Notes under the pieces: generated by a model
The model's database searches: none
Told to the model about the DNA's origin: nothing
The model's input: only the letters and a program-made list of their open reading frames with translations
Source of the DNA: Marinobacter sp. F4216
GTDB taxonomy: Bacteria; Pseudomonadota; Gammaproteobacteria; Pseudomonadales; Oleiphilaceae
DNA: 64,000 nucleotides
Direction of reading: 5' to 3'
Assembly: GCF_019931195.1 (NCBI RefSeq)
Contig: NZ_JAIOUO010000007.1
Location: forward strand, 124,001 to 188,000
Program-made: the position numbers and the translations under genes
Part shown: positions 1-64,000 of the stretch, piece by piece
Layout of the letters: the number at the start of each line of letters is the position of its first letter
Numbering within the stretch: the stretch's first letter is position 1

Positions 1-603
<603 letters not shown>

Positions 604-633
604 TCACATTCTCCTCAAGGTAGTTGGATTACG

Positions 634-2694
634 ATGGCGAAAAAAGACTCCTCCGGCACGCGCGAAGGCGTATTCAAGGTCCATTCTTCCTACCAGCCGG
701 CCGGCGATCAGCCCAAAGCGATCGAAGGCCTGGTGGATGGTATTGATTCAGGCCTGGCTCATCAGACCCTCTTGGGGGTGACTGGGTCTGGCAAGACCTT
801 CACGGTTGCCAATGTGGTGGAGCAGGTGCAGCGTCCAACCATCATTATGGCCCACAACAAGACGCTGGCAGCGCAGCTTTACGGCGAGTTCAAGGAGTTC
901 TTCCCGAACAATGCGGTTGAGTACTTCGTGTCTTACTACGACTACTACCAGCCGGAAGCCTATGTGCCGTCATCGGATACGTTCATCGAGAAGGACGCCT
1001 CCATCAATGAGCACATTGAGCAGATGCGTCTCTCTGCCACTAAGGCTTTGTTGGAGCGGCCGGACGCCATCATTGTAGCGACGGTGTCCTCGATCTACGG
1101 CCTGGGGGATCCCCAGTCTTACCTGAAGATGATGTTGCACCTGGATCGGGGTGACCAGATTGACCAGCGCTACATCCTGCGCCGTCTCGCCGAGCTGCAG
1201 TACACCCGTAACGACATTGAGTTTCACCGAGCCAATTACCGGGTGCGCGGTGATGTGATTGATGTGTTTCCGGCAGAATCCGAGAAAGAAGCGATCCGTA
1301 TAGAGCTGTTCGACGATGAGGTGGAAAACCTCAGTTATTTCGATCCGCTCACCGGGGAAGTGCTTCGTCGCGTTCCAAGGGTCACGATTTATCCGAAGTC
1401 CCACTATGTAACACCCCGGCAGACCGTGCTGGATGCGGTTGAGCATATCAAGGTTGAGTTGGAAGAGCGCCTGAAACAGTTACGGGATAACAACCGCCTG
1501 GTAGAGGCTCAGCGTCTTGAAGAGCGGACCCGATACGACATGGAGATGATGCTGGAACTGGGGTACTGCAATGGCATTGAGAACTACTCCCGCTACCTGT
1601 CCGGTCGGCGTCCGGGAGAGGCCCCGCCAACATTGTTCGACTATTTGCCACCTAATGCCTTGCTGGTGGTGGACGAATCCCACGTCACCATTCCCCAGAT
1701 CGGTGCCATGTACAAGGGTGACCGATCCCGCAAGGAAACCCTGGTCGAATATGGTTTTCGATTGCCATCGGCGCTGGATAACCGCCCGATGCGATTCGAA
1801 GAATGGGAACGCATTGCCCCGCAAATGATCTTTGTCTCAGCAACCCCTGCGGATTATGAGGCTAACCACGCGGGGCAGGTGGTTGAACAGGTGGTTCGCC
1901 CCACCGGGTTGCTGGACCCCGAGATTGAGGTTCGGCCTGCGTCCACACAGGTGGATGATTTGCTGTCAGAAATCCATGCTCGCCTGGAGGTAAAGGAGCG
2001 GGTTCTGGTGACCACGCTCACCAAACGGATGGCCGAGGACCTGACGGACTTTCTGATGGAGCACGATATTCGGGTTCGGTACCTGCATTCGGACATCGAT
2101 ACCGTGGAGCGGGTCGAAATTATTCGCGACCTTCGGCGGGGCGAGTTCGATGTGTTGGTCGGTATCAACTTGCTCAGGGAAGGTCTGGATATGCCGGAAG
2201 TGTCCCTGGTGGCGATTCTCGACGCGGACAAGGAAGGTTTCCTCCGTTCCGAGCGGTCGTTGATTCAGACCATCGGTCGTGCCGCCCGGAACGTGAACGG
2301 TAAAGCGATTCTGTACGGTGATAAGATCACCAAGTCCATGCAGAAGGCGATCGATGAGACGGAGCGCCGCCGCGCCAAGCAGATGGCGTTTAATAAGGAA
2401 CATGGTATTACGCCCCGGGGGCTGAATAAGAAAATCGCGGACATCATGGAAGGTGCAGCCGGAGGGGGTGGTCGTGGCCGCCGTAAGGGAGAACGGCCGG
2501 GTCAGAAGGCTGCCGAGGAAGCGGAAGAGTACCGGGTCAAGGCCGGCAACCGGTCGCCGGAAGAGGTGCTCAAGGAAGTATCCAGGCTGGAGGATGAGAT
2601 GTATAAAGCGGCTTCGGATCTGGACTTTGAGACGGCTGCGCGCTTGCGTGACGAGATCGCCGAACTTAAAGAGGCGGCCATCAGAACGGCTTGA
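634..2694 (+). CDS. uvrB: Excinuclease ABC subunit UvrB
   Basis: UvrB is the damage-verification helicase of nucleotide excision repair; it is loaded by UvrA2 and recruits UvrC. The 686 residues match the usual length of about 670-680. Visible are the Walker A GVTGSGKT near residue 48, the beta-hairpin region with [10 protein letters not shown], helicase motif VISRIG-type QTIGRAARN near the C-terminal third, and a C-terminal UVR motif ([22 protein letters not shown]) for UvrC contact. I chose ATG 634 (MAKKDSSG) because the 21 residues added by the in-frame ATG at 571 do not look like UvrB; neither start has a strong ribosome site. An 8-base direct repeat GTTATCAT lies at 544-551 and 557-564. 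No LexA-type CTGT-N8-ACAG site is visible upstream. Confidence 0.97.
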
Positions 2695-2695
2695 G

Positions 2696-3814
2696 TCAGT
2701 CGGCCCGTTTCGGGCCGACGATCACCGCTGCCTGCAATGGGTGCTGGCTCCCGTAGCGTGACATTTTCTCGAATACCCGGCGGTCGATGGGCAGGTATTG
2801 TTTGTCGGCTACCGTTTCTCCGTTTTCGGTGTCGATTTCCGGATCGTGCAGATAGATGAACTGCTTATCCATGGCGCAAACCGTCACCCAATGAGGAATT
2901 CGACTCCGGTTCAGTTGCCACGTGCTGATGAGGATGATGGGAATGCAGCCTTCCTGCAGGGCAGCCTCCATACCCGTCAGGGTGAGTGGGTCGTGATGAA
3001 GCTCAATGTTTGTCTGTCCAATGTCGTGCAGAAAGCCCTCGTGGACCAGTTCCAGAACCTTCTTCTTTTCTATGCTCCTGACCGTGTGCTTGAACAGCGG
3101 CCCTTCCTTGCTGATCCATGCTCTTGCATGGAAGCCCCGGTGCCAGGCAGCAAGTGCCAGACCATGGGGTCCGCATCCGCCATGGCCTGACAGCATGAAT
3201 ATGGTCGTGGCCTCACGCCAAATCCTAAGCTCTTCGAGGGTTGTCAGAGGCTGGTGCTCGTCGAGGGTTGCCATCGCCATCATCAATGCTGCCGGCCCGC
3301 AGGAAAATTCGGTGGTCTGGGGGTAATAGGGCACCTTTGGTACATCGGGCGCTGGCGCGTAGAACAGGATCCTGCGCTCAAAACGCAGGGCGTTGCCGTG
3401 GTCTTCGTAATAGTCCCGGTAGGTTCCAAACTGCCGGTATCCCAGCCGCTTGTACAACCTGATGGCATGAACATTATCCTCCCGCACTTCTAAACGCATG
3501 ATGATCCGGCCTGCGCGAACCGCTTCCTGCTCGGCTCGGCGAATCAGTTCTTCGCCTGCACCCTGACCCCTGGCTCGGGGCGATACAGCAATCGAATAGA
3601 TGCGTGCAAGTCGGGTGGCCGCATGCATCAACACCAGGCCGTAGCCCAAAAGCTCCGTCCCTTGTAAGGCAACGATCAGCCGGTCCTGCGGCTGTTCCAG
3701 AAACCGGCGAAAACTGCGCCGGGATAATCGGTCTTCCTGAAAGCACAGTTGCTCTAGCTGAACCAGAGAATCAAGGTCGGCAAGTGCGGCAGGGCGAAGC
3801 ATCAGTTCTGACAT
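2696..3814 (-). CDS. GNAT acetyltransferase fused to C39-like cysteine peptidase
   Basis: A two-domain protein of 372 residues. Residues 1-150 are a RimI-like GNAT fold with the acetyl-CoA loop RGQGAG near residue 83 and the NVHAIRLYKRLGY motif typical of N-acetyltransferases. Residues 160-370 are a papain-like C39 domain: catalytic Cys in EFSCGPAA (about 172), His in IPHWVTV (about 308) and Asp in YLHDPE (about 324), so the triad looks intact. Unlike bacteriocin exporters there is no membrane or ABC part. It is divergent from the RimK-like ligase gene at 4010, an association known from comparative genomics of ATP-grasp amidoligases; together they suggest making, trimming and acetylating a peptide tag. 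The substrate is unknown. The start is ATG 3814; an in-frame TTG lies at 3829. Confidence 0.88.
   Translation of the reverse strand: MSELMLRPAALADLDSLVQLEQLCFQEDRLSRRSFRRFLEQPQDRLIVALQGTELLGYGLVLMHAATRLARIYSIAVSPRARGQGAGEELIRRAEQEAVRAGRIIMRLEVREDNVHAIRLYKRLGYRQFGTYRDYYEDHGNALRFERRILFYAPAPDVPKVPYYPQTTEFSCGPAALMMAMATLDEHQPLTTLEELRIWREATTIFMLSGHGGCGPHGLALAAWHRGFHARAWISKEGPLFKHTVRSIEKKKVLELVHEGFLHDIGQTNIELHHDPLTLTGMEAALQEGCIPIILISTWQLNRSRIPHWVTVCAMDKQFIYLHDPEIDTENGETVADKQYLPIDRRVFEKMSRYGSQHPLQAAVIVGPKRAD
2699..2719. terminator. Stem-loop between convergent uvrB and GNAT/C39 gene
   Basis: A perfect 8-base-arm inverted repeat (GTCGGCCC, loop GTTTC, GGGCCGAC) starts 5 bases after the uvrB stop and lies inside the last codons of the convergent gene. 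It has no T run on either side, so it is a hairpin that could aid termination rather than a textbook intrinsic terminator. Confidence 0.45.
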
Positions 3815-4009
3815 GGCATCGGGGCTCAATCAGTAGGGTAAGAGGCCAGTTTGAGGGGCTCCATTGAGCTCATTATCGGTGAAATCCGTTTTCAGACAAG
3901 GCATTGTGTTATGCGTAAAAGCACTGATTATCAGTTGGTTGTGGTTGTTCTCAGTGTGGAATATCGTTTCGCAAAATAACGTTGGTGTCTTCACGGAGGA
4001 GACTCTTGC

Positions 4010-5509
4010 ATGTCCCGCTTACTTATTGTGGTTGACCAATCCAAAGACTGGGCTCCTTACTACCCCAGCGAGGATGTGCTTACCTTTGATCAGTATCTTG
4101 AATTGTCCGAGCCCGCGTCCCGCAGGGTTCGTGTCATCAACCTGTGCCAGAGCGCAAAGTACCTGAGTCGCGGGTATTACTGCTCTTTGCTGGCAGAAGC
4201 CCGCGGGCACAACGTGGTGCCGTCGGTCATGACACTGAACGATCTCAGTCGAAAGGGGTTGTTTTCCCTGCAATTGGATGAGCTCGATGAGAGCGTGGTC
4301 AACTGGCTGGATCGTGCCGGCTGTACAATAGACCCGGCGTCCGATGAACGGCAGGCTACCCGCGAACTGCGCATTCGCACCTTCTTCGGTCAGGTAGACC
4401 AGCCGGCATTGAAGCCTGTGGCCCGGCTGGTGTTCGAGCGATTTCCTTGTCCGATTCTGGAGGTGGTGTTCCGTTACAGAAAGGGGTGGCAGATTGATTC
4501 CATGAAACCGGCCTCGCCCGCGGACCTGACCGAGAAAGAGCAGGATCTGTTCGCCACCGCACTGGACCGGTTCAGCAGTATGGTCTGGCGTAAACCCAGA
4601 AGCCGGCAGCGGTATCGCTTTGATCTGGCCGTGCTGGTCAATCCGGAGGAAGAAATGCCTCCTAGTGATCAGGAGGCGTTGAGGCGCTTTGAACGCGCGG
4701 GCCGAAAACTCGGTATAAATGTGGAACAGATTACCCGCAAGGATTTTCTCCGCCTGCCTGAATACGATGGTCTGTTCATTCGCGAGACCACGGCAATTGA
4801 TCACCACACTTATCGTTTTGCCCGAAAGGCCGAAGCGGAGGGCCTGGTGGTGATCGACGATCCAGTTTCCATTTTAAGGTGCACGAATAAGGTTTTTCTG
4901 GCGGATTTGCTGAAAACCAACAAGGTGCCGACACCTAAGACACTGATTCTCTCAAAGGATCAGAAGCGGGCGGTGGAGCAGGTGATCGAGGAGATTGGCT
5001 TTCCGGTGGTCATCAAGATTCCGGATGGTGCGTTTTCGAGAGGCGTTACCAAGGCCGAAGACGAAGCTTCGCTGAGAGCCGGCCTGAAAGCGCTTTTCAA
5101 ACAGTCGGCTCTGGTGTTGGCTCAGGAGTACCTCTATACCGACTATGACTGGCGCATCGGGGTGCTGGGCGGACGAGCGATTTATGCCTGCAAGTACATG
5201 ATGGTGAAAGGGCACTGGCAGATTTACCAGCACGGCGAATCAAGCAGCGAGAGTGGCGACTTTCAAACCCTGCCTACTTATGAGGTTCCGAGAAAGGTAA
5301 TTCAGGCTGCGCTCAAGGCCACCAGACTCATCGGTAACGGCTTGTACGGAGTGGACATCAAACAGTCAGGAAAGCGGGTGGCGGTGATTGAGGTAAATGA
5401 TAATCCCAGCATTGATGCCGGGATCGAAGATCGGTTCCTTGGTGGGGAGCTTTATACGCTGGTAATGCAGGAGTTCCTCCAGCGAATGGAACAAAAGAGG
5501 GAAAAATAG
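4010..5509 (+). CDS. RimK-like ATP-grasp amino-acid ligase with RLAN N-terminal domain
   Basis: 499 residues. The N-terminal half (to about 200) matches the RimK-like ATP-grasp N-terminal (RLAN) type, beginning LLIVVDQSKDWAPYY. The C-terminal ATP-grasp (about 285-495) shows FPVVIKIPDG (ATP lysine) and the metal-binding EVNDNPSIDAG. The family joins amino acids, often glutamate, to a carboxyl acceptor with ATP. At 499 residues it is much longer than E. coli RimK (300), which modifies ribosomal protein S6, so S6 should not be assumed as substrate. The start ATG follows GGAGGA at good spacing. It stands head-to-head with the GNAT/C39 gene, with about 195 bases of shared upstream region, and the two probably work together. 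Confidence 0.88.
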   Translation: MSRLLIVVDQSKDWAPYYPSEDVLTFDQYLELSEPASRRVRVINLCQSAKYLSRGYYCSLLAEARGHNVVPSVMTLNDLSRKGLFSLQLDELDESVVNWLDRAGCTIDPASDERQATRELRIRTFFGQVDQPALKPVARLVFERFPCPILEVVFRYRKGWQIDSMKPASPADLTEKEQDLFATALDRFSSMVWRKPRSRQRYRFDLAVLVNPEEEMPPSDQEALRRFERAGRKLGINVEQITRKDFLRLPEYDGLFIRETTAIDHHTYRFARKAEAEGLVVIDDPVSILRCTNKVFLADLLKTNKVPTPKTLILSKDQKRAVEQVIEEIGFPVVIKIPDGAFSRGVTKAEDEASLRAGLKALFKQSALVLAQEYLYTDYDWRIGVLGGRAIYACKYMMVKGHWQIYQHGESSSESGDFQTLPTYEVPRKVIQAALKATRLIGNGLYGVDIKQSGKRVAVIEVNDNPSIDAGIEDRFLGGELYTLVMQEFLQRMEQKREK

Positions 5510-5515
5510 AGGTGA

Positions 5516-6670
5516 TCAGGAGTTTTTGACCCATACCCGCACACTCCCGAACCAGGGATAGCCCGTCATTGCTTTGTGAACTTCTGCCTCATTCAGGGTG
5601 TCCGCATCGGAATCCAGGAAGAGCTCCAGATGAACCTTGTTCTTGAGATAGTGAAGCCGAAGGCGAGTCTTGGTCGGATAATCGCTGATGTGTTTTTCCA
5701 GCGTGCGTTGGATATCCCCACGTGATGGAAGTTCTTCCGACGTGGGGGATAGCTCTTCATCATTTTCGGCATCAATGTGGAAGTTGATGTCCCGAATGTT
5801 CTCCAGGGCCTCTCTCATGCCACTGGCGACCTGAACGCCGATCTGATGGCCTTCCGATACGCTGATATCCGGTCGCACCACCAGATGGACGTCAAGCAGG
5901 ATATCCTGACCCATTTTGCGGCTGCGCAATTCGTGGATGTTGCGCACCCCGTCGGTATTGCGGGCGATGGACTTCAGCATTTCGGTGTCTTCCGGGGAAA
6001 TGCTGGTATCAACCAGTTCCTTTACGCTGTCCCAGGTAAATTTCCAGCCAATGTGAATAATGATGACGGCGATAACGACAGCCGCTACAACATCCAGCCA
6101 GGCAAGACCGAACATTGCTCCCAGCGTTGAGACCACAACGATGACGGAGGAAAACGCATCGGTCCGGCTGTGCCAGGCATTAGCGATGATCAGGTCTGAA
6201 CGAATCTGGATACCCACTCGCCGGGTGTAGTGGTAGATCCACTCTTTTCCGACCACAGAGAGTCCTGCCGCAGCAAGTACTGGCCAACCGGGAATTATAT
6301 CGGCCTGGCCTTGCCACAAGCGAAGGATGTTTTCCCAGGCCAGGGCTGCACCCACGGCGATCAGAATGCTGCCGAGTACGAGAGTCCCCAGAGTTTCTAT
6401 TCGCTGGTGACCATAAGGGTGGTCCTCGTCGGGTTCCTGTCGGGAAACCCGCATGACACCCAGCACAACGAGGTCGGAGGCAACATCACTAAAGGAGTGT
6501 ATGCCGTCGACAAGCAGCGCCTGGGAGTGAAAAACGGCACCTGCGATGACTTTGATGACGCCCAGCACAGCGTCAAGAATCATGCCGATGATTGTGACCT
6601 TGGAAGCAGCCCTGGCCTCGGCGGAATAGTTATCTCGCCGAGCAGAATCTGCTTGAGGCAAATCGTTCAT
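5516..6670 (-). CDS. Cation diffusion facilitator (CDF) family metal/proton antiporter
   Basis: A 384-residue inner-membrane protein expected to export divalent cations (Zn, Fe, Mn or Cd) against protons. Visible are several hydrophobic segments in the first 220 residues, the paired transport-site motifs HSFSD (with the preceding LVDGI) in segment 2 and HSRTD in segment 5, and DEDHPYGHQRIE in the cytoplasmic loop. The cytoplasmic C-terminal domain is longer than in E. coli FieF (300 residues) and contains a second tail of about 80 residues after the usual dimerisation domain. The start ATG follows GGAG at 8 bases. It is convergent with the RimK-like gene, 6 bases apart. Metal specificity cannot be read. 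Confidence 0.92.
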   Translation of the reverse strand: MNDLPQADSARRDNYSAEARAASKVTIIGMILDAVLGVIKVIAGAVFHSQALLVDGIHSFSDVASDLVVLGVMRVSRQEPDEDHPYGHQRIETLGTLVLGSILIAVGAALAWENILRLWQGQADIIPGWPVLAAAGLSVVGKEWIYHYTRRVGIQIRSDLIIANAWHSRTDAFSSVIVVVSTLGAMFGLAWLDVVAAVVIAVIIIHIGWKFTWDSVKELVDTSISPEDTEMLKSIARNTDGVRNIHELRSRKMGQDILLDVHLVVRPDISVSEGHQIGVQVASGMREALENIRDINFHIDAENDEELSPTSEELPSRGDIQRTLEKHISDYPTKTRLRLHYLKNKVHLELFLDSDADTLNEAEVHKAMTGYPWFGSVRVWVKNS

Positions 6671-7080
6671 TTAAAATGCTCCGAACCGGGGCGGGAATTT
6701 CAGTATAACCTTATTGCTGAAACTTGGGCATCTGTACCAAAAACCAGGGTGGCGCTGCACCATTTATGCACAATATGACCAAAAGATGCCTGGCTAACAT
6801 TTTGTTCATCTAACGGCAATGGTCTGCCAAAAAAATTATAACCCATTGAAATTAAAGATAAAAATAACTGGTCAAAAAATGATCAATTTGTAGATTGGCG
6901 CAGTTATCAAGGGATGGGCGAGGTTGCTACAAGTTTTTCAACAGAGTTATCCACAGATTTCGTGGAAAAGCATCTGAGACCCCCGTGGTATAACAAGTTA
7001 GATGCGTTTCGCCTTTTCCGTGCGATGCTGTGGAAAAGTTTCGGTATACTCCGCCCACCATTTTGCAAGGAGTTTCTTCG
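6671..7080. other. 410-base non-coding region between CDF gene and pyrD
   Basis: No convincing gene is present. The middle (about 6825-6900) is markedly AT-rich. It is followed by a perfect DnaA box TTATCCACA at 6947-6955, a reverse TTTTCCACA-like site at 7029-7037 (one mismatch) and a weaker one at 6961-6969. A TATACT at 7045-7050 is a plausible -10 for pyrD, though I see no good -35. Confidence 0.6.
6947..6955 (+). promoter_or_regulatory. DnaA box (perfect TTATCCACA)
   Basis: The nine bases equal the high-affinity DnaA consensus TTATCCACA. Two imperfect copies in the opposite orientation follow at 6961-6969 and 7029-7037. Single perfect boxes also occur by chance, so control of pyrD by DnaA is only a possibility. 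Confidence 0.4.
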
Positions 7081-8118
7081 ATGTACGGACTGATTCGCAG
7101 CCTGCTGTTTCGTCTGCCTCCAGAGCAGGCTCATAATCTCGCACTTGGCGGCCTGGATGCGTTATATCGCCTGGGATTGCTCGGCCCGTTTTCCGCGAAG
7201 GTTGAGCCACTGCCCGTGCGCGTCATGGGGCTGGATTTCCCCAATCCTGTCGGGCTGGCTGCCGGTCTGGATAAAAATGCAGATCACCTGGATGCTCTGG
7301 GGGCACTCGGCTTTGGCTTCATCGAAGTAGGCACAGTCACTCCGCTGGCCCAGCCGGGAAACCCGAAGCCAAGAATGTTCCGGTTGCCAGAGCATCAGGC
7401 CATTATCAATCGCATGGGTTTCAATAATGATGGTCTGGAACATCTGGTAGAGCAGGTCGACCAGCGACGCTACGCCGGCATCCTCGGTATCAATGTGGGG
7501 AAGAACAAGGATACCCCCAACGACCAATCCGAATCGGATTACCGAAAGGGGATGGCAGCGGTTTATGATCGGGCCGACTACATCACCGTCAATGTGTCTT
7601 CGCCGAACACGCCGGGCTTGCGTGACCTCCAGTTCGGCGATTCGTTAAAGAATCTGCTGGACGCCATCAAGGACGAGCAGGGAGTGCAGGAAAAGAAGCA
7701 CGAACGTTACGTGCCGGTGGCGGTGAAGATCGCTCCGGATATGGACGATGAAGGTATTCGTTTTGTCGCCCACGCCCTCAGGGACTCCGGTTTGGACGGT
7801 GTGATTGCCACCAACACGACCATTTCCCGGGATGCTGTGACTGGCCATCCCTTTGCCGGAGAGGCGGGCGGGCTCAGCGGTGCTCCAGTCCGCGAGGCGT
7901 CGGTGAGGGTGATACAAGCGCTGCACGCCGAACTTGGAGAGAGCCTGCCCATCATCGGGGTTGGCGGCATTACCGATGGCGAGAGCGCCGCGGAGAAAAT
8001 CAGGGCAGGAGCGAAGCTGGTTCAGATCTATACAGGCTTTATATACCGCGGACCAGAACTGATTCGTGAGGCGGTTGAGGCGATCCGGAAGGAGCAGGTG
8101 GTGGGTAGCCGGTCCTGA
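7081..8118 (+). CDS. pyrD: Dihydroorotate dehydrogenase (quinone), class 2
   Basis: PyrD oxidises dihydroorotate to orotate in pyrimidine synthesis and passes electrons through FMN to membrane quinone. The 345-residue length and the N-terminal amphipathic helix region [18 protein letters not shown] identify class 2. FMN and substrate motifs visible are [37 protein letters not shown] (with the catalytic serine of class 2) and GVGGI near the end. The start at 7081 is set by AAGGAG 8 bases upstream; upstream in-frame codons do not match the family. It is followed by three stem-loops. Confidence 0.97.
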
Positions 8119-8151
8119 GGTGATCCGGGCGTGCTTGCGCAGAAATAGAAT

Positions 8152-8227
8152 GGGCCCGCTTAGCGGGCCCGTGCGGGGAATAAACCCCGTTGCGCTTCGT
8201 CGCATGGTACGGGGCGGGAGGCCCCGT
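8152..8227 (+). terminator. Three tandem stem-loops downstream of pyrD
   Basis: Within 76 bases there are three perfect hairpins: GGGCCCGC/GCGGGCCC (8152-8170, 3-base loop), CGGGG/CCCCG (8174-8189) and ACGGGGC/GCCCCGT (8209-8227). The last is followed by TTTC. Together they probably end pyrD transcription; none has a long U tract. Confidence 0.5.
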
Positions 8228-8324
8228 TTCGGTTATTCGTAGAACTTCACTAGATTGTCGTTTGCCTTAGCTTGTCTTGTGTACTGAAAAACCAGATTAA
8301 GATCCGGGGCTTAGAGTCTGTGCG

Positions 8325-8537
8325 TCATGCCGACGTGACGTTGGAGAGTTTGTGAATGCCGGAAACGCCGGTCATACCCTCCCAATTATCGGTGCGACCT
8401 TCTCGCCAGCCGTTCAGCCATTCCTGGCGAACTTCGGCTTGTTCATTTGGGCAGCTGTCTTTCGGCTTACCTGACACGCCAGCGAGATAACCCCGCTTGT
8501 ATGCACGTGCGTACATATCTCTTTTCTGTCTTTTCAT
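8325..8537 (-). CDS. rmf: Ribosome modulation factor
   Basis: A 70-residue basic protein opening MKRQKRDMYARAYKRGYLAG, nearly the E. coli Rmf N-terminus, and keeping the EWLNGWREG block. Rmf binds 70S ribosomes in stationary phase and dimerises them into inactive 100S particles. It is about 15 residues longer than E. coli Rmf (55) at the C-terminus. The start ATG at 8537 has GAGGAA upstream; the open frame continues further 5' but the extra residues are unlike Rmf. Confidence 0.95.
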   Translation of the reverse strand: MKRQKRDMYARAYKRGYLAGVSGKPKDSCPNEQAEVRQEWLNGWREGRTDNWEGMTGVSGIHKLSNVTSA

Positions 8538-8856
8538 GCCGTTCCTCACTAATGGATTAACAGAACAAGCGTGTACACATCTGCAGTGGCTGCGACAATG
8601 GCTACCCGTTGCGGGATAAGTCCTTATTGTCATTACAAGCCAGAGCAGTCAGGATCCTGTTAACGGAGGAAAATACCTTCCTCCTGAACGACGCGTCACC
8701 TAAAAGGTAAGTCCAACGTCGTGCCGATGTACACTAATTATTTAATCTATGTGACGTAATTCTTATAGTTTCATGCAATAAACTTTTCAGCCTTCTAAGC
8801 AAAAAAGTCTTTATTCCAGAAACTTACGAGAACCCTCTTCTGACCGGGAGCCAGCC
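8538..8856. other. 319-base intergenic region between rmf and rlmKL
   Basis: No gene, RNA or clear terminator is visible. It must hold the promoters of both divergent genes, but I cannot point to a convincing -35/-10 pair. An imperfect inverted repeat (ACGACG near 8690, CGTCGT near 8720) is the only structure noticed. Confidence 0.5.
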
Positions 8857-11031
8857 TTGTCCACGTGTGTCTTTTTCGTAACCTGCCCGAAGGGTGTTGA
8901 ATACCTTCTGGAGGACGAACTCCGTACTTTTGGTATGACCCCCACCCGTAATGCACCTGCCGGAGTGTGGGCCGAGGGCTCGCTGGCGTCCGGCTACAGG
9001 GCATGCCTGTGGTCCCGGCTCGCGAACCGGGTCATCCTGCATGTTCAGGAAATTTCCGCTGGCAGTGGAGACCAGCTGTACGAGGGTGTCCTTGGGGTCG
9101 ACTGGAGCCAGCACATCCCGGTTAATGGCAGCTTCAAGGTGACCTTTCTCGGTCAGAACAGCGCGATTCGCAACACCCAGTTCGGCGCCCAGCGAGTCAA
9201 AGACGGCATCGTGGATGCCTTCCGGGCTGCGGGCATCAAGCGGCCCGAAGTCAGCCCCAAAACGCCGGATGTGACCGTTTCTGCCCGGTTAAACCGGGGG
9301 CGATTGGCCCTTGGTATTGACCTGAGTGGCCAGAGCCTTCACATGCGGGGCTATCGGACTGACAAGGGATTGGCGCCTTTGAAGGAGAACCTGGCGGCAG
9401 CGCTGCTGCTGCGTTCGGGATGGCCTGATATTGTCGGGCAGGGCGGCGATTTCGTTGATCCCATGTGTGGTTCTGGAACGCTCGCTATAGAGGCAGCAAT
9501 GATGGCGTTGGACATGGCGCCCGGCCGGAAGCGCGACCGGTTTGGCTTCGAGCGTTGGCCTGGCCATCAGCCCGAGATCTGGCTGGAGTTGAGGCAGGAA
9601 GCCGAGCGCCGAGCCCATGAGGGTAAACAAGGGCGGATACCCCGCATTGCGGGGTTCGATATGGATAGCCGGGTGATTTCCACCGCCTGGAAAAACATCC
9701 AGCGAGCCGGCCTCGAAGGCATCGTTCATGTTGAATGTCGGGCTGTCGAGTCCCTTTCTCTGGATGGTGACTGGTCTGAGACAGGACTCGTTCTGGCTAA
9801 CCCGCCGTATGGGGAGCGTTTGAGCGAACGCCGTGAGTTGGGGGCGTTGTACCGGTCACTGGGCGATGCCGTGAAGCGTGTGGCCCAGGGCTGGCGGCTG
9901 GGGGTCTTTACTGGCGCCCCGGAGTTTGGCCGTTCTATTGGTCTGCGCAGTTACAAGCAGTACAAGCTGTTCAACGGCAAGCTGCCTGCGCAGCTTCTGC
10001 TGTTCTCGGTGGATGAGGCCAGTGAGGTGACACCGCGGGAACCACATGAACCCGGCAAGCTGACACCAAGAATTGCCAACGAAGAGCGGGCCTCGATGTT
10101 TCGTAACCGGCTCAGGAAGAATCTGAAAGCGATCGGGCAATGGGCGCGCAAACAGGGTATCGGCTGTTACCGTCTGTACGATGCCGATATGCCGGAATAC
10201 GCGCTGGCTATTGATCTCTATGAGGGGCATGTGCACGTTCAGGAATACGCCGCTCCCAAATCCATCGATGAGCGCTCGGCTCGGGAGCGTCTGGCTGAAG
10301 CGATGGCGGTTATTCCCGAGGTTCTCGACGCTGATCCGGAGCTCGTGGTCCTGAAGCAGCGCCAGCGTCAAGCCGGTACCCAGCAGTATGAAAAACAGGC
10401 GGCCAGTGATGAATATTTCGAGGTTCATGAGCACGGCTGTCGATTCAAGGTAAACCTGAAGGATTATCTGGATACGGGGCTTTTCCTGGATCACCGACCC
10501 GTTCGGCACTGGATCCAGCAGCATGCCCATGGCAAACGGTTTCTCAATCTGTTTTGCTATACCGGCGCGGCTACCGTCCACGCAGTGGTTGGTGGGGCCA
10601 GCCGGTCACTGAGTCTGGATATGTCCAAAACCTATGTGAACTGGGCGCGGGATAATCTGGCCCTGAATGGCGCGGACACTAGGAAGCATAGGGTTGAGCC
10701 TGCTGATTGTATGGCCTGGCTTGCGGCGAAACCGGCTCAGGGGGAGATCTTCGATCTGATCTTCATGGATCCGCCCACTTTCTCAAACTCTGCACGCATG
10801 GAGGGTGTGCTGGATATTCAGAAGGACCACGGGGCCATGGTGCGGCAGGCGATGGCGCGGCTTTCTGCGGACGGGCTGCTGATCTTCTCGAACAATTTCC
10901 GGCGCTTTAAGCTGGATGAGTCGATTGAGAGCGAGTTTGAAGTCCAGGAGGTAAGTGCCAGTACCATCGATCGGGATTTCCAGCGAAACCAGAAAATCCA
11001 TCGGTGCTGGCATATTCGTCACAAGGGCTGA
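8857..11031 (+). CDS. rlmL: Bifunctional 23S rRNA methyltransferase RlmK/RlmL
   Basis: 724 residues in the usual fused form. The N-terminal half has a THUMP region then an RlmL (m2G2445) methyltransferase with DPMCGSGT near residue 204 and catalytic NPPYGERL near 315. The C-terminal half is the RlmK (m7G2069) methyltransferase with LNLFCYTGAATVHA near 566 and MDPPTFSN near 636. Both active sites look intact. The protein modifies helix 74 of 23S rRNA during large-subunit assembly. The start is TTG 8857 behind GGGAG; no ATG fits the conserved N-terminus (CVFFVTCPKGVEYLLEDEL). Confidence 0.96.
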   Translation: MSTCVFFVTCPKGVEYLLEDELRTFGMTPTRNAPAGVWAEGSLASGYRACLWSRLANRVILHVQEISAGSGDQLYEGVLGVDWSQHIPVNGSFKVTFLGQNSAIRNTQFGAQRVKDGIVDAFRAAGIKRPEVSPKTPDVTVSARLNRGRLALGIDLSGQSLHMRGYRTDKGLAPLKENLAAALLLRSGWPDIVGQGGDFVDPMCGSGTLAIEAAMMALDMAPGRKRDRFGFERWPGHQPEIWLELRQEAERRAHEGKQGRIPRIAGFDMDSRVISTAWKNIQRAGLEGIVHVECRAVESLSLDGDWSETGLVLANPPYGERLSERRELGALYRSLGDAVKRVAQGWRLGVFTGAPEFGRSIGLRSYKQYKLFNGKLPAQLLLFSVDEASEVTPREPHEPGKLTPRIANEERASMFRNRLRKNLKAIGQWARKQGIGCYRLYDADMPEYALAIDLYEGHVHVQEYAAPKSIDERSARERLAEAMAVIPEVLDADPELVVLKQRQRQAGTQQYEKQAASDEYFEVHEHGCRFKVNLKDYLDTGLFLDHRPVRHWIQQHAHGKRFLNLFCYTGAATVHAVVGGASRSLSLDMSKTYVNWARDNLALNGADTRKHRVEPADCMAWLAAKPAQGEIFDLIFMDPPTFSNSARMEGVLDIQKDHGAMVRQAMARLSADGLLIFSNNFRRFKLDESIESEFEVQEVSASTIDRDFQRNQKIHRCWHIRHKG

Positions 11032-11033
11032 GC

Positions 11034-11666
11034 TCAGAATTCGTAGCGAACGCCGCTGTTGAACTGGAAGGTGTTGACTTCGGTGAGGGTGTCCTCGAAC
11101 AGGTTGCCGCCTTCCAGTACAAAGTAAACGTTGTCCAAAACTTCGTAATCGAGGCCGGCAATCCAGCTCTTGCTGAAGGCACTTTCGGGGAATTCCTCCT
11201 GGAGTTGTGGGAAAGCGTACCGGGCTTCTTCGTTGGGCAAATCGGCGTCACCGCCAATGTACGAAAAGCCAAATTGCCCGTAGATATTGGCGCCTTCGCC
11301 AAGGTGGTAGTGAAGGCCAATATACCAGCTGGCGAAGAAATCAACGTTCAGGGATGCTCCGGTATTACCTATGTCGGCTTCCTTGAAGCCGCCGCCCAGT
11401 CGAAGCTCTACATGGAACAGTTCGCTGATATGGTCCCCAGCGACCAGCGTCACGCCGCTGCCCCAGCCATCGTTGTATTGCTGCGTGCGCCCGCCCCCCT
11501 CTAAAGGGACTCGCTCCAGTACGGACCGATAATTGAACAGTGATCCCAAAACACCCACGTAGTACAGATCCTCACGGAATTTTTCCTGTGCGGATGCAAG
11601 CGGAGCGGCAGTCAATGTGGGTGTGATCAATGCAGCGAGCAGGGATGTTCGCAGGACCTTGTTCAT
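11034..11666 (-). CDS. Outer-membrane beta-barrel protein
   Basis: 210 residues starting with a Sec signal peptide (MNKVLRTSLLAALITPTLTAAPLASA, cleavage likely after ASA). The rest consists of alternating amphipathic strands with aromatic girdles (for example YGQFGFSYIGG, VYFVLEGGNLF) and ends in the strand VRYEF, the terminal Phe being the usual signal for insertion by the BAM complex. This is the small eight-strand OmpA/OmpW-like porin-fold class. No ligand or function can be assigned. It is convergent with rlmKL with only 2 bases between the stops. Confidence 0.75.
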   Translation of the reverse strand: MNKVLRTSLLAALITPTLTAAPLASAQEKFREDLYYVGVLGSLFNYRSVLERVPLEGGGRTQQYNDGWGSGVTLVAGDHISELFHVELRLGGGFKEADIGNTGASLNVDFFASWYIGLHYHLGEGANIYGQFGFSYIGGDADLPNEEARYAFPQLQEEFPESAFSKSWIAGLDYEVLDNVYFVLEGGNLFEDTLTEVNTFQFNSGVRYEF

Positions 11667-11777
11667 TGTTGTCGGGCTTCCTGACTTCAGCGGATACGGG
11701 CCCGATTTTGCCTTGTGTAACCAACTGTTACGTCGACCCGTGTCACACTTCCCTGTGCCAGGCGGGTTTGGTTGGGG

Positions 11778-12260
11778 TTATCCGTCCAGAAGGCCTTCTT
11801 CACGCGCCAGTAGCAGCAGGGCATATACCCCGTTTTCCGGCAGCTGAGGTTCAAGCCCTTCATCGATCATCAGCTGCCGGCGCTGGTCTTCCAGCGTGTC
11901 GATGTCCAGTCCGGTAATGAGTTCAGCAATCGGGGCAATTTCAAACGGTGGTTCCTGGCCTACGGCACTGAACAGCTTATCGATGAGGATTTCGTCCGGA
12001 TCAAAACCGTCGACGTAAACCGTCTGGTCAGGAAGGTCCTGGTGGAGTTCGCGAACCAATTCCAGCAGCGGGACACCCTGTTCTTCCAGGTAGTTCAGGT
12101 CGACATCCCCAAGATCGCCATCGGCGGGCAGCCAATCGTCGTCGGGCGCGATGATGACGGTCTTCATGCGCCCATCGCCCAGGGACCAGGCAATTGCCGT
12201 AGGAAACAGGGCATCGTCGGTTTGGCAGTATTCGATATCGAGAAATCTGGGTGTGGACAC
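11778..12260 (-). CDS. Conserved hypothetical protein, acidic, 160 residues
   Basis: I do not recognise a named family. The protein is soluble and strongly acidic with no signal peptide. The opening FLDIEY and a later VYVDGFDPDEI segment faintly recall the DEDD exonuclease/RNase H fold (a leading DxE and a later D), but the remaining catalytic acids are not evident, so this is only a suggestion. The start is GTG 12260 after CAGGAG at 7 bases; its frame has no upstream ATG. It stands alone, divergent from the aminopeptidase gene. Confidence 0.65.
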   Translation of the reverse strand: MSTPRFLDIEYCQTDDALFPTAIAWSLGDGRMKTVIIAPDDDWLPADGDLGDVDLNYLEEQGVPLLELVRELHQDLPDQTVYVDGFDPDEILIDKLFSAVGQEPPFEIAPIAELITGLDIDTLEDQRRQLMIDEGLEPQLPENGVYALLLLAREEGLLDG

Positions 12261-12376
12261 AGTTGGCTCCTGAGGCTTAATACCGCTAAGGGTAGTGGAT
12301 GTCCGTTGAACCGGTATTAAGGCGAAACGGCTTCATGCGATACTGTGTCCGTCATTATCAATCAATCAGGAACATC

Positions 12377-13666
12377 ATGGAACACGCTGAATTTAACAAA
12401 GAACTTCTGTCGTTTCTGAATGCCTCACCGACGCCGTGGCATGCCGTGGAAACCATGAAGAAGAAGCTCATGGAGGCTGGCTTCAGGGAGCTGGACGAGC
12501 GGGAGGAATGGTCGCTGGACAGTGGTCAGGGGTATTTCGTGACCCGCAATGGCACCTCCATCGTTGCGTTCCGGACCGGGTCGAAGGATGTCACCACATC
12601 CGGCATCCGTATGGTCGGCGCCCACACCGACAGTCCGTGCCTGAAAGTGAAGCCCAATCCGGATTTGCGCAGCAAAGGGTATTTCCAGCTCGGTGTTGAA
12701 GTCTATGGTGGCGTTCTGCTGAACCCCTGGTTTGACCGCGATCTCTCGCTTGCCGGCAGGGTAACTGTGCTGGATGACAGCGGCAAGGTTCGTGACACCC
12801 TGATCGATTTCAAAAAGCCCGTTGCGTTTATTCCAAGCCTGGCCATCCATCTGGATCGAGAGGCGAACATCAGCAAAACGGTGAATCCGCAGACGGAGCT
12901 GCCGCCCGTGGTTATGCAGGTGGCTGAAGGTGATAAGGTCAGTTTTGTGGACCTGCTCAAGCAGCAAATTGCCGATGAATCCGGCCTGAGCGTCAGTAAG
13001 GTATTGGGGTATGAGCTGAGCTTTTACGACACGGCAGACGCCGCCTTTGTGGGTCTTCGGGATGAGTTCATTGCCTCCGCCCGTATGGACAACCTGTTGA
13101 GCTGCTACATCGGCCTGCAATCGCTGCTGAATACCTCCGGGGACGAGGCCGCGCTGCTGGTGTGCAATGATCACGAGGAGGTGGGCAGTGTCTCCGCCGA
13201 GGGTGCTCAGGGGCCGTTTCTGTCAGCGGTGCTGGACCGCTGGTGCGGAGCTGCGAAGGCGAGGGCGGTTGCTCATTCGATGATGATCTCCGCGGACAAT
13301 GCCCATGGCATCCATCCGAACTACCTGGACAAGCACGATCAGAACCATGGCCCGATCCTGAACCAGGGACCGGTTATCAAGATCAATCACAACCAGCGCT
13401 ATGCCACCAATAGTCGTTCTGCAGGCGTCTACCGCCACATCAGTGATGAGTTGGGGTTGCCCCATCAGAGCTTTGTGGTGCGTAGTGACATGGCCTGTGG
13501 GAGCACGATTGGTCCCCTGACGGCGGGTACTCTGGGAGTAACCACCCTCGATATTGGTGTTCCCCAGTTCGGCATGCACTCCATTCGTGAGCTTGTCGGC
13601 TCAGAAGATGGCTATACTCTTTATCGGGTGCTGACCGAATTCATGCAGCGGGAACAGGTTCTGTAG
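12377..13666 (+). CDS. apeB: M18 family aspartyl aminopeptidase-type peptidase
   Basis: 429 residues, the full M18 length. M18 enzymes are cytosolic tetrahedral dodecamers that remove N-terminal (preferably acidic) residues using two metal ions. The metal and catalytic motifs are all visible: GAHTDSPCLKVKP (His, Asp), CNDHEEVGS (general base Glu and metal Glu), MISADNAHG (Asp) and FGMHSIRE near the end (His). ATG 12377 was chosen because MEHAEFNKELLSFLNASPTPWH is the family N-terminus and CAGGAA lies just before it. A bidirectional terminator follows. Confidence 0.93.
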   Translation: MEHAEFNKELLSFLNASPTPWHAVETMKKKLMEAGFRELDEREEWSLDSGQGYFVTRNGTSIVAFRTGSKDVTTSGIRMVGAHTDSPCLKVKPNPDLRSKGYFQLGVEVYGGVLLNPWFDRDLSLAGRVTVLDDSGKVRDTLIDFKKPVAFIPSLAIHLDREANISKTVNPQTELPPVVMQVAEGDKVSFVDLLKQQIADESGLSVSKVLGYELSFYDTADAAFVGLRDEFIASARMDNLLSCYIGLQSLLNTSGDEAALLVCNDHEEVGSVSAEGAQGPFLSAVLDRWCGAAKARAVAHSMMISADNAHGIHPNYLDKHDQNHGPILNQGPVIKINHNQRYATNSRSAGVYRHISDELGLPHQSFVVRSDMACGSTIGPLTAGTLGVTTLDIGVPQFGMHSIRELVGSEDGYTLYRVLTEFMQREQVL

Positions 13667-13677
13667 GGCCTGAACGA

Positions 13678-13712
13678 AAAATGCCGCTGTTCCGTATGGA
13701 AGAGCGGCATTT
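13678..13712. terminator. Bidirectional terminator between apeB and tRNA-Asn
   Basis: AAATGCCGCT pairs with AGCGGCATTT around a 15-base loop, with A's on the left and T's on the right. It can end apeB on the plus strand and the tRNA transcript on the minus strand. Confidence 0.6.
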
Positions 13713-13721
13713 AGGAATAAG

Positions 13722-13797
13722 TGGCTCCCCGAGCTGGGCTCGAACCAGCGACAAACGGATTAACAGTCCGTTGCTCTACCAACTGAGCTATCGGGGA
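13722..13797 (-). tRNA. tRNA-Asn (anticodon GTT)
   Basis: A 76-base cloverleaf on the minus strand: acceptor TCCCCGA pairs with TCGGGGA, D arm GCTC-AGTTGGTA-GAGC, anticodon stem ACGGA/TCCGT around CTGTTAA giving anticodon GTT, T arm GCTGG-TTCGAGC-CCAGC, and an encoded 3' GCCA. All stems pair. Confidence 0.97.
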
Positions 13798-13817
13798 ACA
13801 TCGTCGAAGTGGCGCGC

Positions 13818-13846
13818 ATATTAAGGGCTTTAAGAGGCCGGGTCAA
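13818..13846 (-). promoter_or_regulatory. Sigma-70 promoter of tRNA-Asn
   Basis: On the minus strand TTGACC is followed after 17 bases by TAATAT, then by the GC-rich stretch GCGCGCC. A GC discriminator like this is typical of stable-RNA promoters under stringent control. The -10 lies about 20 bases before the tRNA. Confidence 0.7.
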
Positions 13847-13934
13847 CCCCCTGAATTGGCAGGTTAAAAATTGTACTTCTTTTGCTGTTCAGGCGCTTGT
13901 AGTGGCAGGAAAAAAGCGACAGGGAGATGTTGAT

Positions 13935-14939
13935 ATGACAGCTATGGAATCGGCTCCACACCCTTTACCCGAAAACTTCTGGTTTGATGGCATGGCGTAT
14001 CGACCACCTCATTGGCTACGCAGTGGTCACGTGCAATCGGTCTGGCCTACGTTGTTCCGAACGGTAAGCCTGACCGAGCCCCACCGGGAAGCGTTGGCCA
14101 CGGATGACGACGACGAACTCCAGCTCGACTGGTACCGGCAGGGCAGCGACCGCCTCGCTGTCATTTCCCACGGCCTGGAGGGACATAGCCGTCGGCCTTA
14201 CGTGCTTGGCCTGGCTCGGGCTCTGATGAGTGCGGGCTGGGATGTGCTGGCCTGGAATTATCGCTCATGTGGCGGCGTGATGAATCGGCAGCCCCGTTTC
14301 TACCACAGCGGCGCCACGGAAGATCTGGAGCGAGTGCTGGGGCATGTCCTTCTCAAGTCCTATCGGAAAATCTCTCTGGCTGGCTTCAGTATGGGCGGCA
14401 ATCTGACGCTGCTGTACCTGGCTCAGAAGGGCGAACGGGTTGATAGTCGTATCTGTGGCGCAGTGACCTACTCTGTGCCCTGTGATCTCGCTGGCAGCGC
14501 GGAAGTACTCGCCCGGCCAAGCCGGAAGATCTACATGCGGCGATTCCTGAAGGATCTTCAGACCAAAATGCAGGTAAAGGCCGAAAGATACCCGGAAATC
14601 ATCGATATTTCCGGCTTTGAGAAGATTCAGAATTTCCGCCAGTTTGATGATCTCTACACGGCGCCCTTGCACGGCTTCCGGGACGCCGACGACTACTGGG
14701 CTCAGGCATCCGCCTTGCCACGTCTCAAGGACATTCGTGTGCCGGCGCTGATGGTCAACGCCGCTGACGATCCGTTCCTGTCCAGGCATTGTTTCCCGGA
14801 AGCGCGAAGCGTGCTGGGCAGCTATGTAAGGGCAGAGTATCCCCGCTGGGGAGGGCATGTCGGTTTCGTCGAACACGCCCGGGACGGCTACTACTGGTCA
14901 GAGCGCCGAGCCATATCCTTCCTTAAAAATGAAGTCTGA
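13935..14939 (+). CDS. YheT-family alpha/beta hydrolase
   Basis: 334 residues of the YheT/UPF0017 hydrolase family. Visible are the oxyanion-side HGLEGHS, the nucleophile elbow GFSMGG (Ser about 150), an acid in NAADDPF and the catalytic His in GGHVGF near the C-terminus, so the triad is intact. Family members include short-chain esterases; the physiological substrate is unknown. ATG 13935 was chosen for GGGAG just upstream; the frame is open further 5' through the tRNA promoter, which excludes longer starts. The stop overlaps a hairpin shared with the convergent tesA. Confidence 0.88.
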   Translation: MTAMESAPHPLPENFWFDGMAYRPPHWLRSGHVQSVWPTLFRTVSLTEPHREALATDDDDELQLDWYRQGSDRLAVISHGLEGHSRRPYVLGLARALMSAGWDVLAWNYRSCGGVMNRQPRFYHSGATEDLERVLGHVLLKSYRKISLAGFSMGGNLTLLYLAQKGERVDSRICGAVTYSVPCDLAGSAEVLARPSRKIYMRRFLKDLQTKMQVKAERYPEIIDISGFEKIQNFRQFDDLYTAPLHGFRDADDYWAQASALPRLKDIRVPALMVNAADDPFLSRHCFPEARSVLGSYVRAEYPRWGGHVGFVEHARDGYYWSERRAISFLKNEV

Positions 14940-14956
14940 GGTCCGTCGGACCTCAG
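14936..14956. terminator. Stem-loop at convergent yheT-like/tesA ends
   Basis: Perfect 9-base arms CTGAGGTCC/GGACCTCAG around a 3-base loop span both stop codons. There is no U tract; it may act for both genes. Confidence 0.5.
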
Positions 14957-15582
14957 TCCAGTCTGGGGCGCAGGGCGGGCCAAATATTGTCCAGTAGGCG
15001 GGGTTGGGCCTCGGCGGTTGGGTGGATGCCGTCGTCCTGCATAAAGCCTTCCTGGTCGTAGATGCCATCCAGGAAAAAGGGCACCAGTGCGGTGTCAAAA
15101 CGCTCAGAAAGCTTCGGGAAAATGTCGGCGAACATCTGCGTGTACCGCTGGCCATAATTTGGCGGAATTTGCATGCCGACCAGCACAGTTTCAGCCCCTG
15201 ATGCTTGTACCCGACTGATCATATCCGCCAGGTTCGACTCGATGACGTTAGGCGGAAACCCCCGGAGCCCATCATTTCCGCCGAGTTCAATGACCACCAC
15301 GTCCGGATCGTGCTCCTCCAGCAGCCCGGGTAGACGACGGGCACCGCCGTCAGTTGTCTCGCCTCCGATGCTGGCATTCACCACCTGCCACTGGGGCAGG
15401 CCATCGTCGTCCAGCCGTTTCTTCAGCAACTGTACCCAGGCCCGCTCCGTGGGCACACCGTGGGCGGCGCTCAGGCTGTCGCCAAGGATGAGTATGGTGT
15501 TCGCGCTGGCGGAGAGCGGAGCAACGAAACACATGAACAGGAGAAAAACTATTGATCTGGCGGTCACTTGTGCCGTATTCAT
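14953..15582 (-). CDS. tesA: Periplasmic GDSL esterase / thioesterase I (TesA-like arylesterase)
   Basis: 209 residues of the SGNH hydrolase superfamily. A signal peptide (about residues 1-27, ending PLSASA) places it in the periplasm. The four SGNH blocks are visible: ILGDSLSAAHG (Ser), NASIGGETTDGG (Gly), ELGGNDGLRG (Asn) and DGIHPTAEAQ (Asp and His). E. coli TesA is a thioesterase, lysophospholipase and arylesterase; which activity matters here is not readable. It is divergent from the ybbA-ybbP pair, the same arrangement as in E. coli, 60 bases apart. Confidence 0.93.
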   Translation of the reverse strand: MNTAQVTARSIVFLLFMCFVAPLSASANTILILGDSLSAAHGVPTERAWVQLLKKRLDDDGLPQWQVVNASIGGETTDGGARRLPGLLEEHDPDVVVIELGGNDGLRGFPPNVIESNLADMISRVQASGAETVLVGMQIPPNYGQRYTQMFADIFPKLSERFDTALVPFFLDGIYDQEGFMQDDGIHPTAEAQPRLLDNIWPALRPRLD

Positions 15583-15642
15583 AGAAATATTATTTACTCT
15601 GTGTGGCGTTCAATACATTCGTTTTCAAAACCGGGAGTTTTC

Positions 15643-16371
15643 GTGAATCAGATGGCCCATCCCAATTCCGACCAGAGGCAGCCCATGCTCAAGGTGTCCC
15701 ACCTGACCCATCGGGTCAGCCTTGAAACCGATACGTTAACGATCTTGCAGGGGGTCAATCTGGAAATCAATCGTGGCGAGTCGGTGGCGATTGTTGGCCG
15801 CTCCGGTTCCGGGAAGACCACGTTGCTGGGATTACTGGCGGGCCTCGATACGCCCAGTGAAGGAAAGGTCGAACTCGATGGTTCGGTCATCAGTGATCTG
15901 AGTGAGGATGCGCGGGCACAACTTCGGGCACGACGAGTCGGGTTTGTTTTCCAGTCTTTCCAGTTGCTGCCGGCCCTGACGGCTCTGGAAAACGTCATGC
16001 TCCCGTTGGAACTGGCGGGTATCGAACAACCCGAAGCCCGCGCCAGGGAGTTGCTTGAGCGTGTTGGCCTGGGGGAGCGCTTGGGCCATACGCCCCGCCA
16101 GCTGTCCGGCGGCGAGCAGCAACGGGTGGCCATCGCCCGGGCCTTTGCGTCGGATCCAGTCGTCCTGTTTGCCGACGAACCGACGGGCAATCTGGATAAC
16201 CGAACCGGCCAGTCTGTTTCGGACCTGCTCATGGCCCTGAACCGGGAACAGGGCACGACCCTGGTCATGGTGACCCACGATGAACAGTTGGCGGCACGCT
16301 GTGGCCGTCAATTTCACATCGAGGCGGGCGAATTGACAGAGCCGGGATCGGCCCGGGAGGCCGCTGACTGA
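15643..16371 (+). CDS. ybbA: ABC transporter ATPase, YbbA (LolD/MacB type)
   Basis: 242 residues. Walker A GRSGSGKT, Q-loop FQSFQLLPALTA, signature LSGGEQQRVAIARA, Walker B VVLFADEP and a switch histidine in VTHDE are all present. It powers the FtsX-type permease encoded next, whose ATG overlaps this stop by one base. GTG 15643 was chosen because GGGAG lies 6 bases before it; ATG 15652 is an alternative. Tight coupling to YbbP and divergence from tesA match the enterobacterial locus, whose substrate remains undefined. Confidence 0.92.
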   Translation: MNQMAHPNSDQRQPMLKVSHLTHRVSLETDTLTILQGVNLEINRGESVAIVGRSGSGKTTLLGLLAGLDTPSEGKVELDGSVISDLSEDARAQLRARRVGFVFQSFQLLPALTALENVMLPLELAGIEQPEARARELLERVGLGERLGHTPRQLSGGEQQRVAIARAFASDPVVLFADEPTGNLDNRTGQSVSDLLMALNREQGTTLVMVTHDEQLAARCGRQFHIEAGELTEPGSAREAAD

Positions 16372-18857
16372 TGGTTGCCGCTGAGAAACTGATGTCCGTG
16401 CGCCGGGATTGGCGCGAGCGGGATGTACGGGTGGTTCTGGTGGCACTGATCATTGCCGTAGCCACTGTGGCCACCATTGCCCTCTTTGCCAGCCAGCTTC
16501 AGCGCACGTTGGTGACGTCCGCCAGTTCCTTCCTTGCGGCGGATCGCCAACTGGAGGCAGAAAACGGCCGGGAAATCCCCCCGGAATGGATGCATGAGGC
16601 AACCCGCCGCGGCCTGGAAACAGGACGCATGATCGAATTCTCCACGATGGTGTTTGGCACCGGGGGCTTCCAGCTTGTGTCGGTCAAAGCCGTCAGTGAC
16701 GAATACCCGCTGCGGGGTGAAATTGAATTCCAGGCCTCACCAGACGGTACCCGAACACTGGCCAGTGGCGGGCCAGCTCCCGGTGAAGTGTGGATCAATC
16801 CCCGACTGCTTCGTTTGCTCGAGCTGGAGATTGGCGATTCACTGGATGTGGGTAGTCGCAGCCTGACGGTGTCTGGACTACTGATCCGCGAACCGGACGG
16901 CGGTTTTCGGCTTTCGGCGCTGGCGCCCAGGGTGATGATGCACGTAGACGACGTGCCCTCGACTGGTGTGATTCAGGAAGGTAGCCGGGTCGAATATGTT
17001 TACCTGTTTGCTGGCGAGGAACCGGTTCTGGACGAGTACCACGAGTGGCTGAAACCCCAGCTTCACCCCAGTCACGAATGGGAAGGGGTTCGGGACGGAG
17101 AAACCTTTTCCCGCTCACTCCAGCGAGCCGAGCGATTCCTTCTCTTGGGTGGAAGCCTGGCGGTTCTCTTGGCATCGGTGGCCGTGGCGGTCGCCAGTCG
17201 ACAATATTCGCTGTCCCAGAGAGATACCGTCGCACTGCTAAAGACTCTCGGGCTCAATGGCGCCGGCATTGGCAGGCTTTACCTTCGCCGTCTCGGTTTG
17301 TGGGGCTTGGCTGGTGTCGTCGGTGGGCTTTTGGTCGCTCTTCCGTTGTTCTGGTTGCTGACCCGAATACTCAGTGATGTGCTGGAGCGGCCAGTGGATT
17401 TCTACCTTGATCCCGCTGCGTTAGCGCCTGCCTTACTGACTGCGCTGGTGTCTCTGTTTGCTTTTGCGTATCCGCCCATTCGGCGGCTTAGGCAAGTACC
17501 CGCCATGCGGGTATTGCGGAGTCAGCCTGGGGAGAGTGGTCGAGAGGCGATTCCGGACATTGTAGTGGCCATTCTCGCGGTGTTCGGGCTGGTCTGGCTC
17601 TATGCTGGCGAACTGGTTCTTGTGGTATCCCTGCTAGGTGGCCTGGTGTTGTTGCTGGCGGTGCTTGGCCTGGTTGGATGGGCGTTAATGGCGTTGCTTC
17701 GTCATGTGAAAGGCGGCGGCAGCGCATGGCGTCTGGCGCTCGTAGGTTTGTATCGTCACCGTCGTGCGAGCCTCTCCCAGATGGCGGTTTTTTCCATGAC
17801 GCTGATGCTCGCGGCGACACTGGTTCTGGTTCGCTCCTCGCTGCTGGATGACTGGCAGGCGCAGTTACCAGAGGATACCCCGAACCATTTCCTGATCAAC
17901 ATATCACCGGGCTCTGTGGAAGAGGTAAGCGAATACTGGCAGGAAAACGGCCAGCCTCTGAGCCAACTCTATCCTATGGTGCGGGGCCGGTTGACGGAGC
18001 TGAATGGCCGACCGGTTAAGGAGGCGGTCAGTAAGGACGAGCGCATCAATGCGCTGAATCGGGAGCTGAATCTGACCTGGATGGCCTCGTTGCCAGCGGA
18101 TAACGAAATCATCGAGGGTGCCTGGTTCAAGGAGGGACAGACGGAGGGCGTATCCGTTGAATCCCAGCTCGCCGGACGGCTCGGACTTCAGATTGGTGAT
18201 CGGCTGACCTTTACTATTGGCTCGGCCAAAGTGACCGAGCCGGTGACCAGTATCCGTACCGTCCAGTGGGACAGCATGAAACCCAATTTCTATATGGCGT
18301 TTCCTCCCAACGGCGGGTTGACGGATATGCCGGCCACCTGGATAACCAGCTTTTACCTGCCGGACCAGGGTAAGCAGGCGCTGAACGAGTTTTCCCGTCG
18401 GTTCCCAACGATTTCAGTGCTGGAGATTGACCACATCATCGAGCGTATACAGCTGATTGTCGGTCAGGTGACCCGGGCGATTGAGGCCATACTCGCTCTC
18501 ATACTGGCGGCGGCGCTGGTGGTAATGGCTGCGGTGGTCAGTGCCACGCTGAAAGATCGACAGCGCGAAGGCGCCTTGTTGCGAACCCTGGGTGGCCGTC
18601 AGTCCCTGTTGGTACGCAGTACCATGATGGAATTTGCGCTGCTGGGTGGCTTCGCGGGATTAATCGGGGTTGCTGCAGCCGAGGCTGCGGTCTGGGCACT
18701 GCAATATGGCATGTTCGAGGGCAGCTTCCAGTGGCATTGGCCAATTGTGATTTCAGTACCGCTGGTCAGTGCGATGGTCCTGGCGCTGTTTGGTCGCTGG
18801 CAACTGGGGCCTGTGCTGAATGTATCGCCGATGCTGTTACTGCGCCGGCTGGAATAA
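16371..18857 (+). CDS. ybbP: ABC transporter permease, FtsX/MacB type (YbbP)
   Basis: 828 residues with the duplicated FtsX layout: a first membrane helix (about 22-40), a large periplasmic domain to about 250, a set of helices around 255-390 with SQRDTVALLKTLGLNG as a cytoplasmic coupling segment, more helices 395-490, a second periplasmic domain about 500-690, and a final bundle around 695-820 with the matching KDRQREGALLRTLGG. Such permeases move signals or lipoproteins mechanically rather than transporting solutes across the membrane. It is translationally coupled to ybbA. Substrate unknown. Confidence 0.92.
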   Translation: MVAAEKLMSVRRDWRERDVRVVLVALIIAVATVATIALFASQLQRTLVTSASSFLAADRQLEAENGREIPPEWMHEATRRGLETGRMIEFSTMVFGTGGFQLVSVKAVSDEYPLRGEIEFQASPDGTRTLASGGPAPGEVWINPRLLRLLELEIGDSLDVGSRSLTVSGLLIREPDGGFRLSALAPRVMMHVDDVPSTGVIQEGSRVEYVYLFAGEEPVLDEYHEWLKPQLHPSHEWEGVRDGETFSRSLQRAERFLLLGGSLAVLLASVAVAVASRQYSLSQRDTVALLKTLGLNGAGIGRLYLRRLGLWGLAGVVGGLLVALPLFWLLTRILSDVLERPVDFYLDPAALAPALLTALVSLFAFAYPPIRRLRQVPAMRVLRSQPGESGREAIPDIVVAILAVFGLVWLYAGELVLVVSLLGGLVLLLAVLGLVGWALMALLRHVKGGGSAWRLALVGLYRHRRASLSQMAVFSMTLMLAATLVLVRSSLLDDWQAQLPEDTPNHFLINISPGSVEEVSEYWQENGQPLSQLYPMVRGRLTELNGRPVKEAVSKDERINALNRELNLTWMASLPADNEIIEGAWFKEGQTEGVSVESQLAGRLGLQIGDRLTFTIGSAKVTEPVTSIRTVQWDSMKPNFYMAFPPNGGLTDMPATWITSFYLPDQGKQALNEFSRRFPTISVLEIDHIIERIQLIVGQVTRAIEAILALILAAALVVMAAVVSATLKDRQREGALLRTLGGRQSLLVRSTMMEFALLGGFAGLIGVAAAEAAVWALQYGMFEGSFQWHWPIVISVPLVSAMVLALFGRWQLGPVLNVSPMLLLRRLE

Positions 18858-18899
18858 TACGGGACTTCATTTGTTCTCGGCCTGGCTCCCGAACGGTCG

Positions 18900-18919
18900 C
18901 ACCCCGCTCGGGCGGGGTG
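18900..18919 (+). terminator. Stem-loop downstream of ybbP
   Basis: CACCCCGC and GCGGGGTG pair around TCGG, 43 bases after the ybbP stop. A stable tetraloop hairpin followed by TAAAT; a plausible but not textbook terminator. Confidence 0.5.
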
Positions 18920-19004
18920 TAAATCCAGGCCAACTTCGCTTCAATCATGCGCTCTCTTCAGGTGCTGCTAGTCTTAATCTGATACCAGATTGGAGACAGC
19001 AGCC

Positions 19005-20909
19005 ATGGAGCGCTCACCCTGCTTTCGATTGTTCTCAGCCATCGCATTAACCTGCCTGCCCGCAACGGCTTTACTGGCACAGGATTTACGCCCACCCGAA
19101 GGGGAAAACACCGCCATCCAGAAGTCCTATTCCCCGTTTGTGGGGCAGGACTTTCCCCAGAACGTGTATTTCGGTGATACCCATCTTCATTCTTCCTGGT
19201 CTACCGATGCCGGAATGGCAGGGGCCACCCTGGGACCTGAAGAGGCCTATCGCTTTTCGCGAGGCGAGGAGGTTATCAGCCATCTTGGGTACCCGGTAAA
19301 GCTGAATCGCCCCCTCGATTTTATTGTCCTTGCCGACCACGCAGAGAATTTTGGCCTCGCCGAGTTTATCCGGCAGGATGCGCCCGTTGTTCAGGACACT
19401 GAGAAGGGTCGGGAGTGGTATAAGCTGGTTAAGTCCGGAAAGGGCTATGACGCGTTTATCGACTGGTTGCGCCTGACTGCAGAGGGGACCGATGGCATCG
19501 ATAGCATCAAGATGCAGCGGATTGCGTGGGATTCAGCTACAACACGGGCAGATCACTTCTACCAACCCGGTGTGTTCACCACCTTTGTCGGGTTTGAATG
19601 GACTTCGCAGCCCAAAGGCAACAATTTGCACCGCGTCGTGGTTTTCCGGGACGGTAAAGAGCGTGCCATGAATGTGGTTCCGTTCTCTGCCTACGATAGC
19701 GACGACCCGGAAGCGCTCTGGAAATACATGCAGGCCTATGAGGATGAAACCGGCGGATCCATGCTCGCGATTCCCCACAACGGCAACCTGTCCAATGGAT
19801 TTATGTTCGACGATGTCACCCTGTCCGGTGATGAGCTGGATGCGGACTACGCCAAGCGTCGTATGCGCTGGGAGCCCCTCTACGAGATGACCCAGGCCAA
19901 GGGAACAGGAGAAGCGCATCCCTTGGTTTCGCCCGACGATGAGTTTGCCGGTCAGGAGCTTCTTGATGCCGGGAACATTACGGGTTCGGAACCGAAGGAA
20001 CCTGACATGCTACCGCGAGAGTATGCACGCCCGGCGCTGATTCGGGGCCTGGCCTACGAGGAAGAACTCGGCGTTAACCCTTTCAAGTTTGGCATGATTG
20101 GAGCGACCGACAACCATACCGCACTGCCAACCACCCGTGAGGACAACTGGTTCGGTAAGGCCCACATTGTGGAGCCTTCGAAGCATCGTTTTGAAGATGT
20201 GTTGATCGAGGCAGAAAATCCAGAGCTCAATATCTATGCGACGGATTTGTCTGCAGCTGGTTTGATGGGCGTCTGGGCGACAGAAAACACCCGAGAAGCC
20301 ATTTTTGACGCCATGCTGCGTAAGGAAGTTTTTGCAACGACCGGGTCGCGGATTCGCCTGCGTATGTTTGCAGGATGGGACTTCGAACCAGAGGAGGCTC
20401 AACTGGCGGACTTTGCCACTCAGGGATACTCCAGAGGCGTTCCCATGGGCAGTGACCTGAGAACCGCCCCAGACGGTGCTAAAGCGCCCACCTTCCTGGT
20501 TCGGGCATTGCGTGATCCGGACGGCGCCAATCTGGATCGGATTCAGATGGTCAAAGGCTGGATAGGCACGGATGGCGAGACCATGGAGAAAATCTGGGAT
20601 GTCGCCTGTGCAGACGGTCGAGAGGTGAGTGACGATCGTTGTGATGGCGATGTGGGCAACACCGTCAACGTGGCCGAGGCGACCTACACCAACAATATTG
20701 GCGATGCCTTCCTGGCTGGCCACTGGATGGATCCTGACTTTGATCCTGATCAGCGGGCTGTTTACTACATTCGGGTTCTTGAAATCCCCACGCCCCGATG
20801 GACCGCCTACGACGCCAAGTTTTTTGATGTGGAAATGCCTGAAGGAACCGCGATGGAAGTGATTGACCGGGCTTACTCATCGCCCATCTGGTACACGCCA
20901 GAGGGTTAA
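19005..20909 (+). CDS. DUF3604 domain protein, secreted, PHP-like metal motifs
   Basis: 634 residues with a signal peptide (to about TALLA, residue 25). The mature protein carries DTHLHSSWSTDAG and VLADHAENFG, patterns like the metal-binding blocks of PHP-type phosphoesterases, plus AIPHNGNLSNG, GATDNH and TTGSRIR further on. DUF3604 is widespread in marine proteobacteria but I know of no established reaction; a periplasmic metallohydrolase is an inference. ATG 19005 follows GGAGA at 8 bases; a TTG lies 15 bases upstream. It stands alone between two terminators. Confidence 0.85.
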   Translation: MERSPCFRLFSAIALTCLPATALLAQDLRPPEGENTAIQKSYSPFVGQDFPQNVYFGDTHLHSSWSTDAGMAGATLGPEEAYRFSRGEEVISHLGYPVKLNRPLDFIVLADHAENFGLAEFIRQDAPVVQDTEKGREWYKLVKSGKGYDAFIDWLRLTAEGTDGIDSIKMQRIAWDSATTRADHFYQPGVFTTFVGFEWTSQPKGNNLHRVVVFRDGKERAMNVVPFSAYDSDDPEALWKYMQAYEDETGGSMLAIPHNGNLSNGFMFDDVTLSGDELDADYAKRRMRWEPLYEMTQAKGTGEAHPLVSPDDEFAGQELLDAGNITGSEPKEPDMLPREYARPALIRGLAYEEELGVNPFKFGMIGATDNHTALPTTREDNWFGKAHIVEPSKHRFEDVLIEAENPELNIYATDLSAAGLMGVWATENTREAIFDAMLRKEVFATTGSRIRLRMFAGWDFEPEEAQLADFATQGYSRGVPMGSDLRTAPDGAKAPTFLVRALRDPDGANLDRIQMVKGWIGTDGETMEKIWDVACADGREVSDDRCDGDVGNTVNVAEATYTNNIGDAFLAGHWMDPDFDPDQRAVYYIRVLEIPTPRWTAYDAKFFDVEMPEGTAMEVIDRAYSSPIWYTPEG

Positions 20910-21007
20910 AGATCGGGACCGCATGGACGAATTGCCAAGGACTGGTTTTGGGCAATAGTTGTTAAAGGCAGTAATGTTTGCGGGAAAGAAATTGTTCAGT
21001 AAGACAA

Positions 21008-21037
21008 AAAAACCAGCGATTTTAGTCGCTGGTTTTT
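21008..21037. terminator. Bidirectional intrinsic terminator
   Basis: AAAAACCAGCGA and TCGCTGGTTTTT pair around a 6-base loop, with A and T tracts on the two sides. It serves the DUF3604 gene and the convergent alcohol dehydrogenase operon. Confidence 0.85.
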
Positions 21038-21077
21038 CTTTTCAGCGGGCTACTCCGTAAAGCGGACCCGTTGGTGA

Positions 21078-22265
21078 TTATGCCCAGGCGCGTCGGAGGA
21101 CCGCTTTGGCATCGTCCAGGGTGACTTCTTTCGGATTGAACATAATGGAGCCGTCATCCAGTGCCATTTCGGCAATCTGGTCCAGCTGGGCCTCATCAAC
21201 TTTGCCAGTCTCTTTGAGTGTGCGTGGCAGTTTGCAATGGCGGTAAAGCTGGTCGCGCAACTTGCGAATCGCTGAGATGCTGGCTTCTGCACGGCGGCTG
21301 GCCGGGGTGTTGGCGTAGACTTCCGGGCCTTCCAGGTACAGCAACAACTCGCCCAGTGGCTCGCGAATATCTTCCAGATTGAACTCCAACACGTAAGGCA
21401 GGTACAGGCTCATGCACAGGCCGTGGGGCAGGTGGCAGATCGCGCCCGTGGCGTGGCCAAGGGCGTGCACCAGGCCAACCATGGAGTTGGAGAACGCAAT
21501 ACCAGCCATGGTCGATGCCTGAGCCAGTTCAAGGCGGCCCTCGGCGTCTTTCGGATTGTCCATTACCTGCAGCAGGGACTGGCTGATCTTCTTGATCGCA
21601 GCGGTCGCGTAGGCGTCACTTAGCGGGTTCTTGGCCATGCAGGTGAACGCCTCGGTGGCGTGGGTCATGGCGTCCATGGCGGTTGCAGCGGTAATGTGCG
21701 CTGGCAGCGTCAAGGTCATGCGCGGATCGATGATCGCGGCGTTGGGCAGCAGGAACGAGGAAGAGAAGGGCAGCTTCACGCCCTTGGATTCGTCCGTGAT
21801 GACTGCCACAGCGGTGACTTCCGAGCCGGTTCCAGCGGTGGTGGGCACCACAAAGAAGGGCTTGAGCGGATGCTTCAGAACGCCTGCACCAGTGTATTTG
21901 GAGAGGTCGTTTCCACCTTCGGAGACCAGAATATTGACGGCCTTGCCGGTATCAATGGCGGAACCACCCCCGACGGCAATGATGGAATCGCACTTTTCCT
22001 GACGGTAAACGCCGGCGATATCGCGGACCACAGACGTGGATGAATCGGGTGGAACGTCATCGTAAATGCTGACGATCTCCAGACCGCTCTCTTCACAGGC
22101 TGCAATCACCGGGTCCAGCAGGCCTGCCGCACGAACACCTTTATCGGTGACAATCATCGGGCGCTTGGCCGCCAGGCCGGTCAGTTCGTAAGGGATGTGC
22201 TCAAGGGCGGACTTTCCGGCAATGACTTTGACCGGGCAGAAGAATTCGTAATATTTGTTGGTCAT
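21078..22265 (-). CDS. Iron-containing alcohol dehydrogenase (group III)
   Basis: 395 residues of the Fe-ADH superfamily, which interconverts alcohols and aldehydes with NAD(P). The NAD-binding GGGSAIDTGKA (about 97-107), PTTAGTGSEVT (about 140-150), DAMTHATEAF and the metal histidines in HALGHATGAICHLPHG are all present. Substrate chain length cannot be read; in a hydrocarbon-using bacterium, long-chain alcohols are possible. It is the second gene of a two-gene operon: its ATG overlaps the stop of the SCP2-like gene by 4 bases. Confidence 0.93.
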   Translation of the reverse strand: MTNKYYEFFCPVKVIAGKSALEHIPYELTGLAAKRPMIVTDKGVRAAGLLDPVIAACEESGLEIVSIYDDVPPDSSTSVVRDIAGVYRQEKCDSIIAVGGGSAIDTGKAVNILVSEGGNDLSKYTGAGVLKHPLKPFFVVPTTAGTGSEVTAVAVITDESKGVKLPFSSSFLLPNAAIIDPRMTLTLPAHITAATAMDAMTHATEAFTCMAKNPLSDAYATAAIKKISQSLLQVMDNPKDAEGRLELAQASTMAGIAFSNSMVGLVHALGHATGAICHLPHGLCMSLYLPYVLEFNLEDIREPLGELLLYLEGPEVYANTPASRRAEASISAIRKLRDQLYRHCKLPRTLKETGKVDEAQLDQIAEMALDDGSIMFNPKEVTLDDAKAVLRRAWA

Positions 22266-22810
22266 GATGCTCTCACGGTCTCGACGAAGTTAGTTGCAAC
22301 TTTCAGGTAGATTCGGGCGGCGCTGATCAGTTTTTCGGGCAGGCCGAGGTCTGCGGGGTATTCCTTCACAGCACGTTCAGCAATCAGCTTCGGCAAAATG
22401 AACGACTCGAGTCGGTTCAGAACCCGCGTCATGCGCACGGCGTAACTGATATCACCATCCACCAGCATCCGGTCATTGGCAAAGGCCACTGAGGTTTTTT
22501 CCTGGAAGGAGAGCACCAGAAACGCATGGGCGATGTGCTTGAACTGGATGGAAAGATCCACTGGCCGGGGCGCTGAATCCCCGTGGTATTTGAAGCGCCC
22601 AAGCCCGGTGTGTTCGACGATCAGGCGTGCGCCATCGGGCATCACCATCATTTCGAACAGAAACCCGTCGGGCAGGGCTGCGGCTTCCTTGTTAACCGTT
22701 TTATCCACTTCGCTGACCGCCTGCAGGGCGCGTCCCATCACCTGGAACATAACCTCTACGTAGAGTCGGCGAGCCTGGAAGATCATCGGCTGAATCCGTT
22801 TTGTGAGCAT
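22262..22810 (-). CDS. SCP2-like lipid-binding domain protein
   Basis: 182 residues without signal peptide or membrane helix. The central segment (about 85-155, with SIQFKHIAHAFLVLSFQE and DGDISYAVRMTRVLNRLES) has the look of the sterol-carrier-protein-2/UbiT-like fold: a hydrophobic ligand-binding sheet followed by an SCP2-type G-D block. The identification is from pattern only. It is first in an operon with an iron alcohol dehydrogenase, so handing a hydrophobic alcohol to the enzyme is a possible role. The promoter upstream has a palindrome between its -35 and -10. Confidence 0.6.
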   Translation of the reverse strand: MLTKRIQPMIFQARRLYVEVMFQVMGRALQAVSEVDKTVNKEAAALPDGFLFEMMVMPDGARLIVEHTGLGRFKYHGDSAPRPVDLSIQFKHIAHAFLVLSFQEKTSVAFANDRMLVDGDISYAVRMTRVLNRLESFILPKLIAERAVKEYPADLGLPEKLISAARIYLKVATNFVETVRAS

Positions 22811-22842
22811 TGCCGTTTTCCGTTGGTTGTTGGTCTTTTCTG

Positions 22843-22871
22843 ATTTTTAGAGTTATTGCTCTAAATGTCAA
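22843..22871 (-). promoter_or_regulatory. Promoter with palindromic operator for SCP2-like/adh operon
   Basis: On the minus strand TTGACA (22866-22871) is followed after 17 bases by AAAAAT (22843-22848). The spacer is the palindrome TTTAGAG-CAATAA-CTCTAAA (22846-22865). A repressor bound there would block RNA polymerase. The regulator is not encoded nearby. Confidence 0.55.
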
Positions 22872-22926
22872 TGCAGAGCATAACAGTGAATGTGAGTCAC
22901 CTCAGCAAACTGATGAGCAAGGCACA

Positions 22927-22958
22927 AAAAAACCGAGGCTTTCGGGCCTCGGTTTTTT
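22927..22958. terminator. Bidirectional intrinsic terminator
   Basis: AAAAAACCGAGGC and GCCTCGGTTTTTT pair perfectly around TTTCGG. In the minus direction it ends the M48 protease gene, whose stop is 9 bases away... the hairpin lies just beyond it. Confidence 0.85.
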
Positions 22959-22967
22959 GTCGGTCGG

Positions 22968-24251
22968 TCATCCTTGTCGACTCAGGTTTTCCAGTTTCTG
23001 CCTGGCTTCATTGCCTACGTCACCGCCGGCTTCGGCCGCTTTGCGGTAGTAACCGGCGGCTTCATCCTTTTTGCCCTGTTTGGCAGCAACGTCTCCCATT
23101 CGCAAGAATCCGATGGATGTCGGAACCACCCGGTTCGCCTGGGTCAGGTTTTCACGGGCCTCGTCCAGATTGTTCAATTCCAGGGCGTTCATGCCGTTGT
23201 AGAGGCGATACAGGAACATTTCCGGGTAAAGGGAGACCGCCTTGTCGAAATCCTTGGAAGCCTGGTCCGGCTTTTTCTGCTGTTTATAAATCTGCCCGCG
23301 CAGGGAGTAAAACAGGGCTTCGTCCGGTGCCAGTTTGATGGCCTTGGTGATTTCCTCCAGGGCTTCGTAGGTTTTGCCTTCCGAAGCCAGTTTACGAGCC
23401 TTGTCATGGGCATCGTAGGCGGGCTGGAGTTTTCTCAGCGTCGCCAGTTTTCGGTCATACACATCCTTGCCACGGTAGCCGCCGGCACCCACTTTGTTCA
23501 CCAGTACCTGATTGGCCTTTACCCGGGCAGCCGATGGCGGGTGGGTGGCAAACAGGCCCTGAATAAAGTCCGGATTCTGTCCCTTGGACAGCTCAAAGAA
23601 AATCTGCTGCAGTTCCACAGCGGCGGTTGGATCGTAGCCGGCACGGCGCATGTAAAGAATGCCGTAATAGTCGGATTCCAGTTCATCGCCCTGGCTGTAC
23701 TGGGCCAGGGCCAGCTGCGCTCCGACCGCGGCGCCACCCATGAGCAAGCCAGCCCACTCGTTGTCCGACAAGGCAATCCCCAGACCAGCGACTCCCGCGC
23801 TGATCAGCATTCCTTGCTGCATACGCTGGACGCTGTGGCGTGCCGCTGCATGTACGATTTCGTGGCCGAGGACCGAGGCGAGTTGGGCTTCGTCCTGTAG
23901 TTTGGCGAGCAGGCCCCGGTTGATGGCGATTTTCCCGCCGGGCAGGGCCCAGGCGTTGGGTACACTGCTGTTCAACACAACAAACTCATAGGGCAGATCC
24001 GGTCGATCGCTGACGCGGGCGAGTTTTTGGCCAACGTCGCGAACATAAAGGGTTAGTTCCGGATCCAGATAGAACTGGCCGCCCTGGGTCTGCTGCGTGG
24101 GTGTGTATTGCTCCGCGCCCATCGCCAGTTCCTGGTCTTCGGCGATCAGAGATAGCTGGCTTTCGCCGGTAACCGGATTTTTGGCACAGCCAGTCAGTGT
24201 CAGTGCGAGAATGGCGAGGCCAAGGCAGCGAAAAAACATGGAGTGAATCAC
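22968..24251 (-). CDS. M48 metalloprotease lipoprotein with TPR repeats (BepA-like)
   Basis: 427 residues. A lipobox LTGC gives an acylated Cys near residue 22. The M48 zinc protease follows: GHEIVHAAARH is the HExxH site and the downstream EQ/DELESDYYG carries the third zinc ligand Glu. Residues about 280-425 form TPR-like helical pairs (for example EALFYSLRGQIYKQQKKPDQ). This is the layout of BepA/YfgC, the periplasmic protease-chaperone that checks LptD and other outer-membrane assembly. The start is GTG 24251 after GGGGAG at 6 bases; ATG 24239 is an alternative. Orthology to BepA itself is likely but not proven. Confidence 0.9.
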   Translation of the reverse strand: MIHSMFFRCLGLAILALTLTGCAKNPVTGESQLSLIAEDQELAMGAEQYTPTQQTQGGQFYLDPELTLYVRDVGQKLARVSDRPDLPYEFVVLNSSVPNAWALPGGKIAINRGLLAKLQDEAQLASVLGHEIVHAAARHSVQRMQQGMLISAGVAGLGIALSDNEWAGLLMGGAAVGAQLALAQYSQGDELESDYYGILYMRRAGYDPTAAVELQQIFFELSKGQNPDFIQGLFATHPPSAARVKANQVLVNKVGAGGYRGKDVYDRKLATLRKLQPAYDAHDKARKLASEGKTYEALEEITKAIKLAPDEALFYSLRGQIYKQQKKPDQASKDFDKAVSLYPEMFLYRLYNGMNALELNNLDEARENLTQANRVVPTSIGFLRMGDVAAKQGKKDEAAGYYRKAAEAGGDVGNEARQKLENLSRQG

Positions 24252-24441
24252 GTAAAACTCCCCTTTGATCCGTCAGCGGGTACGTTGTCCCTTTCGTGGT
24301 GTGCCATGATGTTATACCACAGGAAGGGGCAGGGACGACTGTGTGTCAGGCCATAGAATGTGGTGACAATATTCCCCTTCGCGTATCATAACTGACTGTT
24401 CTTGCGCACTTTCGTTCCGCTCAATTATTCGTGGGGCCATC

Positions 24442-25170
24442 ATGGGCATTGTCCTTGAACTCATAGCATTGCTCTGGTTTCTGACCTGCTGGGTGGGCTA
24501 TACCCAGTATTCCAAGCGCCGGGCCGGTGATCGTCCGTGCCTGTCCAACACCCTGGACCTGTATCGCGAGGACTGGATGCGGGTGATGCTGCGCCGTGAG
24601 AACCGAATCGCGGACGCCTCGGTGGTGGGAAATCTGGAACGGAACGGTGCCTTTTTCGCCTCCAGCTGCTTGCTGATCCTGGCCGGTATCATTACCGCGC
24701 TGGGTTATACCCAGGAGGTGATGGAGGTATTCAGCACCTTGCCGTTCGGCACACTGCCAACCCGGGAGGTCTGGGAGCTGCGGATGGTCATCCTGCTGGT
24801 GGTATTCATCTACGCCTTCTTCAAGTTCACCTGGTCTATGCGGATGTACAATTTCGTGTCGGTGATGGTGGGCAGTGCGCCGCCTCCGGACGATACCAAA
24901 ACCAGCCCCGCGGCCCGTGAAGCGTTTGCCCGCAGCGCCGGTAACATCTGTAACCTCGCCGGTGATGCCTTCAACCTGGGATTGCGTTCCTATTACTACG
25001 CGCTGGCGGTGGTTGGCTGGTTTATTCACCCGGTGGTGTTTATGGCGTCCTCAACCCTGGTGGTTGTGGTGCTGTATCGGCGGGAATTCTGTTCGGATGC
25101 ATTGACGGCATTGCGGTCCGGAAAGGTGTTCGAAGAACCATCGCCCGCGGCAACAGACTCGAATCAGTAA
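24442..25170 (+). CDS. DUF599 family integral membrane protein
   Basis: 242 residues with hydrophobic segments at about 2-18, 70-92, 112-130 and 185-215, a four-helix layout. The segments SCLLILAGIITALG and FTWSMRMYNFVSVMVG correspond to the DUF599 pattern. The family has no established function. It starts at ATG 24442 and is followed after 34 bases by two thioesterase genes, possibly one transcript. Confidence 0.8.
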   Translation: MGIVLELIALLWFLTCWVGYTQYSKRRAGDRPCLSNTLDLYREDWMRVMLRRENRIADASVVGNLERNGAFFASSCLLILAGIITALGYTQEVMEVFSTLPFGTLPTREVWELRMVILLVVFIYAFFKFTWSMRMYNFVSVMVGSAPPPDDTKTSPAAREAFARSAGNICNLAGDAFNLGLRSYYYALAVVGWFIHPVVFMASSTLVVVVLYRREFCSDALTALRSGKVFEEPSPAATDSNQ

Positions 25171-25204
25171 TTCCAAACTTCAAGTACCAACAGGCTGGCC
25201 CTGA

Positions 25205-25675
25205 ATGAACGATGATACTCGCAGAGACCGGGTAACCCGGTTTATTGAAACACTGAATCAGGCCCGTGAACTGGGGCTGAGTGTGGAAGACGCAAAGGAA
25301 GGGGAGCTGGTGCTTTGCCTTCCTTATAGTGACCGTATCATCGGCAACCCGGAAACCGGCGTCATCCACGGTGGTGCTATTACTACCCTGATGGATACCG
25401 CCTCCGGCTCCGTCATCATTTGTGCGCTGGACGAATTTGAGCTTTGCCCAACTCTGGATCTTCGGGTGGATTACATGCGCCCGGCTGAACCGCGAAAGCC
25501 GGTCTATGCCCGGGCTGAAACCTACAAAGTGACCCGCAACATCATCTTCACCCGTTGTCAGGCCTATCAGGAAGGTGGTGAAACGATTGCCAACTGCGTC
25601 GGTACCTTTATGCGCATCGGTAAGGAAGCCACTCCCAAGGGTTACCGGGACCTGATTACCGGAGGTGAAGTATGA
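25205..25675 (+). CDS. PaaI-type hotdog thioesterase (first of a pair)
   Basis: 156 residues with the hotdog hallmark NPETGVIHGGAITTLMDTASG at about 49-69, where HGG starts the central helix and Asp is the likely catalytic base. Such enzymes hydrolyse acyl-CoA thioesters. Its stop overlaps the next start by 4 bases (ATGA), so the two hotdog proteins are probably made together and may form a hetero-oligomer. Confidence 0.88.
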   Translation: MNDDTRRDRVTRFIETLNQARELGLSVEDAKEGELVLCLPYSDRIIGNPETGVIHGGAITTLMDTASGSVIICALDEFELCPTLDLRVDYMRPAEPRKPVYARAETYKVTRNIIFTRCQAYQEGGETIANCVGTFMRIGKEATPKGYRDLITGGEV

Positions 25676-26106
25676 CCGACGCGGAACTTCTGCAGTACAC
25701 CCGGGATACTGGCGATTTCTCACGCATGCTGAGCAGCATTCCCTACGCCCGGTTCATCGGCCTGGAATGTGATCGCTTCGGGGATGACCTGATTTTCCGT
25801 CTGCCCAGGAAGCAGCAGAACCTGGGCAACCCCATCTTGCCGGCCATTCATGGTGGTGTGATTGGTGGCTTCATGGAATTGTCGGCAGCCTTTTATCTGA
25901 TGATGTCCCAGGAAACGCCCCGGATGCCCCGAATCGTGGATTTTTCTCTGGATTACCTGCGCGCCGGGCTGGACCGTGAAACCTACGCCGAATGTAGACT
26001 GACCCGCCAGGGCAATCGGGTCGCCAACGTGATGATTACCGCCTGGCAGAAATCCCGTTCCCAACCGATAGCCACCGCCCGGGCTCATTTCCTCATTGAA
26101 GGTTGA
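25672..26106 (+). CDS. PaaI-type hotdog thioesterase (second of a pair)
   Basis: 144 residues with NPILPAIHGGVIGGFMELS at about 44-62. Here Glu replaces the Asp of the partner at the catalytic-base position of the helix, and the two proteins are only distantly alike. Both acids occur in active hotdog thioesterases. It ends 226 bases before htpG. Confidence 0.86.
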   Translation: MTDAELLQYTRDTGDFSRMLSSIPYARFIGLECDRFGDDLIFRLPRKQQNLGNPILPAIHGGVIGGFMELSAAFYLMMSQETPRMPRIVDFSLDYLRAGLDRETYAECRLTRQGNRVANVMITAWQKSRSQPIATARAHFLIEG

Positions 26107-26135
26107 ATCTCTATCAAATCCCCTTCTTGCAGGGG

Positions 26136-26162
26136 CTTGAAATGCGCCGGCATGACCCCACT
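26136..26162 (+). promoter_or_regulatory. Sigma-32 heat-shock promoter of htpG
   Basis: CTTGAAA (26136-26142) is separated by 13 bases from CCCCACT (26156-26162), almost exactly the sigma-32 consensus CTTGAAA-N13-14-CCCCATnT. Transcription would start near 26170, giving an untranslated leader of about 160 bases before the htpG ATG. Confidence 0.85.
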
Positions 26163-26166
26163 TTTT

Positions 26167-26321
26167 GCAGCAAGGTAATGAATCCGTACTGAAGCGGGTA
26201 CGGAAAGGTTGCTGCGAATTGTCTGGAAATCCTGTCGCAAGGCGCTTTGTGCCCCCGCGGTGGCTCCCTTCAAGCAGCCTTCCTGTAACCGCTTTTTCTG
26301 AACTGTGCATTAAGTCAGGAG
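26167..26321 (+). promoter_or_regulatory. Structured 5' leader of htpG
   Basis: A two-tier hairpin is visible: GCAGCAA/TTGCTGC (26167-26173 with 26209-26215) enclosing CCGTAC/GTACGG (26184-26189 with 26198-26203). Further on TTCCTG (26280-26285) can pair with CAGGAG (26316-26321), which is the ribosome-binding site. Temperature-sensitive masking is conceivable but unproven. Confidence 0.35.
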
Positions 26322-26332
26322 ATAAAGACGCC

Positions 26333-28225
26333 ATGACGGTTGAGTCCAAAAAAGAGACGCTTGGTTTTCAGACGGAAGTGAAGCAACTGCTTCACCTGAT
26401 GATTCACTCCCTGTATTCCAACAAGGAAATCTTCCTTCGGGAGTTGATTTCCAACGCGTCCGACGCCGAAGACAAGCTGCGTTTTGCAGCGCTCAAGGAT
26501 GACAGCCTGTACGAAGGCGATTCCGAACTGAAAATCCGTCTCTCCTATGACAAAGACGCCAACACCGTAACCATTGCGGACAACGGTATTGGCATGAGTC
26601 GAGAAGACGTGGTTCAGAACCTGGGTACCATCGCCAAATCCGGTACAGCGGAGTTTCTCAAGCAGCTTTCCGGCGACGAAAAGAAAGACAGCAAGCTGAT
26701 CGGTCAGTTTGGTGTGGGCTTCTACTCCGCGTTCATCGTCGCGGATCGGGTAGAGGTGTTCACTCGGCGCGCCGGTGCAGACGCCAGCGAAGGTGTCCAT
26801 TGGGAATCTGCGGGCGATGGCGAGTTCACCATCGAGCAGGTTAACCGTGAGCAGCGCGGTACCGAAATCGTTCTGCACCTGAAGAGTGAGGCAAACGAGT
26901 TTGCCGATGGCTACCGCCTGCGCGGCCTTGTGAAAAAGTACTCCGACCACATCTCCTTCCCGGTGGTGATGAAGTCCGAATCCGAGGAAGAAGACAGGAA
27001 GGACGAAGACGAAACCGTCAACGACGCGACCGCTCTGTGGACACTGCCGCGTACCGAGATCAAGGACGAAGAGTACAAAGAGTTCTACAAGCACATTGCT
27101 CACGACTTCGAGGACCCGCTTACCTGGTCCCACAACAAGGTTGAGGGCAAGCTGGACTACACCAGCCTGCTGTACATCCCGGCCCGTGCACCGTTTGATC
27201 TGTACAACCGTGAGGCGCCCCGTGGCTTGAAGCTGTATGTTCAGCGCGTGTTCATCATGGACGACGCCGAGCAGTTTTTGCCGCTGTACCTGCGCTTTGC
27301 CAAGGGTGTGGTGGATTCCAACGACCTGTCCCTGAACGTCTCCCGTGAAATCCTGCAGAACGACAGCACCGTGGAGAGCATCCGCACCGCGCTGACCAAG
27401 CGTGTGCTGGATATGTTGTCCAAGCTGGCCAAGAAGGATCCTGAGGAATACCAGAAGTTCTGGGGCGAGTTTGGCACCGTTATCAAAGAAGGCCCGGCGG
27501 AAGATTTCAGCAACCGCGAGAAAATCGCTGGCCTGCTGCGCTTTGCATCCACCCACACCGGTGAAGCAACCCAGAGCGTGTCTCTGGACGACTACATTGG
27601 CCGCATGAAAGATGGCCAGAAGAAGATCTTCTACATCACTGCTGACAACTTTACGGCCGCCAAGAGCAGCCCGCATCTGGAAGTCTTCCGCAAGAAGGGC
27701 ATTGAGGTCCTGATCCTGTCCGATCGAATCGACGAGTGGATGATGGGCTACCTGAGCGAATACGACGGCAAGCAGTTCCAGGACGTTGCCCGTGGCGATC
27801 TTGACCTCGGTGAGGTGGAAACCGAAGAGGACAAGAAACAGAAGGAAGCTGCGGCTGAAGAGCACAAGGATCTGCTGGAGCGCATCAAGAAGGTGCTGGA
27901 AGATCAGGTCCAGGACGTTCGTGCGACCAATCGTCTGACCGATTCACCGGCTTGTCTGGTGGTTGGCGAGTTCGACATGGGTGCCCAGATGAAGAAGATC
28001 ATGGAAGCGGCTGGCCAGAAGGTGCCGGACAGCAAACCGATCTTCGAAATCAACGTAGAGCATCCGCTGGTTCAGCGCCTGGAAAGTGAAAAGGGCGACG
28101 AGCGCTTCGGTGAACTGGCAGCCGTACTGCTGGATCAGGCCACACTGGCGAGCGGCGAGCAGCTGAAAGATCCGGGTGCCTACGTTACTCGCCTGAACCG
28201 TCTGCTGCTGGAACTGGCTAACTAA
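26333..28225 (+). CDS. htpG: Molecular chaperone HtpG (bacterial Hsp90)
   Basis: 630 residues, the usual length. The N-terminal GHKL ATPase shows [16 protein letters not shown] (Glu and Asn of the ATP site), DNGIGM and [15 protein letters not shown]; the middle domain includes NVSREILQ with the catalytic Arg; the C-terminal dimerisation domain follows with [10 protein letters not shown]. The start ATG 26333 has AGGAGA about 11 bases before it; the open frame extends 5' but not as HtpG. It is preceded by a clear sigma-32 promoter, consistent with heat induction. Confidence 0.97.
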
Positions 28226-28260
28226 GTGGTAGGCAGCAAATCGCGGTGGACCTGAGGATT

Positions 28261-28337
28261 GCCCTGATGAGTGGGAAAAACTCTATCAGGGCGCTGCTCA
28301 GGCTGATCACCCAGGGCCCGGGACGGGCGTTCCGTCC
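28261..28337 (+). terminator. Stem-loops downstream of htpG
   Basis: GCCCTGAT/ATCAGGGC (28261-28268 with 28285-28292, arms extended by AGT/ACT around GGGAAAA) and GGACGG/CCGTCC (28321-28337) lie within the 266-base gap before dusC. No T run follows, so termination efficiency is uncertain. Confidence 0.4.
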
Positions 28338-28491
28338 GCTTCCCGGCCCGAATCCTGTCAACGTTTGCCTTGCACGATGGTGTGCGGGGCAGCTTTCCAC
28401 GTAAAAGTCGCTACCCGCGTACTCTTCTATCCACTCCTCAAACTGACTACAATGCCGGCCCCGCTTAAAGATTGATCAGTCCGGAGCCGAC

Positions 28492-29469
28492 ATGCGAATC
28501 ATCCTTGCCCCGATGGAAGGGCTTGTTGATGCACCTATCCGAGAAGTACTTACGACCGTCGGTGGCATCGACCGCTGCGTGACCGAATTTGTCCGGGTCA
28601 CCCATGGCATGCTTCCGCCCCGGGTTTTCTACAAGTACGCTCCGGAACTTCATAACCGGTCTCTGACGCAGGTCGGTACGCCGGTGGCGCTTCAGTTACT
28701 GGGCTCCGATCCGCAACAGATGGGGCTTCACGGCGCTCGGGCAGCGGAATTGGGCGCATCCCAGGTGGACATCAATTTCGGTTGTCCGGCCAAGACCGTG
28801 AACCGCCACAAGGGTGGCTGTGTTTTGATGCGTGAGCCTGAACTCATGCATGACATCACCGCAGCCGTGCGCAGGCACGTACCCGCTGATATTCCGGTGA
28901 CCGCCAAAATGCGGCTGGGATACGATGACCGCTCCATGGGCGTAGCCTGCGGCCAGGCGCTGGAAGCGGCCGGCGCGGCGGAGATTGTCATTCATGCCCG
29001 AAGCAAGGTGGATGGCTACAAGCCGCCTGCTTACTGGGAAGAAATCGCCAAGGTCCGTGAGGCGGTTAAGAGCCACGTCATTGCCAATGGTGACATCTGG
29101 ACTGTGGACGACTACTGGCGTTGTCGAGAAGTTTCCGGTTGTGACGATGTGATGATCGGTCGGGGCCTGATTGCACGGCCGGATCTGGCTCGCAAAATCA
29201 AAGCCAGTCAGGCTGGTGAAGACATCCCGGATATGACCTGGGCCGAAGCGGTGGCGCTGGTGCGTGAATACGCCGAGGTGCTTCAGGGCTGGCTGGAAGA
29301 TCGCTACGTGACAGGCCGCATAAAGCAATGGATGAACTTCCTTCGTCAGGGCTTTAATGAAGCCGAAAGCCTGTGGCCTCAGGCCCGGAAGATCCGTGAG
29401 GTGACCCCGATGTTGGCTTGCCTGGAGCAAGGCGTGCAGAGATCTGATCCTTCCATCGAAGCCGCCTGA
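28492..29469 (+). CDS. dusC: tRNA-dihydrouridine(16) synthase DusC
   Basis: 325 residues of the flavin-dependent Dus family, which reduces uridine in the tRNA D-loop with NADPH. The N-terminus MRIILAPMEGLVDAPIRE with GGIDRCVTEFVRV is the DusC subtype. FMN-barrel and catalytic motifs are visible: NFGCPAKTVNRHKGGC with the catalytic Cys about residue 98, AKMRLGYDD, and IHARSKVDGY. The start has a modest ribosome site. Stands alone between htpG and the MBL hydrolase. Confidence 0.93.
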   Translation: MRIILAPMEGLVDAPIREVLTTVGGIDRCVTEFVRVTHGMLPPRVFYKYAPELHNRSLTQVGTPVALQLLGSDPQQMGLHGARAAELGASQVDINFGCPAKTVNRHKGGCVLMREPELMHDITAAVRRHVPADIPVTAKMRLGYDDRSMGVACGQALEAAGAAEIVIHARSKVDGYKPPAYWEEIAKVREAVKSHVIANGDIWTVDDYWRCREVSGCDDVMIGRGLIARPDLARKIKASQAGEDIPDMTWAEAVALVREYAEVLQGWLEDRYVTGRIKQWMNFLRQGFNEAESLWPQARKIREVTPMLACLEQGVQRSDPSIEAA

Positions 29470-29577
29470 GCTTCGTTATTTTCCCTCCAGCCCCTATTTG
29501 CCAACTACATTGGAAGTAAACGACTGTGCGTCGTGACCCGACGATGGGCACATTTCGAGGACTGGAAGGAGAAACCG

Positions 29578-30570
29578 ATGTCTACACGATCGACCCGAAG
29601 AAGCAATGGGTTCGTCGCTGCTGCCGCATGCCTGATCAGCATATTCAGTGCCAGTGTACTTGCCGATGACGGGGTGGTCACTGTTACCCCCTTGGGAAGC
29701 CACGAAGGGGAGTTTTGCGGGCGCGACCGCGCCCTGATCTTTGAGGACCCAAATGGTACCCGGATTCTATACGACGCCGGCCGGACGGTAGCGGGACCTG
29801 ATGACCCACGGCTCGGCAATATCGATGTGCTGCTCGTTTCCCACATGCACGGGGACCACGTGGGTGATCGTCGTATTGCCAAGGCCAATCAGGGAAGTTG
29901 CGGCGCGCCGGATACTTCTGTAGCAACCTTGCCCCAATCCAATACCGTGGATATCGCCGTCGGCAAAGGGGCGAAAATTGTCACTGGTAGCGAAATGCCC
30001 GCCTTTTTTGCTGCCAAGCTGAAGAGCGCCGGGGGCGATCCTGCGAATTCGATGCTGGTTCGATTTGGGGCCGAGGTTCAAGTTGGCGAGGTCGCCATGA
30101 CCACCGTACCTGCCGTTCACAGTAACGGTGTAGCGCCTTCCTTCCTGACTGGTCCGCTGGCAGAACATCTGAAAGCGGCCGGCGTGGGTGCCAGTGTGGG
30201 GCCGCCCACCGGCTATGTTCTGACGTTCACCAATGGGTTGGTCGTCTACCTGTCCGGGGATACCGGGATTACCGCCGAGCAGGAGCTGGTGGTCAGGGAT
30301 CATTACGGGGCTGAGCTGGTGGTGATGAACATCGGCGATACCTATACCACCGGGCCTAAAGAAGCCGCTTACGTGATCAATGACCTGATCAAACCGAAAG
30401 CGGTGATTGCCTCCCATGCCAATGAAGCGGCGACCTCAGGCGGTGCCGTCATCGAGGGCACCCGAACCGCCCGGTTCCGCGAGATGGTCCAAGTGCCCGT
30501 ACACGTGCCTCTGAGTGGCAGGAACATGGCCTTTGACGGCAATGGTCGTTGCACGGAAGGGTGCGACTAG
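29578..30570 (+). CDS. Exported MBL-fold metallo-hydrolase
   Basis: 330 residues with a signal peptide (to about ASVLA, residue 30). The metal-binding SHMHGDHVGD is the HxHxDH signature of the metallo-beta-lactamase fold; later ligands are likely in VPAVHSNGV, LSGDTGI and IASHANE. The overall plan is like UlaG-type hydrolases rather than true beta-lactamases, so antibiotic resistance should not be inferred. Substrate unknown. ATG 29578 follows AAGGAGA at 6 bases. It is convergent with the aldolase gene, 3 bases apart. Confidence 0.85.
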   Translation: MSTRSTRRSNGFVAAAACLISIFSASVLADDGVVTVTPLGSHEGEFCGRDRALIFEDPNGTRILYDAGRTVAGPDDPRLGNIDVLLVSHMHGDHVGDRRIAKANQGSCGAPDTSVATLPQSNTVDIAVGKGAKIVTGSEMPAFFAAKLKSAGGDPANSMLVRFGAEVQVGEVAMTTVPAVHSNGVAPSFLTGPLAEHLKAAGVGASVGPPTGYVLTFTNGLVVYLSGDTGITAEQELVVRDHYGAELVVMNIGDTYTTGPKEAAYVINDLIKPKAVIASHANEAATSGGAVIEGTRTARFREMVQVPVHVPLSGRNMAFDGNGRCTEGCD

Positions 30571-30573
30571 GGG

Positions 30574-31587
30574 CTAGCCCTCAAGCGCGGCCTGATATTT
30601 GCCAGAGCGGGCGCCGCTATTCAGGCGGGCTCGCTTCAGCAAGGCTTCCTGAGCCGCTTCGCCATTTTCCAATTTGCCTGCCCAGGCTTTCTGGGCGGGT
30701 TCCTGTAGTGCCCGGCCGTAGGAAAAACTGAGCGCCCAGGGTTGCGGGCCATGACTATTAAGGGCATTCAGATTGGCCGTGGCTTCTTCTGGCGTTTGCC
30801 CACCGGACAGGAAGAAAATTCCGGGAACCGCCGCTGGCACCACCCGCTTGAATATGGTGAGCGTGGCGTCAGCCACCTCGCTGGGTGCAGCGTGAGGGTT
30901 GGCCTTTCCAGGCGTCACCATACTCGGTTTCAGAATCATGTGTTCGAGCTGGATTCTGTGCCGTGCAAGTGCGTTGAATACTGCACGAAGCACCTCTTCG
31001 CTCACGTCGGCGCAGCGCTCGATGCTGTGGTGGCCATCCATCAGTACTTCGGGCTCGACAATGGGGACGATTCCGCAGGACTGGCACACGGCAGCGTAGC
31101 GGGCCAACACTTCGGCGTTCGCTTCAATGGCGCATCGCGAGGGCAGGGTGTCGGAGATATGGAACACGTCACGCCATTTGGCGAAGCGGGCACCCTGAGC
31201 CTTATAGCTTTCCAACCGATCGTTCAGCCCATCCAGCCCAAAGGTAATTTCATCACCGGGCGCATTGACCATTGGCTTTTTGCCCTTATCCACCTTGATG
31301 CCCGGTACAATGTGCTGGCTCTTCAGTAGCTCGGGTATGGGCTGGCCCTCCAGGCTCGACTGACCGAGGGTTTCCTCGAACAGAATAACGCCACTGATGA
31401 ACTCTCCGAGCCCCGGGGCAGACAGAATCAGGCTGCGGTATTCCCGGCGGCTGTCTTCGGTGGATTCCACGTCAATGGCGCGGAAACGTTTTTCGATGGT
31501 CGGTGCGCTTTCGTCGGCGGCCAGAATCCCTCGATCCGGGCCCACGAGATCCTCGATGGTTGATGCAAGCTCTTCCTGGATGGTCAT
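30574..31587 (-). CDS. Class I fructose-bisphosphate aldolase
   Basis: 337 residues of the eukaryote-type class I family, which uses a lysine Schiff base and no metal to split fructose 1,6-bisphosphate. ILAADESAPTIEKRF near residue 22, GVILFEETL near 72 and HMILKPSMVTPGK (active-site lysine region) near 220 are diagnostic. The C-terminal YQAALEG tail is close to the usual ending, though the final Tyr is not the last residue. ATG 31587 was chosen for AAGGAG 5 bases upstream. Confidence 0.93.
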   Translation of the reverse strand: MTIQEELASTIEDLVGPDRGILAADESAPTIEKRFRAIDVESTEDSRREYRSLILSAPGLGEFISGVILFEETLGQSSLEGQPIPELLKSQHIVPGIKVDKGKKPMVNAPGDEITFGLDGLNDRLESYKAQGARFAKWRDVFHISDTLPSRCAIEANAEVLARYAAVCQSCGIVPIVEPEVLMDGHHSIERCADVSEEVLRAVFNALARHRIQLEHMILKPSMVTPGKANPHAAPSEVADATLTIFKRVVPAAVPGIFFLSGGQTPEEATANLNALNSHGPQPWALSFSYGRALQEPAQKAWAGKLENGEAAQEALLKRARLNSGARSGKYQAALEG

Positions 31588-31746
31588 GCCAGCTCCTTGC
31601 TTGTGAGGCAAATGGGTAATCGAATTTTCGCTTTCATTGTAGACCTATCTGAAAGGGGTGAAATTTGATCTGAGCAAAGGAAAGAAGCAGCGCAGTGGAT
31701 TACCCTTCGGTCAGCACAACAAACAATTCAGGGACAGGTAAGCACT

Positions 31747-33831
31747 ATGAAAACGGTTGTCAGCGTCAGCCAGGGATCATCGGAGTTCGACTATCAGCTT
31801 GAAACGGAATTTTTGGGCCAGCCTTTCCGGGTGATTCGTCTGGGGTCGGACGGCGACCTGGAACGCGCGGAATCCATTCTGGACTCAGTGCGTGAACAGG
31901 CTGACGCGATAGGGCTGAGCATGATTCACGACCATTACCAGGTCGGTAAAGAGCAGATCCTTCATCCGGACACAGCGCGCCTGGAAGACTGCATACCGGA
32001 CAAGCCGGTTACCACCGGTGCTGGCCTACGTGGGATTCTACAGGAGTGGGCGGTTCGCCACACCCAGTCAGAACTGGGCCATTTCTTTGATAACGCGCGG
32101 ATTCTGTGTTTTAACGGCCAGGCCAGTTACCGCATTGCCCGCGCGCTGGCGGAACATACGGACAATCTGTTTTTCGCCGATCCCTACACCGATTTCGGTG
32201 TTCCGTACCTGCTGACGTCCCTCAGCCATCTGGAAACCTATACCCGCATTACTTCGCCGTTTATGTATCGGCCGGCGGCCGCCCGTGCGGTGGAAATTGC
32301 GCTTCATAACCCGCTTTATCGCCTTGCAGAAGGCATGGTGAAGACGTCGCTCAGTGAGGCAGTGGAGTCTGCCCATGTCATTGTCGCGTCCATCGCTGAC
32401 CTCGAGGGCATGGGGCAGAAGCAGCTGGATGGCAAGACGATCATTACTTCCCGCGTAACCGATTCTGCCCTTGATTGGCTGAAGGCCCGCAATGTGGCCA
32501 TGGTGGTGGACTACAGTCCCTGGCTGGAAGGGCGGCCAGTAGGAACCAACGTGATGGAGGCCTTGATCAGCGCCTCGCTGGCACGCACCCCCGAGCAGCT
32601 GGGGGCCGATGATTATCTGAGTGTCATCCAGAAACTCGGCATCGAGCCACGAATCATCTACCCGAATGAGTACCGCCGGGTGAACCGGTTTGCCTTCGTT
32701 ATTCATCCCCTGTCCCAGCAGTACCTGACCAAGACCCCACCGCTGGACTGGATTGCCGAAGTTTCGCCAAAAGGGGTGATGAACCTGGTTGAAAAGGCGA
32801 TCGCCTACACGCCGCCTTTTATCTATTCCAAGGTAACGGGTATTGCCTCTCCCACGGGGGACGAAGTGGAGGGCTGGCTGATTACCGTGGGTGGAACGCC
32901 AAAAGAAATCATGGCCCACGATCCGGAGTTTACCTACAAACGTCTGTTGCAGGCGGCCAGGCTGGCTAGAAAGCTTGGGGCTCAGGTCATGGGTCTCGGC
33001 GCCTTCACCAAGGTGGTGGGGGATGCTGGCATCACCGTGGCCAAACGCGCTCCGCTGCCAATCACTACGGGTAACAGTTACAGCGCCTCCGGTGCCTTGT
33101 GGGCAGCTCACGAGGCCGTGAAGAAAATCGGCCGTGTGAGTGTTGGCAAGAACGGAAAAATGGCGGGCAAGGCCATGGTGGTCGGAGCCACCGGTGCCAT
33201 CGGCTCCGTATGTGCGCGCCTGCTGGCCAAGGCTGCGGACGAGATCTATCTGGCGGCGCCCGAGCCCGCCAAGCTGCTGGCGCTGAAAGAAAGCATCGAG
33301 TCTGAAACGCCCGGCGCCATCGTCCATATTGCCGGCTCAGCCAATCGGCACCTGGCTGACATGGATATGATCGTGACTGCCACGTCCGGAGCGGGTAAGC
33401 GGATTCTGGATATCATGAAGGTCAAGCCCGGTTGCGTAATCACTGACGTAGCTCGCCCGCTGGATATCCCCGCTGAAGACGTGGCCAAACGCCCGGATGT
33501 TCTGGTGATTGAATCCGGTGAAATTCAGCTGCCGGGCCATGTCAGAATGAAAGACATCGGCCTGCCAGAGGGTATTGCCTATGCCTGCCTGGCGGAAACC
33601 ATCGTGCTGGCCCTGGAAGGGCGGTTCGAGAACTTCACTCTGGGCCGAAACATCGAATGGGAGAAGGTGCGGGAAATCTACAAGATGGGCCTGAAGCACG
33701 GCATGAAGCTGGCAGCCATCTCCGGCGTGAATGGCGTGTTCAGTGCAGAAGATTTCGATCGGGTACGTACGCTGGCAGCGGAAAAGGATAAGCCAGCCAA
33801 GGCGCCGTTGCGGAAGAAAGCGAAGGTGTAG
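31747..33831 (+). CDS. Acyl-ACP reductase (AAR)-like dehydrogenase with novel N-terminal domain
   Basis: 694 residues. From about 315 on, the protein aligns by eye with cyanobacterial long-chain acyl-ACP reductase: GLGAFTKVVGD (about 416), TTGNSYSA (440), the NADPH loop VVGATGAIGS (478) and YACLAETIVLALEG (612) followed by NFTLGRN. Cys 614 sits where AAR has its catalytic Cys 294. AAR turns fatty acyl-ACP or acyl-CoA into fatty aldehyde. Residues 1-310 have no counterpart in AAR (341 residues) and I do not recognise them; they contain a Rossmann-like half (IADLEGM, TIITSRVTDSALDWL). Function as a fatty-aldehyde-forming enzyme is an inference. The C-terminal end is Lys-rich. No operon partner is evident. 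Confidence 0.8.
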   Translation: MKTVVSVSQGSSEFDYQLETEFLGQPFRVIRLGSDGDLERAESILDSVREQADAIGLSMIHDHYQVGKEQILHPDTARLEDCIPDKPVTTGAGLRGILQEWAVRHTQSELGHFFDNARILCFNGQASYRIARALAEHTDNLFFADPYTDFGVPYLLTSLSHLETYTRITSPFMYRPAAARAVEIALHNPLYRLAEGMVKTSLSEAVESAHVIVASIADLEGMGQKQLDGKTIITSRVTDSALDWLKARNVAMVVDYSPWLEGRPVGTNVMEALISASLARTPEQLGADDYLSVIQKLGIEPRIIYPNEYRRVNRFAFVIHPLSQQYLTKTPPLDWIAEVSPKGVMNLVEKAIAYTPPFIYSKVTGIASPTGDEVEGWLITVGGTPKEIMAHDPEFTYKRLLQAARLARKLGAQVMGLGAFTKVVGDAGITVAKRAPLPITTGNSYSASGALWAAHEAVKKIGRVSVGKNGKMAGKAMVVGATGAIGSVCARLLAKAADEIYLAAPEPAKLLALKESIESETPGAIVHIAGSANRHLADMDMIVTATSGAGKRILDIMKVKPGCVITDVARPLDIPAEDVAKRPDVLVIESGEIQLPGHVRMKDIGLPEGIAYACLAETIVLALEGRFENFTLGRNIEWEKVREIYKMGLKHGMKLAAISGVNGVFSAEDFDRVRTLAAEKDKPAKAPLRKKAKV

Positions 33832-33986
33832 TGGACCCGACGTATCAATCATTCTTACGTAGTGGCAGCAGGTTCGTGATGTACCTGTTGCCTTCTTTGC
33901 GTCTGCCTCCTGGTGAAATGGTTACATGGACGGCACCGGTGTAAACTTGCGCTTCCATTTCACACTCAGCCAACGGGGGAGCACCC

Positions 33987-34343
33987 ATGTCAGATATTGA
34001 GCGCATTCACTCCACAGACAGAATGAGCCGTATTGTTAAACACAACGGGACCGTGTATCTGTGCGGCCAGACCGCCGGTGAGGCAGACTGGGATATTCAG
34101 CGGCAAACCAAGGAGTGTCTCAAAAAGATTGAAAACCTTCTGGCAGACGCCGACAGTGCTGTGGACCGAATTTTGTCCGTCACCATTTATGTCCGCGATA
34201 TGAAGGATTTTGCCGCCATGAACGCGGTCTGGGATGCCTGGATCAAGGATCACCCAAAACCAGCGCGCGCCTGCGTGGAAGCGCGGATGGCCCGGCCCGA
34301 AATCCTTGTTGAAATGTCGGTGGTGGCAGCGGCCAACGGTTGA
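33987..34343 (+). CDS. RidA family protein (YjgF/YER057c/UK114)
   Basis: 118 residues, a single RidA domain. RidA enzymes hydrolyse reactive enamine/imine intermediates made by PLP enzymes. [22 protein letters not shown] and [12 protein letters not shown] (with the conserved Arg that binds the substrate carboxylate) are visible. GGGGAG stands 5-6 bases before the ATG. It is followed by a long perfect inverted repeat. Confidence 0.92.
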
Positions 34344-34351
34344 TTACCGAT

Positions 34352-34394
34352 CTCACTGCGGATGCCTGAACTTGGATCAGGCATCCGCAGTGAG
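34352..34394. repeat. Perfect 18-base inverted repeat
   Basis: CTCACTGCGGATGCCTGA (34352-34369) and its exact complement (34377-34394) flank a 7-base loop, 8 bases after the RidA stop and 36 before the next (convergent) stop. No T run follows on either strand. It would form a very stable stem and may terminate or protect both transcripts. Confidence 0.7.
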
Positions 34395-34430
34395 TGGTGT
34401 TCTATCATCGGTGTGGAAAGTTTTACGGCT

Positions 34431-35006
34431 CTAGTCGAACAGCTCAGCGAAGTTCCCGCCCTGCAAGCGCAAACCACTCTGGGTGCGCACTATGCCACTT
34501 CCGCCGGCAATGACAGCCGCCTTGGCTGAGAAACTGTGAATCTCCCGGGACTTGCAGCCTGCCTGGAATTCGGCCGAGAACTTGACTTTCACCCATCTCT
34601 GGTTGAGTGCGGCGAAATTATGAATTCTCGATGGCGCGATGAAATCCAGTCGGGACGTTCGCCCACCGATTGCGGTGCCATTGGGGGCGTTGATTGAACT
34701 GGCAATCTCAACTGTGCACACCGAATTTTCTACGGGAACAAAGTCCGCAATCACCTCTACCTGATCGCCGGGCGACACGGCAAAGAGATTGCCCCCCTCG
34801 CTGGCGACCTGCCCACCCGGCAGCATGTCTATTGAATCAACGGCGAAAGTTCCGTCAATGGGCTGCAGGGGAAGGCACGTACAATTGCCATCCTCGTCAC
34901 AGTTGAAATAGTAATTTTCGTTGCAGGGACCGACGCCATCGTCCGCGATGGCCAGGGGAATCTTGAACAGTGCCAGAAGCACTGCGGAGACAATTAGAAA
35001 GCGCAT
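34431..35006 (-). CDS. Secreted protein of unknown function, cysteine-containing
   Basis: 191 residues with a clear signal peptide (MRFLIVSAVLLALFKIPLAIA, cleavage after AIA). The mature start has six cysteines in a short run (CNENYYFNCDEDGNCTC), suggesting disulfide bonds. The remainder is beta-rich with no family I recognise. ATG 35006 follows GGAGG at about 9 bases; upstream in-frame codons would break the signal peptide. Stands alone. Confidence 0.7.
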   Translation of the reverse strand: MRFLIVSAVLLALFKIPLAIADDGVGPCNENYYFNCDEDGNCTCLPLQPIDGTFAVDSIDMLPGGQVASEGGNLFAVSPGDQVEVIADFVPVENSVCTVEIASSINAPNGTAIGGRTSRLDFIAPSRIHNFAALNQRWVKVKFSAEFQAGCKSREIHSFSAKAAVIAGGSGIVRTQSGLRLQGGNFAELFD

Positions 35007-35175
35007 TTCGATGACCTCCGTGGAGGCTGATATCGGACCCAAACTATAGGTAGCGATGGTGTGGGGCGCAAATTACGCTCCATTTCAGAAGTTGTTATCC
35101 CGTGAATGCGATGTGGGCGCGTAAAGTCGAGAAATTTTGAGCCTATTGCGACTCGTCACAGGGAAAGGAAATCCC

Positions 35176-36420
35176 TCAGAGTGCTGTCAGTGTCACACCA
35201 GCCGTGAGCCAGATGATCGCCATTACCACGAGCACCGACAGAACCTTGTCGGTCAGTGACGGCGAGCCATGATCATGATGATGGTGCTCGTGTCCGTGGT
35301 CATGTTTGTTGCGGGCATGTTTGGCCCGGTGCCACAACCAAATCAATCCCACATTGATCGCAAGAAAAATAAGGTTCAGTACAAACTGATAGTTCAGCTG
35401 GAAGAACTCGCGCTCTCCCGGGGCGGTGACTGAGCTGAAGTCCGGTAGCAAACCGAGAAATGCCAGCGCGTAATGCATCGTCAGAGCGGCGAAAACAATG
35501 GCGGCCAGCATGAGCGCAAGGATGTACAGGGCCATTTTCCAGCCATAGTAATTTGCGTTGATACGCAGGACGGGCAGAACCACCAGATCTGAAAAAATGA
35601 ATGCCATTACGCCGGCAAAGGTGACACCTTGCCCGAACAGCACCGCCGCCAGAGGAATGTTCCCCATGGAGCCAATAAAGGTGAAAAAGGCGGCCACCGG
35701 ACCGATGAGGGTCTGGGCGAGCACCGAAAGAAAGCCCGGATTGGCGGCATCTTCGTTGCCAGAACCGAGGAACAGAGCCTGGAAAAAACTCTCCGGTACC
35801 ATGGCGGAAATGATCCCAGAGACCGTAAACCCAATAAGTACATCCTTCCAGACCATCTGCCATTCCATGACATACGTCTGACCGATGTTCTGCCAGCTTT
35901 GCTTGCTCTTCAGTTTTTCTTTCCAGGTGAGATCCTGGTTATCTCCGTTTTCTTGTTCCGAATCCTGTTTCCTGCGGGCCTGGGCCTCCAGGCGGCGGGG
36001 ACGAGTGATCCGGATAAGAAACCAGGTGACCAGAATCAGGATGATCCCACCGACGTATTCCCCCACCACAAACTGCCAGCCAAGAAATATGGCGATAACC
36101 ATTCCCAGCTCGATGACCAGGTTGGTTGATGCCAGCATGAAAGCCATTGAGGGCGCGAGGCCGGCGCCTTTATCGAAAATTGCGCGGGTGGTGGATAAAG
36201 CCGAGAAGCTGCAGGAGCTGGAGATGAATCCGAAAAACGTTCCGAGAAGCATGCTGCGTGGACCGTCCTTGCCCATCGCCTGCTGCATGCGCTTTCGTGT
36301 AATCAGAACTTGTATCAGGCTGCTGATCAGATACCCCAGAATGAATGCCCAGAGGGCCATCCAGAAGAACCCAAGACTGGTCGTTGCCGCTTCACTCCAT
36401 AGCTGAAGGAAGTTCTGCAT
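35176..36420 (-). CDS. YraQ/DUF318-type permease with histidine-rich C-terminus
   Basis: 414 residues with two sets of about four hydrophobic helices, typical of the YraQ/ArsP-like permease family. Conserved elements are FGFISSSCSFSAL and MAFMLASTNLVIE in the first half and GNIPLAAVLFGQG with FIFSDLVVLPVL in the second. Cysteine-bearing permeases of this class include ArsP exporters of organoarsenicals, but substrate cannot be assigned. The C-terminal loop (about residues 376-390) is a metal-binding-like run of His and Asp before a last helix. The start could also be the ATG at 36450. Confidence 0.82.
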   Translation of the reverse strand: MQNFLQLWSEAATTSLGFFWMALWAFILGYLISSLIQVLITRKRMQQAMGKDGPRSMLLGTFFGFISSSCSFSALSTTRAIFDKGAGLAPSMAFMLASTNLVIELGMVIAIFLGWQFVVGEYVGGIILILVTWFLIRITRPRRLEAQARRKQDSEQENGDNQDLTWKEKLKSKQSWQNIGQTYVMEWQMVWKDVLIGFTVSGIISAMVPESFFQALFLGSGNEDAANPGFLSVLAQTLIGPVAAFFTFIGSMGNIPLAAVLFGQGVTFAGVMAFIFSDLVVLPVLRINANYYGWKMALYILALMLAAIVFAALTMHYALAFLGLLPDFSSVTAPGEREFFQLNYQFVLNLIFLAINVGLIWLWHRAKHARNKHDHGHEHHHHDHGSPSLTDKVLSVLVVMAIIWLTAGVTLTAL

Positions 36421-36637
36421 ATCGGACTCAAGTACTGGAAAGTGTGCCATTCACCCTAGCAGACGTGGAAAACCACATCTATGAACACTTTGAACTTGGC
36501 AGGGGCAAGTGCTTCAGTACAGGATGAGCTCGTCCTCAGTCAGGGCTGGCCTTGTGTGGCTTACTGTCGCTGCTGTCAATCCGTCAAATTGATTTCAAGA
36601 ACCCTTCCCGAATGGGAGACAAAGAGGAGCCGGAACA

Positions 36638-36868
36638 ATGCCCTATGATCGGAACTCCGAACTGCCCAAAGGGGTGAAAGACAACCTGCCCGAGCACGCC
36701 CAGGAGATTTACCGAAAAGCGTTTAACTCGGCGTGGGAGGAATACAAGGACCCGTCCGACCGGAGGGGCGGGGCAGGTCGTGAGGAAACCGCGCATAAGG
36801 TTGCCTGGGCGGCCGTTAAGAATGAATATCACAAGGAAGGTGATCGATGGGTACGGGACGGGGACTAA
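36638..36868 (+). CDS. chaB: ChaB family protein
   Basis: 76 residues matching the ChaB fold: MPYDRNSELPKGVKDNLP at the start, AQEIYRKAFNSAWEEY in the middle and AWAAVKNEYHK near the end. ChaB is named as a regulator of the ChaA cation antiporter in E. coli but its biochemical role is not settled. No chaA is nearby. GAGGAG precedes the ATG. Confidence 0.93.
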   Translation: MPYDRNSELPKGVKDNLPEHAQEIYRKAFNSAWEEYKDPSDRRGGAGREETAHKVAWAAVKNEYHKEGDRWVRDGD

Positions 36869-36916
36869 CCCAGTTGACCTGGTATCAAAGGCCCTGAGCG
36901 TTCCGGTTAGCCAATA

Positions 36917-36952
36917 AAAAAGGCCCGGAAGTATTAAGCTCCGGGCCTTTTT
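36917..36952. terminator. Bidirectional intrinsic terminator
   Basis: AAAAAGGCCCGGA and TCCGGGCCTTTTT pair around a 10-base loop. It ends chaB on one strand and nrdJb on the other. Confidence 0.85.
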
Positions 36953-36970
36953 CAGCGCAAGGCGTTCAGC

Positions 36971-37666
36971 TTAGCCGCACTTGCTGTCTCCGCAGGACAG
37001 GCAAGTGGCGCAGCCGTCCATGACGATGACCGCTTTGGTGCTGCACTTGCCACACATGGTGGCGTTGGCAGGGTAGTCGCTGCTCTTCTCGTCGTTGGTG
37101 GCGGAGCTCTGGCTGGCTTCGAACTCGGCGCGCTTTTCGGCGAGGATGCGCTTGGTGGTTTCGCTCATCTCTTCGCTTTCCAACAGGCCGATCGCCTTCA
37201 GGTGCTTCTCGATCACGGCGCCGATTTCGGCAACCAGTGACGGCATGAATACGCCGCCTTTCTTGAAGTAGCCGCCGTTGGGGTCATACACAGAGCGCAG
37301 CTCTTCCACCAGGAAGGTTACGTCGCCACCCTTGCGGAATACCGCAGAGATAACGCGGGTGAGGGCGATAACCCACTGGAAGTGCTCCATGGACTTGGAG
37401 TTGATGAACACTTCGTAGGGCTGACGGCTTTCGTGGTCCGTGCCTTCGTTAAGCAGGATGTCATTGATGGTGATGTACATCGCATGCTCTGCCACCGGCG
37501 GCTTGATCTTGTAGGTGGTGCCCAACAAGAAATCAGGACGCTCGATGTTTTCGTTCATCTTCACCGGAGCCTGTTCGGTTTGATCCGGTGCCGCTGCTGC
37601 GTTGCTCTCAGCGTCGGCTTTCTTGACTCGGTAGCCGACGATTTTGTTGCTGATTTTCACTGTCAT
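36971..37666 (-). CDS. nrdJb: Class II ribonucleotide reductase, small C-terminal subunit NrdJb
   Basis: 231 residues encoding the separated C-terminal piece of B12-dependent ribonucleotide reductase. The middle carries a TSCPD-type domain (RPDFLLGTTYKI, SKSMEHFQWVIALTRVISAVFR, GGVFMPSLVAEIG). The end has two Cys pairs (CGKCSTKAVIVMDGCATCLSCG) of a zinc-ribbon type. In split systems this subunit is needed with NrdJa for dNTP synthesis. The start follows AGGAAC. It lies 28 bases downstream of nrdJa and is certainly cotranscribed. Confidence 0.92.
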   Translation of the reverse strand: MTVKISNKIVGYRVKKADAESNAAAAPDQTEQAPVKMNENIERPDFLLGTTYKIKPPVAEHAMYITINDILLNEGTDHESRQPYEVFINSKSMEHFQWVIALTRVISAVFRKGGDVTFLVEELRSVYDPNGGYFKKGGVFMPSLVAEIGAVIEKHLKAIGLLESEEMSETTKRILAEKRAEFEASQSSATNDEKSSDYPANATMCGKCSTKAVIVMDGCATCLSCGDSKCG

Positions 37667-37694
37667 GTTCGTGTTCCTATGTCGGGTTCCCAGA

Positions 37695-39833
37695 TCAGTA
37701 CTTGCCGTAAGTGCCTTCTTTCAGCGCGTCAAACAGGTTAGCAGCGGTGTGCATCTCACCGTCATATTCTACCTGCTCGTTGCCCTTCAGGGTGACTTTG
37801 CTGCCGTCATCAAGGGTGAACTCGTACATCGTGTTCTCGAGGTCTTTCTCTTTCACCAGTACGCCCTGGAACGCTTCCGGGTTGAAGCGGAAGGTGGTGC
37901 AGCCCTTCAGGCCCTTGTCATAGGCATACAGGTAAATGTCCTTGAAATCCTGATAGGCGAAGTCTGTCGGAACATTGGCCGTCTTGGAAATCGAGGAATC
38001 TACCCACTTCTGAGCCGCCGCCTGGATGTCCACGTGCTGCTGGGGCGTCACGTCGTCAGAGGTGGTGAAGTACTCGGGCAGTTTCTTGTCGGCTTCGTCA
38101 GAAAACGGCATGGCGCCCGGATTCACCAGCTGACGGTAGGCCAGCAGTTCGAAGGAGAATACGTCTACCTTCTCTTTGGTCTTGCGGCCTTCACGGATGA
38201 TATTCCGCGCATAGTGGTGCGAGAAGCTCGGTTCGATACCGTTGCTGGCGTTGTTGGCCAGTGACAGGCTGATGGTGCCGGTCGGCGCGATAGACGTGTG
38301 GTGAGTGAATCGACCACCTTTCTCCGCCAGTTCTTCAATCAGCTTCGGCTCAACGCTCGCGATCTGTTGCATGTACTTGCTGTACTTGGCGTGCAGAACG
38401 CGGCCTTTCACCTTGTCGCCCAGCTTGTAGCCGTCTTTGGCCAGTTCCGGAGCTTTGCGCAGCATCTTCGGCGTGATTTCGAACTCTTCGTCCATGATCG
38501 GCGCAACGCCTTTTTCTTCGGCCAGAGTCAGGGACTGGCGCCAGCCCTCTACCGCCATTTCACGAACAACTTCTTCAGTGAACTGCACGGACTCTTTGGA
38601 GCCGTACGGCATACGCAGCATTGCCAGCGTGGAGCCCAGGCCAAGAATGCCCATGCCGTGACGACGCTTGTGGGTGATCTCGTGGCGCTGCTCTTCCAGC
38701 GGCAGGCCGTTGATCTCTACCACGTTGTCCAGCATGCGGGTGAAGATGCCCACCACCTTGCGGTACTTCTCGTAGTTGAAGCTGGCCTTGTCGGTGAACG
38801 GGTAGTCCACGAACTTGGTCAGGTTCACAGAGCCCAGCAGGCAGCTGCCATAAGGAGGCAGGGGTTGCTCTCCGCACGGGTTGGTGGCGCGGATGTCCTC
38901 GCAGAACCAGTTGTTGTTCATCTGGTTGACCTTGTCGATCAGGATGAAGCCTGGCTCGGCGTAGTCATAGGTAGAGGTCATGATGGTGTCCCAGATGAAC
39001 TGGGCTTTCAGGGTGCGGTAGATACGGCATGCTACCTTGCCCTCGTCGTTTGTGACGTAGCCATCTAGCACCGGGAAGTCACGGTAAACGAACTGGGTGG
39101 TGTCCGTCAGGTCCAGCTGCTCGTCGTCCACTTCCTTCTGGGTCACCGGGAAAGACAGGTGCCAGTCGTCGCCGTTACGAACGGCTTCGATGAAGTCTTC
39201 GGTGATCAGCAGCGACAGGTTGAACTGGCGCAGGCGACCATCTTCACGCTTGGCCTGGATGAAATCGATCACGTCCGGGTGGTGAACGTCAAAGGTTGCC
39301 ATCTGCGCGCCGCGGCGGCCACCGGCAGAAGACACGGTGAAACACATGCGGTCAAAGATATCCATGAAGGACAGCGGGCCAGAGGTGGTGGCGCCAGCAC
39401 CCGCGACGTACGCGCCTTTCGGGCGCAGGGTAGAGAACTCGTAACCAATGCCGCAGCCGGCTTTCAAAGTCAGGCCGGCTTCGTGGTTCTTCTCCAGAAT
39501 GTCGTTCATGGAGTCGTTGATAGAACCCGAAACGGTGCAGTTAATGGTGGAGGTCGCCGGCTTGTGGGCTTCCGCGCCTGCGTTGGAGGTAATGCGGCCA
39601 GCCGGGATGGCACCGTTCTGAAGGGCCCAGATGAAGTCCTTCATGTGCTTGGTGCGGTCCGCTTTCTTTTCGACCTCGGCCAGAGCCTTGGCAACACGCT
39701 CGTAGGTTGCGTTGATGTCCTTGTCGACCGGTTCGCCGGTTTTGGTTTTCAGTTGGTATTTGCTGCCCCAGATGTCCAGCGAAGCTTCCTGCATCGGAAT
39801 TGTCGTAACCACAGCTTGTGCCTTAGCGTTCAT
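37695..39833 (-). CDS. nrdJa: Class II (adenosylcobalamin) ribonucleotide reductase, catalytic subunit NrdJa
   Basis: 712 residues holding the ten-strand barrel that reduces ribonucleotides with adenosylcobalamin, in aerobic or anaerobic conditions. Motifs seen: AGCGIGYEFSTLRPKGA (substrate loop), the active-site NPCGEQPLPPYGSCLLGSVNL, ATFDVHHPDV and APTGTISL. Split NrdJa/NrdJb occurs in Pseudomonas and relatives. ATG 39833 (MNAKAQAVVTTIPMQ) is set by AGGGGTGGC before it. The leader carries a good promoter overlapped by a probable NrdR box. Confidence 0.95.
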   Translation of the reverse strand: MNAKAQAVVTTIPMQEASLDIWGSKYQLKTKTGEPVDKDINATYERVAKALAEVEKKADRTKHMKDFIWALQNGAIPAGRITSNAGAEAHKPATSTINCTVSGSINDSMNDILEKNHEAGLTLKAGCGIGYEFSTLRPKGAYVAGAGATTSGPLSFMDIFDRMCFTVSSAGGRRGAQMATFDVHHPDVIDFIQAKREDGRLRQFNLSLLITEDFIEAVRNGDDWHLSFPVTQKEVDDEQLDLTDTTQFVYRDFPVLDGYVTNDEGKVACRIYRTLKAQFIWDTIMTSTYDYAEPGFILIDKVNQMNNNWFCEDIRATNPCGEQPLPPYGSCLLGSVNLTKFVDYPFTDKASFNYEKYRKVVGIFTRMLDNVVEINGLPLEEQRHEITHKRRHGMGILGLGSTLAMLRMPYGSKESVQFTEEVVREMAVEGWRQSLTLAEEKGVAPIMDEEFEITPKMLRKAPELAKDGYKLGDKVKGRVLHAKYSKYMQQIASVEPKLIEELAEKGGRFTHHTSIAPTGTISLSLANNASNGIEPSFSHHYARNIIREGRKTKEKVDVFSFELLAYRQLVNPGAMPFSDEADKKLPEYFTTSDDVTPQQHVDIQAAAQKWVDSSISKTANVPTDFAYQDFKDIYLYAYDKGLKGCTTFRFNPEAFQGVLVKEKDLENTMYEFTLDDGSKVTLKGNEQVEYDGEMHTAANLFDALKEGTYGKY

Positions 39834-40330
39834 TGCCACCCCTTTGATAATGCCAGTCTGTAACGCGTTTCTTATTGGCAGTACGACCTTGGACCGTACT
39901 GCACCCCTTTTAACTTCAAGTAAGTTCGATCTTTCGTTGCCCGACAGCAATCGAAACCACAACATATTGGGTTTGGAAGGCTCGTCTCGGGCGATGATCC
40001 TGGTCCGGATCGTGTGGGCCGGTCGGCTCTGTGCCGTCTCTGCAGCGAGTTTGAGGATTGTGTCCGGAAATGCTGCTGGCCCTATATATGGGTCATGATG
40101 GGAGAAAGTATAACAGGATATAGTGGTCTGTGAAGAAGGTCAGACCTATTGAACTCCGGCTGGAAACAAAAAAAATAAATCGAAGAGAGCTTGCAAGTCT
40201 GAAACACCAGATGGCATCTGGCTTCCCGGCCTGATCGTAAAAACCACTACATGTTGTGGTTAAAAAATATCCAACAAAGGGAGGGGTTATCGTTACATTG
40301 AGCTGTACACCGGGGGGCCCGCCACACCTA
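39834..40330 (-). other. About 500-base regulatory region upstream of nrdJ
   Basis: No gene is found here. It holds a promoter with NrdR-like boxes (40081-40134) and, further upstream, the perfect palindrome CCAGATG-G-CATCTGG (40207-40221) and the near-perfect AACCACTACATGTTGTGGTT (40242-40261). I searched for a cobalamin riboswitch B12 box and did not find one. The leader from the promoter to the ATG would be about 270 bases. Confidence 0.6.
40107..40134 (-). promoter_or_regulatory. nrdJ promoter with NrdR-like box
   Basis: On the minus strand TTCACA (40129-40134) and TATACT (40107-40112) are 16 bases apart. The spacer contains CCACTATATCCTGT (40113-40126), which matches the NrdR consensus ACACTATATATTGT at 11 of 14 bases. 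A second AT-core site CCCATATATAGG lies about three helical turns downstream (40081-40092). Confidence 0.6.
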
Positions 40331-40331
40331 T

Positions 40332-40358
40332 AAAAAAGGCGGGAGAATCTCCCGCCTC
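40332..40358 (-). terminator. Intrinsic terminator of the ABC operon
   Basis: Reading on the minus strand, AGGCGGG-AGATTCT-CCCGCCT is followed by TTTTTTA. It lies 20 bases beyond the ATPase stop. Confidence 0.85.
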
Positions 40359-40377
40359 AGCGCTCTTCAGGCTCTGG

Positions 40378-41172
40378 TCAGCCAAGAAGCAGGCTGTCAT
40401 CATCCACTTCGAGGCCGCGCTGTTTTTCGAACAGACCGAGCAGGTCTTTCACTTCCAGTCCTTCACGTTCTTTGCCTTGAATGTCGAAAACAACCTGTCC
40501 CTGGTGAAGCATCACGGTACGCGTGCCCACTTCCAGCGCCTGCTTCATGCTGTGGGTCACCATCAAAGCGGTCAGTTTCTGCTCATCGATGATTTTGGTG
40601 GTCAGCTCCAGAACGAAAGCGGCGGTTTTCGGATCCAGCGCGGCAGTATGCTCATCCAGGAGAAGAATGCTCGATGGAGTCAGGCTGGCCATCAGCAGGC
40701 TCACGGCCTGACGTTGACCGCCGGACAACAGGCCCATTTTGTCACCGAGCCGGCTTTCCAGGCCAAGCTTGAGCGAGGACAGGCTGTCCCGGAATTGCTC
40801 CATGTACTGCTTCTTTACCGCAGCCGTCAGGCCCCGCCGCTGGCCGCGCTTGATGGCGAGGGAGAGGTTCTCCTCAATACTGAGTGCTTCACAGGTTCCC
40901 GCCAGGGGATCCTGAAACACTCGCGCCACCATGCCCGCGCGCTTATGGGTTGGCAGTCGGGTGACATCAACGTTATCGACGATGATTTCACCGCTGTCCA
41001 CCATTACCTCGCCGGACAGCGCGTTCAGGAAGGTCGACTTGCCAGCGCCATTGCTGCCAATAACCGTTACGAATTCACCCTGGTTGACGGTCAGGCTCAT
41101 GCCCCGCAGCGCCGGGTTTTCCAGTGGGGTGCCTTTACCAAAGGTCAGTCGGAGATCGCTTGCACTAATCAT
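40378..41172 (-). CDS. ABC importer ATPase (TrpZ-type)
   Basis: 264 residues. Walker A GSNGAGKST near residue 39, signature LSGGQRQAVSLLMA near 148 and the family-specific Walker B LLLDEHTAALDP are present; the His after DE is typical of this importer class. It is the last gene of a three-gene unit (binding protein, permease, ATPase). A strong GAGGAGG precedes the ATG. The putative substrate is discussed at the binding protein. Confidence 0.9.
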   Translation of the reverse strand: MISASDLRLTFGKGTPLENPALRGMSLTVNQGEFVTVIGSNGAGKSTFLNALSGEVMVDSGEIIVDNVDVTRLPTHKRAGMVARVFQDPLAGTCEALSIEENLSLAIKRGQRRGLTAAVKKQYMEQFRDSLSSLKLGLESRLGDKMGLLSGGQRQAVSLLMASLTPSSILLLDEHTAALDPKTAAFVLELTTKIIDEQKLTALMVTHSMKQALEVGTRTVMLHQGQVVFDIQGKEREGLEVKDLLGLFEKQRGLEVDDDSLLLG

Positions 41173-41181
41173 GATGCCTCC

Positions 41182-42084
41182 TCAGGCCTTATTGCGGGTG
41201 AATTTGCTGGCTACGGAGCTGCGAACGCCCGGCAGAACGATCGCCAGGGTAACCAGAATGGCAGTGATCAGGTTGAGATCCTGCGCCTGCAGGCCGAGAA
41301 CGTCTGCATTCAAAGCGAAGGCAATGGCCAGTCGGTAAACGATGGCGCCAATGACACAGGCGAACAGGGCGCGAAGCACGGAGGAGGGGGTGATTACCGC
41401 TTCACCGCCAATCAGGGATGCGAGACCAATGATGATAACGCCCACGCCCATGGTGACGTCAGCAGCGCCCTGGCTCTGGGCGAACAGCGCGCCGGCCAGG
41501 CCGACGAGGCCATTGGAAATCGCAATCCCCAGTACGATCATTGCGCCGGTTGCAATGCCCTGGGCCCGGGCCATGCGTGCATTGGCGCCGGTGGCGCGCA
41601 TTGCGAGGCCGGTTTCGGATTTCATGAAGCGCCACATCAGGACCAGGCAGATCATCACAACGATAATGAACAGAAGCACCGGCACCTGATGGAATGCTAG
41701 ATCCAGGTCGTACCATGGCGTCAGTACCGTTTCCTCGCTCAGCAACGCCACATTGGGGCGGCCCATGATGCGCAGGTTGATGGAATAAAGCGCAATCATG
41801 GTAAGGATGGAGGCCAACAGGTTCAGAATCTTCAGTTTTACGTTCAGCAAGGCTGTAACGGCTCCCGCAGCCATGCCGGCCAGGACGGCGGCGCCCGTTG
41901 CCAGCCAGGGGTTCCAGCCGTTGATAATGAGCATGGCGGCAACCGCTGCGCCCAACGGGAAGCTTCCGTCCACGGTCAGGTCCGGGAAGTCGAGCACGCG
42001 GAAGGAGATGTAGATGCCGAACGCTACCAGGCCGTATATGAGGCCCGTTTCAATGGCGCCGTAGAGTGCGATTTCACTGAGCAT
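41182..42084 (-). CDS. ABC importer permease (TrpY/branched-chain-like)
   Basis: 300 residues with about eight hydrophobic helices across the length and the family blocks GIYISFRVLDFPDLTVDGSF near the N-terminus and GLMAR-type MRATGANARMARAQG in the cytoplasmic loop (about 160-175) that couples to the ATPase. 9 bases separate it from the ATPase gene. A strong hairpin stands between it and the binding-protein gene upstream. Confidence 0.9.
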   Translation of the reverse strand: MLSEIALYGAIETGLIYGLVAFGIYISFRVLDFPDLTVDGSFPLGAAVAAMLIINGWNPWLATGAAVLAGMAAGAVTALLNVKLKILNLLASILTMIALYSINLRIMGRPNVALLSEETVLTPWYDLDLAFHQVPVLLFIIVVMICLVLMWRFMKSETGLAMRATGANARMARAQGIATGAMIVLGIAISNGLVGLAGALFAQSQGAADVTMGVGVIIIGLASLIGGEAVITPSSVLRALFACVIGAIVYRLAIAFALNADVLGLQAQDLNLITAILVTLAIVLPGVRSSVASKFTRNKA

Positions 42085-42110
42085 GGGTCTGTATCACTAT
42101 CTGTAAATAA

Positions 42111-42151
42111 AAAAACGGGCGGGCCCCAGTAATGGGACTCCGCCCGTTTTT
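42111..42151. terminator. Terminator-like hairpin inside the ABC operon
   Basis: AAAAACGGGCGG and CCGCCCGTTTTT pair around a 17-base loop, with A and T tracts at both ends. It stands between the binding-protein gene and the permease gene in the same direction, so it probably acts as a leaky terminator giving excess binding protein. Confidence 0.75.
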
Positions 42152-42160
42152 GTTCGGATT

Positions 42161-43135
42161 TTACTCGTCGTTCTGGATAACTTTCTGGGCTTCCTTGACC
42201 AGATCTTCCGGCAAGGTCATGCCCATGCCTTTAGCGGCATCCAGGTTTACGAACAGGTCGAGGGTTTCCATGGTTTCAACGGGCATGCTGGCGGTGTCGC
42301 CACCTTCAAGCACGCGCGCGACCATGGCACCGGTCTGGCGCCCATGATTGTAGTAGTTGAAGCCAAGGGCCGCGACCGCACCACGATCGACGGTTGCCGT
42401 GTCCGCAGCGAATACCGGCAGGTCGGTGCGCTCACCCACGGAGATGACAGCTTCCACCGCACTGATCACGGTGTTGTCAGTGGTCAGGTAAATGGCATCA
42501 ACCTTACCAACCAGGGAGCGGGTCGCCCCAAGCACTTCGGAGGTTTTGGTGGCGGCGGCCTTCTCCAGCGTCAGTCCGCGGGCTTTGAGGCGTTCTTCCA
42601 ACAGGTTTACCAGGGAAACGGCATTTGCCTCGCCCGGGTTGTAGACGGTGCCAATTCGAGTGGCATCTGGTACGGCGCGCTTCAGCAGGTCGATGTGTTT
42701 TTCGATGGGTAGCATATCGGACACGCCGGTAATGTTAGCGCCGGGAGCTTCCAGGCTGGCTACAAGTTTGGCCGCTACCGGGTCGGTCACTGCAGAAAAC
42801 ACCACCGGGATGTTACGCGCTGCTGCTGCGACCGTCTGAGCGGACGGGGTGGCAATGGCCACAATGACGTCGGGGCTTTCACCAACGAATTTTCGGGCGA
42901 TCTGGGCTGCGATGGCTGAATTACCCTGTGCGCTCTCGTGCATCACGGTCAGATTCTCGCCTTCCTTATAGCCACGCTCCGCCAGTTCATCCTTTACGCC
43001 TTGATAAACAGCGTCCAGGGCAGGGTGTTCAACGATCTGGGTGATGGCAACGGTACGAGCTTCCTGGGCTTGCACCAGGCTTGCAGCTGCAAGCAGTGAG
43101 GCACCGATCAGGGTGCGCAGGTTTTTTTTGGCCAT
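42161..43135 (-). CDS. ABC transporter substrate-binding protein (PF04392/TrpX type)
   Basis: 324 residues with a signal peptide (ending LVQAQ, about residue 24). The mature protein is the two-lobed ABC_sub_bind family: ITQIVEHPALDAVYQGVKDEL at the start, AIATPSAQT, NIPVVFSAVTDPVAA and NITGVSDMLP. Characterised relatives in streptococci (TrpX) bind tryptophan or related aromatic amino acids; the ligand here is unproven. It is the first gene of the importer unit, followed by an internal hairpin. GGAGACAGG precedes the ATG. Confidence 0.88.
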   Translation of the reverse strand: MAKKNLRTLIGASLLAAASLVQAQEARTVAITQIVEHPALDAVYQGVKDELAERGYKEGENLTVMHESAQGNSAIAAQIARKFVGESPDVIVAIATPSAQTVAAAARNIPVVFSAVTDPVAAKLVASLEAPGANITGVSDMLPIEKHIDLLKRAVPDATRIGTVYNPGEANAVSLVNLLEERLKARGLTLEKAAATKTSEVLGATRSLVGKVDAIYLTTDNTVISAVEAVISVGERTDLPVFAADTATVDRGAVAALGFNYYNHGRQTGAMVARVLEGGDTASMPVETMETLDLFVNLDAAKGMGMTLPEDLVKEAQKVIQNDE

Positions 43136-43388
43136 GTGCCTGTCTCCGAATTCTTGTCTGGTTGGTTGGGTTTACAAAACTTCAGAACGACGACGGGGCG
43201 CAAGTTTACCACAGCCTCTGAGGCTTGGGGGCAGGGATTGGTAGCGGCTTTGTAATGGGGTGGTTAAATTGAATAGTTTCTGGCTTCATCACATTTTGCG
43301 CTTTCAGGCTGTGATCAAATACCCTACGAACGTCTTATAACAAACCCTTACAGAACTTATTTTTAGCGGACGAATACAAGGAAGATTC

Positions 43389-45056
43389 ATGGACACCACT
43401 AACAGACTCCCACTGGATTTGGTCTACCAAAGGGAGGCCACACTTGGCGATTCCCTCTACATGACTCAGCCAATCGGCGATGGAAAGGTCGTAGAGTACA
43501 CTTGGGGTCGTGCGGTTGATGAAGCCCGCCGGGTTGCAACGTATCTGAAGTCTCTCAATCTGCCGGAAAAAAGCAGGATTGGTCTGATCTCGAAGAATTG
43601 TGCCCAGTGGATCATGACGGATTGGGCGATCTGGATGGCGGGCCATATTTCTGTGCCGCTTTACCCCACGCTGAACGCCGATACGGTCAACTATATTCTG
43701 GACCACGCCGAGTGTGACGTTCTGTTTGTCGGCAAGTTGGACGACTGGGACATGATGAAGCCGGGCGTTCCGGAGTCTGTCCGTTGTATTTCCTATCCTC
43801 TCAGTCCGCCCAATGATTTCCTGAGCTGGGATGATATCGTTGCGTCCTACCCTCCGCTTGAGGGCAAAACTCAGCGAGATCCGGATGAGCTGGCCACGAT
43901 CGTTTACACCTCAGGCAGTACTGGTCGACCCAAGGGGGTGATGCTGAGTTTCCGTAATATGGCCTTTGCCGCTGCCGGCGGGACTCAGGTTCTCAGCCTG
44001 GGGCCAAAAGAGCGCATGCTTTCCTACCTGCCCCTGGCCCACGTGTTCGAGCGGACCTTCGTTGAACTGGGCTCCCTCTATGCGGGCTTCGAGCTTTATT
44101 TTGCCGAATCTCTCGATACCTTTGTTCAGGATCTCCAGCGCGCCCGCCCAACGCTGTTCCTCTCTGTGCCGCGCCTGTGGGTGAAATTCCAGCACGGTGT
44201 CCTGCAGAAGGTTCCCAAGCAGAAGCTTGAGCGTCTGATGCGCATGCCGGTCGTGAGCAGGCTGATCAAGAAGAAGATTCTCAAGGGTCTTGGCCTGAAT
44301 AAGGTCAAGCTGGCCGGCAGTGGTTCTGCGCCTTTGTCCAACGATGTTCTGGACTGGTATCGAGCGCTGGGGCTGGAGTTGCTTGAAGGCTACGGTATGT
44401 CTGAGAACTTCGCCTATTCCCACATGAACCGTCCGGGGCGCTCACGGACCGGTTACGTTGGCGAGGCTTTGCCCGGCGTTGATGTGAAAATCAGCGAAGA
44501 CGGTGAGGTTCTGGTCAAGAGCCCGGCCACCATGATGGGCTACTACAAGGATGAAGAGAAAACCCGGGAAACCTTTACCGACGATGGGTATCTGAAAACC
44601 GGTGACAAAGGTGAGCTGGATGAACTGGGGCGTCTGAAGCTGACAGGCCGCATCAAGGAAATCTTCAAAACCAGCAAGGGCAAGTACATTGCGCCGGCCC
44701 CGATTGAAAACCGCCTGATGTCTCACGATGCGATTGAGATGGTGTGTGTATCGGGTGCCAACCAGACTCAACCTCATGCGCTGGTGGTTCTGGGTGAGGA
44801 GGTTCGTCCGAGGGCCGCTGATGAGAGCTTCCGAAAGGATCTGGAAGCCAGCTTCAAGAACCTGATTCAAGAAGTAAACAAGAGCGTTGATCCTCACGAG
44901 CAGCTGGCGTTTATCACGGTAGTGAGTGATGAGTGGTCCGTGGAGAACAGCTTCCTGACGCCGACCATGAAGCTCAAGCGCAACGTGGTGGAAGATGCCT
45001 ATCAGGAGAAGGTGGACGCCTGGTACGCCAAACGTCAGCCGGTTATCTGGCAGTGA
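43389..45056 (+). CDS. Long-chain acyl-CoA synthetase-type AMP-binding protein
   Basis: 555 residues of the adenylate-forming family, which activates a fatty acid to acyl-AMP and then acyl-CoA. The P-loop IVYTSGSTGRPKGVML is near residue 175, the A5-like GYGMSE near 337, and A7/A8-type TGDKGELDELGRLKLTGR near 398. The 'bubblegum'-like features (YLPLAHVFERTF, ETFTDDGYLKTGD) support long-chain substrates. The ATG follows AAGGA. It is followed by a strong terminator and is monocistronic. Confidence 0.9.
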   Translation: MDTTNRLPLDLVYQREATLGDSLYMTQPIGDGKVVEYTWGRAVDEARRVATYLKSLNLPEKSRIGLISKNCAQWIMTDWAIWMAGHISVPLYPTLNADTVNYILDHAECDVLFVGKLDDWDMMKPGVPESVRCISYPLSPPNDFLSWDDIVASYPPLEGKTQRDPDELATIVYTSGSTGRPKGVMLSFRNMAFAAAGGTQVLSLGPKERMLSYLPLAHVFERTFVELGSLYAGFELYFAESLDTFVQDLQRARPTLFLSVPRLWVKFQHGVLQKVPKQKLERLMRMPVVSRLIKKKILKGLGLNKVKLAGSGSAPLSNDVLDWYRALGLELLEGYGMSENFAYSHMNRPGRSRTGYVGEALPGVDVKISEDGEVLVKSPATMMGYYKDEEKTRETFTDDGYLKTGDKGELDELGRLKLTGRIKEIFKTSKGKYIAPAPIENRLMSHDAIEMVCVSGANQTQPHALVVLGEEVRPRAADESFRKDLEASFKNLIQEVNKSVDPHEQLAFITVVSDEWSVENSFLTPTMKLKRNVVEDAYQEKVDAWYAKRQPVIWQ

Positions 45057-45079
45057 TGAGATAATCGATATTGGAAGAT

Positions 45080-45108
45080 AAAAGGCCCGGCATTGTCGGG
45101 CCTTTTTT
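45080..45108 (+). terminator. Intrinsic terminator after acyl-CoA synthetase gene
   Basis: AAAAGGCCCG and CGGGCCTTTT pair around a 7-base loop, followed by TT. It begins about 24 bases after the stop codon. Confidence 0.88.
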
Positions 45109-45182
45109 GTGGAGGGCGACATAAGTCTCATTGGTCGTTTGCGGGAGGCGACATAAGCTGAATGCTTGTTCAGGGAGGTTGT

Positions 45183-45668
45183 ATGAGTCAGCTGGATCTT
45201 CTTCAACGACGGATAAATGATCAGATTCCAATTTCCCGGACCCTCGGCGTTCGTTTGGAGTTCTGGGACGGACAAACCCTTATTGTTTCCGCACCGCTGT
45301 TGCCAAATCGAAACCATCAGGGAACAGGTTTCGGAGGTAGCGTTTATTCGGTCGCTGTGACCGGCGCGTGGGGGCTGACGGAACTGGTATTGTCGGATTT
45401 GGGGCTCGATGGTGTTGTCGTTATACAGAAGGGGAGTATCGACTACCTATTGCCGGTAGATACAGACTTCTACGTTATCTGTCGTCTGCCAGGGGGTGAG
45501 GTGTCCGATCGTTTCCGGAAAAGCCTTGCGCGCTATGGGAAGGGTCGCCTGGATCTCGTTGCCGAAGTGCATTGCGGCCACCCTCACAGGCGGCCAGCCA
45601 GCGATGCCGTTGCCGTACTTGAGGCCAGGCTGGTCGTGCAGGACGCCCGCTCTAAGTTGTTCGGCTAG
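45183..45668 (+). CDS. YiiD-type hotdog thioesterase
   Basis: 161 residues. The pattern ISRTLGVRLEFWDGQTLIVSAPL followed by NRNHQGTGFGGSVYSVAVTGAWG is that of the YiiD C-terminal thioesterase domain, a hotdog protein expected to cleave acyl thioesters. It lacks the N-terminal acetyltransferase domain of E. coli YiiD. The start ATG 45183 has GGGAGG immediately upstream; a start 21 bases earlier is possible but has no ribosome site. It stands alone after the terminator of the acyl-CoA synthetase gene. Confidence 0.85.
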   Translation: MSQLDLLQRRINDQIPISRTLGVRLEFWDGQTLIVSAPLLPNRNHQGTGFGGSVYSVAVTGAWGLTELVLSDLGLDGVVVIQKGSIDYLLPVDTDFYVICRLPGGEVSDRFRKSLARYGKGRLDLVAEVHCGHPHRRPASDAVAVLEARLVVQDARSKLFG

Positions 45669-45688
45669 CTGCGGAGTGAAAACCTGTG

Positions 45689-47377
45689 CTACCCGATGGA
45701 GCGGGTATTGGAAATGGACCGGCTCATCAGAATAATCGGAATGATGCCTGCCAGGACAATGATCAGCGCCGGCAGCGCGCTATGGTAGAGGCGCTCGTCA
45801 GAGGCAAACTGGTAAACGTAGGTTGCCAGAGTCTCAAAATTGAATGGTCTGAGGATCAGCGTGGCAGGCAATTCCTTCATGCAGTCCACAAACACCACGA
45901 GCGCAGCTGTTAGCAGTGTTCCTCGCAACATTGGAAGGTGTACCCTTATCAGGGTCTTTCCAGGCGAATGGCCCAGGGAGCGGGATGCCATATCCATGCT
46001 TGGGGTGATCTTCTGCAAGGCGCTTTCCACACTTCCGGCCGATACTGCTAAGAACCGTACGGTGTAGGCAAATACAACGGCAAAGGCAGACCCGCTCAGT
46101 AATAAGCCGGTGCTGATCCCGAACGCTTCCCGGAACCAGCTATCGAGCCAGTTATCGAACCCTGCCAGTGGAACAATAACGCCGACGGCGAGCACGGCGC
46201 CGGGCATCGCGTAGCCAAGGCTGGAAAGCCGCATCAGGATTTTCATGCTTCGGGTATTGTGAAGGCGTCGGCTGTACGCCAGTGTGATACCAATTAACAG
46301 GGTGGTGATGGCCGCAGTTCCAGACAGGAAGAGGCTGTTAAGGGTGTTCTGTATGAAGTCCGGATTCCAGCTCTCCTCGAAGTAGTCCCAGGCATAAAAC
46401 GCGAGTGTACCTCCGGGGATCAGGAAGCCAAAGAGGACTGGTACAAGGCATACCAGAACGCAAATCCATTGCCTCGGGGCAGACAAGGTGAATCGTTGGA
46501 TGGGGTCGCGGTTATCGCGTGCGGCAAATTGCTGCTGGCGCCGGCGCGAGTAGCGCTCCAGAGTCACCAGTATGACGACGAAGGCGAGCATGGTGGTGGC
46601 AATCTGCGCGGCACCACCCAGATTACCCAGGTTCATCCAGGTGTCGAACAATCCTGCGGTGAGGGTTTGTACGGCGAAGAAGTCGACGGTGCCAAAGTCG
46701 TTCAGGGTTTCCATCAGTACCAGTGATAAACCAACGGCGACCGCCGGTCGTGCGATGGGGAGCACTACTTTGAAAAAAGTACTGACGGCTGAGTGTCCGA
46801 GGCTGCGGCTGACGGCAAATAAAGAGGGCGACTGCTCCAGGAATGCCGCTCTGGCCAGCAGGTATACATAGGGATACAGCACCAACCCGATCATCAATAT
46901 GGCGCCTTCGAGACTCCGAATCTCTGGGAACCAATAGTCGCTGGCATTATTCCAGCCATACCATTCCCGCAGGGTGGTTTGTACAGGGCCAGCGTAGTCA
47001 AGCAGGCTGGTGTAGACGTAGGCAATCACATAGGCGGGGACGGCAAATGGAAGAAGTAGCGCCCATTCAAAGAACTTTCGCCCCGGGAATTCGCACATGG
47101 TTACTGTCCAGGCCGTCGCTAGTCCGATAACGAGGGTTAGGACCCCGACACCAAGCATCAACTCAATAGTGGTGATCAGGTAGCGCGGTAGCGTGGTTTC
47201 CAGCAGGTGAGGCCATATATTTTCCTCGGGGAAGAAGGCCAGGAAAATAACTGATAATACTGGCAGCGCCACAATGGCGGTGGTTAGCAGAGCGGAGAAC
47301 AGCCATCGGCGGGAGGTGCGTTTGGCCAGCAGGGGCTGGTGTAGCCCAGTGTCTGTGCTGGAAACGGCCTCTGTCAT
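45689..47377 (-). CDS. fbpB: Ferric iron ABC transporter permease (FbpB-type)
   Basis: 562 residues with twelve predicted helices in two homologous halves, as in fused FbpB/SfuB permeases. The ATPase-coupling loops are SRSLGHSAVSTFFKVVLPIARPA (about 190-212) and SRSLGHSPGKTLIRVHLPM (about 480-500), the usual EAA-like motif in both halves. It lies 114 bases downstream of the iron-binding protein gene. No fbpC ATPase follows, so the energy-giving subunit must be encoded elsewhere. Confidence 0.92.
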   Translation of the reverse strand: MTEAVSSTDTGLHQPLLAKRTSRRWLFSALLTTAIVALPVLSVIFLAFFPEENIWPHLLETTLPRYLITTIELMLGVGVLTLVIGLATAWTVTMCEFPGRKFFEWALLLPFAVPAYVIAYVYTSLLDYAGPVQTTLREWYGWNNASDYWFPEIRSLEGAILMIGLVLYPYVYLLARAAFLEQSPSLFAVSRSLGHSAVSTFFKVVLPIARPAVAVGLSLVLMETLNDFGTVDFFAVQTLTAGLFDTWMNLGNLGGAAQIATTMLAFVVILVTLERYSRRRQQQFAARDNRDPIQRFTLSAPRQWICVLVCLVPVLFGFLIPGGTLAFYAWDYFEESWNPDFIQNTLNSLFLSGTAAITTLLIGITLAYSRRLHNTRSMKILMRLSSLGYAMPGAVLAVGVIVPLAGFDNWLDSWFREAFGISTGLLLSGSAFAVVFAYTVRFLAVSAGSVESALQKITPSMDMASRSLGHSPGKTLIRVHLPMLRGTLLTAALVVFVDCMKELPATLILRPFNFETLATYVYQFASDERLYHSALPALIIVLAGIIPIILMSRSISNTRSIG

Positions 47378-47491
47378 AGTGATCCTGGCTGGTCTGGGTG
47401 AGCGGAGAGGGGATTGTAGACAGGTCGTTGCAGGGCTGCAATGACTGAGCTGCCGGGCCGCCCGTAGGTTGCCCGGCAGGGGTAACGCCGA

Positions 47492-48508
47492 TTACTCTCC
47501 GTCGTAATCAACCCGGTCAACCATCTTCACAGCTGCTTCCCTGTGGTTGGCAATCTCCTGCAGGGACAGAGCGTCTGGGTTGATGGAACCCCACTCGGTG
47601 ACGATGCCGGATGGCGCGACGTCAGGGTTGGCGGGGTATTCGGTATTTGCTTCTGCATATACCTGCTGAGCCTTCTCGGAAGAGAGGAATTCCATCAGCT
47701 TGATGGCGTTCTCCCTGTTAGGAGCGCTCTTGGTCAGTGAAATACCGCTGATGTTTACATGGGTGCCGCGGCCCTCTGCGTTGGGGAACACCAGTCGAAC
47801 CTGCTCGGCAATCTCTCGCTGGTTTTCGTCCTGCAGCATGTTGCCATAGTAGTAGCTGTTACCGATGGATAGGTCGCAAACACCTTCGGCAATCGCCTTG
47901 ATTTGGTCCCGGTCGCCACCCTGGGGTTTGCGCGCCAGATTTTCCTTTACGCCCTGGAGCCATTTTTCAGTCTCAGCCTCACCGTGGTGGGCAATCATTG
48001 AGGAGAACAGGGCAATGTTGTAGGGATGCTTCCCACTGCGAGTACAGATCCGGCCTTCCCACTTGTCATCGGCCAGCTGCTCGTAGGTGGTAATCTCGCC
48101 TTCTTCAACACGGCCCTTCGACGCAAAGATCAGGCGACCGCGGGTGGTGAGGGCATACCACTTGCCTTCCGGATGTCTCAGGTTCTCCGGAATGTTCTGG
48201 TTGAGGATTTCGCTTTCGACACCCTGAACCAGATCCCGCTCGACCAGTTCGTTGATCCGCGAAATGTCCACCGTCATAACCACGTCTGCCGGGCTGTTCC
48301 TGCCTTCGCGCTCGAGGCGCTCTGCCAGCCCCTTCTTGGCGAATACGACATTGGCTTCGATACCGGTTTCTTTATTAAAAGCGTCGAGCAGTGGTTCCAG
48401 TAGATAAGCCTGGCGGTAAGAGTAGATGTTGACTTCGCCATCCGCAGAGGCGGCCATTGGAAGGGCTGTAAAGGCCGCGAGGGCAGTTGCCGCTAGGGTC
48501 TTTTTCAT
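47492..48508 (-). CDS. fbpA: Ferric iron ABC transporter, periplasmic binding protein
   Basis: 338 residues. A signal peptide (MKKTLAATALAAFTALPMAASA) is followed by the FutA/FbpA type sequence GEVNIYSYRQAYLLEPLLDAF; paired tyrosines late in the protein (NSYYYGNML, about 220-226) are the usual iron ligands. It captures ferric iron in the periplasm for the permease downstream. ATG 48508 follows AAGGAAC; the frame is open further 5' but without signal peptide. The promoter upstream overlaps a Fur-like site. Confidence 0.93.
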   Translation of the reverse strand: MKKTLAATALAAFTALPMAASADGEVNIYSYRQAYLLEPLLDAFNKETGIEANVVFAKKGLAERLEREGRNSPADVVMTVDISRINELVERDLVQGVESEILNQNIPENLRHPEGKWYALTTRGRLIFASKGRVEEGEITTYEQLADDKWEGRICTRSGKHPYNIALFSSMIAHHGEAETEKWLQGVKENLARKPQGGDRDQIKAIAEGVCDLSIGNSYYYGNMLQDENQREIAEQVRLVFPNAEGRGTHVNISGISLTKSAPNRENAIKLMEFLSSEKAQQVYAEANTEYPANPDVAPSGIVTEWGSINPDALSLQEIANHREAAVKMVDRVDYDGE

Positions 48509-48574
48509 AACGGGTTCCTTGACTTCATGACGTTGTCTAGCCGTCGTATGAGTGGTTAATTGGAAACGCCAACA

Positions 48575-48603
48575 ATTCTCATTTAGGTTCATTGTTAAGT
48601 CAA
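48575..48603 (-). promoter_or_regulatory. Iron-transporter promoter with Fur-like site
   Basis: On the minus strand TTGACT (48598-48603) and GAGAAT (48575-48580) are 17 bases apart. The stretch AATGAACCTAAATGAGAATTGTT (about 48571-48594) resembles the AT-rich hexamers of a Fur box and covers the -10. Match to GATAATGATAATCATTATC is only partial. Confidence 0.45.
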
Positions 48604-48723
48604 GCGTTCGTTCGCAATTTTTGATTGAAATGGTTGTATGCTTCGGACGTTTTTATAACTATCAGGAAAAGAGAGGACTTTTCTGGGTCGTGCCAAGAGC
48701 TAAGGCAGCACATTCGTGCCGGA

Positions 48724-48957
48724 ATGAATGCAAGAGTGAAGGTCGTGCATCCGGAGTTTGATGAGTTCGCTTCCACGACCCGGGCTATCTCTGATGGTGG
48801 AGTGTTTATCGTCGTTGAAGAGCAGGACGTCGAATCCTGGATCCGGTACAGCGTGACTGTCCAGGTGCAGGGGTTGCCAATACCTGTGCCGGTCGTGTCT
48901 ATGGAGTTAGTTCGTCGGACCAACGATGGGTACGGCTTGACGTTGAGTGATGGATGA
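48724..48957 (+). CDS. Small PilZ-like domain protein
   Basis: 77 residues. The pattern ISDGGVFIVVE followed by VTVQVQGLPIPVPVVSMELVRR and GYGLTL looks like the beta-barrel half of a PilZ domain. The c-di-GMP-binding RxxxR at the start is not evident, so binding is uncertain. An in-frame TTG at 48625 would add 33 residues; I prefer ATG 48724 but its ribosome site is weak. It runs into the lipoprotein gene, and an HD-GYP gene follows, a c-di-GMP neighbourhood. Confidence 0.55.
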   Translation: MNARVKVVHPEFDEFASTTRAISDGGVFIVVEEQDVESWIRYSVTVQVQGLPIPVPVVSMELVRRTNDGYGLTLSDG

Positions 48958-48958
48958 C

Positions 48959-49537
48959 ATGATGAATCGCGGTGTGTTGTTAATGGTGCCCCTGGTATTG
49001 CAGGGGTGTGCTTCCTACTACTCCCACTACGCTATGTTCCCTGCTGAGGTTTCAGCGGGTGAGAACCGTCAAATCCGCCTGTCCTGGCAAACAGCCGACT
49101 ATCCGGACTGGTGGTTTGTCGATGACAGGGCAACGCCTATCAAGCTTGAAACTCAGTGCAGCGATCGTGTCTGGCGGTTAAGGGATGATAGAGATCCGGA
49201 TGTGGGCGCCTGTGGTGCTGGTATCCGAGCTTGTGGAGAGCCCGGCCTCGACGCCTATGCGCCCACAGGTGAGCCGGTGGCTGGTCATGGGGTGCGGTGT
49301 ATGGCAATTGAGCCCGGTAATGGCGATATCGTCATCCCCCAGTTGAAGAATGAAATGGATCTTCTCGTTTCATGCTTGCCGGTCGTAGTGAGCCTGCCAG
49401 ATGGTGAAGAAGAGCAAGGCATTGACTATCTCCGCGCATCGCCTGTTCCCTATAGGGTCTATGTTCGAACGGCGCCCCGGGGCTCTCTCAGGGCTCGATT
49501 GCCCGAGTTCGATGAATCGGTTTGCGACGATGAATGA
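48959..49537 (+). CDS. Lipoprotein of unknown function
   Basis: 192 residues with a lipobox LVLQGC about residue 18, so a lipid-anchored protein. The mature part contains seven or more cysteines (for example CGAGIRACGEPG) and no family I recognise. The start is uncertain among GTG 48947 and ATGs at 48950, 48959 and 48962; I chose 48959 because starts further upstream add acidic residues, unlike a signal peptide. It follows the PilZ-like gene without a gap. Confidence 0.6.
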   Translation: MMNRGVLLMVPLVLQGCASYYSHYAMFPAEVSAGENRQIRLSWQTADYPDWWFVDDRATPIKLETQCSDRVWRLRDDRDPDVGACGAGIRACGEPGLDAYAPTGEPVAGHGVRCMAIEPGNGDIVIPQLKNEMDLLVSCLPVVVSLPDGEEEQGIDYLRASPVPYRVYVRTAPRGSLRARLPEFDESVCDDE

Positions 49538-49707
49538 CGTTGGCTCTCGCGTGTGACCGAGATCACATTGCTACAATTTGTTTCCCGGGAAACAATAGGA
49601 GTACGCTTTGTAGCTCGGCCGTTACCTTGCGCTACTGAACTGTTATGGATTCTTCCTGTGGATCGCTCACAATGTTAAATGAGGAAAATTTCTTAATGAG
49701 GTGACTT

Positions 49708-51009
49708 GTGGGCGTCCAGCAGCGAAAAATCATGGTCCAGGATCTGGAAGCGGGCATGTTCGTGTCGGATCTGGATCGGCCATGGCACCAGACCCCATTT
49801 CCCATCCAGGGCTTCTATATCCGCTCTCAGGATGATATACGGGCTCTGTCGTCCCATTGCAAATGGGTGATGGTCGACGTTTCTGAAGCCCGGCAGCCAA
49901 AGGCGCTACCGGATAGCAAGCAACCTATCTTTGGGCGCCGTGCCAAGCAAAAAGGGCGGAATGAAATTCAGTTGCCGCCGCTGAACATTCGCGAGCCGGT
50001 GAGCTACTCCAGGGAAACTCCTCTCAACAAAGAGATCAAGACCTCCCGTAAATTGCTTGATGATGCCGAGATGGCTCTGCAGCGCCTGTTCGACACGATT
50101 CGCCATGAGGGTGTGGCGGATGTTCGGCCTGTGGCCGAAATAACACGCAGAATGGTTGCCAGTGTCGTCCGTCAACCGGATGCTTTGCTGTGGCTGAGCC
50201 GGATTCGTGAACACGACGACTACATTTATCGGCACTCGCTGAATACGGCCGTCTGGGCGCTGGTGTGCGGGCGGCATCTTGGTCTCAACGAAACGTTGCT
50301 GAACCATCTCGGGCTTGGTTGCCTGCTTTCCCAGGTTGGTAAATGTTATCTGCCGAAGGCACTGCTCGAGCAGGAAGGTCGGATGAGCGCCGAAGAGTAT
50401 GCTGAGTATCGGCAGTATGTATCTCGCGGCGTCGCCGCGCTTGCCGATTGTGGTTTGTCCCGTGCTGTTCTGAGTGTGGTTCAGAGTCATCGCGAGCGCC
50501 ACAATGGCTCTGGCTTTCCCGAGGGGGTAAGAGGCGATCGGATTCCTTTGTTGGCCAAGGTGGCTGGCATCGGCGAGTTCTTCGAGTCACTGATCGCTCC
50601 TCGTGGTGTTGCTGAACCCATGACCCCTGCCAAGGCGGTGGCCATGCTTTATGAAATGCGCAATATCGAATTTCAGGAAGATCTGGTCGAGGGCTTTATC
50701 CGCGCCATTGGCATTTATCCGACCGGGAGTCTGGTTGAGCTGAGCGATGGGCGTCGGGGTATCGTTATGTCGCATTCGCCGGAGCGTCGACTCTGGCCGC
50801 GCGTCATGGTGATGACTGACGAAAAACACAAGGCGCTCAAAACCGCCAAGGTCATTGATCTGGCCAAATTCAATGAGCAGCGCATGGCGGATGAATCACT
50901 GACGGTTCGAGAGTGCCTGCCCAATGGCACCAAAGATCTCGATCCGTCCCGCTACGATGTAACGGGTGGTGAATCCCGATGGAGCCTTTCTCGGCTCCTC
51001 AGCGGCTGA
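49708..51009 (+). CDS. Degenerate HD-GYP domain protein with DUF3391
   Basis: 433 residues. Residues 5-60 match the DUF3391 lead domain that precedes many HD-GYP phosphodiesterases. The HD-GYP region (about 165-360) keeps HSLNTAVWA, LGCLLSQVGK and HRERHNGSGFPEGV, but the catalytic HD pair is SQ (about 208-209), the HP and second His of the HHE motif are missing, and GYP reads GFP. c-di-GMP hydrolysis is therefore unlikely; a sensor or scaffold role is an inference. The GTG start follows GAGGTG. Confidence 0.82.
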   Translation: MGVQQRKIMVQDLEAGMFVSDLDRPWHQTPFPIQGFYIRSQDDIRALSSHCKWVMVDVSEARQPKALPDSKQPIFGRRAKQKGRNEIQLPPLNIREPVSYSRETPLNKEIKTSRKLLDDAEMALQRLFDTIRHEGVADVRPVAEITRRMVASVVRQPDALLWLSRIREHDDYIYRHSLNTAVWALVCGRHLGLNETLLNHLGLGCLLSQVGKCYLPKALLEQEGRMSAEEYAEYRQYVSRGVAALADCGLSRAVLSVVQSHRERHNGSGFPEGVRGDRIPLLAKVAGIGEFFESLIAPRGVAEPMTPAKAVAMLYEMRNIEFQEDLVEGFIRAIGIYPTGSLVELSDGRRGIVMSHSPERRLWPRVMVMTDEKHKALKTAKVIDLAKFNEQRMADESLTVRECLPNGTKDLDPSRYDVTGGESRWSLSRLLSG

Positions 51010-52137
51010 TTATTCGATCACAACTCTGAGCTGCTTCCTGATCCACCGGTAGGTGTCCTCCGGACGGAAGCTGAGGATCAGCTCGGATTCCCCTCCCGGC
51101 TCGCCAGCCACGAAGTATTCGACCTCGGCGTCCTGCCAACTGGTGGAGTGAAGGACGATGTCTTGGGTGCGAGTACTTATCGCATCCAGGTCGCTTATCC
51201 TTGCGCTCCCATTAATGCGTTTTATCTCAAGGCTCTTGATGGCGGTGTCTGTGGCGGGATGATTGGCGACGTAAGCGTCGAGATAATAGCGATTCCCAAT
51301 CAATGTTGTGATGTCATTCAGCTCCCGCGTCATGAAGTCTGCCGCTGATCTGGGGGCTATATCGTCAATTGACCGTATCGCTCCTAAAATTCTGTCCCGT
51401 TTTGCCTGAAGGTCTTCCTTATAAAGCACATCGTCTTCGATCTCCTCTTCGTCAATTGGGCGCGATTCTGCAGCGTCAATTTCTGATTGCGTTGGAGGCG
51501 TCTCGCAACGCTCATCGTCTTCTGGATGAAAACAGATCTCGCCAAGGAGTTGGTTTGCCGGTGATAGTTCTCCATCTTCGTCCAGCGCAAACTCGCCTTG
51601 GCTTACATTAAAATCGATTGTGCCTCCGACCTGTGGCAGGGCTTCGTTAAGCTGCTCAATGACTCGGTCACGGATGTCGAGGCCCTCATCCTCGGCTGCA
51701 CTCGTGTTCCAGTTCAACGCCAGAATGAATCTATTCAGATTCATTTGGGCGTTATTTTCCAGCAGTTGCTGTTCCGCGATTTTGTGTGTCGACAGCCCGT
51801 CTGAGTCTGGTGCGATATTGGTTAGTTGCGATCGGACTTCCGGAAGAAACTCCAGGAGTGTCACAAATTCCTGTGCAGGGACAACGTCCGCAAGTTTCAG
51901 ATCGCCAACCCAAAAGGTCAGTGTTTCGCCGGGATAATATTTGAACTCACCGTTCTCGGTGACCTGGCCCCGCTGGCTCTGGGTTTGGTAGGTAAGTCCG
52001 CTGATGCCGTTAAAATTAAGTCGTCCGACACTTCTGTCGTCGGTGGCGTCGTCCGAGCCGCTTATATCCAGGCAGCCCGCCAGGAGCAGAGTGGAAACCA
52101 GTGTTAGAGAAAAACGGTTCGACTGAACAATTCTCAT
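51010..52137 (-). CDS. Lipoprotein with extracellular beta-rich domain, unknown function
   Basis: 375 residues with a lipobox LLAGC about residue 22. The start of the mature part (GISGLTYQTQSQRGQVTENGEFKYYPGETLTFWVG) is a small beta-repeat common in marine bacterial cell-surface lipoproteins, recognised by pattern only. A middle acidic region (about 190-230) with many Glu and Asp follows. Start GTG 52149 is the alternative. It is convergent with the HD-GYP gene with no gap. Confidence 0.7.
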   Translation of the reverse strand: MRIVQSNRFSLTLVSTLLLAGCLDISGSDDATDDRSVGRLNFNGISGLTYQTQSQRGQVTENGEFKYYPGETLTFWVGDLKLADVVPAQEFVTLLEFLPEVRSQLTNIAPDSDGLSTHKIAEQQLLENNAQMNLNRFILALNWNTSAAEDEGLDIRDRVIEQLNEALPQVGGTIDFNVSQGEFALDEDGELSPANQLLGEICFHPEDDERCETPPTQSEIDAAESRPIDEEEIEDDVLYKEDLQAKRDRILGAIRSIDDIAPRSAADFMTRELNDITTLIGNRYYLDAYVANHPATDTAIKSLEIKRINGSARISDLDAISTRTQDIVLHSTSWQDAEVEYFVAGEPGGESELILSFRPEDTYRWIRKQLRVVIE

Positions 52138-52393
52138 GGTGGGTCGCACGCTTCCTTCGAGTGAGCCAATGAACCAAGCCAGTTGGCTCGTTGCTTTGTA
52201 AGTTGTTGTAACGGGATTATAAAGGCAGGGTGGCCGGTATATCGGGAAACCTGTCGCAGTTCTGATGTTCGTCGGCTTCGCTCTCAGTCATGCTGAACCT
52301 TGAAATTCGTTAGCTTGCCACCATTGTTGAAGGTTTGAATCCAATCTGGCGGGGTAGCCCTGGTGTTCCCGTATGACGAGTTCAGGACTTTCT

Positions 52394-53344
52394 ATGACCC
52401 AAGCATTAGATATTCGGGGCCTGACCAAAACCTATGGTGACGGCTTTCAGGCGCTGAAAGGGATCGATCTGTCGGTTGCCGAAGGGGATTTTTTCGCGCT
52501 CCTCGGGCCAAATGGTGCCGGCAAGTCAACCACGTTGGGGATCGTCTCGTCGCTGGTCAACAAAAGCGACGGTGAGGTCAAAGTGTTTGGCTTTGATATC
52601 GATACGAATCTTTCGGAAGCCAAAATGAATCTGGGTGTTGTGCCCCAGGAGTTCAACTTTAACCAGTTTGAAAAAGTATTCGATATCGTTACCACCCAGG
52701 CTGGCTATTACGGGATTCCCCTCAGGAGGGCCTCTGAATCCGCGGAAAAATACCTGAAAAAGCTTGGCTTGTGGGATAAGCGTAATTCCCCTGCACGAAT
52801 GCTTTCCGGGGGCATGAAGCGCCGGTTGATGATTGCCCGGGCTCTGGTCCACGAACCCCGTTTGCTGATTCTTGACGAACCAACGGCAGGAGTAGACATT
52901 GAGCTCCGTCGGTCTATGTGGTCTTTTCTGGAGGAAATGAATCGTCAGGGGACCACGATCATTCTGACCACTCACTACCTCGAAGAGGCAGAGGCTCTTT
53001 GCCGTAACATCGCCATTATCGATCATGGCCGAATCCTGAAAAATACCAGCAAACGGGACTTGCTCCAGGAACTGAGCCTTGAAACCTTTGTGCTCGATAC
53101 AGAGGTAGCCCTCAACTCTCCGCCTGAACTCCCTGGTTTCGTTTGCCGTCTTGATGGTGAAGGTGCCCTGGAGGTGGATGTCGAAAAAGGGCAGGGATTG
53201 AATCAGGTGTTTGTCCAGCTGGAAGACATGGGCATTAAGGTCGTCAGTATGAGAACCAAAGCGAACCGGCTTGAAGAGCTGTTCATCCGGATGGTGGAAG
53301 AAAATGCGTCGTCCGCCAAACCGGCAGAGGGGGTAGCGGAATGA
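52394..53344 (+). CDS. ABC-2 type exporter ATPase
   Basis: 316 residues. Walker A GPNGAGKST about residue 39, signature LSGGMKRRLMIARA about 137 and Walker B LLILDEPTAGVD about 158; an additional C-terminal domain of about 90 residues follows. It drives the permease whose ATG overlaps its stop by 4 bases. An in-frame ATG at 52373 adds 7 residues. The same arrangement is found in several drug- or polymer-export systems; substrate unknown. Confidence 0.9.
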   Translation: MTQALDIRGLTKTYGDGFQALKGIDLSVAEGDFFALLGPNGAGKSTTLGIVSSLVNKSDGEVKVFGFDIDTNLSEAKMNLGVVPQEFNFNQFEKVFDIVTTQAGYYGIPLRRASESAEKYLKKLGLWDKRNSPARMLSGGMKRRLMIARALVHEPRLLILDEPTAGVDIELRRSMWSFLEEMNRQGTTIILTTHYLEEAEALCRNIAIIDHGRILKNTSKRDLLQELSLETFVLDTEVALNSPPELPGFVCRLDGEGALEVDVEKGQGLNQVFVQLEDMGIKVVSMRTKANRLEELFIRMVEENASSAKPAEGVAE

Positions 53345-54114
53345 CGAGCCGAGCCATACTAACCGCCTACTATACGATCGTTATTCGCGAGATCCGCCGG
53401 TTCACCCGAATTTGGGCCCAGACCCTGCTCCCGCCGGTCGTTACCATGACTCTCTATTTCATTATTTTCGGCAATCTGATTGGTTCCCGAATCGGTGAAA
53501 TGGGTGGTTTTGATTACATGGCGTTTATCGTCCCCGGGCTGATCATGATGGCGGTGATTACCAACTCCTATGCCAATGTGGTGTCATCGTTTTTCTCCAT
53601 GAAGTTTCAGAGAAGCATTGAGGAGTTGCTGGTATCACCGGTTCCCAATTGGGTCATTCTCGCCGGGTATGTGAGTGGCGGTATGGCCCGGGGCCTGAGT
53701 ATTGGCTTGCTCGTGACTCTGCTTTCCCTGGCCTTTACGAACCTGTCGATACACAGTCTGCCGATGATGATCGTGACAGTGGTGTTGACCTCCGCACTGT
53801 TCTCTCTGGGAGGTTTCATTAATGCCATGCTGGCCACCAAGTTCGACGATATCTCGATCGTGCCTACCTTCGTTCTGACACCGTTGACCTACCTGGGAGG
53901 CGTCTTTTACAGCATCGATTTGCTTCCGAATTTCTGGCAGGGCGTGTCTTTGTTGAACCCGATTCTATACATGGTCAATGGATTTCGATTTGGAATACTG
54001 GGGGTTTCGGACGTCAACCCCTACGTTTCATTGGGTATGATTCTCGTGTTTATCGCGGGTCTTGTGTTCGTTGCTTTGACAATGCTTGCCCGTGGCAAGG
54101 GCATTCGACACTGA
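53341..54114 (+). CDS. ABC-2 type exporter permease
   Basis: 257 residues with six hydrophobic segments and the ABC-2 motifs NLIGSRIG, MKFQRSIEELLVSPVPNW (cytoplasmic coupling region) and LTPLTYLGGVFYSIDLLP (the final extracellular motif). It is translationally coupled to the ATPase. The following queF is 14 bases away and may be cotranscribed, though no functional link is obvious. Confidence 0.9.
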   Translation: MTSRAILTAYYTIVIREIRRFTRIWAQTLLPPVVTMTLYFIIFGNLIGSRIGEMGGFDYMAFIVPGLIMMAVITNSYANVVSSFFSMKFQRSIEELLVSPVPNWVILAGYVSGGMARGLSIGLLVTLLSLAFTNLSIHSLPMMIVTVVLTSALFSLGGFINAMLATKFDDISIVPTFVLTPLTYLGGVFYSIDLLPNFWQGVSLLNPILYMVNGFRFGILGVSDVNPYVSLGMILVFIAGLVFVALTMLARGKGIRH

Positions 54115-54128
54115 TTACAGGAACCAAT

Positions 54129-54947
54129 ATGGCACTACACGATGCTCCGCTGGGCAAGGCCAGCGAATACCCCGAACGGTACGATGCCGGATTGCTGTTC
54201 CCAGTGGCCCGGGACGAAAACCGGCGTAGGCTGGGCTTGGCTGATGGGCGCTGGCCCTGGTTCGGGGAAGACCTCTGGCAGGCCTGGGAGGTGTCGTGGC
54301 TCCGGCACAGCGGTGTGCCGGCGGTAGCCTGGGCGGAGCTGCGGTTTCCCGCTGCATCGCCGGCCATCGTTGAGTCCAAGTCTCTCAAGCTTTACCTGAA
54401 TTCATTTAATCAGACGGTTTTTTCCTCCTCTGAGCAGGTGAAGGAAACCATTGCGCGGGATCTTTCCAGTGCCTGCGGCGCGGCGGTTCAGGTGGTGATG
54501 CACAGCGTGGACGTTGCCGGTGAGGCAGAGGGGCGCCCGGAAGGGTTTGAGTTAATAGATGACGAGCCTGTATCGGATGTGGTGTACGAATATTCCTCCG
54601 ACTCGCTGCAGGCGGGCGGCGACCTGGTAACGGAGCAGCTATGTTCTCATCTGCTGAAAAGTAACTGTCCGGTGACGGGGCAGCCTGATTGGGCGACGGT
54701 CCTGGTCAGCTATACGGGGCCGAAGATAGATAGGTCCGGGCTGCTGAAGTACATCGTCGGTTTCCGCCAGAAGCAGGACTTCCATGAGCATTGCGTAGAG
54801 ACGCTGTTTACTGATTTGATGGAAGCCTGTCAGCCAAGCCGGCTGACGGTTTGTGCCCGTTACACTCGTCGTGGCGGGCTGGATATTAACCCCTGGCGCA
54901 GTACCGAGCCCGACGGGGGGGCTGGTCCTCGCCTGGTACGGCAATAG
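54129..54947 (+). CDS. queF: NADPH-dependent 7-cyano-7-deazaguanine reductase QueF
   Basis: 272 residues of the long (two-fold) QueF form, which reduces preQ0 nitrile to preQ1 for queuosine in tRNA. The QueF signature VESKSLKLYLNSFN near residue 82 and the catalytic Cys in SNCPVTGQPDWATV (about 179) with the proton-donor Asp are seen. Downstream queA and tgt at 59-61 kb are later steps of the same pathway, though not in one operon. The ATG lies 14 bases after the ABC permease stop. Confidence 0.95.
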   Translation: MALHDAPLGKASEYPERYDAGLLFPVARDENRRRLGLADGRWPWFGEDLWQAWEVSWLRHSGVPAVAWAELRFPAASPAIVESKSLKLYLNSFNQTVFSSSEQVKETIARDLSSACGAAVQVVMHSVDVAGEAEGRPEGFELIDDEPVSDVVYEYSSDSLQAGGDLVTEQLCSHLLKSNCPVTGQPDWATVLVSYTGPKIDRSGLLKYIVGFRQKQDFHEHCVETLFTDLMEACQPSRLTVCARYTRRGGLDINPWRSTEPDGGAGPRLVRQ

Positions 54948-54981
54948 GGTAAAGGGCTGGCGCTGGTGGGAGGGGGCAACG

Positions 54982-56418
54982 TCAGGTTGCGTCTTCTTCC
55001 TGGCGGAGCCGGTCGGCGGCATCTTCCAGGGCTGACAGAATGGCCTTTCGTTCTTTCTCGGTGATTTTGTCAGAGTCCAGGTACATGGCAAAGCCGCTGT
55101 GTTCATGTTCGAGGAAACTGCGGTTCGGTCCCATGTCACGCCGGAAATCTACAACTTCGTAGATGGGAACGGGCTTGCCAAACCCCTTGACCGTAATTTC
55201 TCCCTTGTCCCGACACATAATGCGGTCCTTGATCAGGGAGAAAGTTTCATAGGAAACCAGGATTTCGCCGGGTTCCGCCAGGGATTCCAGTCGGCTGGCG
55301 AGGTTAACCTCCTTGCCAATGATGGTGTAGTCCATCCGGTTTTCCGCGCCAAAGTTGCCGACGGTAGTGTAGCCGGTGCTGATGCCCATGCGGATTTCCA
55401 GCGGCGTTTTGATGCCCTGGCTACGCCATTTCTGGCGCATGATCTTCATATGCTTGCGCATCTCGATGGCCATTGAGACACACGCCATGGCGTCTTCTCG
55501 TTGCCCCCGACTCGTAGGATCCCCGAAAAATACCATGATGGAGTCGCCCACGAACTTGTCGATCGTGCCGCCGTATTTCAGGGCCACCTCGGACATTTCG
55601 TTAAAGTAGTGGTTCAGAAGCTCGGTCAGCGCTTCTGGCTCCATTTCTTCCGACAGTTCGGTGAAACCTTTGATGTCCGAGAAAAATACCACCAGTTTTT
55701 TACGCTGGGTTTCAAGTCGAACGTCCCGCTCGCCGGTAAAAATGGATTGCCAGACCTGTGGTGACAGGTACTTGGACAGTTTGTGCGAGAGAGCAATGGA
55801 TTGTTCGCGCTGATTCTGTATCTGGGTTTTTGCCAGCATCAGGGCCTGGGCCTGCTGGTGGGAGTAATAGGCTGTAACACAGATATAAATGCCCGTGGCG
55901 AGGATAGAGATGATGCTGGTGATCAGGGGGGCGTGGAAACTTTCCGCCGGACCACCTGCAACTGCCAGTGCTGCTGAGGTGGTGGCTGCGAGAAAACCGG
56001 TACCCAGCATCCACTGGCGTATGCCGCCAACGATGAGGCAGCTGAACATTAGCATCAGGACAACGGACGCCGAGGGGATAGCCACGAGACCAATGCAGCC
56101 GATGAAGGCTCCACCGACCACGCAATCGAAGATCAGCATTTTTTGCCGGATGCGAGGGGATTTTCGTAAAAAGGTGCGGCGGGTCAATACATAGGCGGTG
56201 TAGGGCCAGATGAACGCCGCAACCACCAGCCACAGCTGCCATTGTTGGAAAACACCCTGCAGAACGCCCGTGATGAGCATGGCGGCCACGGCCGTGTAGG
56301 CTAGAGCCCTGCCGTTAAAATCCGGCATAGGGGGAATAACAACCGGGTGGTTATCGGAAGCTGGAGCCTTGCCGGATGAGCCGGTTGTGGCGCGTAATTC
56401 TGCCGGTACACTGAGCAT
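54982..56418 (-). CDS. Membrane class III adenylate/guanylate cyclase
   Basis: 478 residues. About six hydrophobic segments (residues 38-200) precede a short linker and a class III cyclase domain (about 230-430). VVFFSDIKGFTELSEE and FVGDSIMVFFGDP carry the metal aspartates; DKFVGDS gives the Lys and NRMDYTIIGKEVN the Asp of adenine selection, so cAMP is the expected product. It is one base downstream of the Mpo1-like gene, in an evident operon. Signals are unknown. Confidence 0.9.
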   Translation of the reverse strand: MLSVPAELRATTGSSGKAPASDNHPVVIPPMPDFNGRALAYTAVAAMLITGVLQGVFQQWQLWLVVAAFIWPYTAYVLTRRTFLRKSPRIRQKMLIFDCVVGGAFIGCIGLVAIPSASVVLMLMFSCLIVGGIRQWMLGTGFLAATTSAALAVAGGPAESFHAPLITSIISILATGIYICVTAYYSHQQAQALMLAKTQIQNQREQSIALSHKLSKYLSPQVWQSIFTGERDVRLETQRKKLVVFFSDIKGFTELSEEMEPEALTELLNHYFNEMSEVALKYGGTIDKFVGDSIMVFFGDPTSRGQREDAMACVSMAIEMRKHMKIMRQKWRSQGIKTPLEIRMGISTGYTTVGNFGAENRMDYTIIGKEVNLASRLESLAEPGEILVSYETFSLIKDRIMCRDKGEITVKGFGKPVPIYEVVDFRRDMGPNRSFLEHEHSGFAMYLDSDKITEKERKAILSALEDAADRLRQEEDAT

Positions 56419-56419
56419 G

Positions 56420-56731
56420 TTAGAAGCGGATCCTGCCGACCAGCATATCTTTGAACATCACCCAGTCGCCCATCAGGCTGTAAAAGGGATATTTAAAGGT
56501 CGCTGGTCGGTTTTTCTCAAACTTGAAGTGGCCAATCCAGGCAAAGCCGTAACCGATCACCGGCAAGCTGAGCAGCCAGACGAACTTGCCCGATAGCAGG
56601 GCCCAGGCACCGACAATCAGAACCAGGAGGCTACCGACGAAGTGCAGTCGACGGCAGGTAACGTCACTGTGTTCTTCCAGGTAGTACGGGTAGAATTCAG
56701 CAAAATTGCGAAAACTCTGGAGATCACTCAT
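56420..56731 (-). CDS. Mpo1-like (DUF962) membrane protein
   Basis: 103 residues with two hydrophobic segments and the DUF962/Mpo1 pattern: CRRLHFVGSLLVLI near residue 27 and IGHFKFEKNRPATFKYPFYSLMGDW near 66, the histidines being the likely iron ligands. Yeast Mpo1 is an Fe(II) dioxygenase shortening 2-hydroxy fatty acids. Bacterial function is not established. It is directly upstream of the adenylate cyclase gene. Confidence 0.88.
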   Translation of the reverse strand: MSDLQSFRNFAEFYPYYLEEHSDVTCRRLHFVGSLLVLIVGAWALLSGKFVWLLSLPVIGYGFAWIGHFKFEKNRPATFKYPFYSLMGDWVMFKDMLVGRIRF

Positions 56732-56881
56732 GGTGCTTTCAGGATGCTCTTATAGTTTTTTGGTTTGACCATTGTATTACTTAAAGATTAACAGCATTAA
56801 GGGTAAGCGACAATTAAGGGAATCGGCATTCATGTGTTGTCGTGTTGCTGATTTTGATCGAAAAGTAAACGGTGGAGTCAT

Positions 56882-57436
56882 ATGAATTCAGTGACCGATT
56901 TTCTCCTCAACCGATCGTCGGAACCGCGTTTGCAGGCACCGGCACCTGACCAGCATGTGCTGGACACCGCCCTGGCGTGCGCGGCCAGGGCGCCGGACCA
57001 CGCTTTGTTGCGCCCCTGGCGTTACCTGATCGTCGAGGGCGAGGGGCTTGATGCTCTCGGGGAGTTGTTTGCCCGTTCCTGTGCCGACGAGGCCGATAAC
57101 CAGAAATGGGAAAAGCTGCGTAAAGCGCCCATGCGTGCGCCAATGGTGATCGTAGGGATTGCATCTCCGAAAGTTCATCCTAAGGTTCCTGAAATAGAGC
57201 AGGTGATGTCGGCGGCGGCGAGCATGAGTTTTCTGGCTCTGGCACTGCAGGACGCCGGGTTCGGTGTGATGTGGCGGACAGGGGATGTTGCGTACAACCA
57301 ATCTGTTGCTCAGGGTCTTGGTTTGGCAGAGGGAGAATCTATCATCGGTTTTCTGTATACCGGCTCAATTGTGTCTGAGAAACCGCGGGTGCCACGTCCG
57401 GAGGTGGCTGAGTTCGTCCGCCGTTGGCCGCAATAA
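56882..57436 (+). CDS. Nitroreductase family protein (YdjA-like)
   Basis: 184 residues, short for the family and like the YdjA subgroup: flavin-binding pattern CAARAPDHALLRPWRYLIVEG near the start and FLALALQDAGFGVMWRTGD with GFLYTGSI near the end. FMN-dependent NAD(P)H reduction of nitro or quinone compounds is expected; physiological substrate unknown. GGAG precedes the ATG. Stands alone; the gap to the tRNA gene beyond holds only its promoter. Confidence 0.9.
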   Translation: MNSVTDFLLNRSSEPRLQAPAPDQHVLDTALACAARAPDHALLRPWRYLIVEGEGLDALGELFARSCADEADNQKWEKLRKAPMRAPMVIVGIASPKVHPKVPEIEQVMSAAASMSFLALALQDAGFGVMWRTGDVAYNQSVAQGLGLAEGESIIGFLYTGSIVSEKPRVPRPEVAEFVRRWPQ

Positions 57437-57627
57437 AGCATTTTTGTACTGTGGATTATGCCCAGGCTACCATCTGCTGACGGCTGGTAATGGAGTTGCT
57501 GGCCAGAGTAGTTCGCATCTTAGGTAGGTTGGCCTATTTCCGGTCATCATCTCCCTGGTGGTCGGACTGCTCTTATCCAGCCCGCTTTAATCGCCTAAAC
57601 CGGCTGGACAAATCGTCCGCCGGCCAG

Positions 57628-57655
57628 TTGCTTTCATCCGCAGGCTCAGTATAAT
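57628..57655 (+). promoter_or_regulatory. Sigma-70 promoter of tRNA-Leu
   Basis: TTGCTT (57628-57633) is followed after 16 bases by a perfect TATAAT (57650-57655), 17 bases before the tRNA 5' end. Confidence 0.7.
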
Positions 57656-57672
57656 CGCCCACACTTTCCCAT

Positions 57673-57759
57673 GGCGGCGTGGTGAAATTGGTAGACACGA
57701 CGGATTCAAAATCCGTTGGGGTAAAACCCGTGGCGGTTCGAGTCCGCCCGCCGCTACCA
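57673..57759 (+). tRNA. tRNA-Leu (anticodon CAA)
   Basis: An 87-base class II tRNA. Acceptor GGCGGCG pairs with CGCCGCT (one G-U), the D arm GTGAAATTGGTAGACAC and the long variable arm (TTGGGGTAAAACCCGT) are those of Leu, the anticodon stem ACGGA/TCCGT encloses TTCAAAA (CAA), T arm GGCGG-TTCGAGT-CCGCC, and 3' ACCA is encoded. Confidence 0.97.
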
Positions 57760-57956
57760 TCCTTTCCCTTATTTTGGTTTCTGCATCCGTTACGGCGTAG
57801 CGTCTGACATGCCTTCGGAACCTTTGTCTGTTTCCCATTGATACCTCTCTTGGCGCGATGTGACGCTTTTGCTTGCGTTGCGCGTTGTTTGAATTGATCT
57901 ATCTTAAATTGGTGTTAGCCAAGGGATTTGTCAGCAAACGTGCCAGAGGGAACACC

Positions 57957-58595
57957 ATGGGGACCAGTTTGAGATTGGCCTGCCTTTTACTTCCACTGCT
58001 TATGATCGGGTGTGGGGGATCGTCCGGCACAAGGGTTGACCGGATCGAGGCCGCGCCTACGGTCAGCAAGAGTTATGAAAAGGTGCTGGTGTTCGTGGTG
58101 AGTGCCAAGCAAACCGTCCGGGACGTGGTGGAACGCCAGATTGTCGCCGAGATGAACGAGAGCGAATTCGAGTCCGGGCGCTTCGGTATGGCCAATGCGG
58201 ATGTTCCCTGGGAAGATGCTGAACAGCTGCAAACTCTGGTTGCAGAGAGTGCCGTTGCGGGCCAGTACGATGGCGTTCTGGTGGTTTCCCTGGTGAGCAA
58301 AGACCGCGAAGCTCGTTATGTCCCTGAACAGGTGGTGTATCAGCCCATCACTACTTCGGTCGGTCCCCTCGCGTCCACAACCTACATGGATACGACCGTC
58401 GTTCCCCAGACCTATCAGGAATCCACCAGTTACGTGCTGAAATCGACCCTGTTCGACACCGAATCCACGAACCCTGTCTGGCAGATGTATTCCACAACAG
58501 TGGATCCGGAGTCGCTGGACAAAGCCGCTAAAGAATTTGGTGAAGCGGTTGTAAGTGCCTTACGGAAAACCCTGCCGAGGCCAGCTGAAGAATGA
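57957..58595 (+). CDS. Lipoprotein of unknown function (first of a pair)
   Basis: 212 residues with a signal peptide and lipobox MIGC about residue 19. The first 70 mature residues contain SYEKVLVFVVSAKQTVRDVVERQIVAEM, the style of an alpha/beta domain common in DUF4136-like envelope lipoproteins. No firm family. ATG 57957 follows GAGGGAAC. Its stop overlaps the next start by 4 bases. Confidence 0.7.
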   Translation: MGTSLRLACLLLPLLMIGCGGSSGTRVDRIEAAPTVSKSYEKVLVFVVSAKQTVRDVVERQIVAEMNESEFESGRFGMANADVPWEDAEQLQTLVAESAVAGQYDGVLVVSLVSKDREARYVPEQVVYQPITTSVGPLASTTYMDTTVVPQTYQESTSYVLKSTLFDTESTNPVWQMYSTTVDPESLDKAAKEFGEAVVSALRKTLPRPAEE

Positions 58596-59137
58596 TCAGC
58601 ATGAACAGGAGGGGGCTCTGGGTTGCAGGTGTTGCGATGGCCCTGGGTACCGGTTGTGCCACTGATGCCAACCTGAAAGCAGGCACGGATGATCCGTGTA
58701 CCACTATGAAAGGCATCATTGCGGATTTCGGCAGCGGGTTTGAGAGCTTTCGGGGCAAGCGCAATGACTTTGCGTCGCTCACGGTTTACGCTGCCAAAGA
58801 GGAATTGGTGAAAGGTCATTGTGAAATCTGGGTGTGGAACGACGGCGACAGTGCCTACGTTTGCTCTGCCAATACACCGGATGGTGAGATTGCAGCCCAG
58901 CGGTATCGCAACAGCCTGAAGACCGTGCAGCAATGCCTGGGGGATTCCTGGCAGGAAGATTCTGTTACCCGGGAGCGGGACGGGCGTTATCTTGGTGTGG
59001 CCACGGGCTTTTCCTCTGATGCTCACCCCGGACTCGCGATTTCGGTACAGAACATCGTGCCGCCAGGGTCATACCGTTCTTTGCGCAGCAACTACCTCTA
59101 CATCGGCTCCGCACAGAAAACGCCGGCACCCGATTAA
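58592..59137 (+). CDS. Lipoprotein of unknown function (second of a pair)
   Basis: 181 residues with a lipobox GTGC about residue 22. The mature part has several cysteines (CTTMKG, HCEIWV, YVCSAN, VQQCLGDSW) and no family I know. It is translationally coupled to the preceding lipoprotein through ATGA, and 88 bases separate it from queA. Confidence 0.7.
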   Translation: MISMNRRGLWVAGVAMALGTGCATDANLKAGTDDPCTTMKGIIADFGSGFESFRGKRNDFASLTVYAAKEELVKGHCEIWVWNDGDSAYVCSANTPDGEIAAQRYRNSLKTVQQCLGDSWQEDSVTRERDGRYLGVATGFSSDAHPGLAISVQNIVPPGSYRSLRSNYLYIGSAQKTPAPD

Positions 59138-59224
59138 ACGCTCTTGCGCTTTAGGCACGGGGCATTCCGTGGTAAATTCCGCACCACTTTTTAATCAACG
59201 CGGTGCCCAGACCTCGCCTTGTCT

Positions 59225-61464
<2,240 letters not shown>

Positions 61465-61496
61465 AAAATCCAGAAAAAAACCAACGGAGAATATCA

Positions 61497-61862
61497 ATGA
61501 AAGCAATGAAAACGCTCATCGCTGGCCTGATGGCCCTGGTGCCTGCACTCGCTATGGCTCAGGATCCGGCGGCTCCTCAGGGTATGGGCGCCATGGGACA
61601 GATCATCTTCTTTGCCGGCTTTATCCTGATTTTCTACTTCCTGATCTGGCGTCCCCAGTCCAAGCGTGCGAAGGAGCACAAGGCTCTGATGTCTGGCCTG
61701 AACAAGGGTGACGAAGTGGTTACCTCCGGTGGCGTAGCCGGCAAGATCACCAAGGTCACCGATGACTTCATTGTTGTTGAAGTTGCTGACAACGTCGAAA
61801 TCAAGGTTCAGAAGGTCGCCGTTGCCGCCGCTCTGCCGAAAGGCACCCTGAAGGACATCTGA
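61497..61862 (+). CDS. yajC: Preprotein translocase subunit YajC
   Basis: 121 residues, one membrane helix (about 32-53: IIFFAGFILIFYFLIWRPQS) followed by a soluble domain with KGDEVVTSGGVAGKIT. The N-terminus has a signal-like stretch longer than in E. coli YajC. It joins SecD and SecF in the SecDF-YajC complex that aids export. CGGAG precedes the ATG. Confidence 0.95.
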   Translation: MKAMKTLIAGLMALVPALAMAQDPAAPQGMGAMGQIIFFAGFILIFYFLIWRPQSKRAKEHKALMSGLNKGDEVVTSGGVAGKITKVTDDFIVVEVADNVEIKVQKVAVAAALPKGTLKDI

Positions 61863-61905
61863 GCCAGGTCCTTGCCGATAACAAGTCTAACTGGCTGAAA
61901 CACCA

Positions 61906-61923
61906 CGGCCGGCCAGCCGGCCG
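61906..61923. repeat. 18-base GC palindrome in the yajC-secD gap
   Basis: CGGCCGGC and GCCGGCCG flank a 2-base centre directly before the secD ribosome site GAAGGA (61927). It could lower coupling between yajC and secD; nothing more can be said. Confidence 0.5.
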
Positions 61924-61937
61924 GCTTGAAGGATCCC

Positions 61938-63812
61938 ATGCTGAACAAGTACCCGCTTTGGAAAAATCTGATAATCCTGATCGCCCTGGTGGTCGGGTTT
62001 ATTTATGCACTCCCCAATCTCTTTCCGGACGACTACGCCATCCAGATTACCGGTTCCCGCAGCAGCACCGAGGTGGATGCCTCGGTTCTCGAGCGAGCCG
62101 TGAAGGCGCTGGAATCTGAAGGAATTGAGGTTAAAGACAGTTCTCTCCAGGATCGGGATGCCCTGATTCGTCTGACCGGTGCGGAAGACCAGCTGCAGGC
62201 CCGGCCTGTGGTTCAGTCAGCACTGGGCGGAGATTACCTGGTCGCCCTGAATATGGCGCCTTCCACTCCCGACTGGCTGAAGAGTCTGGGTGCCGGCCCC
62301 ATGAAACTGGGTCTGGACCTGCGCGGTGGTGTTCACTTCCTACTTGAAGTGGATATGGATACGGCCGTCAATCAGCGCCTTGAGGCGATGTCGAGCCAGA
62401 TCAAGCGAGAGCTTCGTGAAGAACGCATTCGTTACCGGGGCGGTGACGTCGAAGGTCGCCGACAGATTGTTCTCAGCTTTCGCGATGAAGCCCAGCGCTC
62501 GGAAGCGTTTGATCTGATTCGCGATCGCTACAATCAGTTCCTGATGAACGAGCGTACCGTTGATGACGAACGGCAGATTGTTCTGTCCCTGTCTGAGATC
62601 GAAGTGAAATCCATCCAGGAATACGCCCTGGAGCAAAACCTCACCACCATCCGCAACCGGGTTAACGAACTGGGTGTCGCTGAGCCGCTGGTCCAGCGCC
62701 AGGGTGCCGATCGAATTATCGTTGAGCTGCCGGGTGTGCAGGATACCGCTCAGGCCAAGCGTGTTCTTGGCGCGACTGCCAACCTGGAATTCCGTCTGGA
62801 AGCACGCTCTGATGCCAACGCCAGCGAAGTGGAAGAGTTCGGTTTCCGGGACAATCTCCGTCGAACCGCTCGCCTTGAGAAAGAGGTGATCACCACCGGT
62901 AACAACGTGTCCAATGCCCAGCAGGCGTTCGACGAAAATGGTCAGCCTCAGGTCAATATCACCATGGATTCCATTGGTGGTGATCAGATGCACCGGGCAA
63001 CACGCAGCGCCGTTGGCCGCCGGATGGCCGTGCTGTTTATTGAGTTCCGTACCGAGACCGAAAACCGCATGGTTGACGGAGAAATGACGGAAGTTGATAA
63101 GCGGGTGGTCGAGAAGAGCATTATCAGCCTGGCGACCATTCAGTCGGCGCTTGGAAGCAGTTTCCGGATCACCGGTCTGGATTCCATTCCGGAAGCAGCA
63201 GAGCTGGCGCTCTTGCTGCGGGCAGGTGCGCTGGCGGCACCGATGTACTTTGTGCAGGAACGGACCATCGGCCCGAGCCTGGGTCAGAAAAACATCGATG
63301 CGGGCGTCATGTCGGTTGCACTTGGCTTTGCTCTGGTTCTGGCCTACATGCTGGTGAATTATCGCGGTTTTGGCCTGATCGCCAATGTGGCGTTGACCCT
63401 CAATCTGATGTTGCTGGTAGCTTGCATGTCGATTCTGTCGGCCACGCTCACGCTGCCCGGTATTGCCGGCATTGTTCTTACCGTGGGTATGGCGGTTGAC
63501 GCCAACGTTCTTATATTCGAGCGGATCCGTGAAGAATTGCAGGGCGGGGCCCCCCCTCAGTCGGCCATTAACGCTGGTTATTCCCGCGCCTTCGTCTCAA
63601 TCTTTGATGCGAACATCACCACCTTGCTGGTGGCCGTGATTCTGTTTGCCATGGGCTCCGGCCCGGTGAAGGGCTTCGCCGTCACTCTGTGCCTCGGTAT
63701 CCTGACGTCCATGTTCTCTGGCCTGATGGTCAGCCGGGCGATTGTGAATCTGGTATACGGTGGTCGAAAGGTCGAAAAGCTGTCGATCGGAGGAAAGCTG
63801 GCAAATGTCTGA
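61938..63812 (+). CDS. secD: Protein translocase subunit SecD
   Basis: 624 residues. One N-terminal helix, a large periplasmic region (about 40-450, with the P1 block LGLDLRGGVHFLLEVD near 118) and a final five-helix bundle with GMAVDANVLIFERIREEL (about 520-537, with the proton-path Asp) and AFVSIFDANITTLL. SecD with SecF uses the proton gradient to pull proteins out of the Sec channel. ATG 61938 follows GAAGGA. Its stop overlaps secF by 8 bases. Confidence 0.96.
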   Translation: MLNKYPLWKNLIILIALVVGFIYALPNLFPDDYAIQITGSRSSTEVDASVLERAVKALESEGIEVKDSSLQDRDALIRLTGAEDQLQARPVVQSALGGDYLVALNMAPSTPDWLKSLGAGPMKLGLDLRGGVHFLLEVDMDTAVNQRLEAMSSQIKRELREERIRYRGGDVEGRRQIVLSFRDEAQRSEAFDLIRDRYNQFLMNERTVDDERQIVLSLSEIEVKSIQEYALEQNLTTIRNRVNELGVAEPLVQRQGADRIIVELPGVQDTAQAKRVLGATANLEFRLEARSDANASEVEEFGFRDNLRRTARLEKEVITTGNNVSNAQQAFDENGQPQVNITMDSIGGDQMHRATRSAVGRRMAVLFIEFRTETENRMVDGEMTEVDKRVVEKSIISLATIQSALGSSFRITGLDSIPEAAELALLLRAGALAAPMYFVQERTIGPSLGQKNIDAGVMSVALGFALVLAYMLVNYRGFGLIANVALTLNLMLLVACMSILSATLTLPGIAGIVLTVGMAVDANVLIFERIREELQGGAPPQSAINAGYSRAFVSIFDANITTLLVAVILFAMGSGPVKGFAVTLCLGILTSMFSGLMVSRAIVNLVYGGRKVEKLSIGGKLANV

Positions 63813-64000
63813 TCAAGAGAAAAAGCCATTTGATTTTATGGGGCTTCGGAAGGCTGCTTCCGTGCTTTCGATCGCGCTGGTCGTCGCCTCGATCCTGTTG
63901 CTGGCGGTTCGCGGCCTGAATCTGGGGCTCGATTTCACCGGCGGTACATCGGTGGAGTTCGAGTACACGGAGGCTCCTGCGCTGGAGGACGTTCGGACCA
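63805..64000 (+). CDS. secF: Protein translocase subunit SecF, N-terminal part
   Basis: The first 65 residues of SecF, cut by the window edge. The first membrane helix and the block LNLGLDFTGGTSVEFEYTE identify it. Its ATG lies inside the end of secD, so the two are translationally coupled. Confidence 0.95.
   Translation, partial: MSDQEKKPFDFMGLRKAASVLSIALVVASILLLAVRGLNLGLDFTGGTSVEFEYTEAPALEDVRT

Follow-up and report, generated by a model that had tools for sequence, protein, structure and literature searches.

Within the window, by which we mean the whole stretch of 64,000 nucleotides of Marinobacter sp. F4216 DNA that was analyzed, two divergent genes stand 180 nt apart (intergenic region, 3830-4009) between a gene at 571-2694, UvrB by its sequence as judged by eye, and a cation-efflux gene at 5516-6670. 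The forward-strand gene (4010-5509; ORF list and domain profiles) encodes a 499-residue protein with an RLAN domain and a RimK-type ATP-grasp amide ligase domain. The reverse-strand gene (2696-3829; ORF list and Pfam) encodes a 377-residue protein in which a GNAT acetyltransferase is fused to a DUF3335 C39-like cysteine peptidase; its listed start is a TTG at 3829, and homologues favor the in-frame ATG at 3814 as the likelier one. These coordinates and domains reproduce the arrangement described in an earlier note on this DNA, a 499-residue RLAN plus ATP-grasp ligase divergent to a GNAT/C39 gene.

The two proteins and their intergenic region

The RLAN domain of the ligase (PF14401; residues 27-183, positions 4088-4558 on the forward strand, with the same bases returned by a genome search) scores 165.2 bits against a Pfam cut-off of 25. 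Residues 293-469 match the RimK ATP-grasp family at 52 bits against a cut-off of 21, and this match and the conserved residues place the catalytic domain at 4886-5416 on the same strand. R382, E461, and N463, together with R258 just upstream of the ATP-grasp domain, are invariant in all 50 ligase rows. Since the residues equivalent to R64, R189, and N262 of RimK are invariant in the family, the protein is expected to be an amide ligase. An HWQI...G motif stands where RimK has its SNLHRGG loop; a loose pattern for that loop matched 5 of the 50 rows, at positions that by eye do not line up with it. In structure comparison, the nearest folds are RimK and LysX/ArgX.

The GNAT domain of the partner (residues 8-155; 3365-3808, reverse strand) is of the protein N-terminal-acetyltransferase type (RimI/Ard1-like) according to Pfam, TIGR01575, and Foldseek/VIA. 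Acetyltransf_1 matches residues 20-131 at 69.3 bits, the RimI-type model TIGR01575 scores this half marginally above its cut-off (88.4 versus 86.4 bits), and the best Foldseek/VIA matches of the fold are Ard1 and RimI (Z 22-23). Y141 is invariant and lies within a DYY motif that we take to favor the protein-acetylation type. That the nearest folds are protein N-terminal acetyltransferases (RimI, Ard1) and not free amino-acid acetyltransferases speaks against an oligopeptide substrate.

The C39-like domain (residues 166-371; 2717-3334, reverse strand) matches DUF3335/Peptidase_C39-like (PF11814) at 276.4 bits, with a cut-off of 25. Gln171, Cys177, and His313 are identical in 43/43 aligned homologues, and Asp329 in 41, with Glu in the other two. 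We assigned these residues their presumed catalytic roles after the C39/papain family; the corresponding predicted catalytic codons lie on the reverse strand at 3317-3319 (Q171), 3299-3301 (C177), 2891-2893 (H313), and 2843-2845 (D329). On this pattern of conservation the protease appears intact, as the earlier note held. The Foldseek/VIA lists for the whole protein were filled by the GNAT domain and gave no information on the C39 half, and a profile search with the C39 domain by itself returned weak matches, the best (E 0.01) being to a butirosin-H-like (BtrH-like) protein; this is a weak lead that the C39 half may carry out acyl transfer rather than peptide hydrolysis. The bacteriocin-leader C39 model PF03412 falls short of its cut-off (18.3 versus 22 bits), and no ABC domain occurs in the GNAT-C39 protein.

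The reading frames between the genes all have about 13-42 codons, none is conserved over its whole length, and no small substrate or precursor ORF was found in the intergenic region of the seven Marinobacter loci scanned. The flanking genes also box the pair in, in agreement with the earlier note, which found no short conserved ORF as a possible substrate within the 2.8 kb it covers. Comparison of Marinobacter loci picks out a box, ATGCGTAAAAGCAC-NN-AT (3911-3928, forward strand), in which the window and five of six Marinobacter loci agree at every one of the first 14 nt. It occurs once genome-wide with up to one mismatch allowed, and no regulon sharing it was found. No PADLOC family (0 at E 0.001) matches either protein, and an anti-phage defense system was rejected on this ground. 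Phage or plasmid cargo was likewise rejected: phage matches are partial (coverage ≤51%), and of 11 plasmid records at ≥80% coverage, seven are Azospirillum replicons of 1.75-2.05 Mb.

Conservation and variation of the pairing

We examined 183 ligase loci: 63 from the class set, 40 chosen by hand from the phylum, and 80 from the named set, which are the best 80 of at least 590 and over-represent near relatives. Four further fetched stretches stand outside the 183. Among 274 class genomes, 43 of the 44 with strong DUF3335 also have RLAN (Fisher p 1.6e-33, with genomes treated as independent; G016, G049, G116, and G004, with DUF3335 below 30 bits, lie outside the strong set). A GNAT, C39, or GCS2 partner adjoins the ligase at 174 of the 183 loci (80 being the best 80 of at least 590), as detected with partner HMMs that were built from the first locus set and could miss very divergent partners. 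Five of the nine loci lacking a partner are interrupted at, or close to, the end of a contig; ligases with no adjacent partner are L075, L088, L156, and L223, plus a P. aeruginosa record. Given this co-occurrence and adjacency, we conclude that the pairing is not due to chance, and the phyletic profiling proposed in the earlier note, for which separate occurrence would have been the damaging outcome, favors the pair. The set is present in Marinobacter, Pseudomonas, methanotrophs, and other proteobacterial classes. Their persistence side by side in many bacteria makes it very likely that the two genes function as a single unit. No experimental study of a ligase-acetyltransferase-peptidase set was found in the literature searched.

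The partner takes several forms. It is GNAT-C39 at 117 of the 183 loci and GNAT without C39 at 44 (with the best 80 of at least 590 again making up 80 of the total), and the C39 domain is dispensable for the set. In three genomes of one genus, GNAT and ligase form a single ORF (L251, L257, and L258 by HMM; L251 also by Pfam scan). In variant B, which accounts for 13 of the 63 class loci, a GNAT-less C39 peptidase and/or GCS2 stands beside the ligase, with FGase in 10. The ligases of this variant form one clade (12/12 in a tree of 180 ligases, three short ones being left out), and the C39 domains of variants A and B match each other in profile comparison at 96.4% probability. With GCS2 and ATP-grasp ligases side by side, variant B resembles a glutathione-type two-ligase pathway. 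However, glutathione synthase scores over its cut-off in 10 of the 13 variant-B genomes, as it does in the window's genome, and because of its presence there we rejected glutathione replacement for most variant-B genomes.

A zinc-hydrolase gene lies within 1.5 kb at 28 of the 63 class loci (M20 in 10, FGase in 10, M14 in 4, DUF2817 in 4; the M20 and M14 models derive from genes already known near the pair). No class locus holds two of these families together, and for this reason the different zinc hydrolases look like alternative occupants of one slot. Each of the four families has small peptides or N-acyl amino acids as substrates. None is found in 35 of the 63 class loci, 64 of the 80 named loci (the best 80 of at least 590), or 33 of the 40 phylum loci, and the window locus has none beside the pair. 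That most loci do without a zinc hydrolase, and that some ligases have no partner, are observations at odds with an oligopeptide product.

A further recurrent neighbor is DUF155, the RMND1 family, whose eukaryotic members act in mitochondrial translation. It occurs within 3.5 kb of the ligase at 15 of the 183 loci (80 of these 183 being the best 80 of at least 590) and co-occurs with the ligase in 20 of its 36 class genomes; it is absent from the genome of Marinobacter sp. F4216. RimK or RimBK lies near the pair at 4 of 193 loci. These two neighbors fit a translation-linked protein target better than an oligopeptide. Among those recurrent neighbor clusters that were annotated, one, with 3 members, is an ABC transporter ATPase, and none is a wall-specific enzyme.

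Comparison with known systems

The ligase shares with RimK/RimB the ATP-grasp fold, the conserved phosphate- and carboxylate-binding residues, and the pairing of ligase with peptidase. It differs in having an extra RLAN domain, in lacking the SNLHRGG loop, and in giving no match to the Rimk_N pre-ATP-grasp domain (PF18030), for which four full-length true RimKs score 145-162 bits; moreover, its partner is a cysteine rather than an aspartic peptidase, with a GNAT added. It scores far below the cut-off of the S6 ligase equivalog NF007764 (42.8 versus 331 bits) and below that of TIGR00768 (90.6 versus 143.4 bits). Elsewhere in the same genome are a canonical RimK beside a RimB-type retropepsin, a RimBK set that is followed by an AstE/AspA-type zinc hydrolase, and, separately, candidate Rlo-like genes. 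On the scores and the separate RimK, we rejected an ordinary RimK identity, and the possibility raised earlier that the ligase only glutamylates S6 like E. coli RimK finds no support.

Two other systems invite comparison. In N-acetylglutaminylglutamine (NAGGN) synthesis, a GNAT with an ATP-grasp enzyme yields an acetylated dipeptide, and the same combination recurs here; the NAGGN synthetase model TIGR03103, however, reaches only 36.4 bits against a cut-off of 569, and through its GNAT part. According to PMC12239564, the Rlo operon (RloABC) of Pseudomonas aeruginosa likewise combines an ATP-grasp protein with a peptidase, but there the other components are a retropepsin that is secreted and a transglutaminase-like protein of the membrane, and as systems the two are not homologous.

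The association itself is not new. Iyer et al., from whose 2009 work the RLAN domain reportedly takes its name, are said to have predicted an association of RLAN/ATP-grasp with GNAT-papain-like proteins and to have assigned it no function; their neighborhood reportedly has the same domains and the same pairing as the window. The Pfam entry on that work reportedly already gives GCS2 and M20-like peptidases as neighbors. To our knowledge, that work included neither the association with DUF155 nor the fusion of GNAT to ligase, and neither the repeated loss of C39 nor the slot taken by one of four hydrolases. The statement in the earlier note that the pairing was already present in amidoligase studies is borne out for GNAT-DUF3335 fusions, for which PMC10318531 cites the survey of Iyer et al. 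The window pair is a further member of a known, functionally uncharacterized association.

Possible functions of the pair

We favor, at about even chances, the explanation that the two genes act together, as a conserved set of enzymes, to synthesize and break down a small amine-capped oligopeptide in the cytosol. At the expense of ATP, the RLAN ligase would activate an amino acid or short peptide at its carboxylate and couple an amino acid there. The GNAT half would acetylate the amino end of that molecule, and the C39 half would cleave the product again, as might a zinc hydrolase encoded separately in many lineages (DUF2817, M20, M14, or FGase). In the GNAT-less clade, a GCS2-type ligase could do the equivalent job by placing a gamma-glutamyl group on the amine. 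We infer every reaction, the substrates, and the choice of a metabolite over a protein target from co-occurrence, adjacency, the single GNAT-ligase ORF, the GCS2/FGase swap, the hydrolase slot, and the lack of a small substrate ORF at the window locus. The module swaps would narrow the chemistry to an acetyl or gamma-glutamyl group on an amine and an amino acid joined to a carboxylate, which a zinc hydrolase could undo. Of the earlier proposal that the three activities build, cap, and trim a peptide, building and capping sit well with the GNAT-ligase fusion, and trimming with the neighboring zinc hydrolases, but trimming by C39 is not essential, as the GNAT-only loci demonstrate. In one clade, GCS2 takes the place of GNAT in the building, and an FGase hydrolase is present.

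The main rival, a RimK-like tag placed on a protein, is possible though on balance unlikely. LysX/ArgX, like RimK, load protein C termini, and both are nearest folds of the ligase; the RimI/Ard1-like GNAT with its invariant Y141, the RimK/RimBK genes near some pairs, and the DUF155 association point the same way. PMC11957791 provides in RimBK a precedent for a ligase plus an eraser protease. However, the RimK loop is replaced by the HWQI...G motif, small substrates are suggested by the zinc hydrolases and by the replacement of GNAT with GCS2, and this genome lacks DUF155. A more specific version, which we consider improbable, is that the RLAN pair, DUF155, and a zinc hydrolase form a second, RimK-independent system that would cap and tag a translation- or membrane-linked protein, with bacterial DUF155 proteins as receptors or targets.

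We are more doubtful that the set salvages or detoxifies peptides from the wall or from outside, with GNAT inactivating them, C39 and the zinc hydrolases degrading them, and the ligase re-joining or recycling the parts. C39, DUF2817, FGase, M20, and M14 are all hydrolase families, and C39 is optional, but acetylation beside ATP-dependent ligation looks more biosynthetic, and the annotated neighbor clusters and PADLOC searches described above lend this idea no support. Maturation of a ribosomal peptide, in which C39 would cut a leader while ligase and GNAT decorate a genome-encoded precursor, is highly improbable: C39 domains of bacteriocin exporters do process double-glycine leaders, but here there is no exporter ABC domain, the window locus has no conserved precursor ORF, and C39 is missing from many loci. 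That the ligase is another S6-glutamylating RimK beside an unrelated gene is scarcely credible, since beyond the common ATP-grasp fold its model scores, the canonical RimK elsewhere, and the conserved neighbor all contradict it.

Under the favored oligopeptide reading or its protein-directed rival, there is probably a common metabolite or protein modification concealed behind a set so widespread in proteobacteria, and genomes with one, two, or solitary copies offer natural test cases. The DUF155 link is also a way into a bacterial family related to human RMND1, a mitochondrial disease gene; if DUF155 proteins are indeed receptors or targets, the RMND1 family would gain a biochemical context.

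Results

The GNAT-C39 and RLAN ligase genes persist as neighbors

In the window, a minus-strand gene (2696-3829) encodes, by Pfam domains, a GNAT domain fused to a DUF3335 C39-like peptidase, and a divergent plus-strand gene (4010-5509), 180 nt away, encodes an RLAN domain fused to a RimK-type ATP-grasp domain. The ligase is 77-86% identical to those of six Marinobacter loci. A ribosome modulation factor gene (RMF; 71.5 bits) lies in the same neighborhood at 8325-8633. The RLAN name and the ligase/GNAT-DUF3335 pairing reportedly go back to Iyer et al. 2009. PMC10318531, which cites Iyer et al. on fusions of GNAT with DUF3335, proposes either ligation or acetylation; PMC4431377 sets out, for ATP-grasp families other than this one, a general scheme of ligation followed by capping. 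We found no experimental study of the pair in the open-licence literature.

Among 274 evenly drawn genomes of the class, 63 contain RLAN and 44 contain DUF3335 above 200 bits; 43 of these 44 also contain RLAN (Fisher p 1.6e-33, genomes taken as independent). The two genes do co-occur elsewhere, a point on which the earlier note had let its pairing stand or fall. RLAN is also present in 72/398 genomes of a phylum sample. We examined 183 ligase loci: the 63 from the class, the best 80 of at least 590 in a named set, and 40 of the phylum matches. The partner is GNAT-C39 in 117, GNAT only in 44 and variant B (a GCS2 ligase and/or a GNAT-less C39 peptidase in place of the GNAT partner) in 13, with none in nine. 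Five of the nine (L108, L150, L159, L174, L216) are truncated at a contig end or close to one, and in L159 a truncated DUF2817 gene adjoins the ligase. Such cuts do not account for L075, L088, L156 and L223, though the sequence of L156 stops 216 nt past the ligase and a GNAT-C39 gene is present on a different contig of the L075 genome. On a plasmid record of Pseudomonas aeruginosa (L262) the RLAN ligase is solitary, with no GNAT/C39 partner within 6 kb; glutamate/aspartate ABC transporter and gamma-glutamyltransferase genes lie nearby.

The two genes stand in tandem at 39 class, 1 named (best 80) and 22 phylum loci and in opposite orientation at 8, 74 and 17, respectively; the neighborhood therefore persists through rearrangement. 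Two genomes of one genus (L217-L220) have two RLAN systems each, the first paired with GNAT-C39 and the second with GNAT alone, and constitute a natural paralogue test. L106 has a second GNAT gene (5983-6585) immediately after the ligase of a GNAT-C39/ligase pair.

Between the two genes of the window lies a box, ATGCGTAAAAGCAC (3911-3928), that is the same in five of the six Marinobacter loci, in four of which it takes the palindromic form ATGCGT-N6-ACGCAT. The genome contains this box a single time (≤1 mismatch allowed), and it could be an operator. It would also translate as Met-Arg-Lys-Ser-Thr, but the codons downstream are not conserved as a whole.

Conserved residues and predicted folds

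RimK contacts glutamate through R64, R189 and N262, and its SNLHRGG loop provides the ADP contacts S212 and N213, according to PMC10092738. R258, R382 and N463 of the RLAN ligase align with the three glutamate contacts and are invariant (50/50). The loop is not retained, HWQI and then one invariant Gly standing instead; a loose search for the loop pattern matched 5/50 rows, out of register by eye. Taken together, these residues suggest that the ligase likely forms an amide bond and that its amino-acid specificity probably differs from that of RimK. The closest folds to its predicted structure (mean pLDDT 88.0, pTM 0.65) are RimK, LysX/ArgX and D-Ala-D-Ala ligases. The earlier note had allowed that the ligase might only glutamylate S6; this is made very unlikely by scores far under the cut-offs of curated RimK models and by a separate canonical RimK (228.8 bits) elsewhere in the genome, directly behind a RimB-type retropepsin, so that S6 appears to have its own enzyme. 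A third ATP-grasp/retropepsin locus in this genome is Rlo-like in appearance.

The earlier description of an intact C39-like protease holds at the level of sequence: Gln171, Cys177 and His313 are invariant in 43/43 homologues, and Asp329 is replaced, by Glu, in only 2/43. Conserved Gln, Cys, His and Asp are what one expects of papain/C39 enzymes that are active. The domain may act by hydrolysis or by acyl transfer, the latter an option we keep because of a weak profile match (E 0.01) to a butirosin-H-like protein. In the predicted GNAT-C39 structure (mean pLDDT 91.4), the GNAT domain most closely resembles the protein N-terminal acetyltransferases Ard1 and RimI (VIA top nine: Z 22-23, rmsd 1.4-2.8, 144-153 residues aligned).

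Partner modules are exchanged

The C39 half is dispensable: among 180 ligases placed in one tree, parsimony gives 13 switches of partner type, at least one of them involving variant B. None of the six GNAT-only class genomes has a DUF3335 match anywhere. The variant B set comprises a C39_2 peptidase without GNAT, the ligase, a GCS2 ligase and FGase, and its ligases form a single clade (12/12 in the tree); a Legionella adelaidensis plasmid record carries the ligase-GCS2-FGase portion. GNAT and ligase share one ORF in three genomes of one genus, and in the L251 genome a separate GNAT-C39 gene adjoins such a fusion.

Zinc hydrolase, DUF155 and RimK neighbors

Of the 63 class loci, 28 have a zinc-hydrolase gene no more than 1.5 kb from the ligase or from its GNAT/C39 partner (M20 10, FGase 10, M14 4, DUF2817 4), and none of the 63 combines two families; the other 35, and the window locus, have none of the four families within this distance. 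By the same search, DUF2817 appears in 16/80 loci of the named set (best 80) and in 6/40 of the phylum set, where M20 appears in 1/40. Strong DUF2817 matches occur in 10/274 class genomes and adjoin RLAN in four; the window's genome has none (best 22.6 bits). Of three DUF2817 proteins scanned, two weakly resemble AstE/AspA. At L129 of the window's genome (contig C5, 1210-3183), the canonical RimK gene stands behind a RimB-type retropepsin, and 3 nt past RimK comes an AstE/AspA-type hydrolase gene (133.9 bits), a parallel to the RLAN pair and its zinc-hydrolase neighbors.

Counting genes up to 3.5 kb from the ligase, DUF2817 is found in 27/183 loci and DUF155 (RMND1 family) in 15/183, often on the same strand with gaps of some 20-80 nt. 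DUF155 falls inside the fetched neighborhood in 8/63 class loci, and 20/36 DUF155 genomes of the class set contain RLAN (Fisher p 4.8e-6, genomes taken as independent); it is absent from the window's genome. No paper treating DUF155 together with an ATP-grasp ligase was found in the open-licence literature. Four of 193 loci have RimK or RimBK close to the pair, in two copies at L143 and flanking the pair at L144, a proximity that is only suggestive because these two loci look related. In L143 (Marinobacterium rhizophilum), positions 2022-8473 hold two RimB-RimK cassettes, separated by a C39 remnant and directly beside the GNAT-C39/ligase pair.

Discussion

We give about even odds to the proposal that the pair makes a free, capped oligopeptide. 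An amine would be capped, with acetyl by GNAT or gamma-glutamyl by GCS2; the RLAN ligase would extend the carboxylate; and C39 and the zinc enzymes would be hydrolases able to reverse the product. The M20, FGase, M14 and DUF2817 families cleave small peptides or N-acyl amino acids, and it is mainly for this reason that we favor a small-molecule product. Action on a protein target, which the likeness of GNAT to protein N-terminal acetyltransferases, the RimBK neighbors and the DUF155 partner keep in play, seems to us less likely. The cap-and-extend logic resembles, but is not identical to, the chemistry of N-acetylglutaminylglutamine (NAGGN) and of glutathione. Most likely, one shared logic lies behind the module swaps, in which the putative reactions would cap an amine, extend a carboxylate and undo the product by hydrolysis.

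Follow-up and report, generated by a model that had tools for sequence, protein, structure and literature searches.

In the cyanobacterial acyl-ACP reductase (AAR), cysteine 294 is acylated and reduction is carried out by NADPH, the dinucleotide loop being 162-GATGDIG-168, while Tyr247 has been associated with the compact state and the acyl tunnel (PMC7089970). An AAR-like thioester reductase domain is also present in PigE, of prodigiosin biosynthesis, where it is fused to a transaminase (PMC8341465). As for bacterial wax ester synthesis, the only reductases named for it in a 2025 study were FarA, AcrB, Acr1 and FcrA, and of the bacteria with WS/DGAT 1% had FarA, 31% AcrB and 26% FcrA (PMC11948995), shares which leave many wax-ester-competent genomes with no assigned reductase. 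When both farA and acrB were deleted, M. atlanticus CP1 and M. aquaeolei VT8 made hardly any wax ester under nitrogen limitation, though a small quantity persisted (PMC6308636). Here we compare with these systems a gene of Marinobacter sp. F4216, contained in a window of 64,000 nucleotides (the whole stretch of DNA analysed), which probably represents an overlooked step in wax ester making, since its distant relatives sit among wax-storage genes.

A conserved gene with an AAR-like C-terminal domain

The open reading frame 31747-33831 (+ strand) starts with ATG and encodes a protein of 694 aa, which we describe as an AAR-like acyl thioester reductase built of two repeats. The reading frame is a genuine gene encoding a conserved protein, as indicated by its full-length relatives and by codon differences located mostly at third positions (95, 50 and 372 differences at codon positions 1, 2 and 3, respectively, in the comparison with Marinobacter locus L002), the excess that constraint on the protein would produce. 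The gene is present in a single copy in its own genome (3.66 Mb, 99.9% complete). Its closest relatives belong to Marinobacter, where full-length proteins of 76-85% identity were present throughout the sample (85% for Marinobacter sp. F4218), and full-length relatives of 53-62% identity were found in other Gammaproteobacteria, in Rubrivivax, in many Desulfobacterales and in an Acidobacteria MAG.

Profile, sequence and predicted-structure matches delimited a C-terminal catalytic AAR-like domain at residues 314-672 (32686..33762, +). The NCBIfam PigE model (NF053554) matched residues 314-682 with an E-value of 5.8e-50, but its score of 170.5 bits was well below the threshold of 850 and the match covered just positions 1-362 of the 837 in the profile. 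Likewise, the AAR model TIGR04058 matched residues 354-654 (5e-19) with 68.8 bits, well below the curated equivalog cut-off of 449.7. Using phmmer, residues 355-659 were aligned to AAR (PDB 6jzq, 2.1e-13), and a match of 5.4e-25 was obtained within the first 335 residues of PDB 4ppm, an entry named Aminotransferase. In the structural comparison that the original prediction had proposed as a check, the AlphaFold2 model used for this domain (mean pLDDT 83.4) superimposed on AAR over the range 314-672 with a Z of 31.3 and an rmsd of 3.4 (326 aligned residues, 24% identity), and on the carmabin TAD domain with a Z of about 30, whereas the subsequent families reached only a Z of 14. The match of the C-terminal domain to AAR is therefore far beyond chance.

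The motifs of the domain are in agreement with this match. They include the conserved ITTGN (residues 439-443; 33061..33075, +), the dinucleotide loop GATGAIG (480-486; 33184..33204, +), which aligns with the 162-168 loop of AAR, and the catalytic cysteine, Cys614 (codon 33586..33588, +), which lies within YACLAET and is paired in the phmmer alignment with the cysteine of the AAR sequence ACFAE (C294). Cys614 was invariant in 24 out of 24 aligned relatives and was kept in every such motif found in the Marinobacter loci, and the loop was invariant at nearly all its positions. The original prediction had aligned the C-terminal part with AAR by eye, placing an NADPH loop near residues 478-487 and equating Cys614 with Cys 294; as both equivalents match AAR and are conserved, that alignment was right.

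Thus, the protein combines the AAR fold, the catalytic cysteine and the nucleotide loop that define AAR-like/PigE-type Cys thioester reductases in the broad sense. Nevertheless, the position of AAR Tyr247 was occupied, in an alignment read by eye, by Arg570, which was invariant among the 24 aligned relatives, and no ADO (PF11266) was detected in the genome of the strain, although the Synechococcus elongatus control was. Both observations identify an AAR-like enzyme rather than an AAR, and the second one leaves the hydrocarbon route, which had also been suggested for this gene, with no support in its own genome. PF07993 (NAD_binding_4/SDR) did not match the protein, which sets it apart from FarA/AcrB-type reductases, and the genome additionally encodes a 661-aa AcrB-like protein and 518- and 561-aa FarA-like proteins. 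The assignment of the protein outside the Marinobacter fatty acyl reductase family was borne out.

The N-terminal half

Residues 1-310 (31747..32676, +) had been regarded as unlike AAR. This stood at the level of sequence, where the proposed search with the N-terminal domain alone gave nothing beyond chance-level matches in Pfam, NCBIfam and PDB sequences, but not at the level of predicted fold, which points to a degenerate AAR-fold repeat. The domain was modelled alone from 29 sequences (pLDDT 89.9), and its best match by Z was again AAR (Z 15.0, rmsd 4.3, 254 aligned residues, 12% identity), with the carmabin TAD at about 14. The next families, malic enzyme at 10.9 and glutamate dehydrogenase at 10.5, stood 4 units below AAR; what they have in common with it is the general two-domain Rossmann architecture. 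When Foldseek matches were ranked by E-value, malic enzyme and sugar-binding proteins came on top and TAD only fifth, and the fold assignment consequently rests on the Z-ranked comparison.

The predicted structures of both halves present the same order of secondary-structure elements throughout, with E2-8, E16-22, E25-33 and H38-48 of the N-terminal domain paired with E312-319, E358-367, E373-380 and H393-410 of the C-terminal one, respectively, and H92-110, H267-278, H287-297 and E302-304 with H443-461, H613-624, H638-650 and E654-660. A helical stretch equivalent to residues 324-353 is absent from the predicted N-terminal domain. In profile comparisons of the two halves, the untrimmed profiles matched just in their shared linker, while hhalign of trimmed profiles paired 40-147 with 402-506 in the same register as the structures, a weak match (E 0.05, probability 1%) that is suggestive only. 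It pairs VTTG (88-91; 32008..32019, +) with the ITTG of the C-terminal domain; a second conserved motif, FADP (143-146; 32173..32184, +), marks the end of a Rossmann-like strand.

The N-terminal domain lacks both the catalytic cysteine and a GxGxxG sequence. According to secondary-structure order and motif register, the helix of Cys614, CLAETIVLALEGR, would correspond to NVMEALISASLAR (268-280; 32548..32586, +), with Asn268 replacing the cysteine, and the position of Asn268 was occupied by varied residues in the aligned relatives, but never by cysteine. The domain has, however, invariant residues of its own (Gly91, Arg104, Asn116, Gly124, Thr138, Asn140, Phe143-Ala144-Asp145, Asp255 and Asp289), indicating that it is conserved for some purpose. 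From the models, residues 1-310 most likely represent a decayed copy of the AAR fold and not a foreign domain, which gives the whole protein the look of an old tandem duplication with one half degenerated. The domain may resemble a Firmicutes protein annotated as quinate 5-dehydrogenase, a resemblance that is given no weight here. No N-terminal domain standing on its own turned up in full-length searches covering 185 gammaproteobacterial and 296 Desulfobacterota genomes, nor in plasmids. The reverse arrangement, proteins with an AAR/PigE-like C-terminal domain and no N-terminal repeat, was seen in other Desulfobacterota (L092, L093, L094 and L095), two of them (L094 and L095) with beta-ketoacyl synthase-like genes nearby, as judged by eye.

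Gene neighbourhoods, WS/DGAT co-occurrence and a Cys-less paralogue

In Marinobacter, including M. nauticus DSM 50418 (L028), the gene stands alone and adjoins no wax gene, no biosynthetic cluster was found around it, and the neighbour conserved with it, in divergent orientation, encodes a class I fructose-bisphosphate aldolase (40 of the 49 loci scanned, 47 of which were from Marinobacter). Ten WS/DGAT matches, some as adjacent pairs, were found in the genome of F4216, on contig C6 and other contigs. An iron-type alcohol dehydrogenase (Fe-ADH) gene of the window (21078-22265, -), located 9.5 kb away, was weighed as a possible partner of the reductase, but it had only 37% identity to the Fe-ADH neighbouring the reductase in L051, its best NCBIfam match, ErcA, was below cut-off and just one further Marinobacter locus had a homologue close to the reductase gene, so that no such partnership is claimed. 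Elsewhere in the window, two consecutive overlapping genes of the 4HBT thioesterase family were seen at 25205-26106 (+), with an Hsp90 gene downstream. Given that almost no wax ester is left once farA and acrB are lost, the two-repeat enzyme is not the main route in the strains cited above; it is a candidate for the source of the residual wax ester, or for a function under other conditions.

Outside Marinobacter, where the distant loci make up a similarity-ranked sample, WS/DGAT genes lay within about 8 kb of the reductase gene in 13 of 27 loci (one of the matches being weak), Fe-ADH genes were also present in 13, and one or both in 18, several of the contigs being short. Desulfobacterales loci, including L061, L064, L066, L067, L070, L075 and L077, showed an operon-like order of WS/DGAT, ferredoxin, reductase, second reductase copy and alpha/beta hydrolase, with phasin and PHA regulator genes close by and often patatin and Fe-ADH genes as well. 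Pfam confirmed the WS/DGAT, Fe-ADH, ferredoxin, phasin, PHA regulator and patatin members of the cluster. In NaphS2 (L079), the reductase gene and the WS open reading frame are directly contiguous. As for other lineages, an adjacent and divergent Fe-ADH gene was found in L059, L060, L069 and L080, and Fe-ADH was located about 2.4 kb downstream on the opposite strand in L051 and just upstream and codirectional in L078. In two loci from Halieaceae, L055 and L056, the reductase gene is followed by one for an SDR whose match to PRK07201, the profile that serves for AcrB in PMC11948995, is confined to the first half (443 bits, profile positions 1-354 of 657); this stand-alone SDR gene begins about 40 bases after the reductase gene in L055 (L055:10229-11320).

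Two further observations concern the Desulfobacterales cluster and its Fe-ADH. Immediately upstream of the reductase gene there is a small gene for a single-cluster ferredoxin (L061:7692-7934, with equivalents in 13 other Desulfobacterales loci), possibly a low-potential electron source. In L070, the Fe-ADH (L070:364-2205) carries a C-terminal SCP2 sterol-carrier domain (PF02036), which may bind lipid.

WS/DGAT was found in all 12 genomes of the distant loci, a count that ignores kinship, compared with a background, equally uncorrected, of 12 in 296 Desulfobacterota and 12 in 185 Gammaproteobacteria (4-6%). The two genomes of the gammaproteobacterial set that carry the full-length gene (F4216 and G171) have WS/DGAT. 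Among the genomes examined, G234 alone had a full-length homologue and no WS/DGAT match, and that homologue has an alanine at the position of the catalytic cysteine.

This cysteine is also missing from a tandem second copy present in 10 Desulfobacterales loci, where the first copy has YACLAET and the second YAGLAET (L061:10156-12240, L064:5674-7758, L067:10155-12239, L070:10109-12160 and six more). In a tree of 44 sequences, all the Cys-less copies, that of G234 included, formed one branch with a support of 100/100. A single loss of the cysteine together with retention beside an active copy suggests that the Cys-less protein is a non-catalytic subunit.

Proposed function and relation to known systems

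From the genomic context we infer that the protein is, with good probability, a reductase that converts long-chain acyl thioesters to aldehydes with NAD(P)H, carries a degenerate N-terminal repeat and feeds wax ester synthesis. Its substrate would be long-chain acyl-CoA and/or acyl-ACP. Cys614 would take the acyl group off the thioester, as in AAR, and NAD(P)H bound at GATGAIG would reduce the acyl-enzyme, releasing a fatty aldehyde. The N-terminal half, having lost its cysteine, would probably serve in assembly, acyl-carrier binding or aldehyde handover. The aldehyde could then be converted to fatty alcohol by the Fe-ADH in many of the relatives, and probably by FarA or AcrB in Marinobacter, and WS/DGAT would use the alcohol to form wax ester. 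The original prediction, of a Cys-dependent AAR-like reductase outside cyanobacteria that plausibly feeds wax esters, is thus supported.

A more ambitious version of this proposal, which we hold to be possible but rather unlikely, is that the fusion of a degenerate AAR repeat to an active one, along with hetero-oligomers of active and Cys-less tandem copies in Desulfobacterales, possibly fed with low-potential electrons by the adjacent ferredoxin, would constitute a distinct class of wax ester reductases, providing a wax ester route in strict anaerobes and explaining the residual wax ester of the Marinobacter farA acrB mutants.

It is improbable that the enzyme works in the reverse direction, as an acylating fatty aldehyde dehydrogenase converting aldehydes from the breakdown of wax esters or alkanes to acyl-CoA, with Fe-ADH oxidising the fatty alcohol. 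Hydrocarbons and lipids are used by Marinobacter and many Desulfobacterales, the Fe-ADH neighbours are compatible with either direction and the patatin and alpha/beta hydrolase of the cluster could mobilise lipid. Nevertheless, the synthetic WS/DGAT and granule proteins are encoded in the same cluster, and the closest characterised relatives, AAR and PigE, are reductases (PMC7089970, PMC8341465).

Quite improbable as well is an aldehyde destined not for wax esters but for alkyl-ether or plasmalogen-type lipids in Desulfobacterales, or for signalling. Alkyl glycerol ethers are made by mesophilic sulfate reducers such as Desulfatibacillum (PMC5552659, PMC11150832), and a 2023 survey reported no wax ester in Deltaproteobacteria (PMC10351704); however, the WS/DGAT, phasin and PHA-regulator genes nearby indicate a storage lipid, and wax esters are made by Marinobacter (PMC6308636). 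Finally, reduction of a non-fatty-acyl thioester, as by PigE in prodigiosin biosynthesis, with an incidental link to wax genes, would fit the higher score of the C-terminal domain against the PigE model than against the AAR model, but is very improbable given that the WS/DGAT and Fe-ADH context recurs across phyla and that the Marinobacter gene has no biosynthetic cluster around it.

The two-repeat family is a concrete candidate to fill part of the wax ester reductase gap, and with it the question of what forms the wax ester left in Marinobacter strains without farA and acrB (PMC6308636) becomes testable. It also predicts that Desulfobacterales make wax esters or fatty alcohols, none of which was reported in PMC10351704. 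A duplicated fold with a silent half is, besides, a good system for the study of pseudo-enzyme domains.

We found no description of the two-repeat family in the open, non-subscription literature searched. Ramo of Nevskia ramosa was discarded as a characterised relative, being an Acr1 homologue and putative short-chain dehydrogenase (PMC5806253). FarA, AcrB, Acr1 and FcrA share the proposed step, in which WS/DGAT is provided with fatty aldehyde or alcohol (PMC11948995), but none is AAR-like: FarA and AcrB are SDR/NAD_binding_4 proteins, Acr1 belongs to the SDR family and FcrA is HMG-CoA-reductase-like (PMC11948995). GluTR has in common the Cys-thioester and NADPH reduction chemistry (PMC8341465) and a weak sequence match, but its structure (4n7r) gave a Z of only 14.3 over 141 residues of the C-terminal domain. 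The carmabin TAD (PDB 9e4s, 9e4u, 9e50 and 9e56) has a fold like both halves of the protein, with 18-19% identity to the C-terminal domain, and is part of a carmabin biosynthesis protein.

The two closest systems are AAR and PigE. AAR (TIGR04058; PDB 6jzq, 6jzy) shares the fold of residues 314-672, the catalytic cysteine, the GATGxIG loop and a TTGN-type motif, but the identity on structural alignment is 24% and the protein described here has an additional 310-residue N-terminal repeat. The N-terminal thioester reductase domain of PigE (NF053554; PDB chain 4ppm) is the best sequence match of the C-terminal domain, and PigE is likewise a non-cyanobacterial fusion protein with a conserved cysteine, Cys296 (PMC8341465). 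Hence the idea of a fused, non-cyanobacterial AAR-like enzyme, which had been put forward as new, is not new in itself. The arrangement differs, however: in PigE a transaminase follows the reductase, whereas in the two-repeat protein a degenerate repeat precedes it and there is no transaminase.
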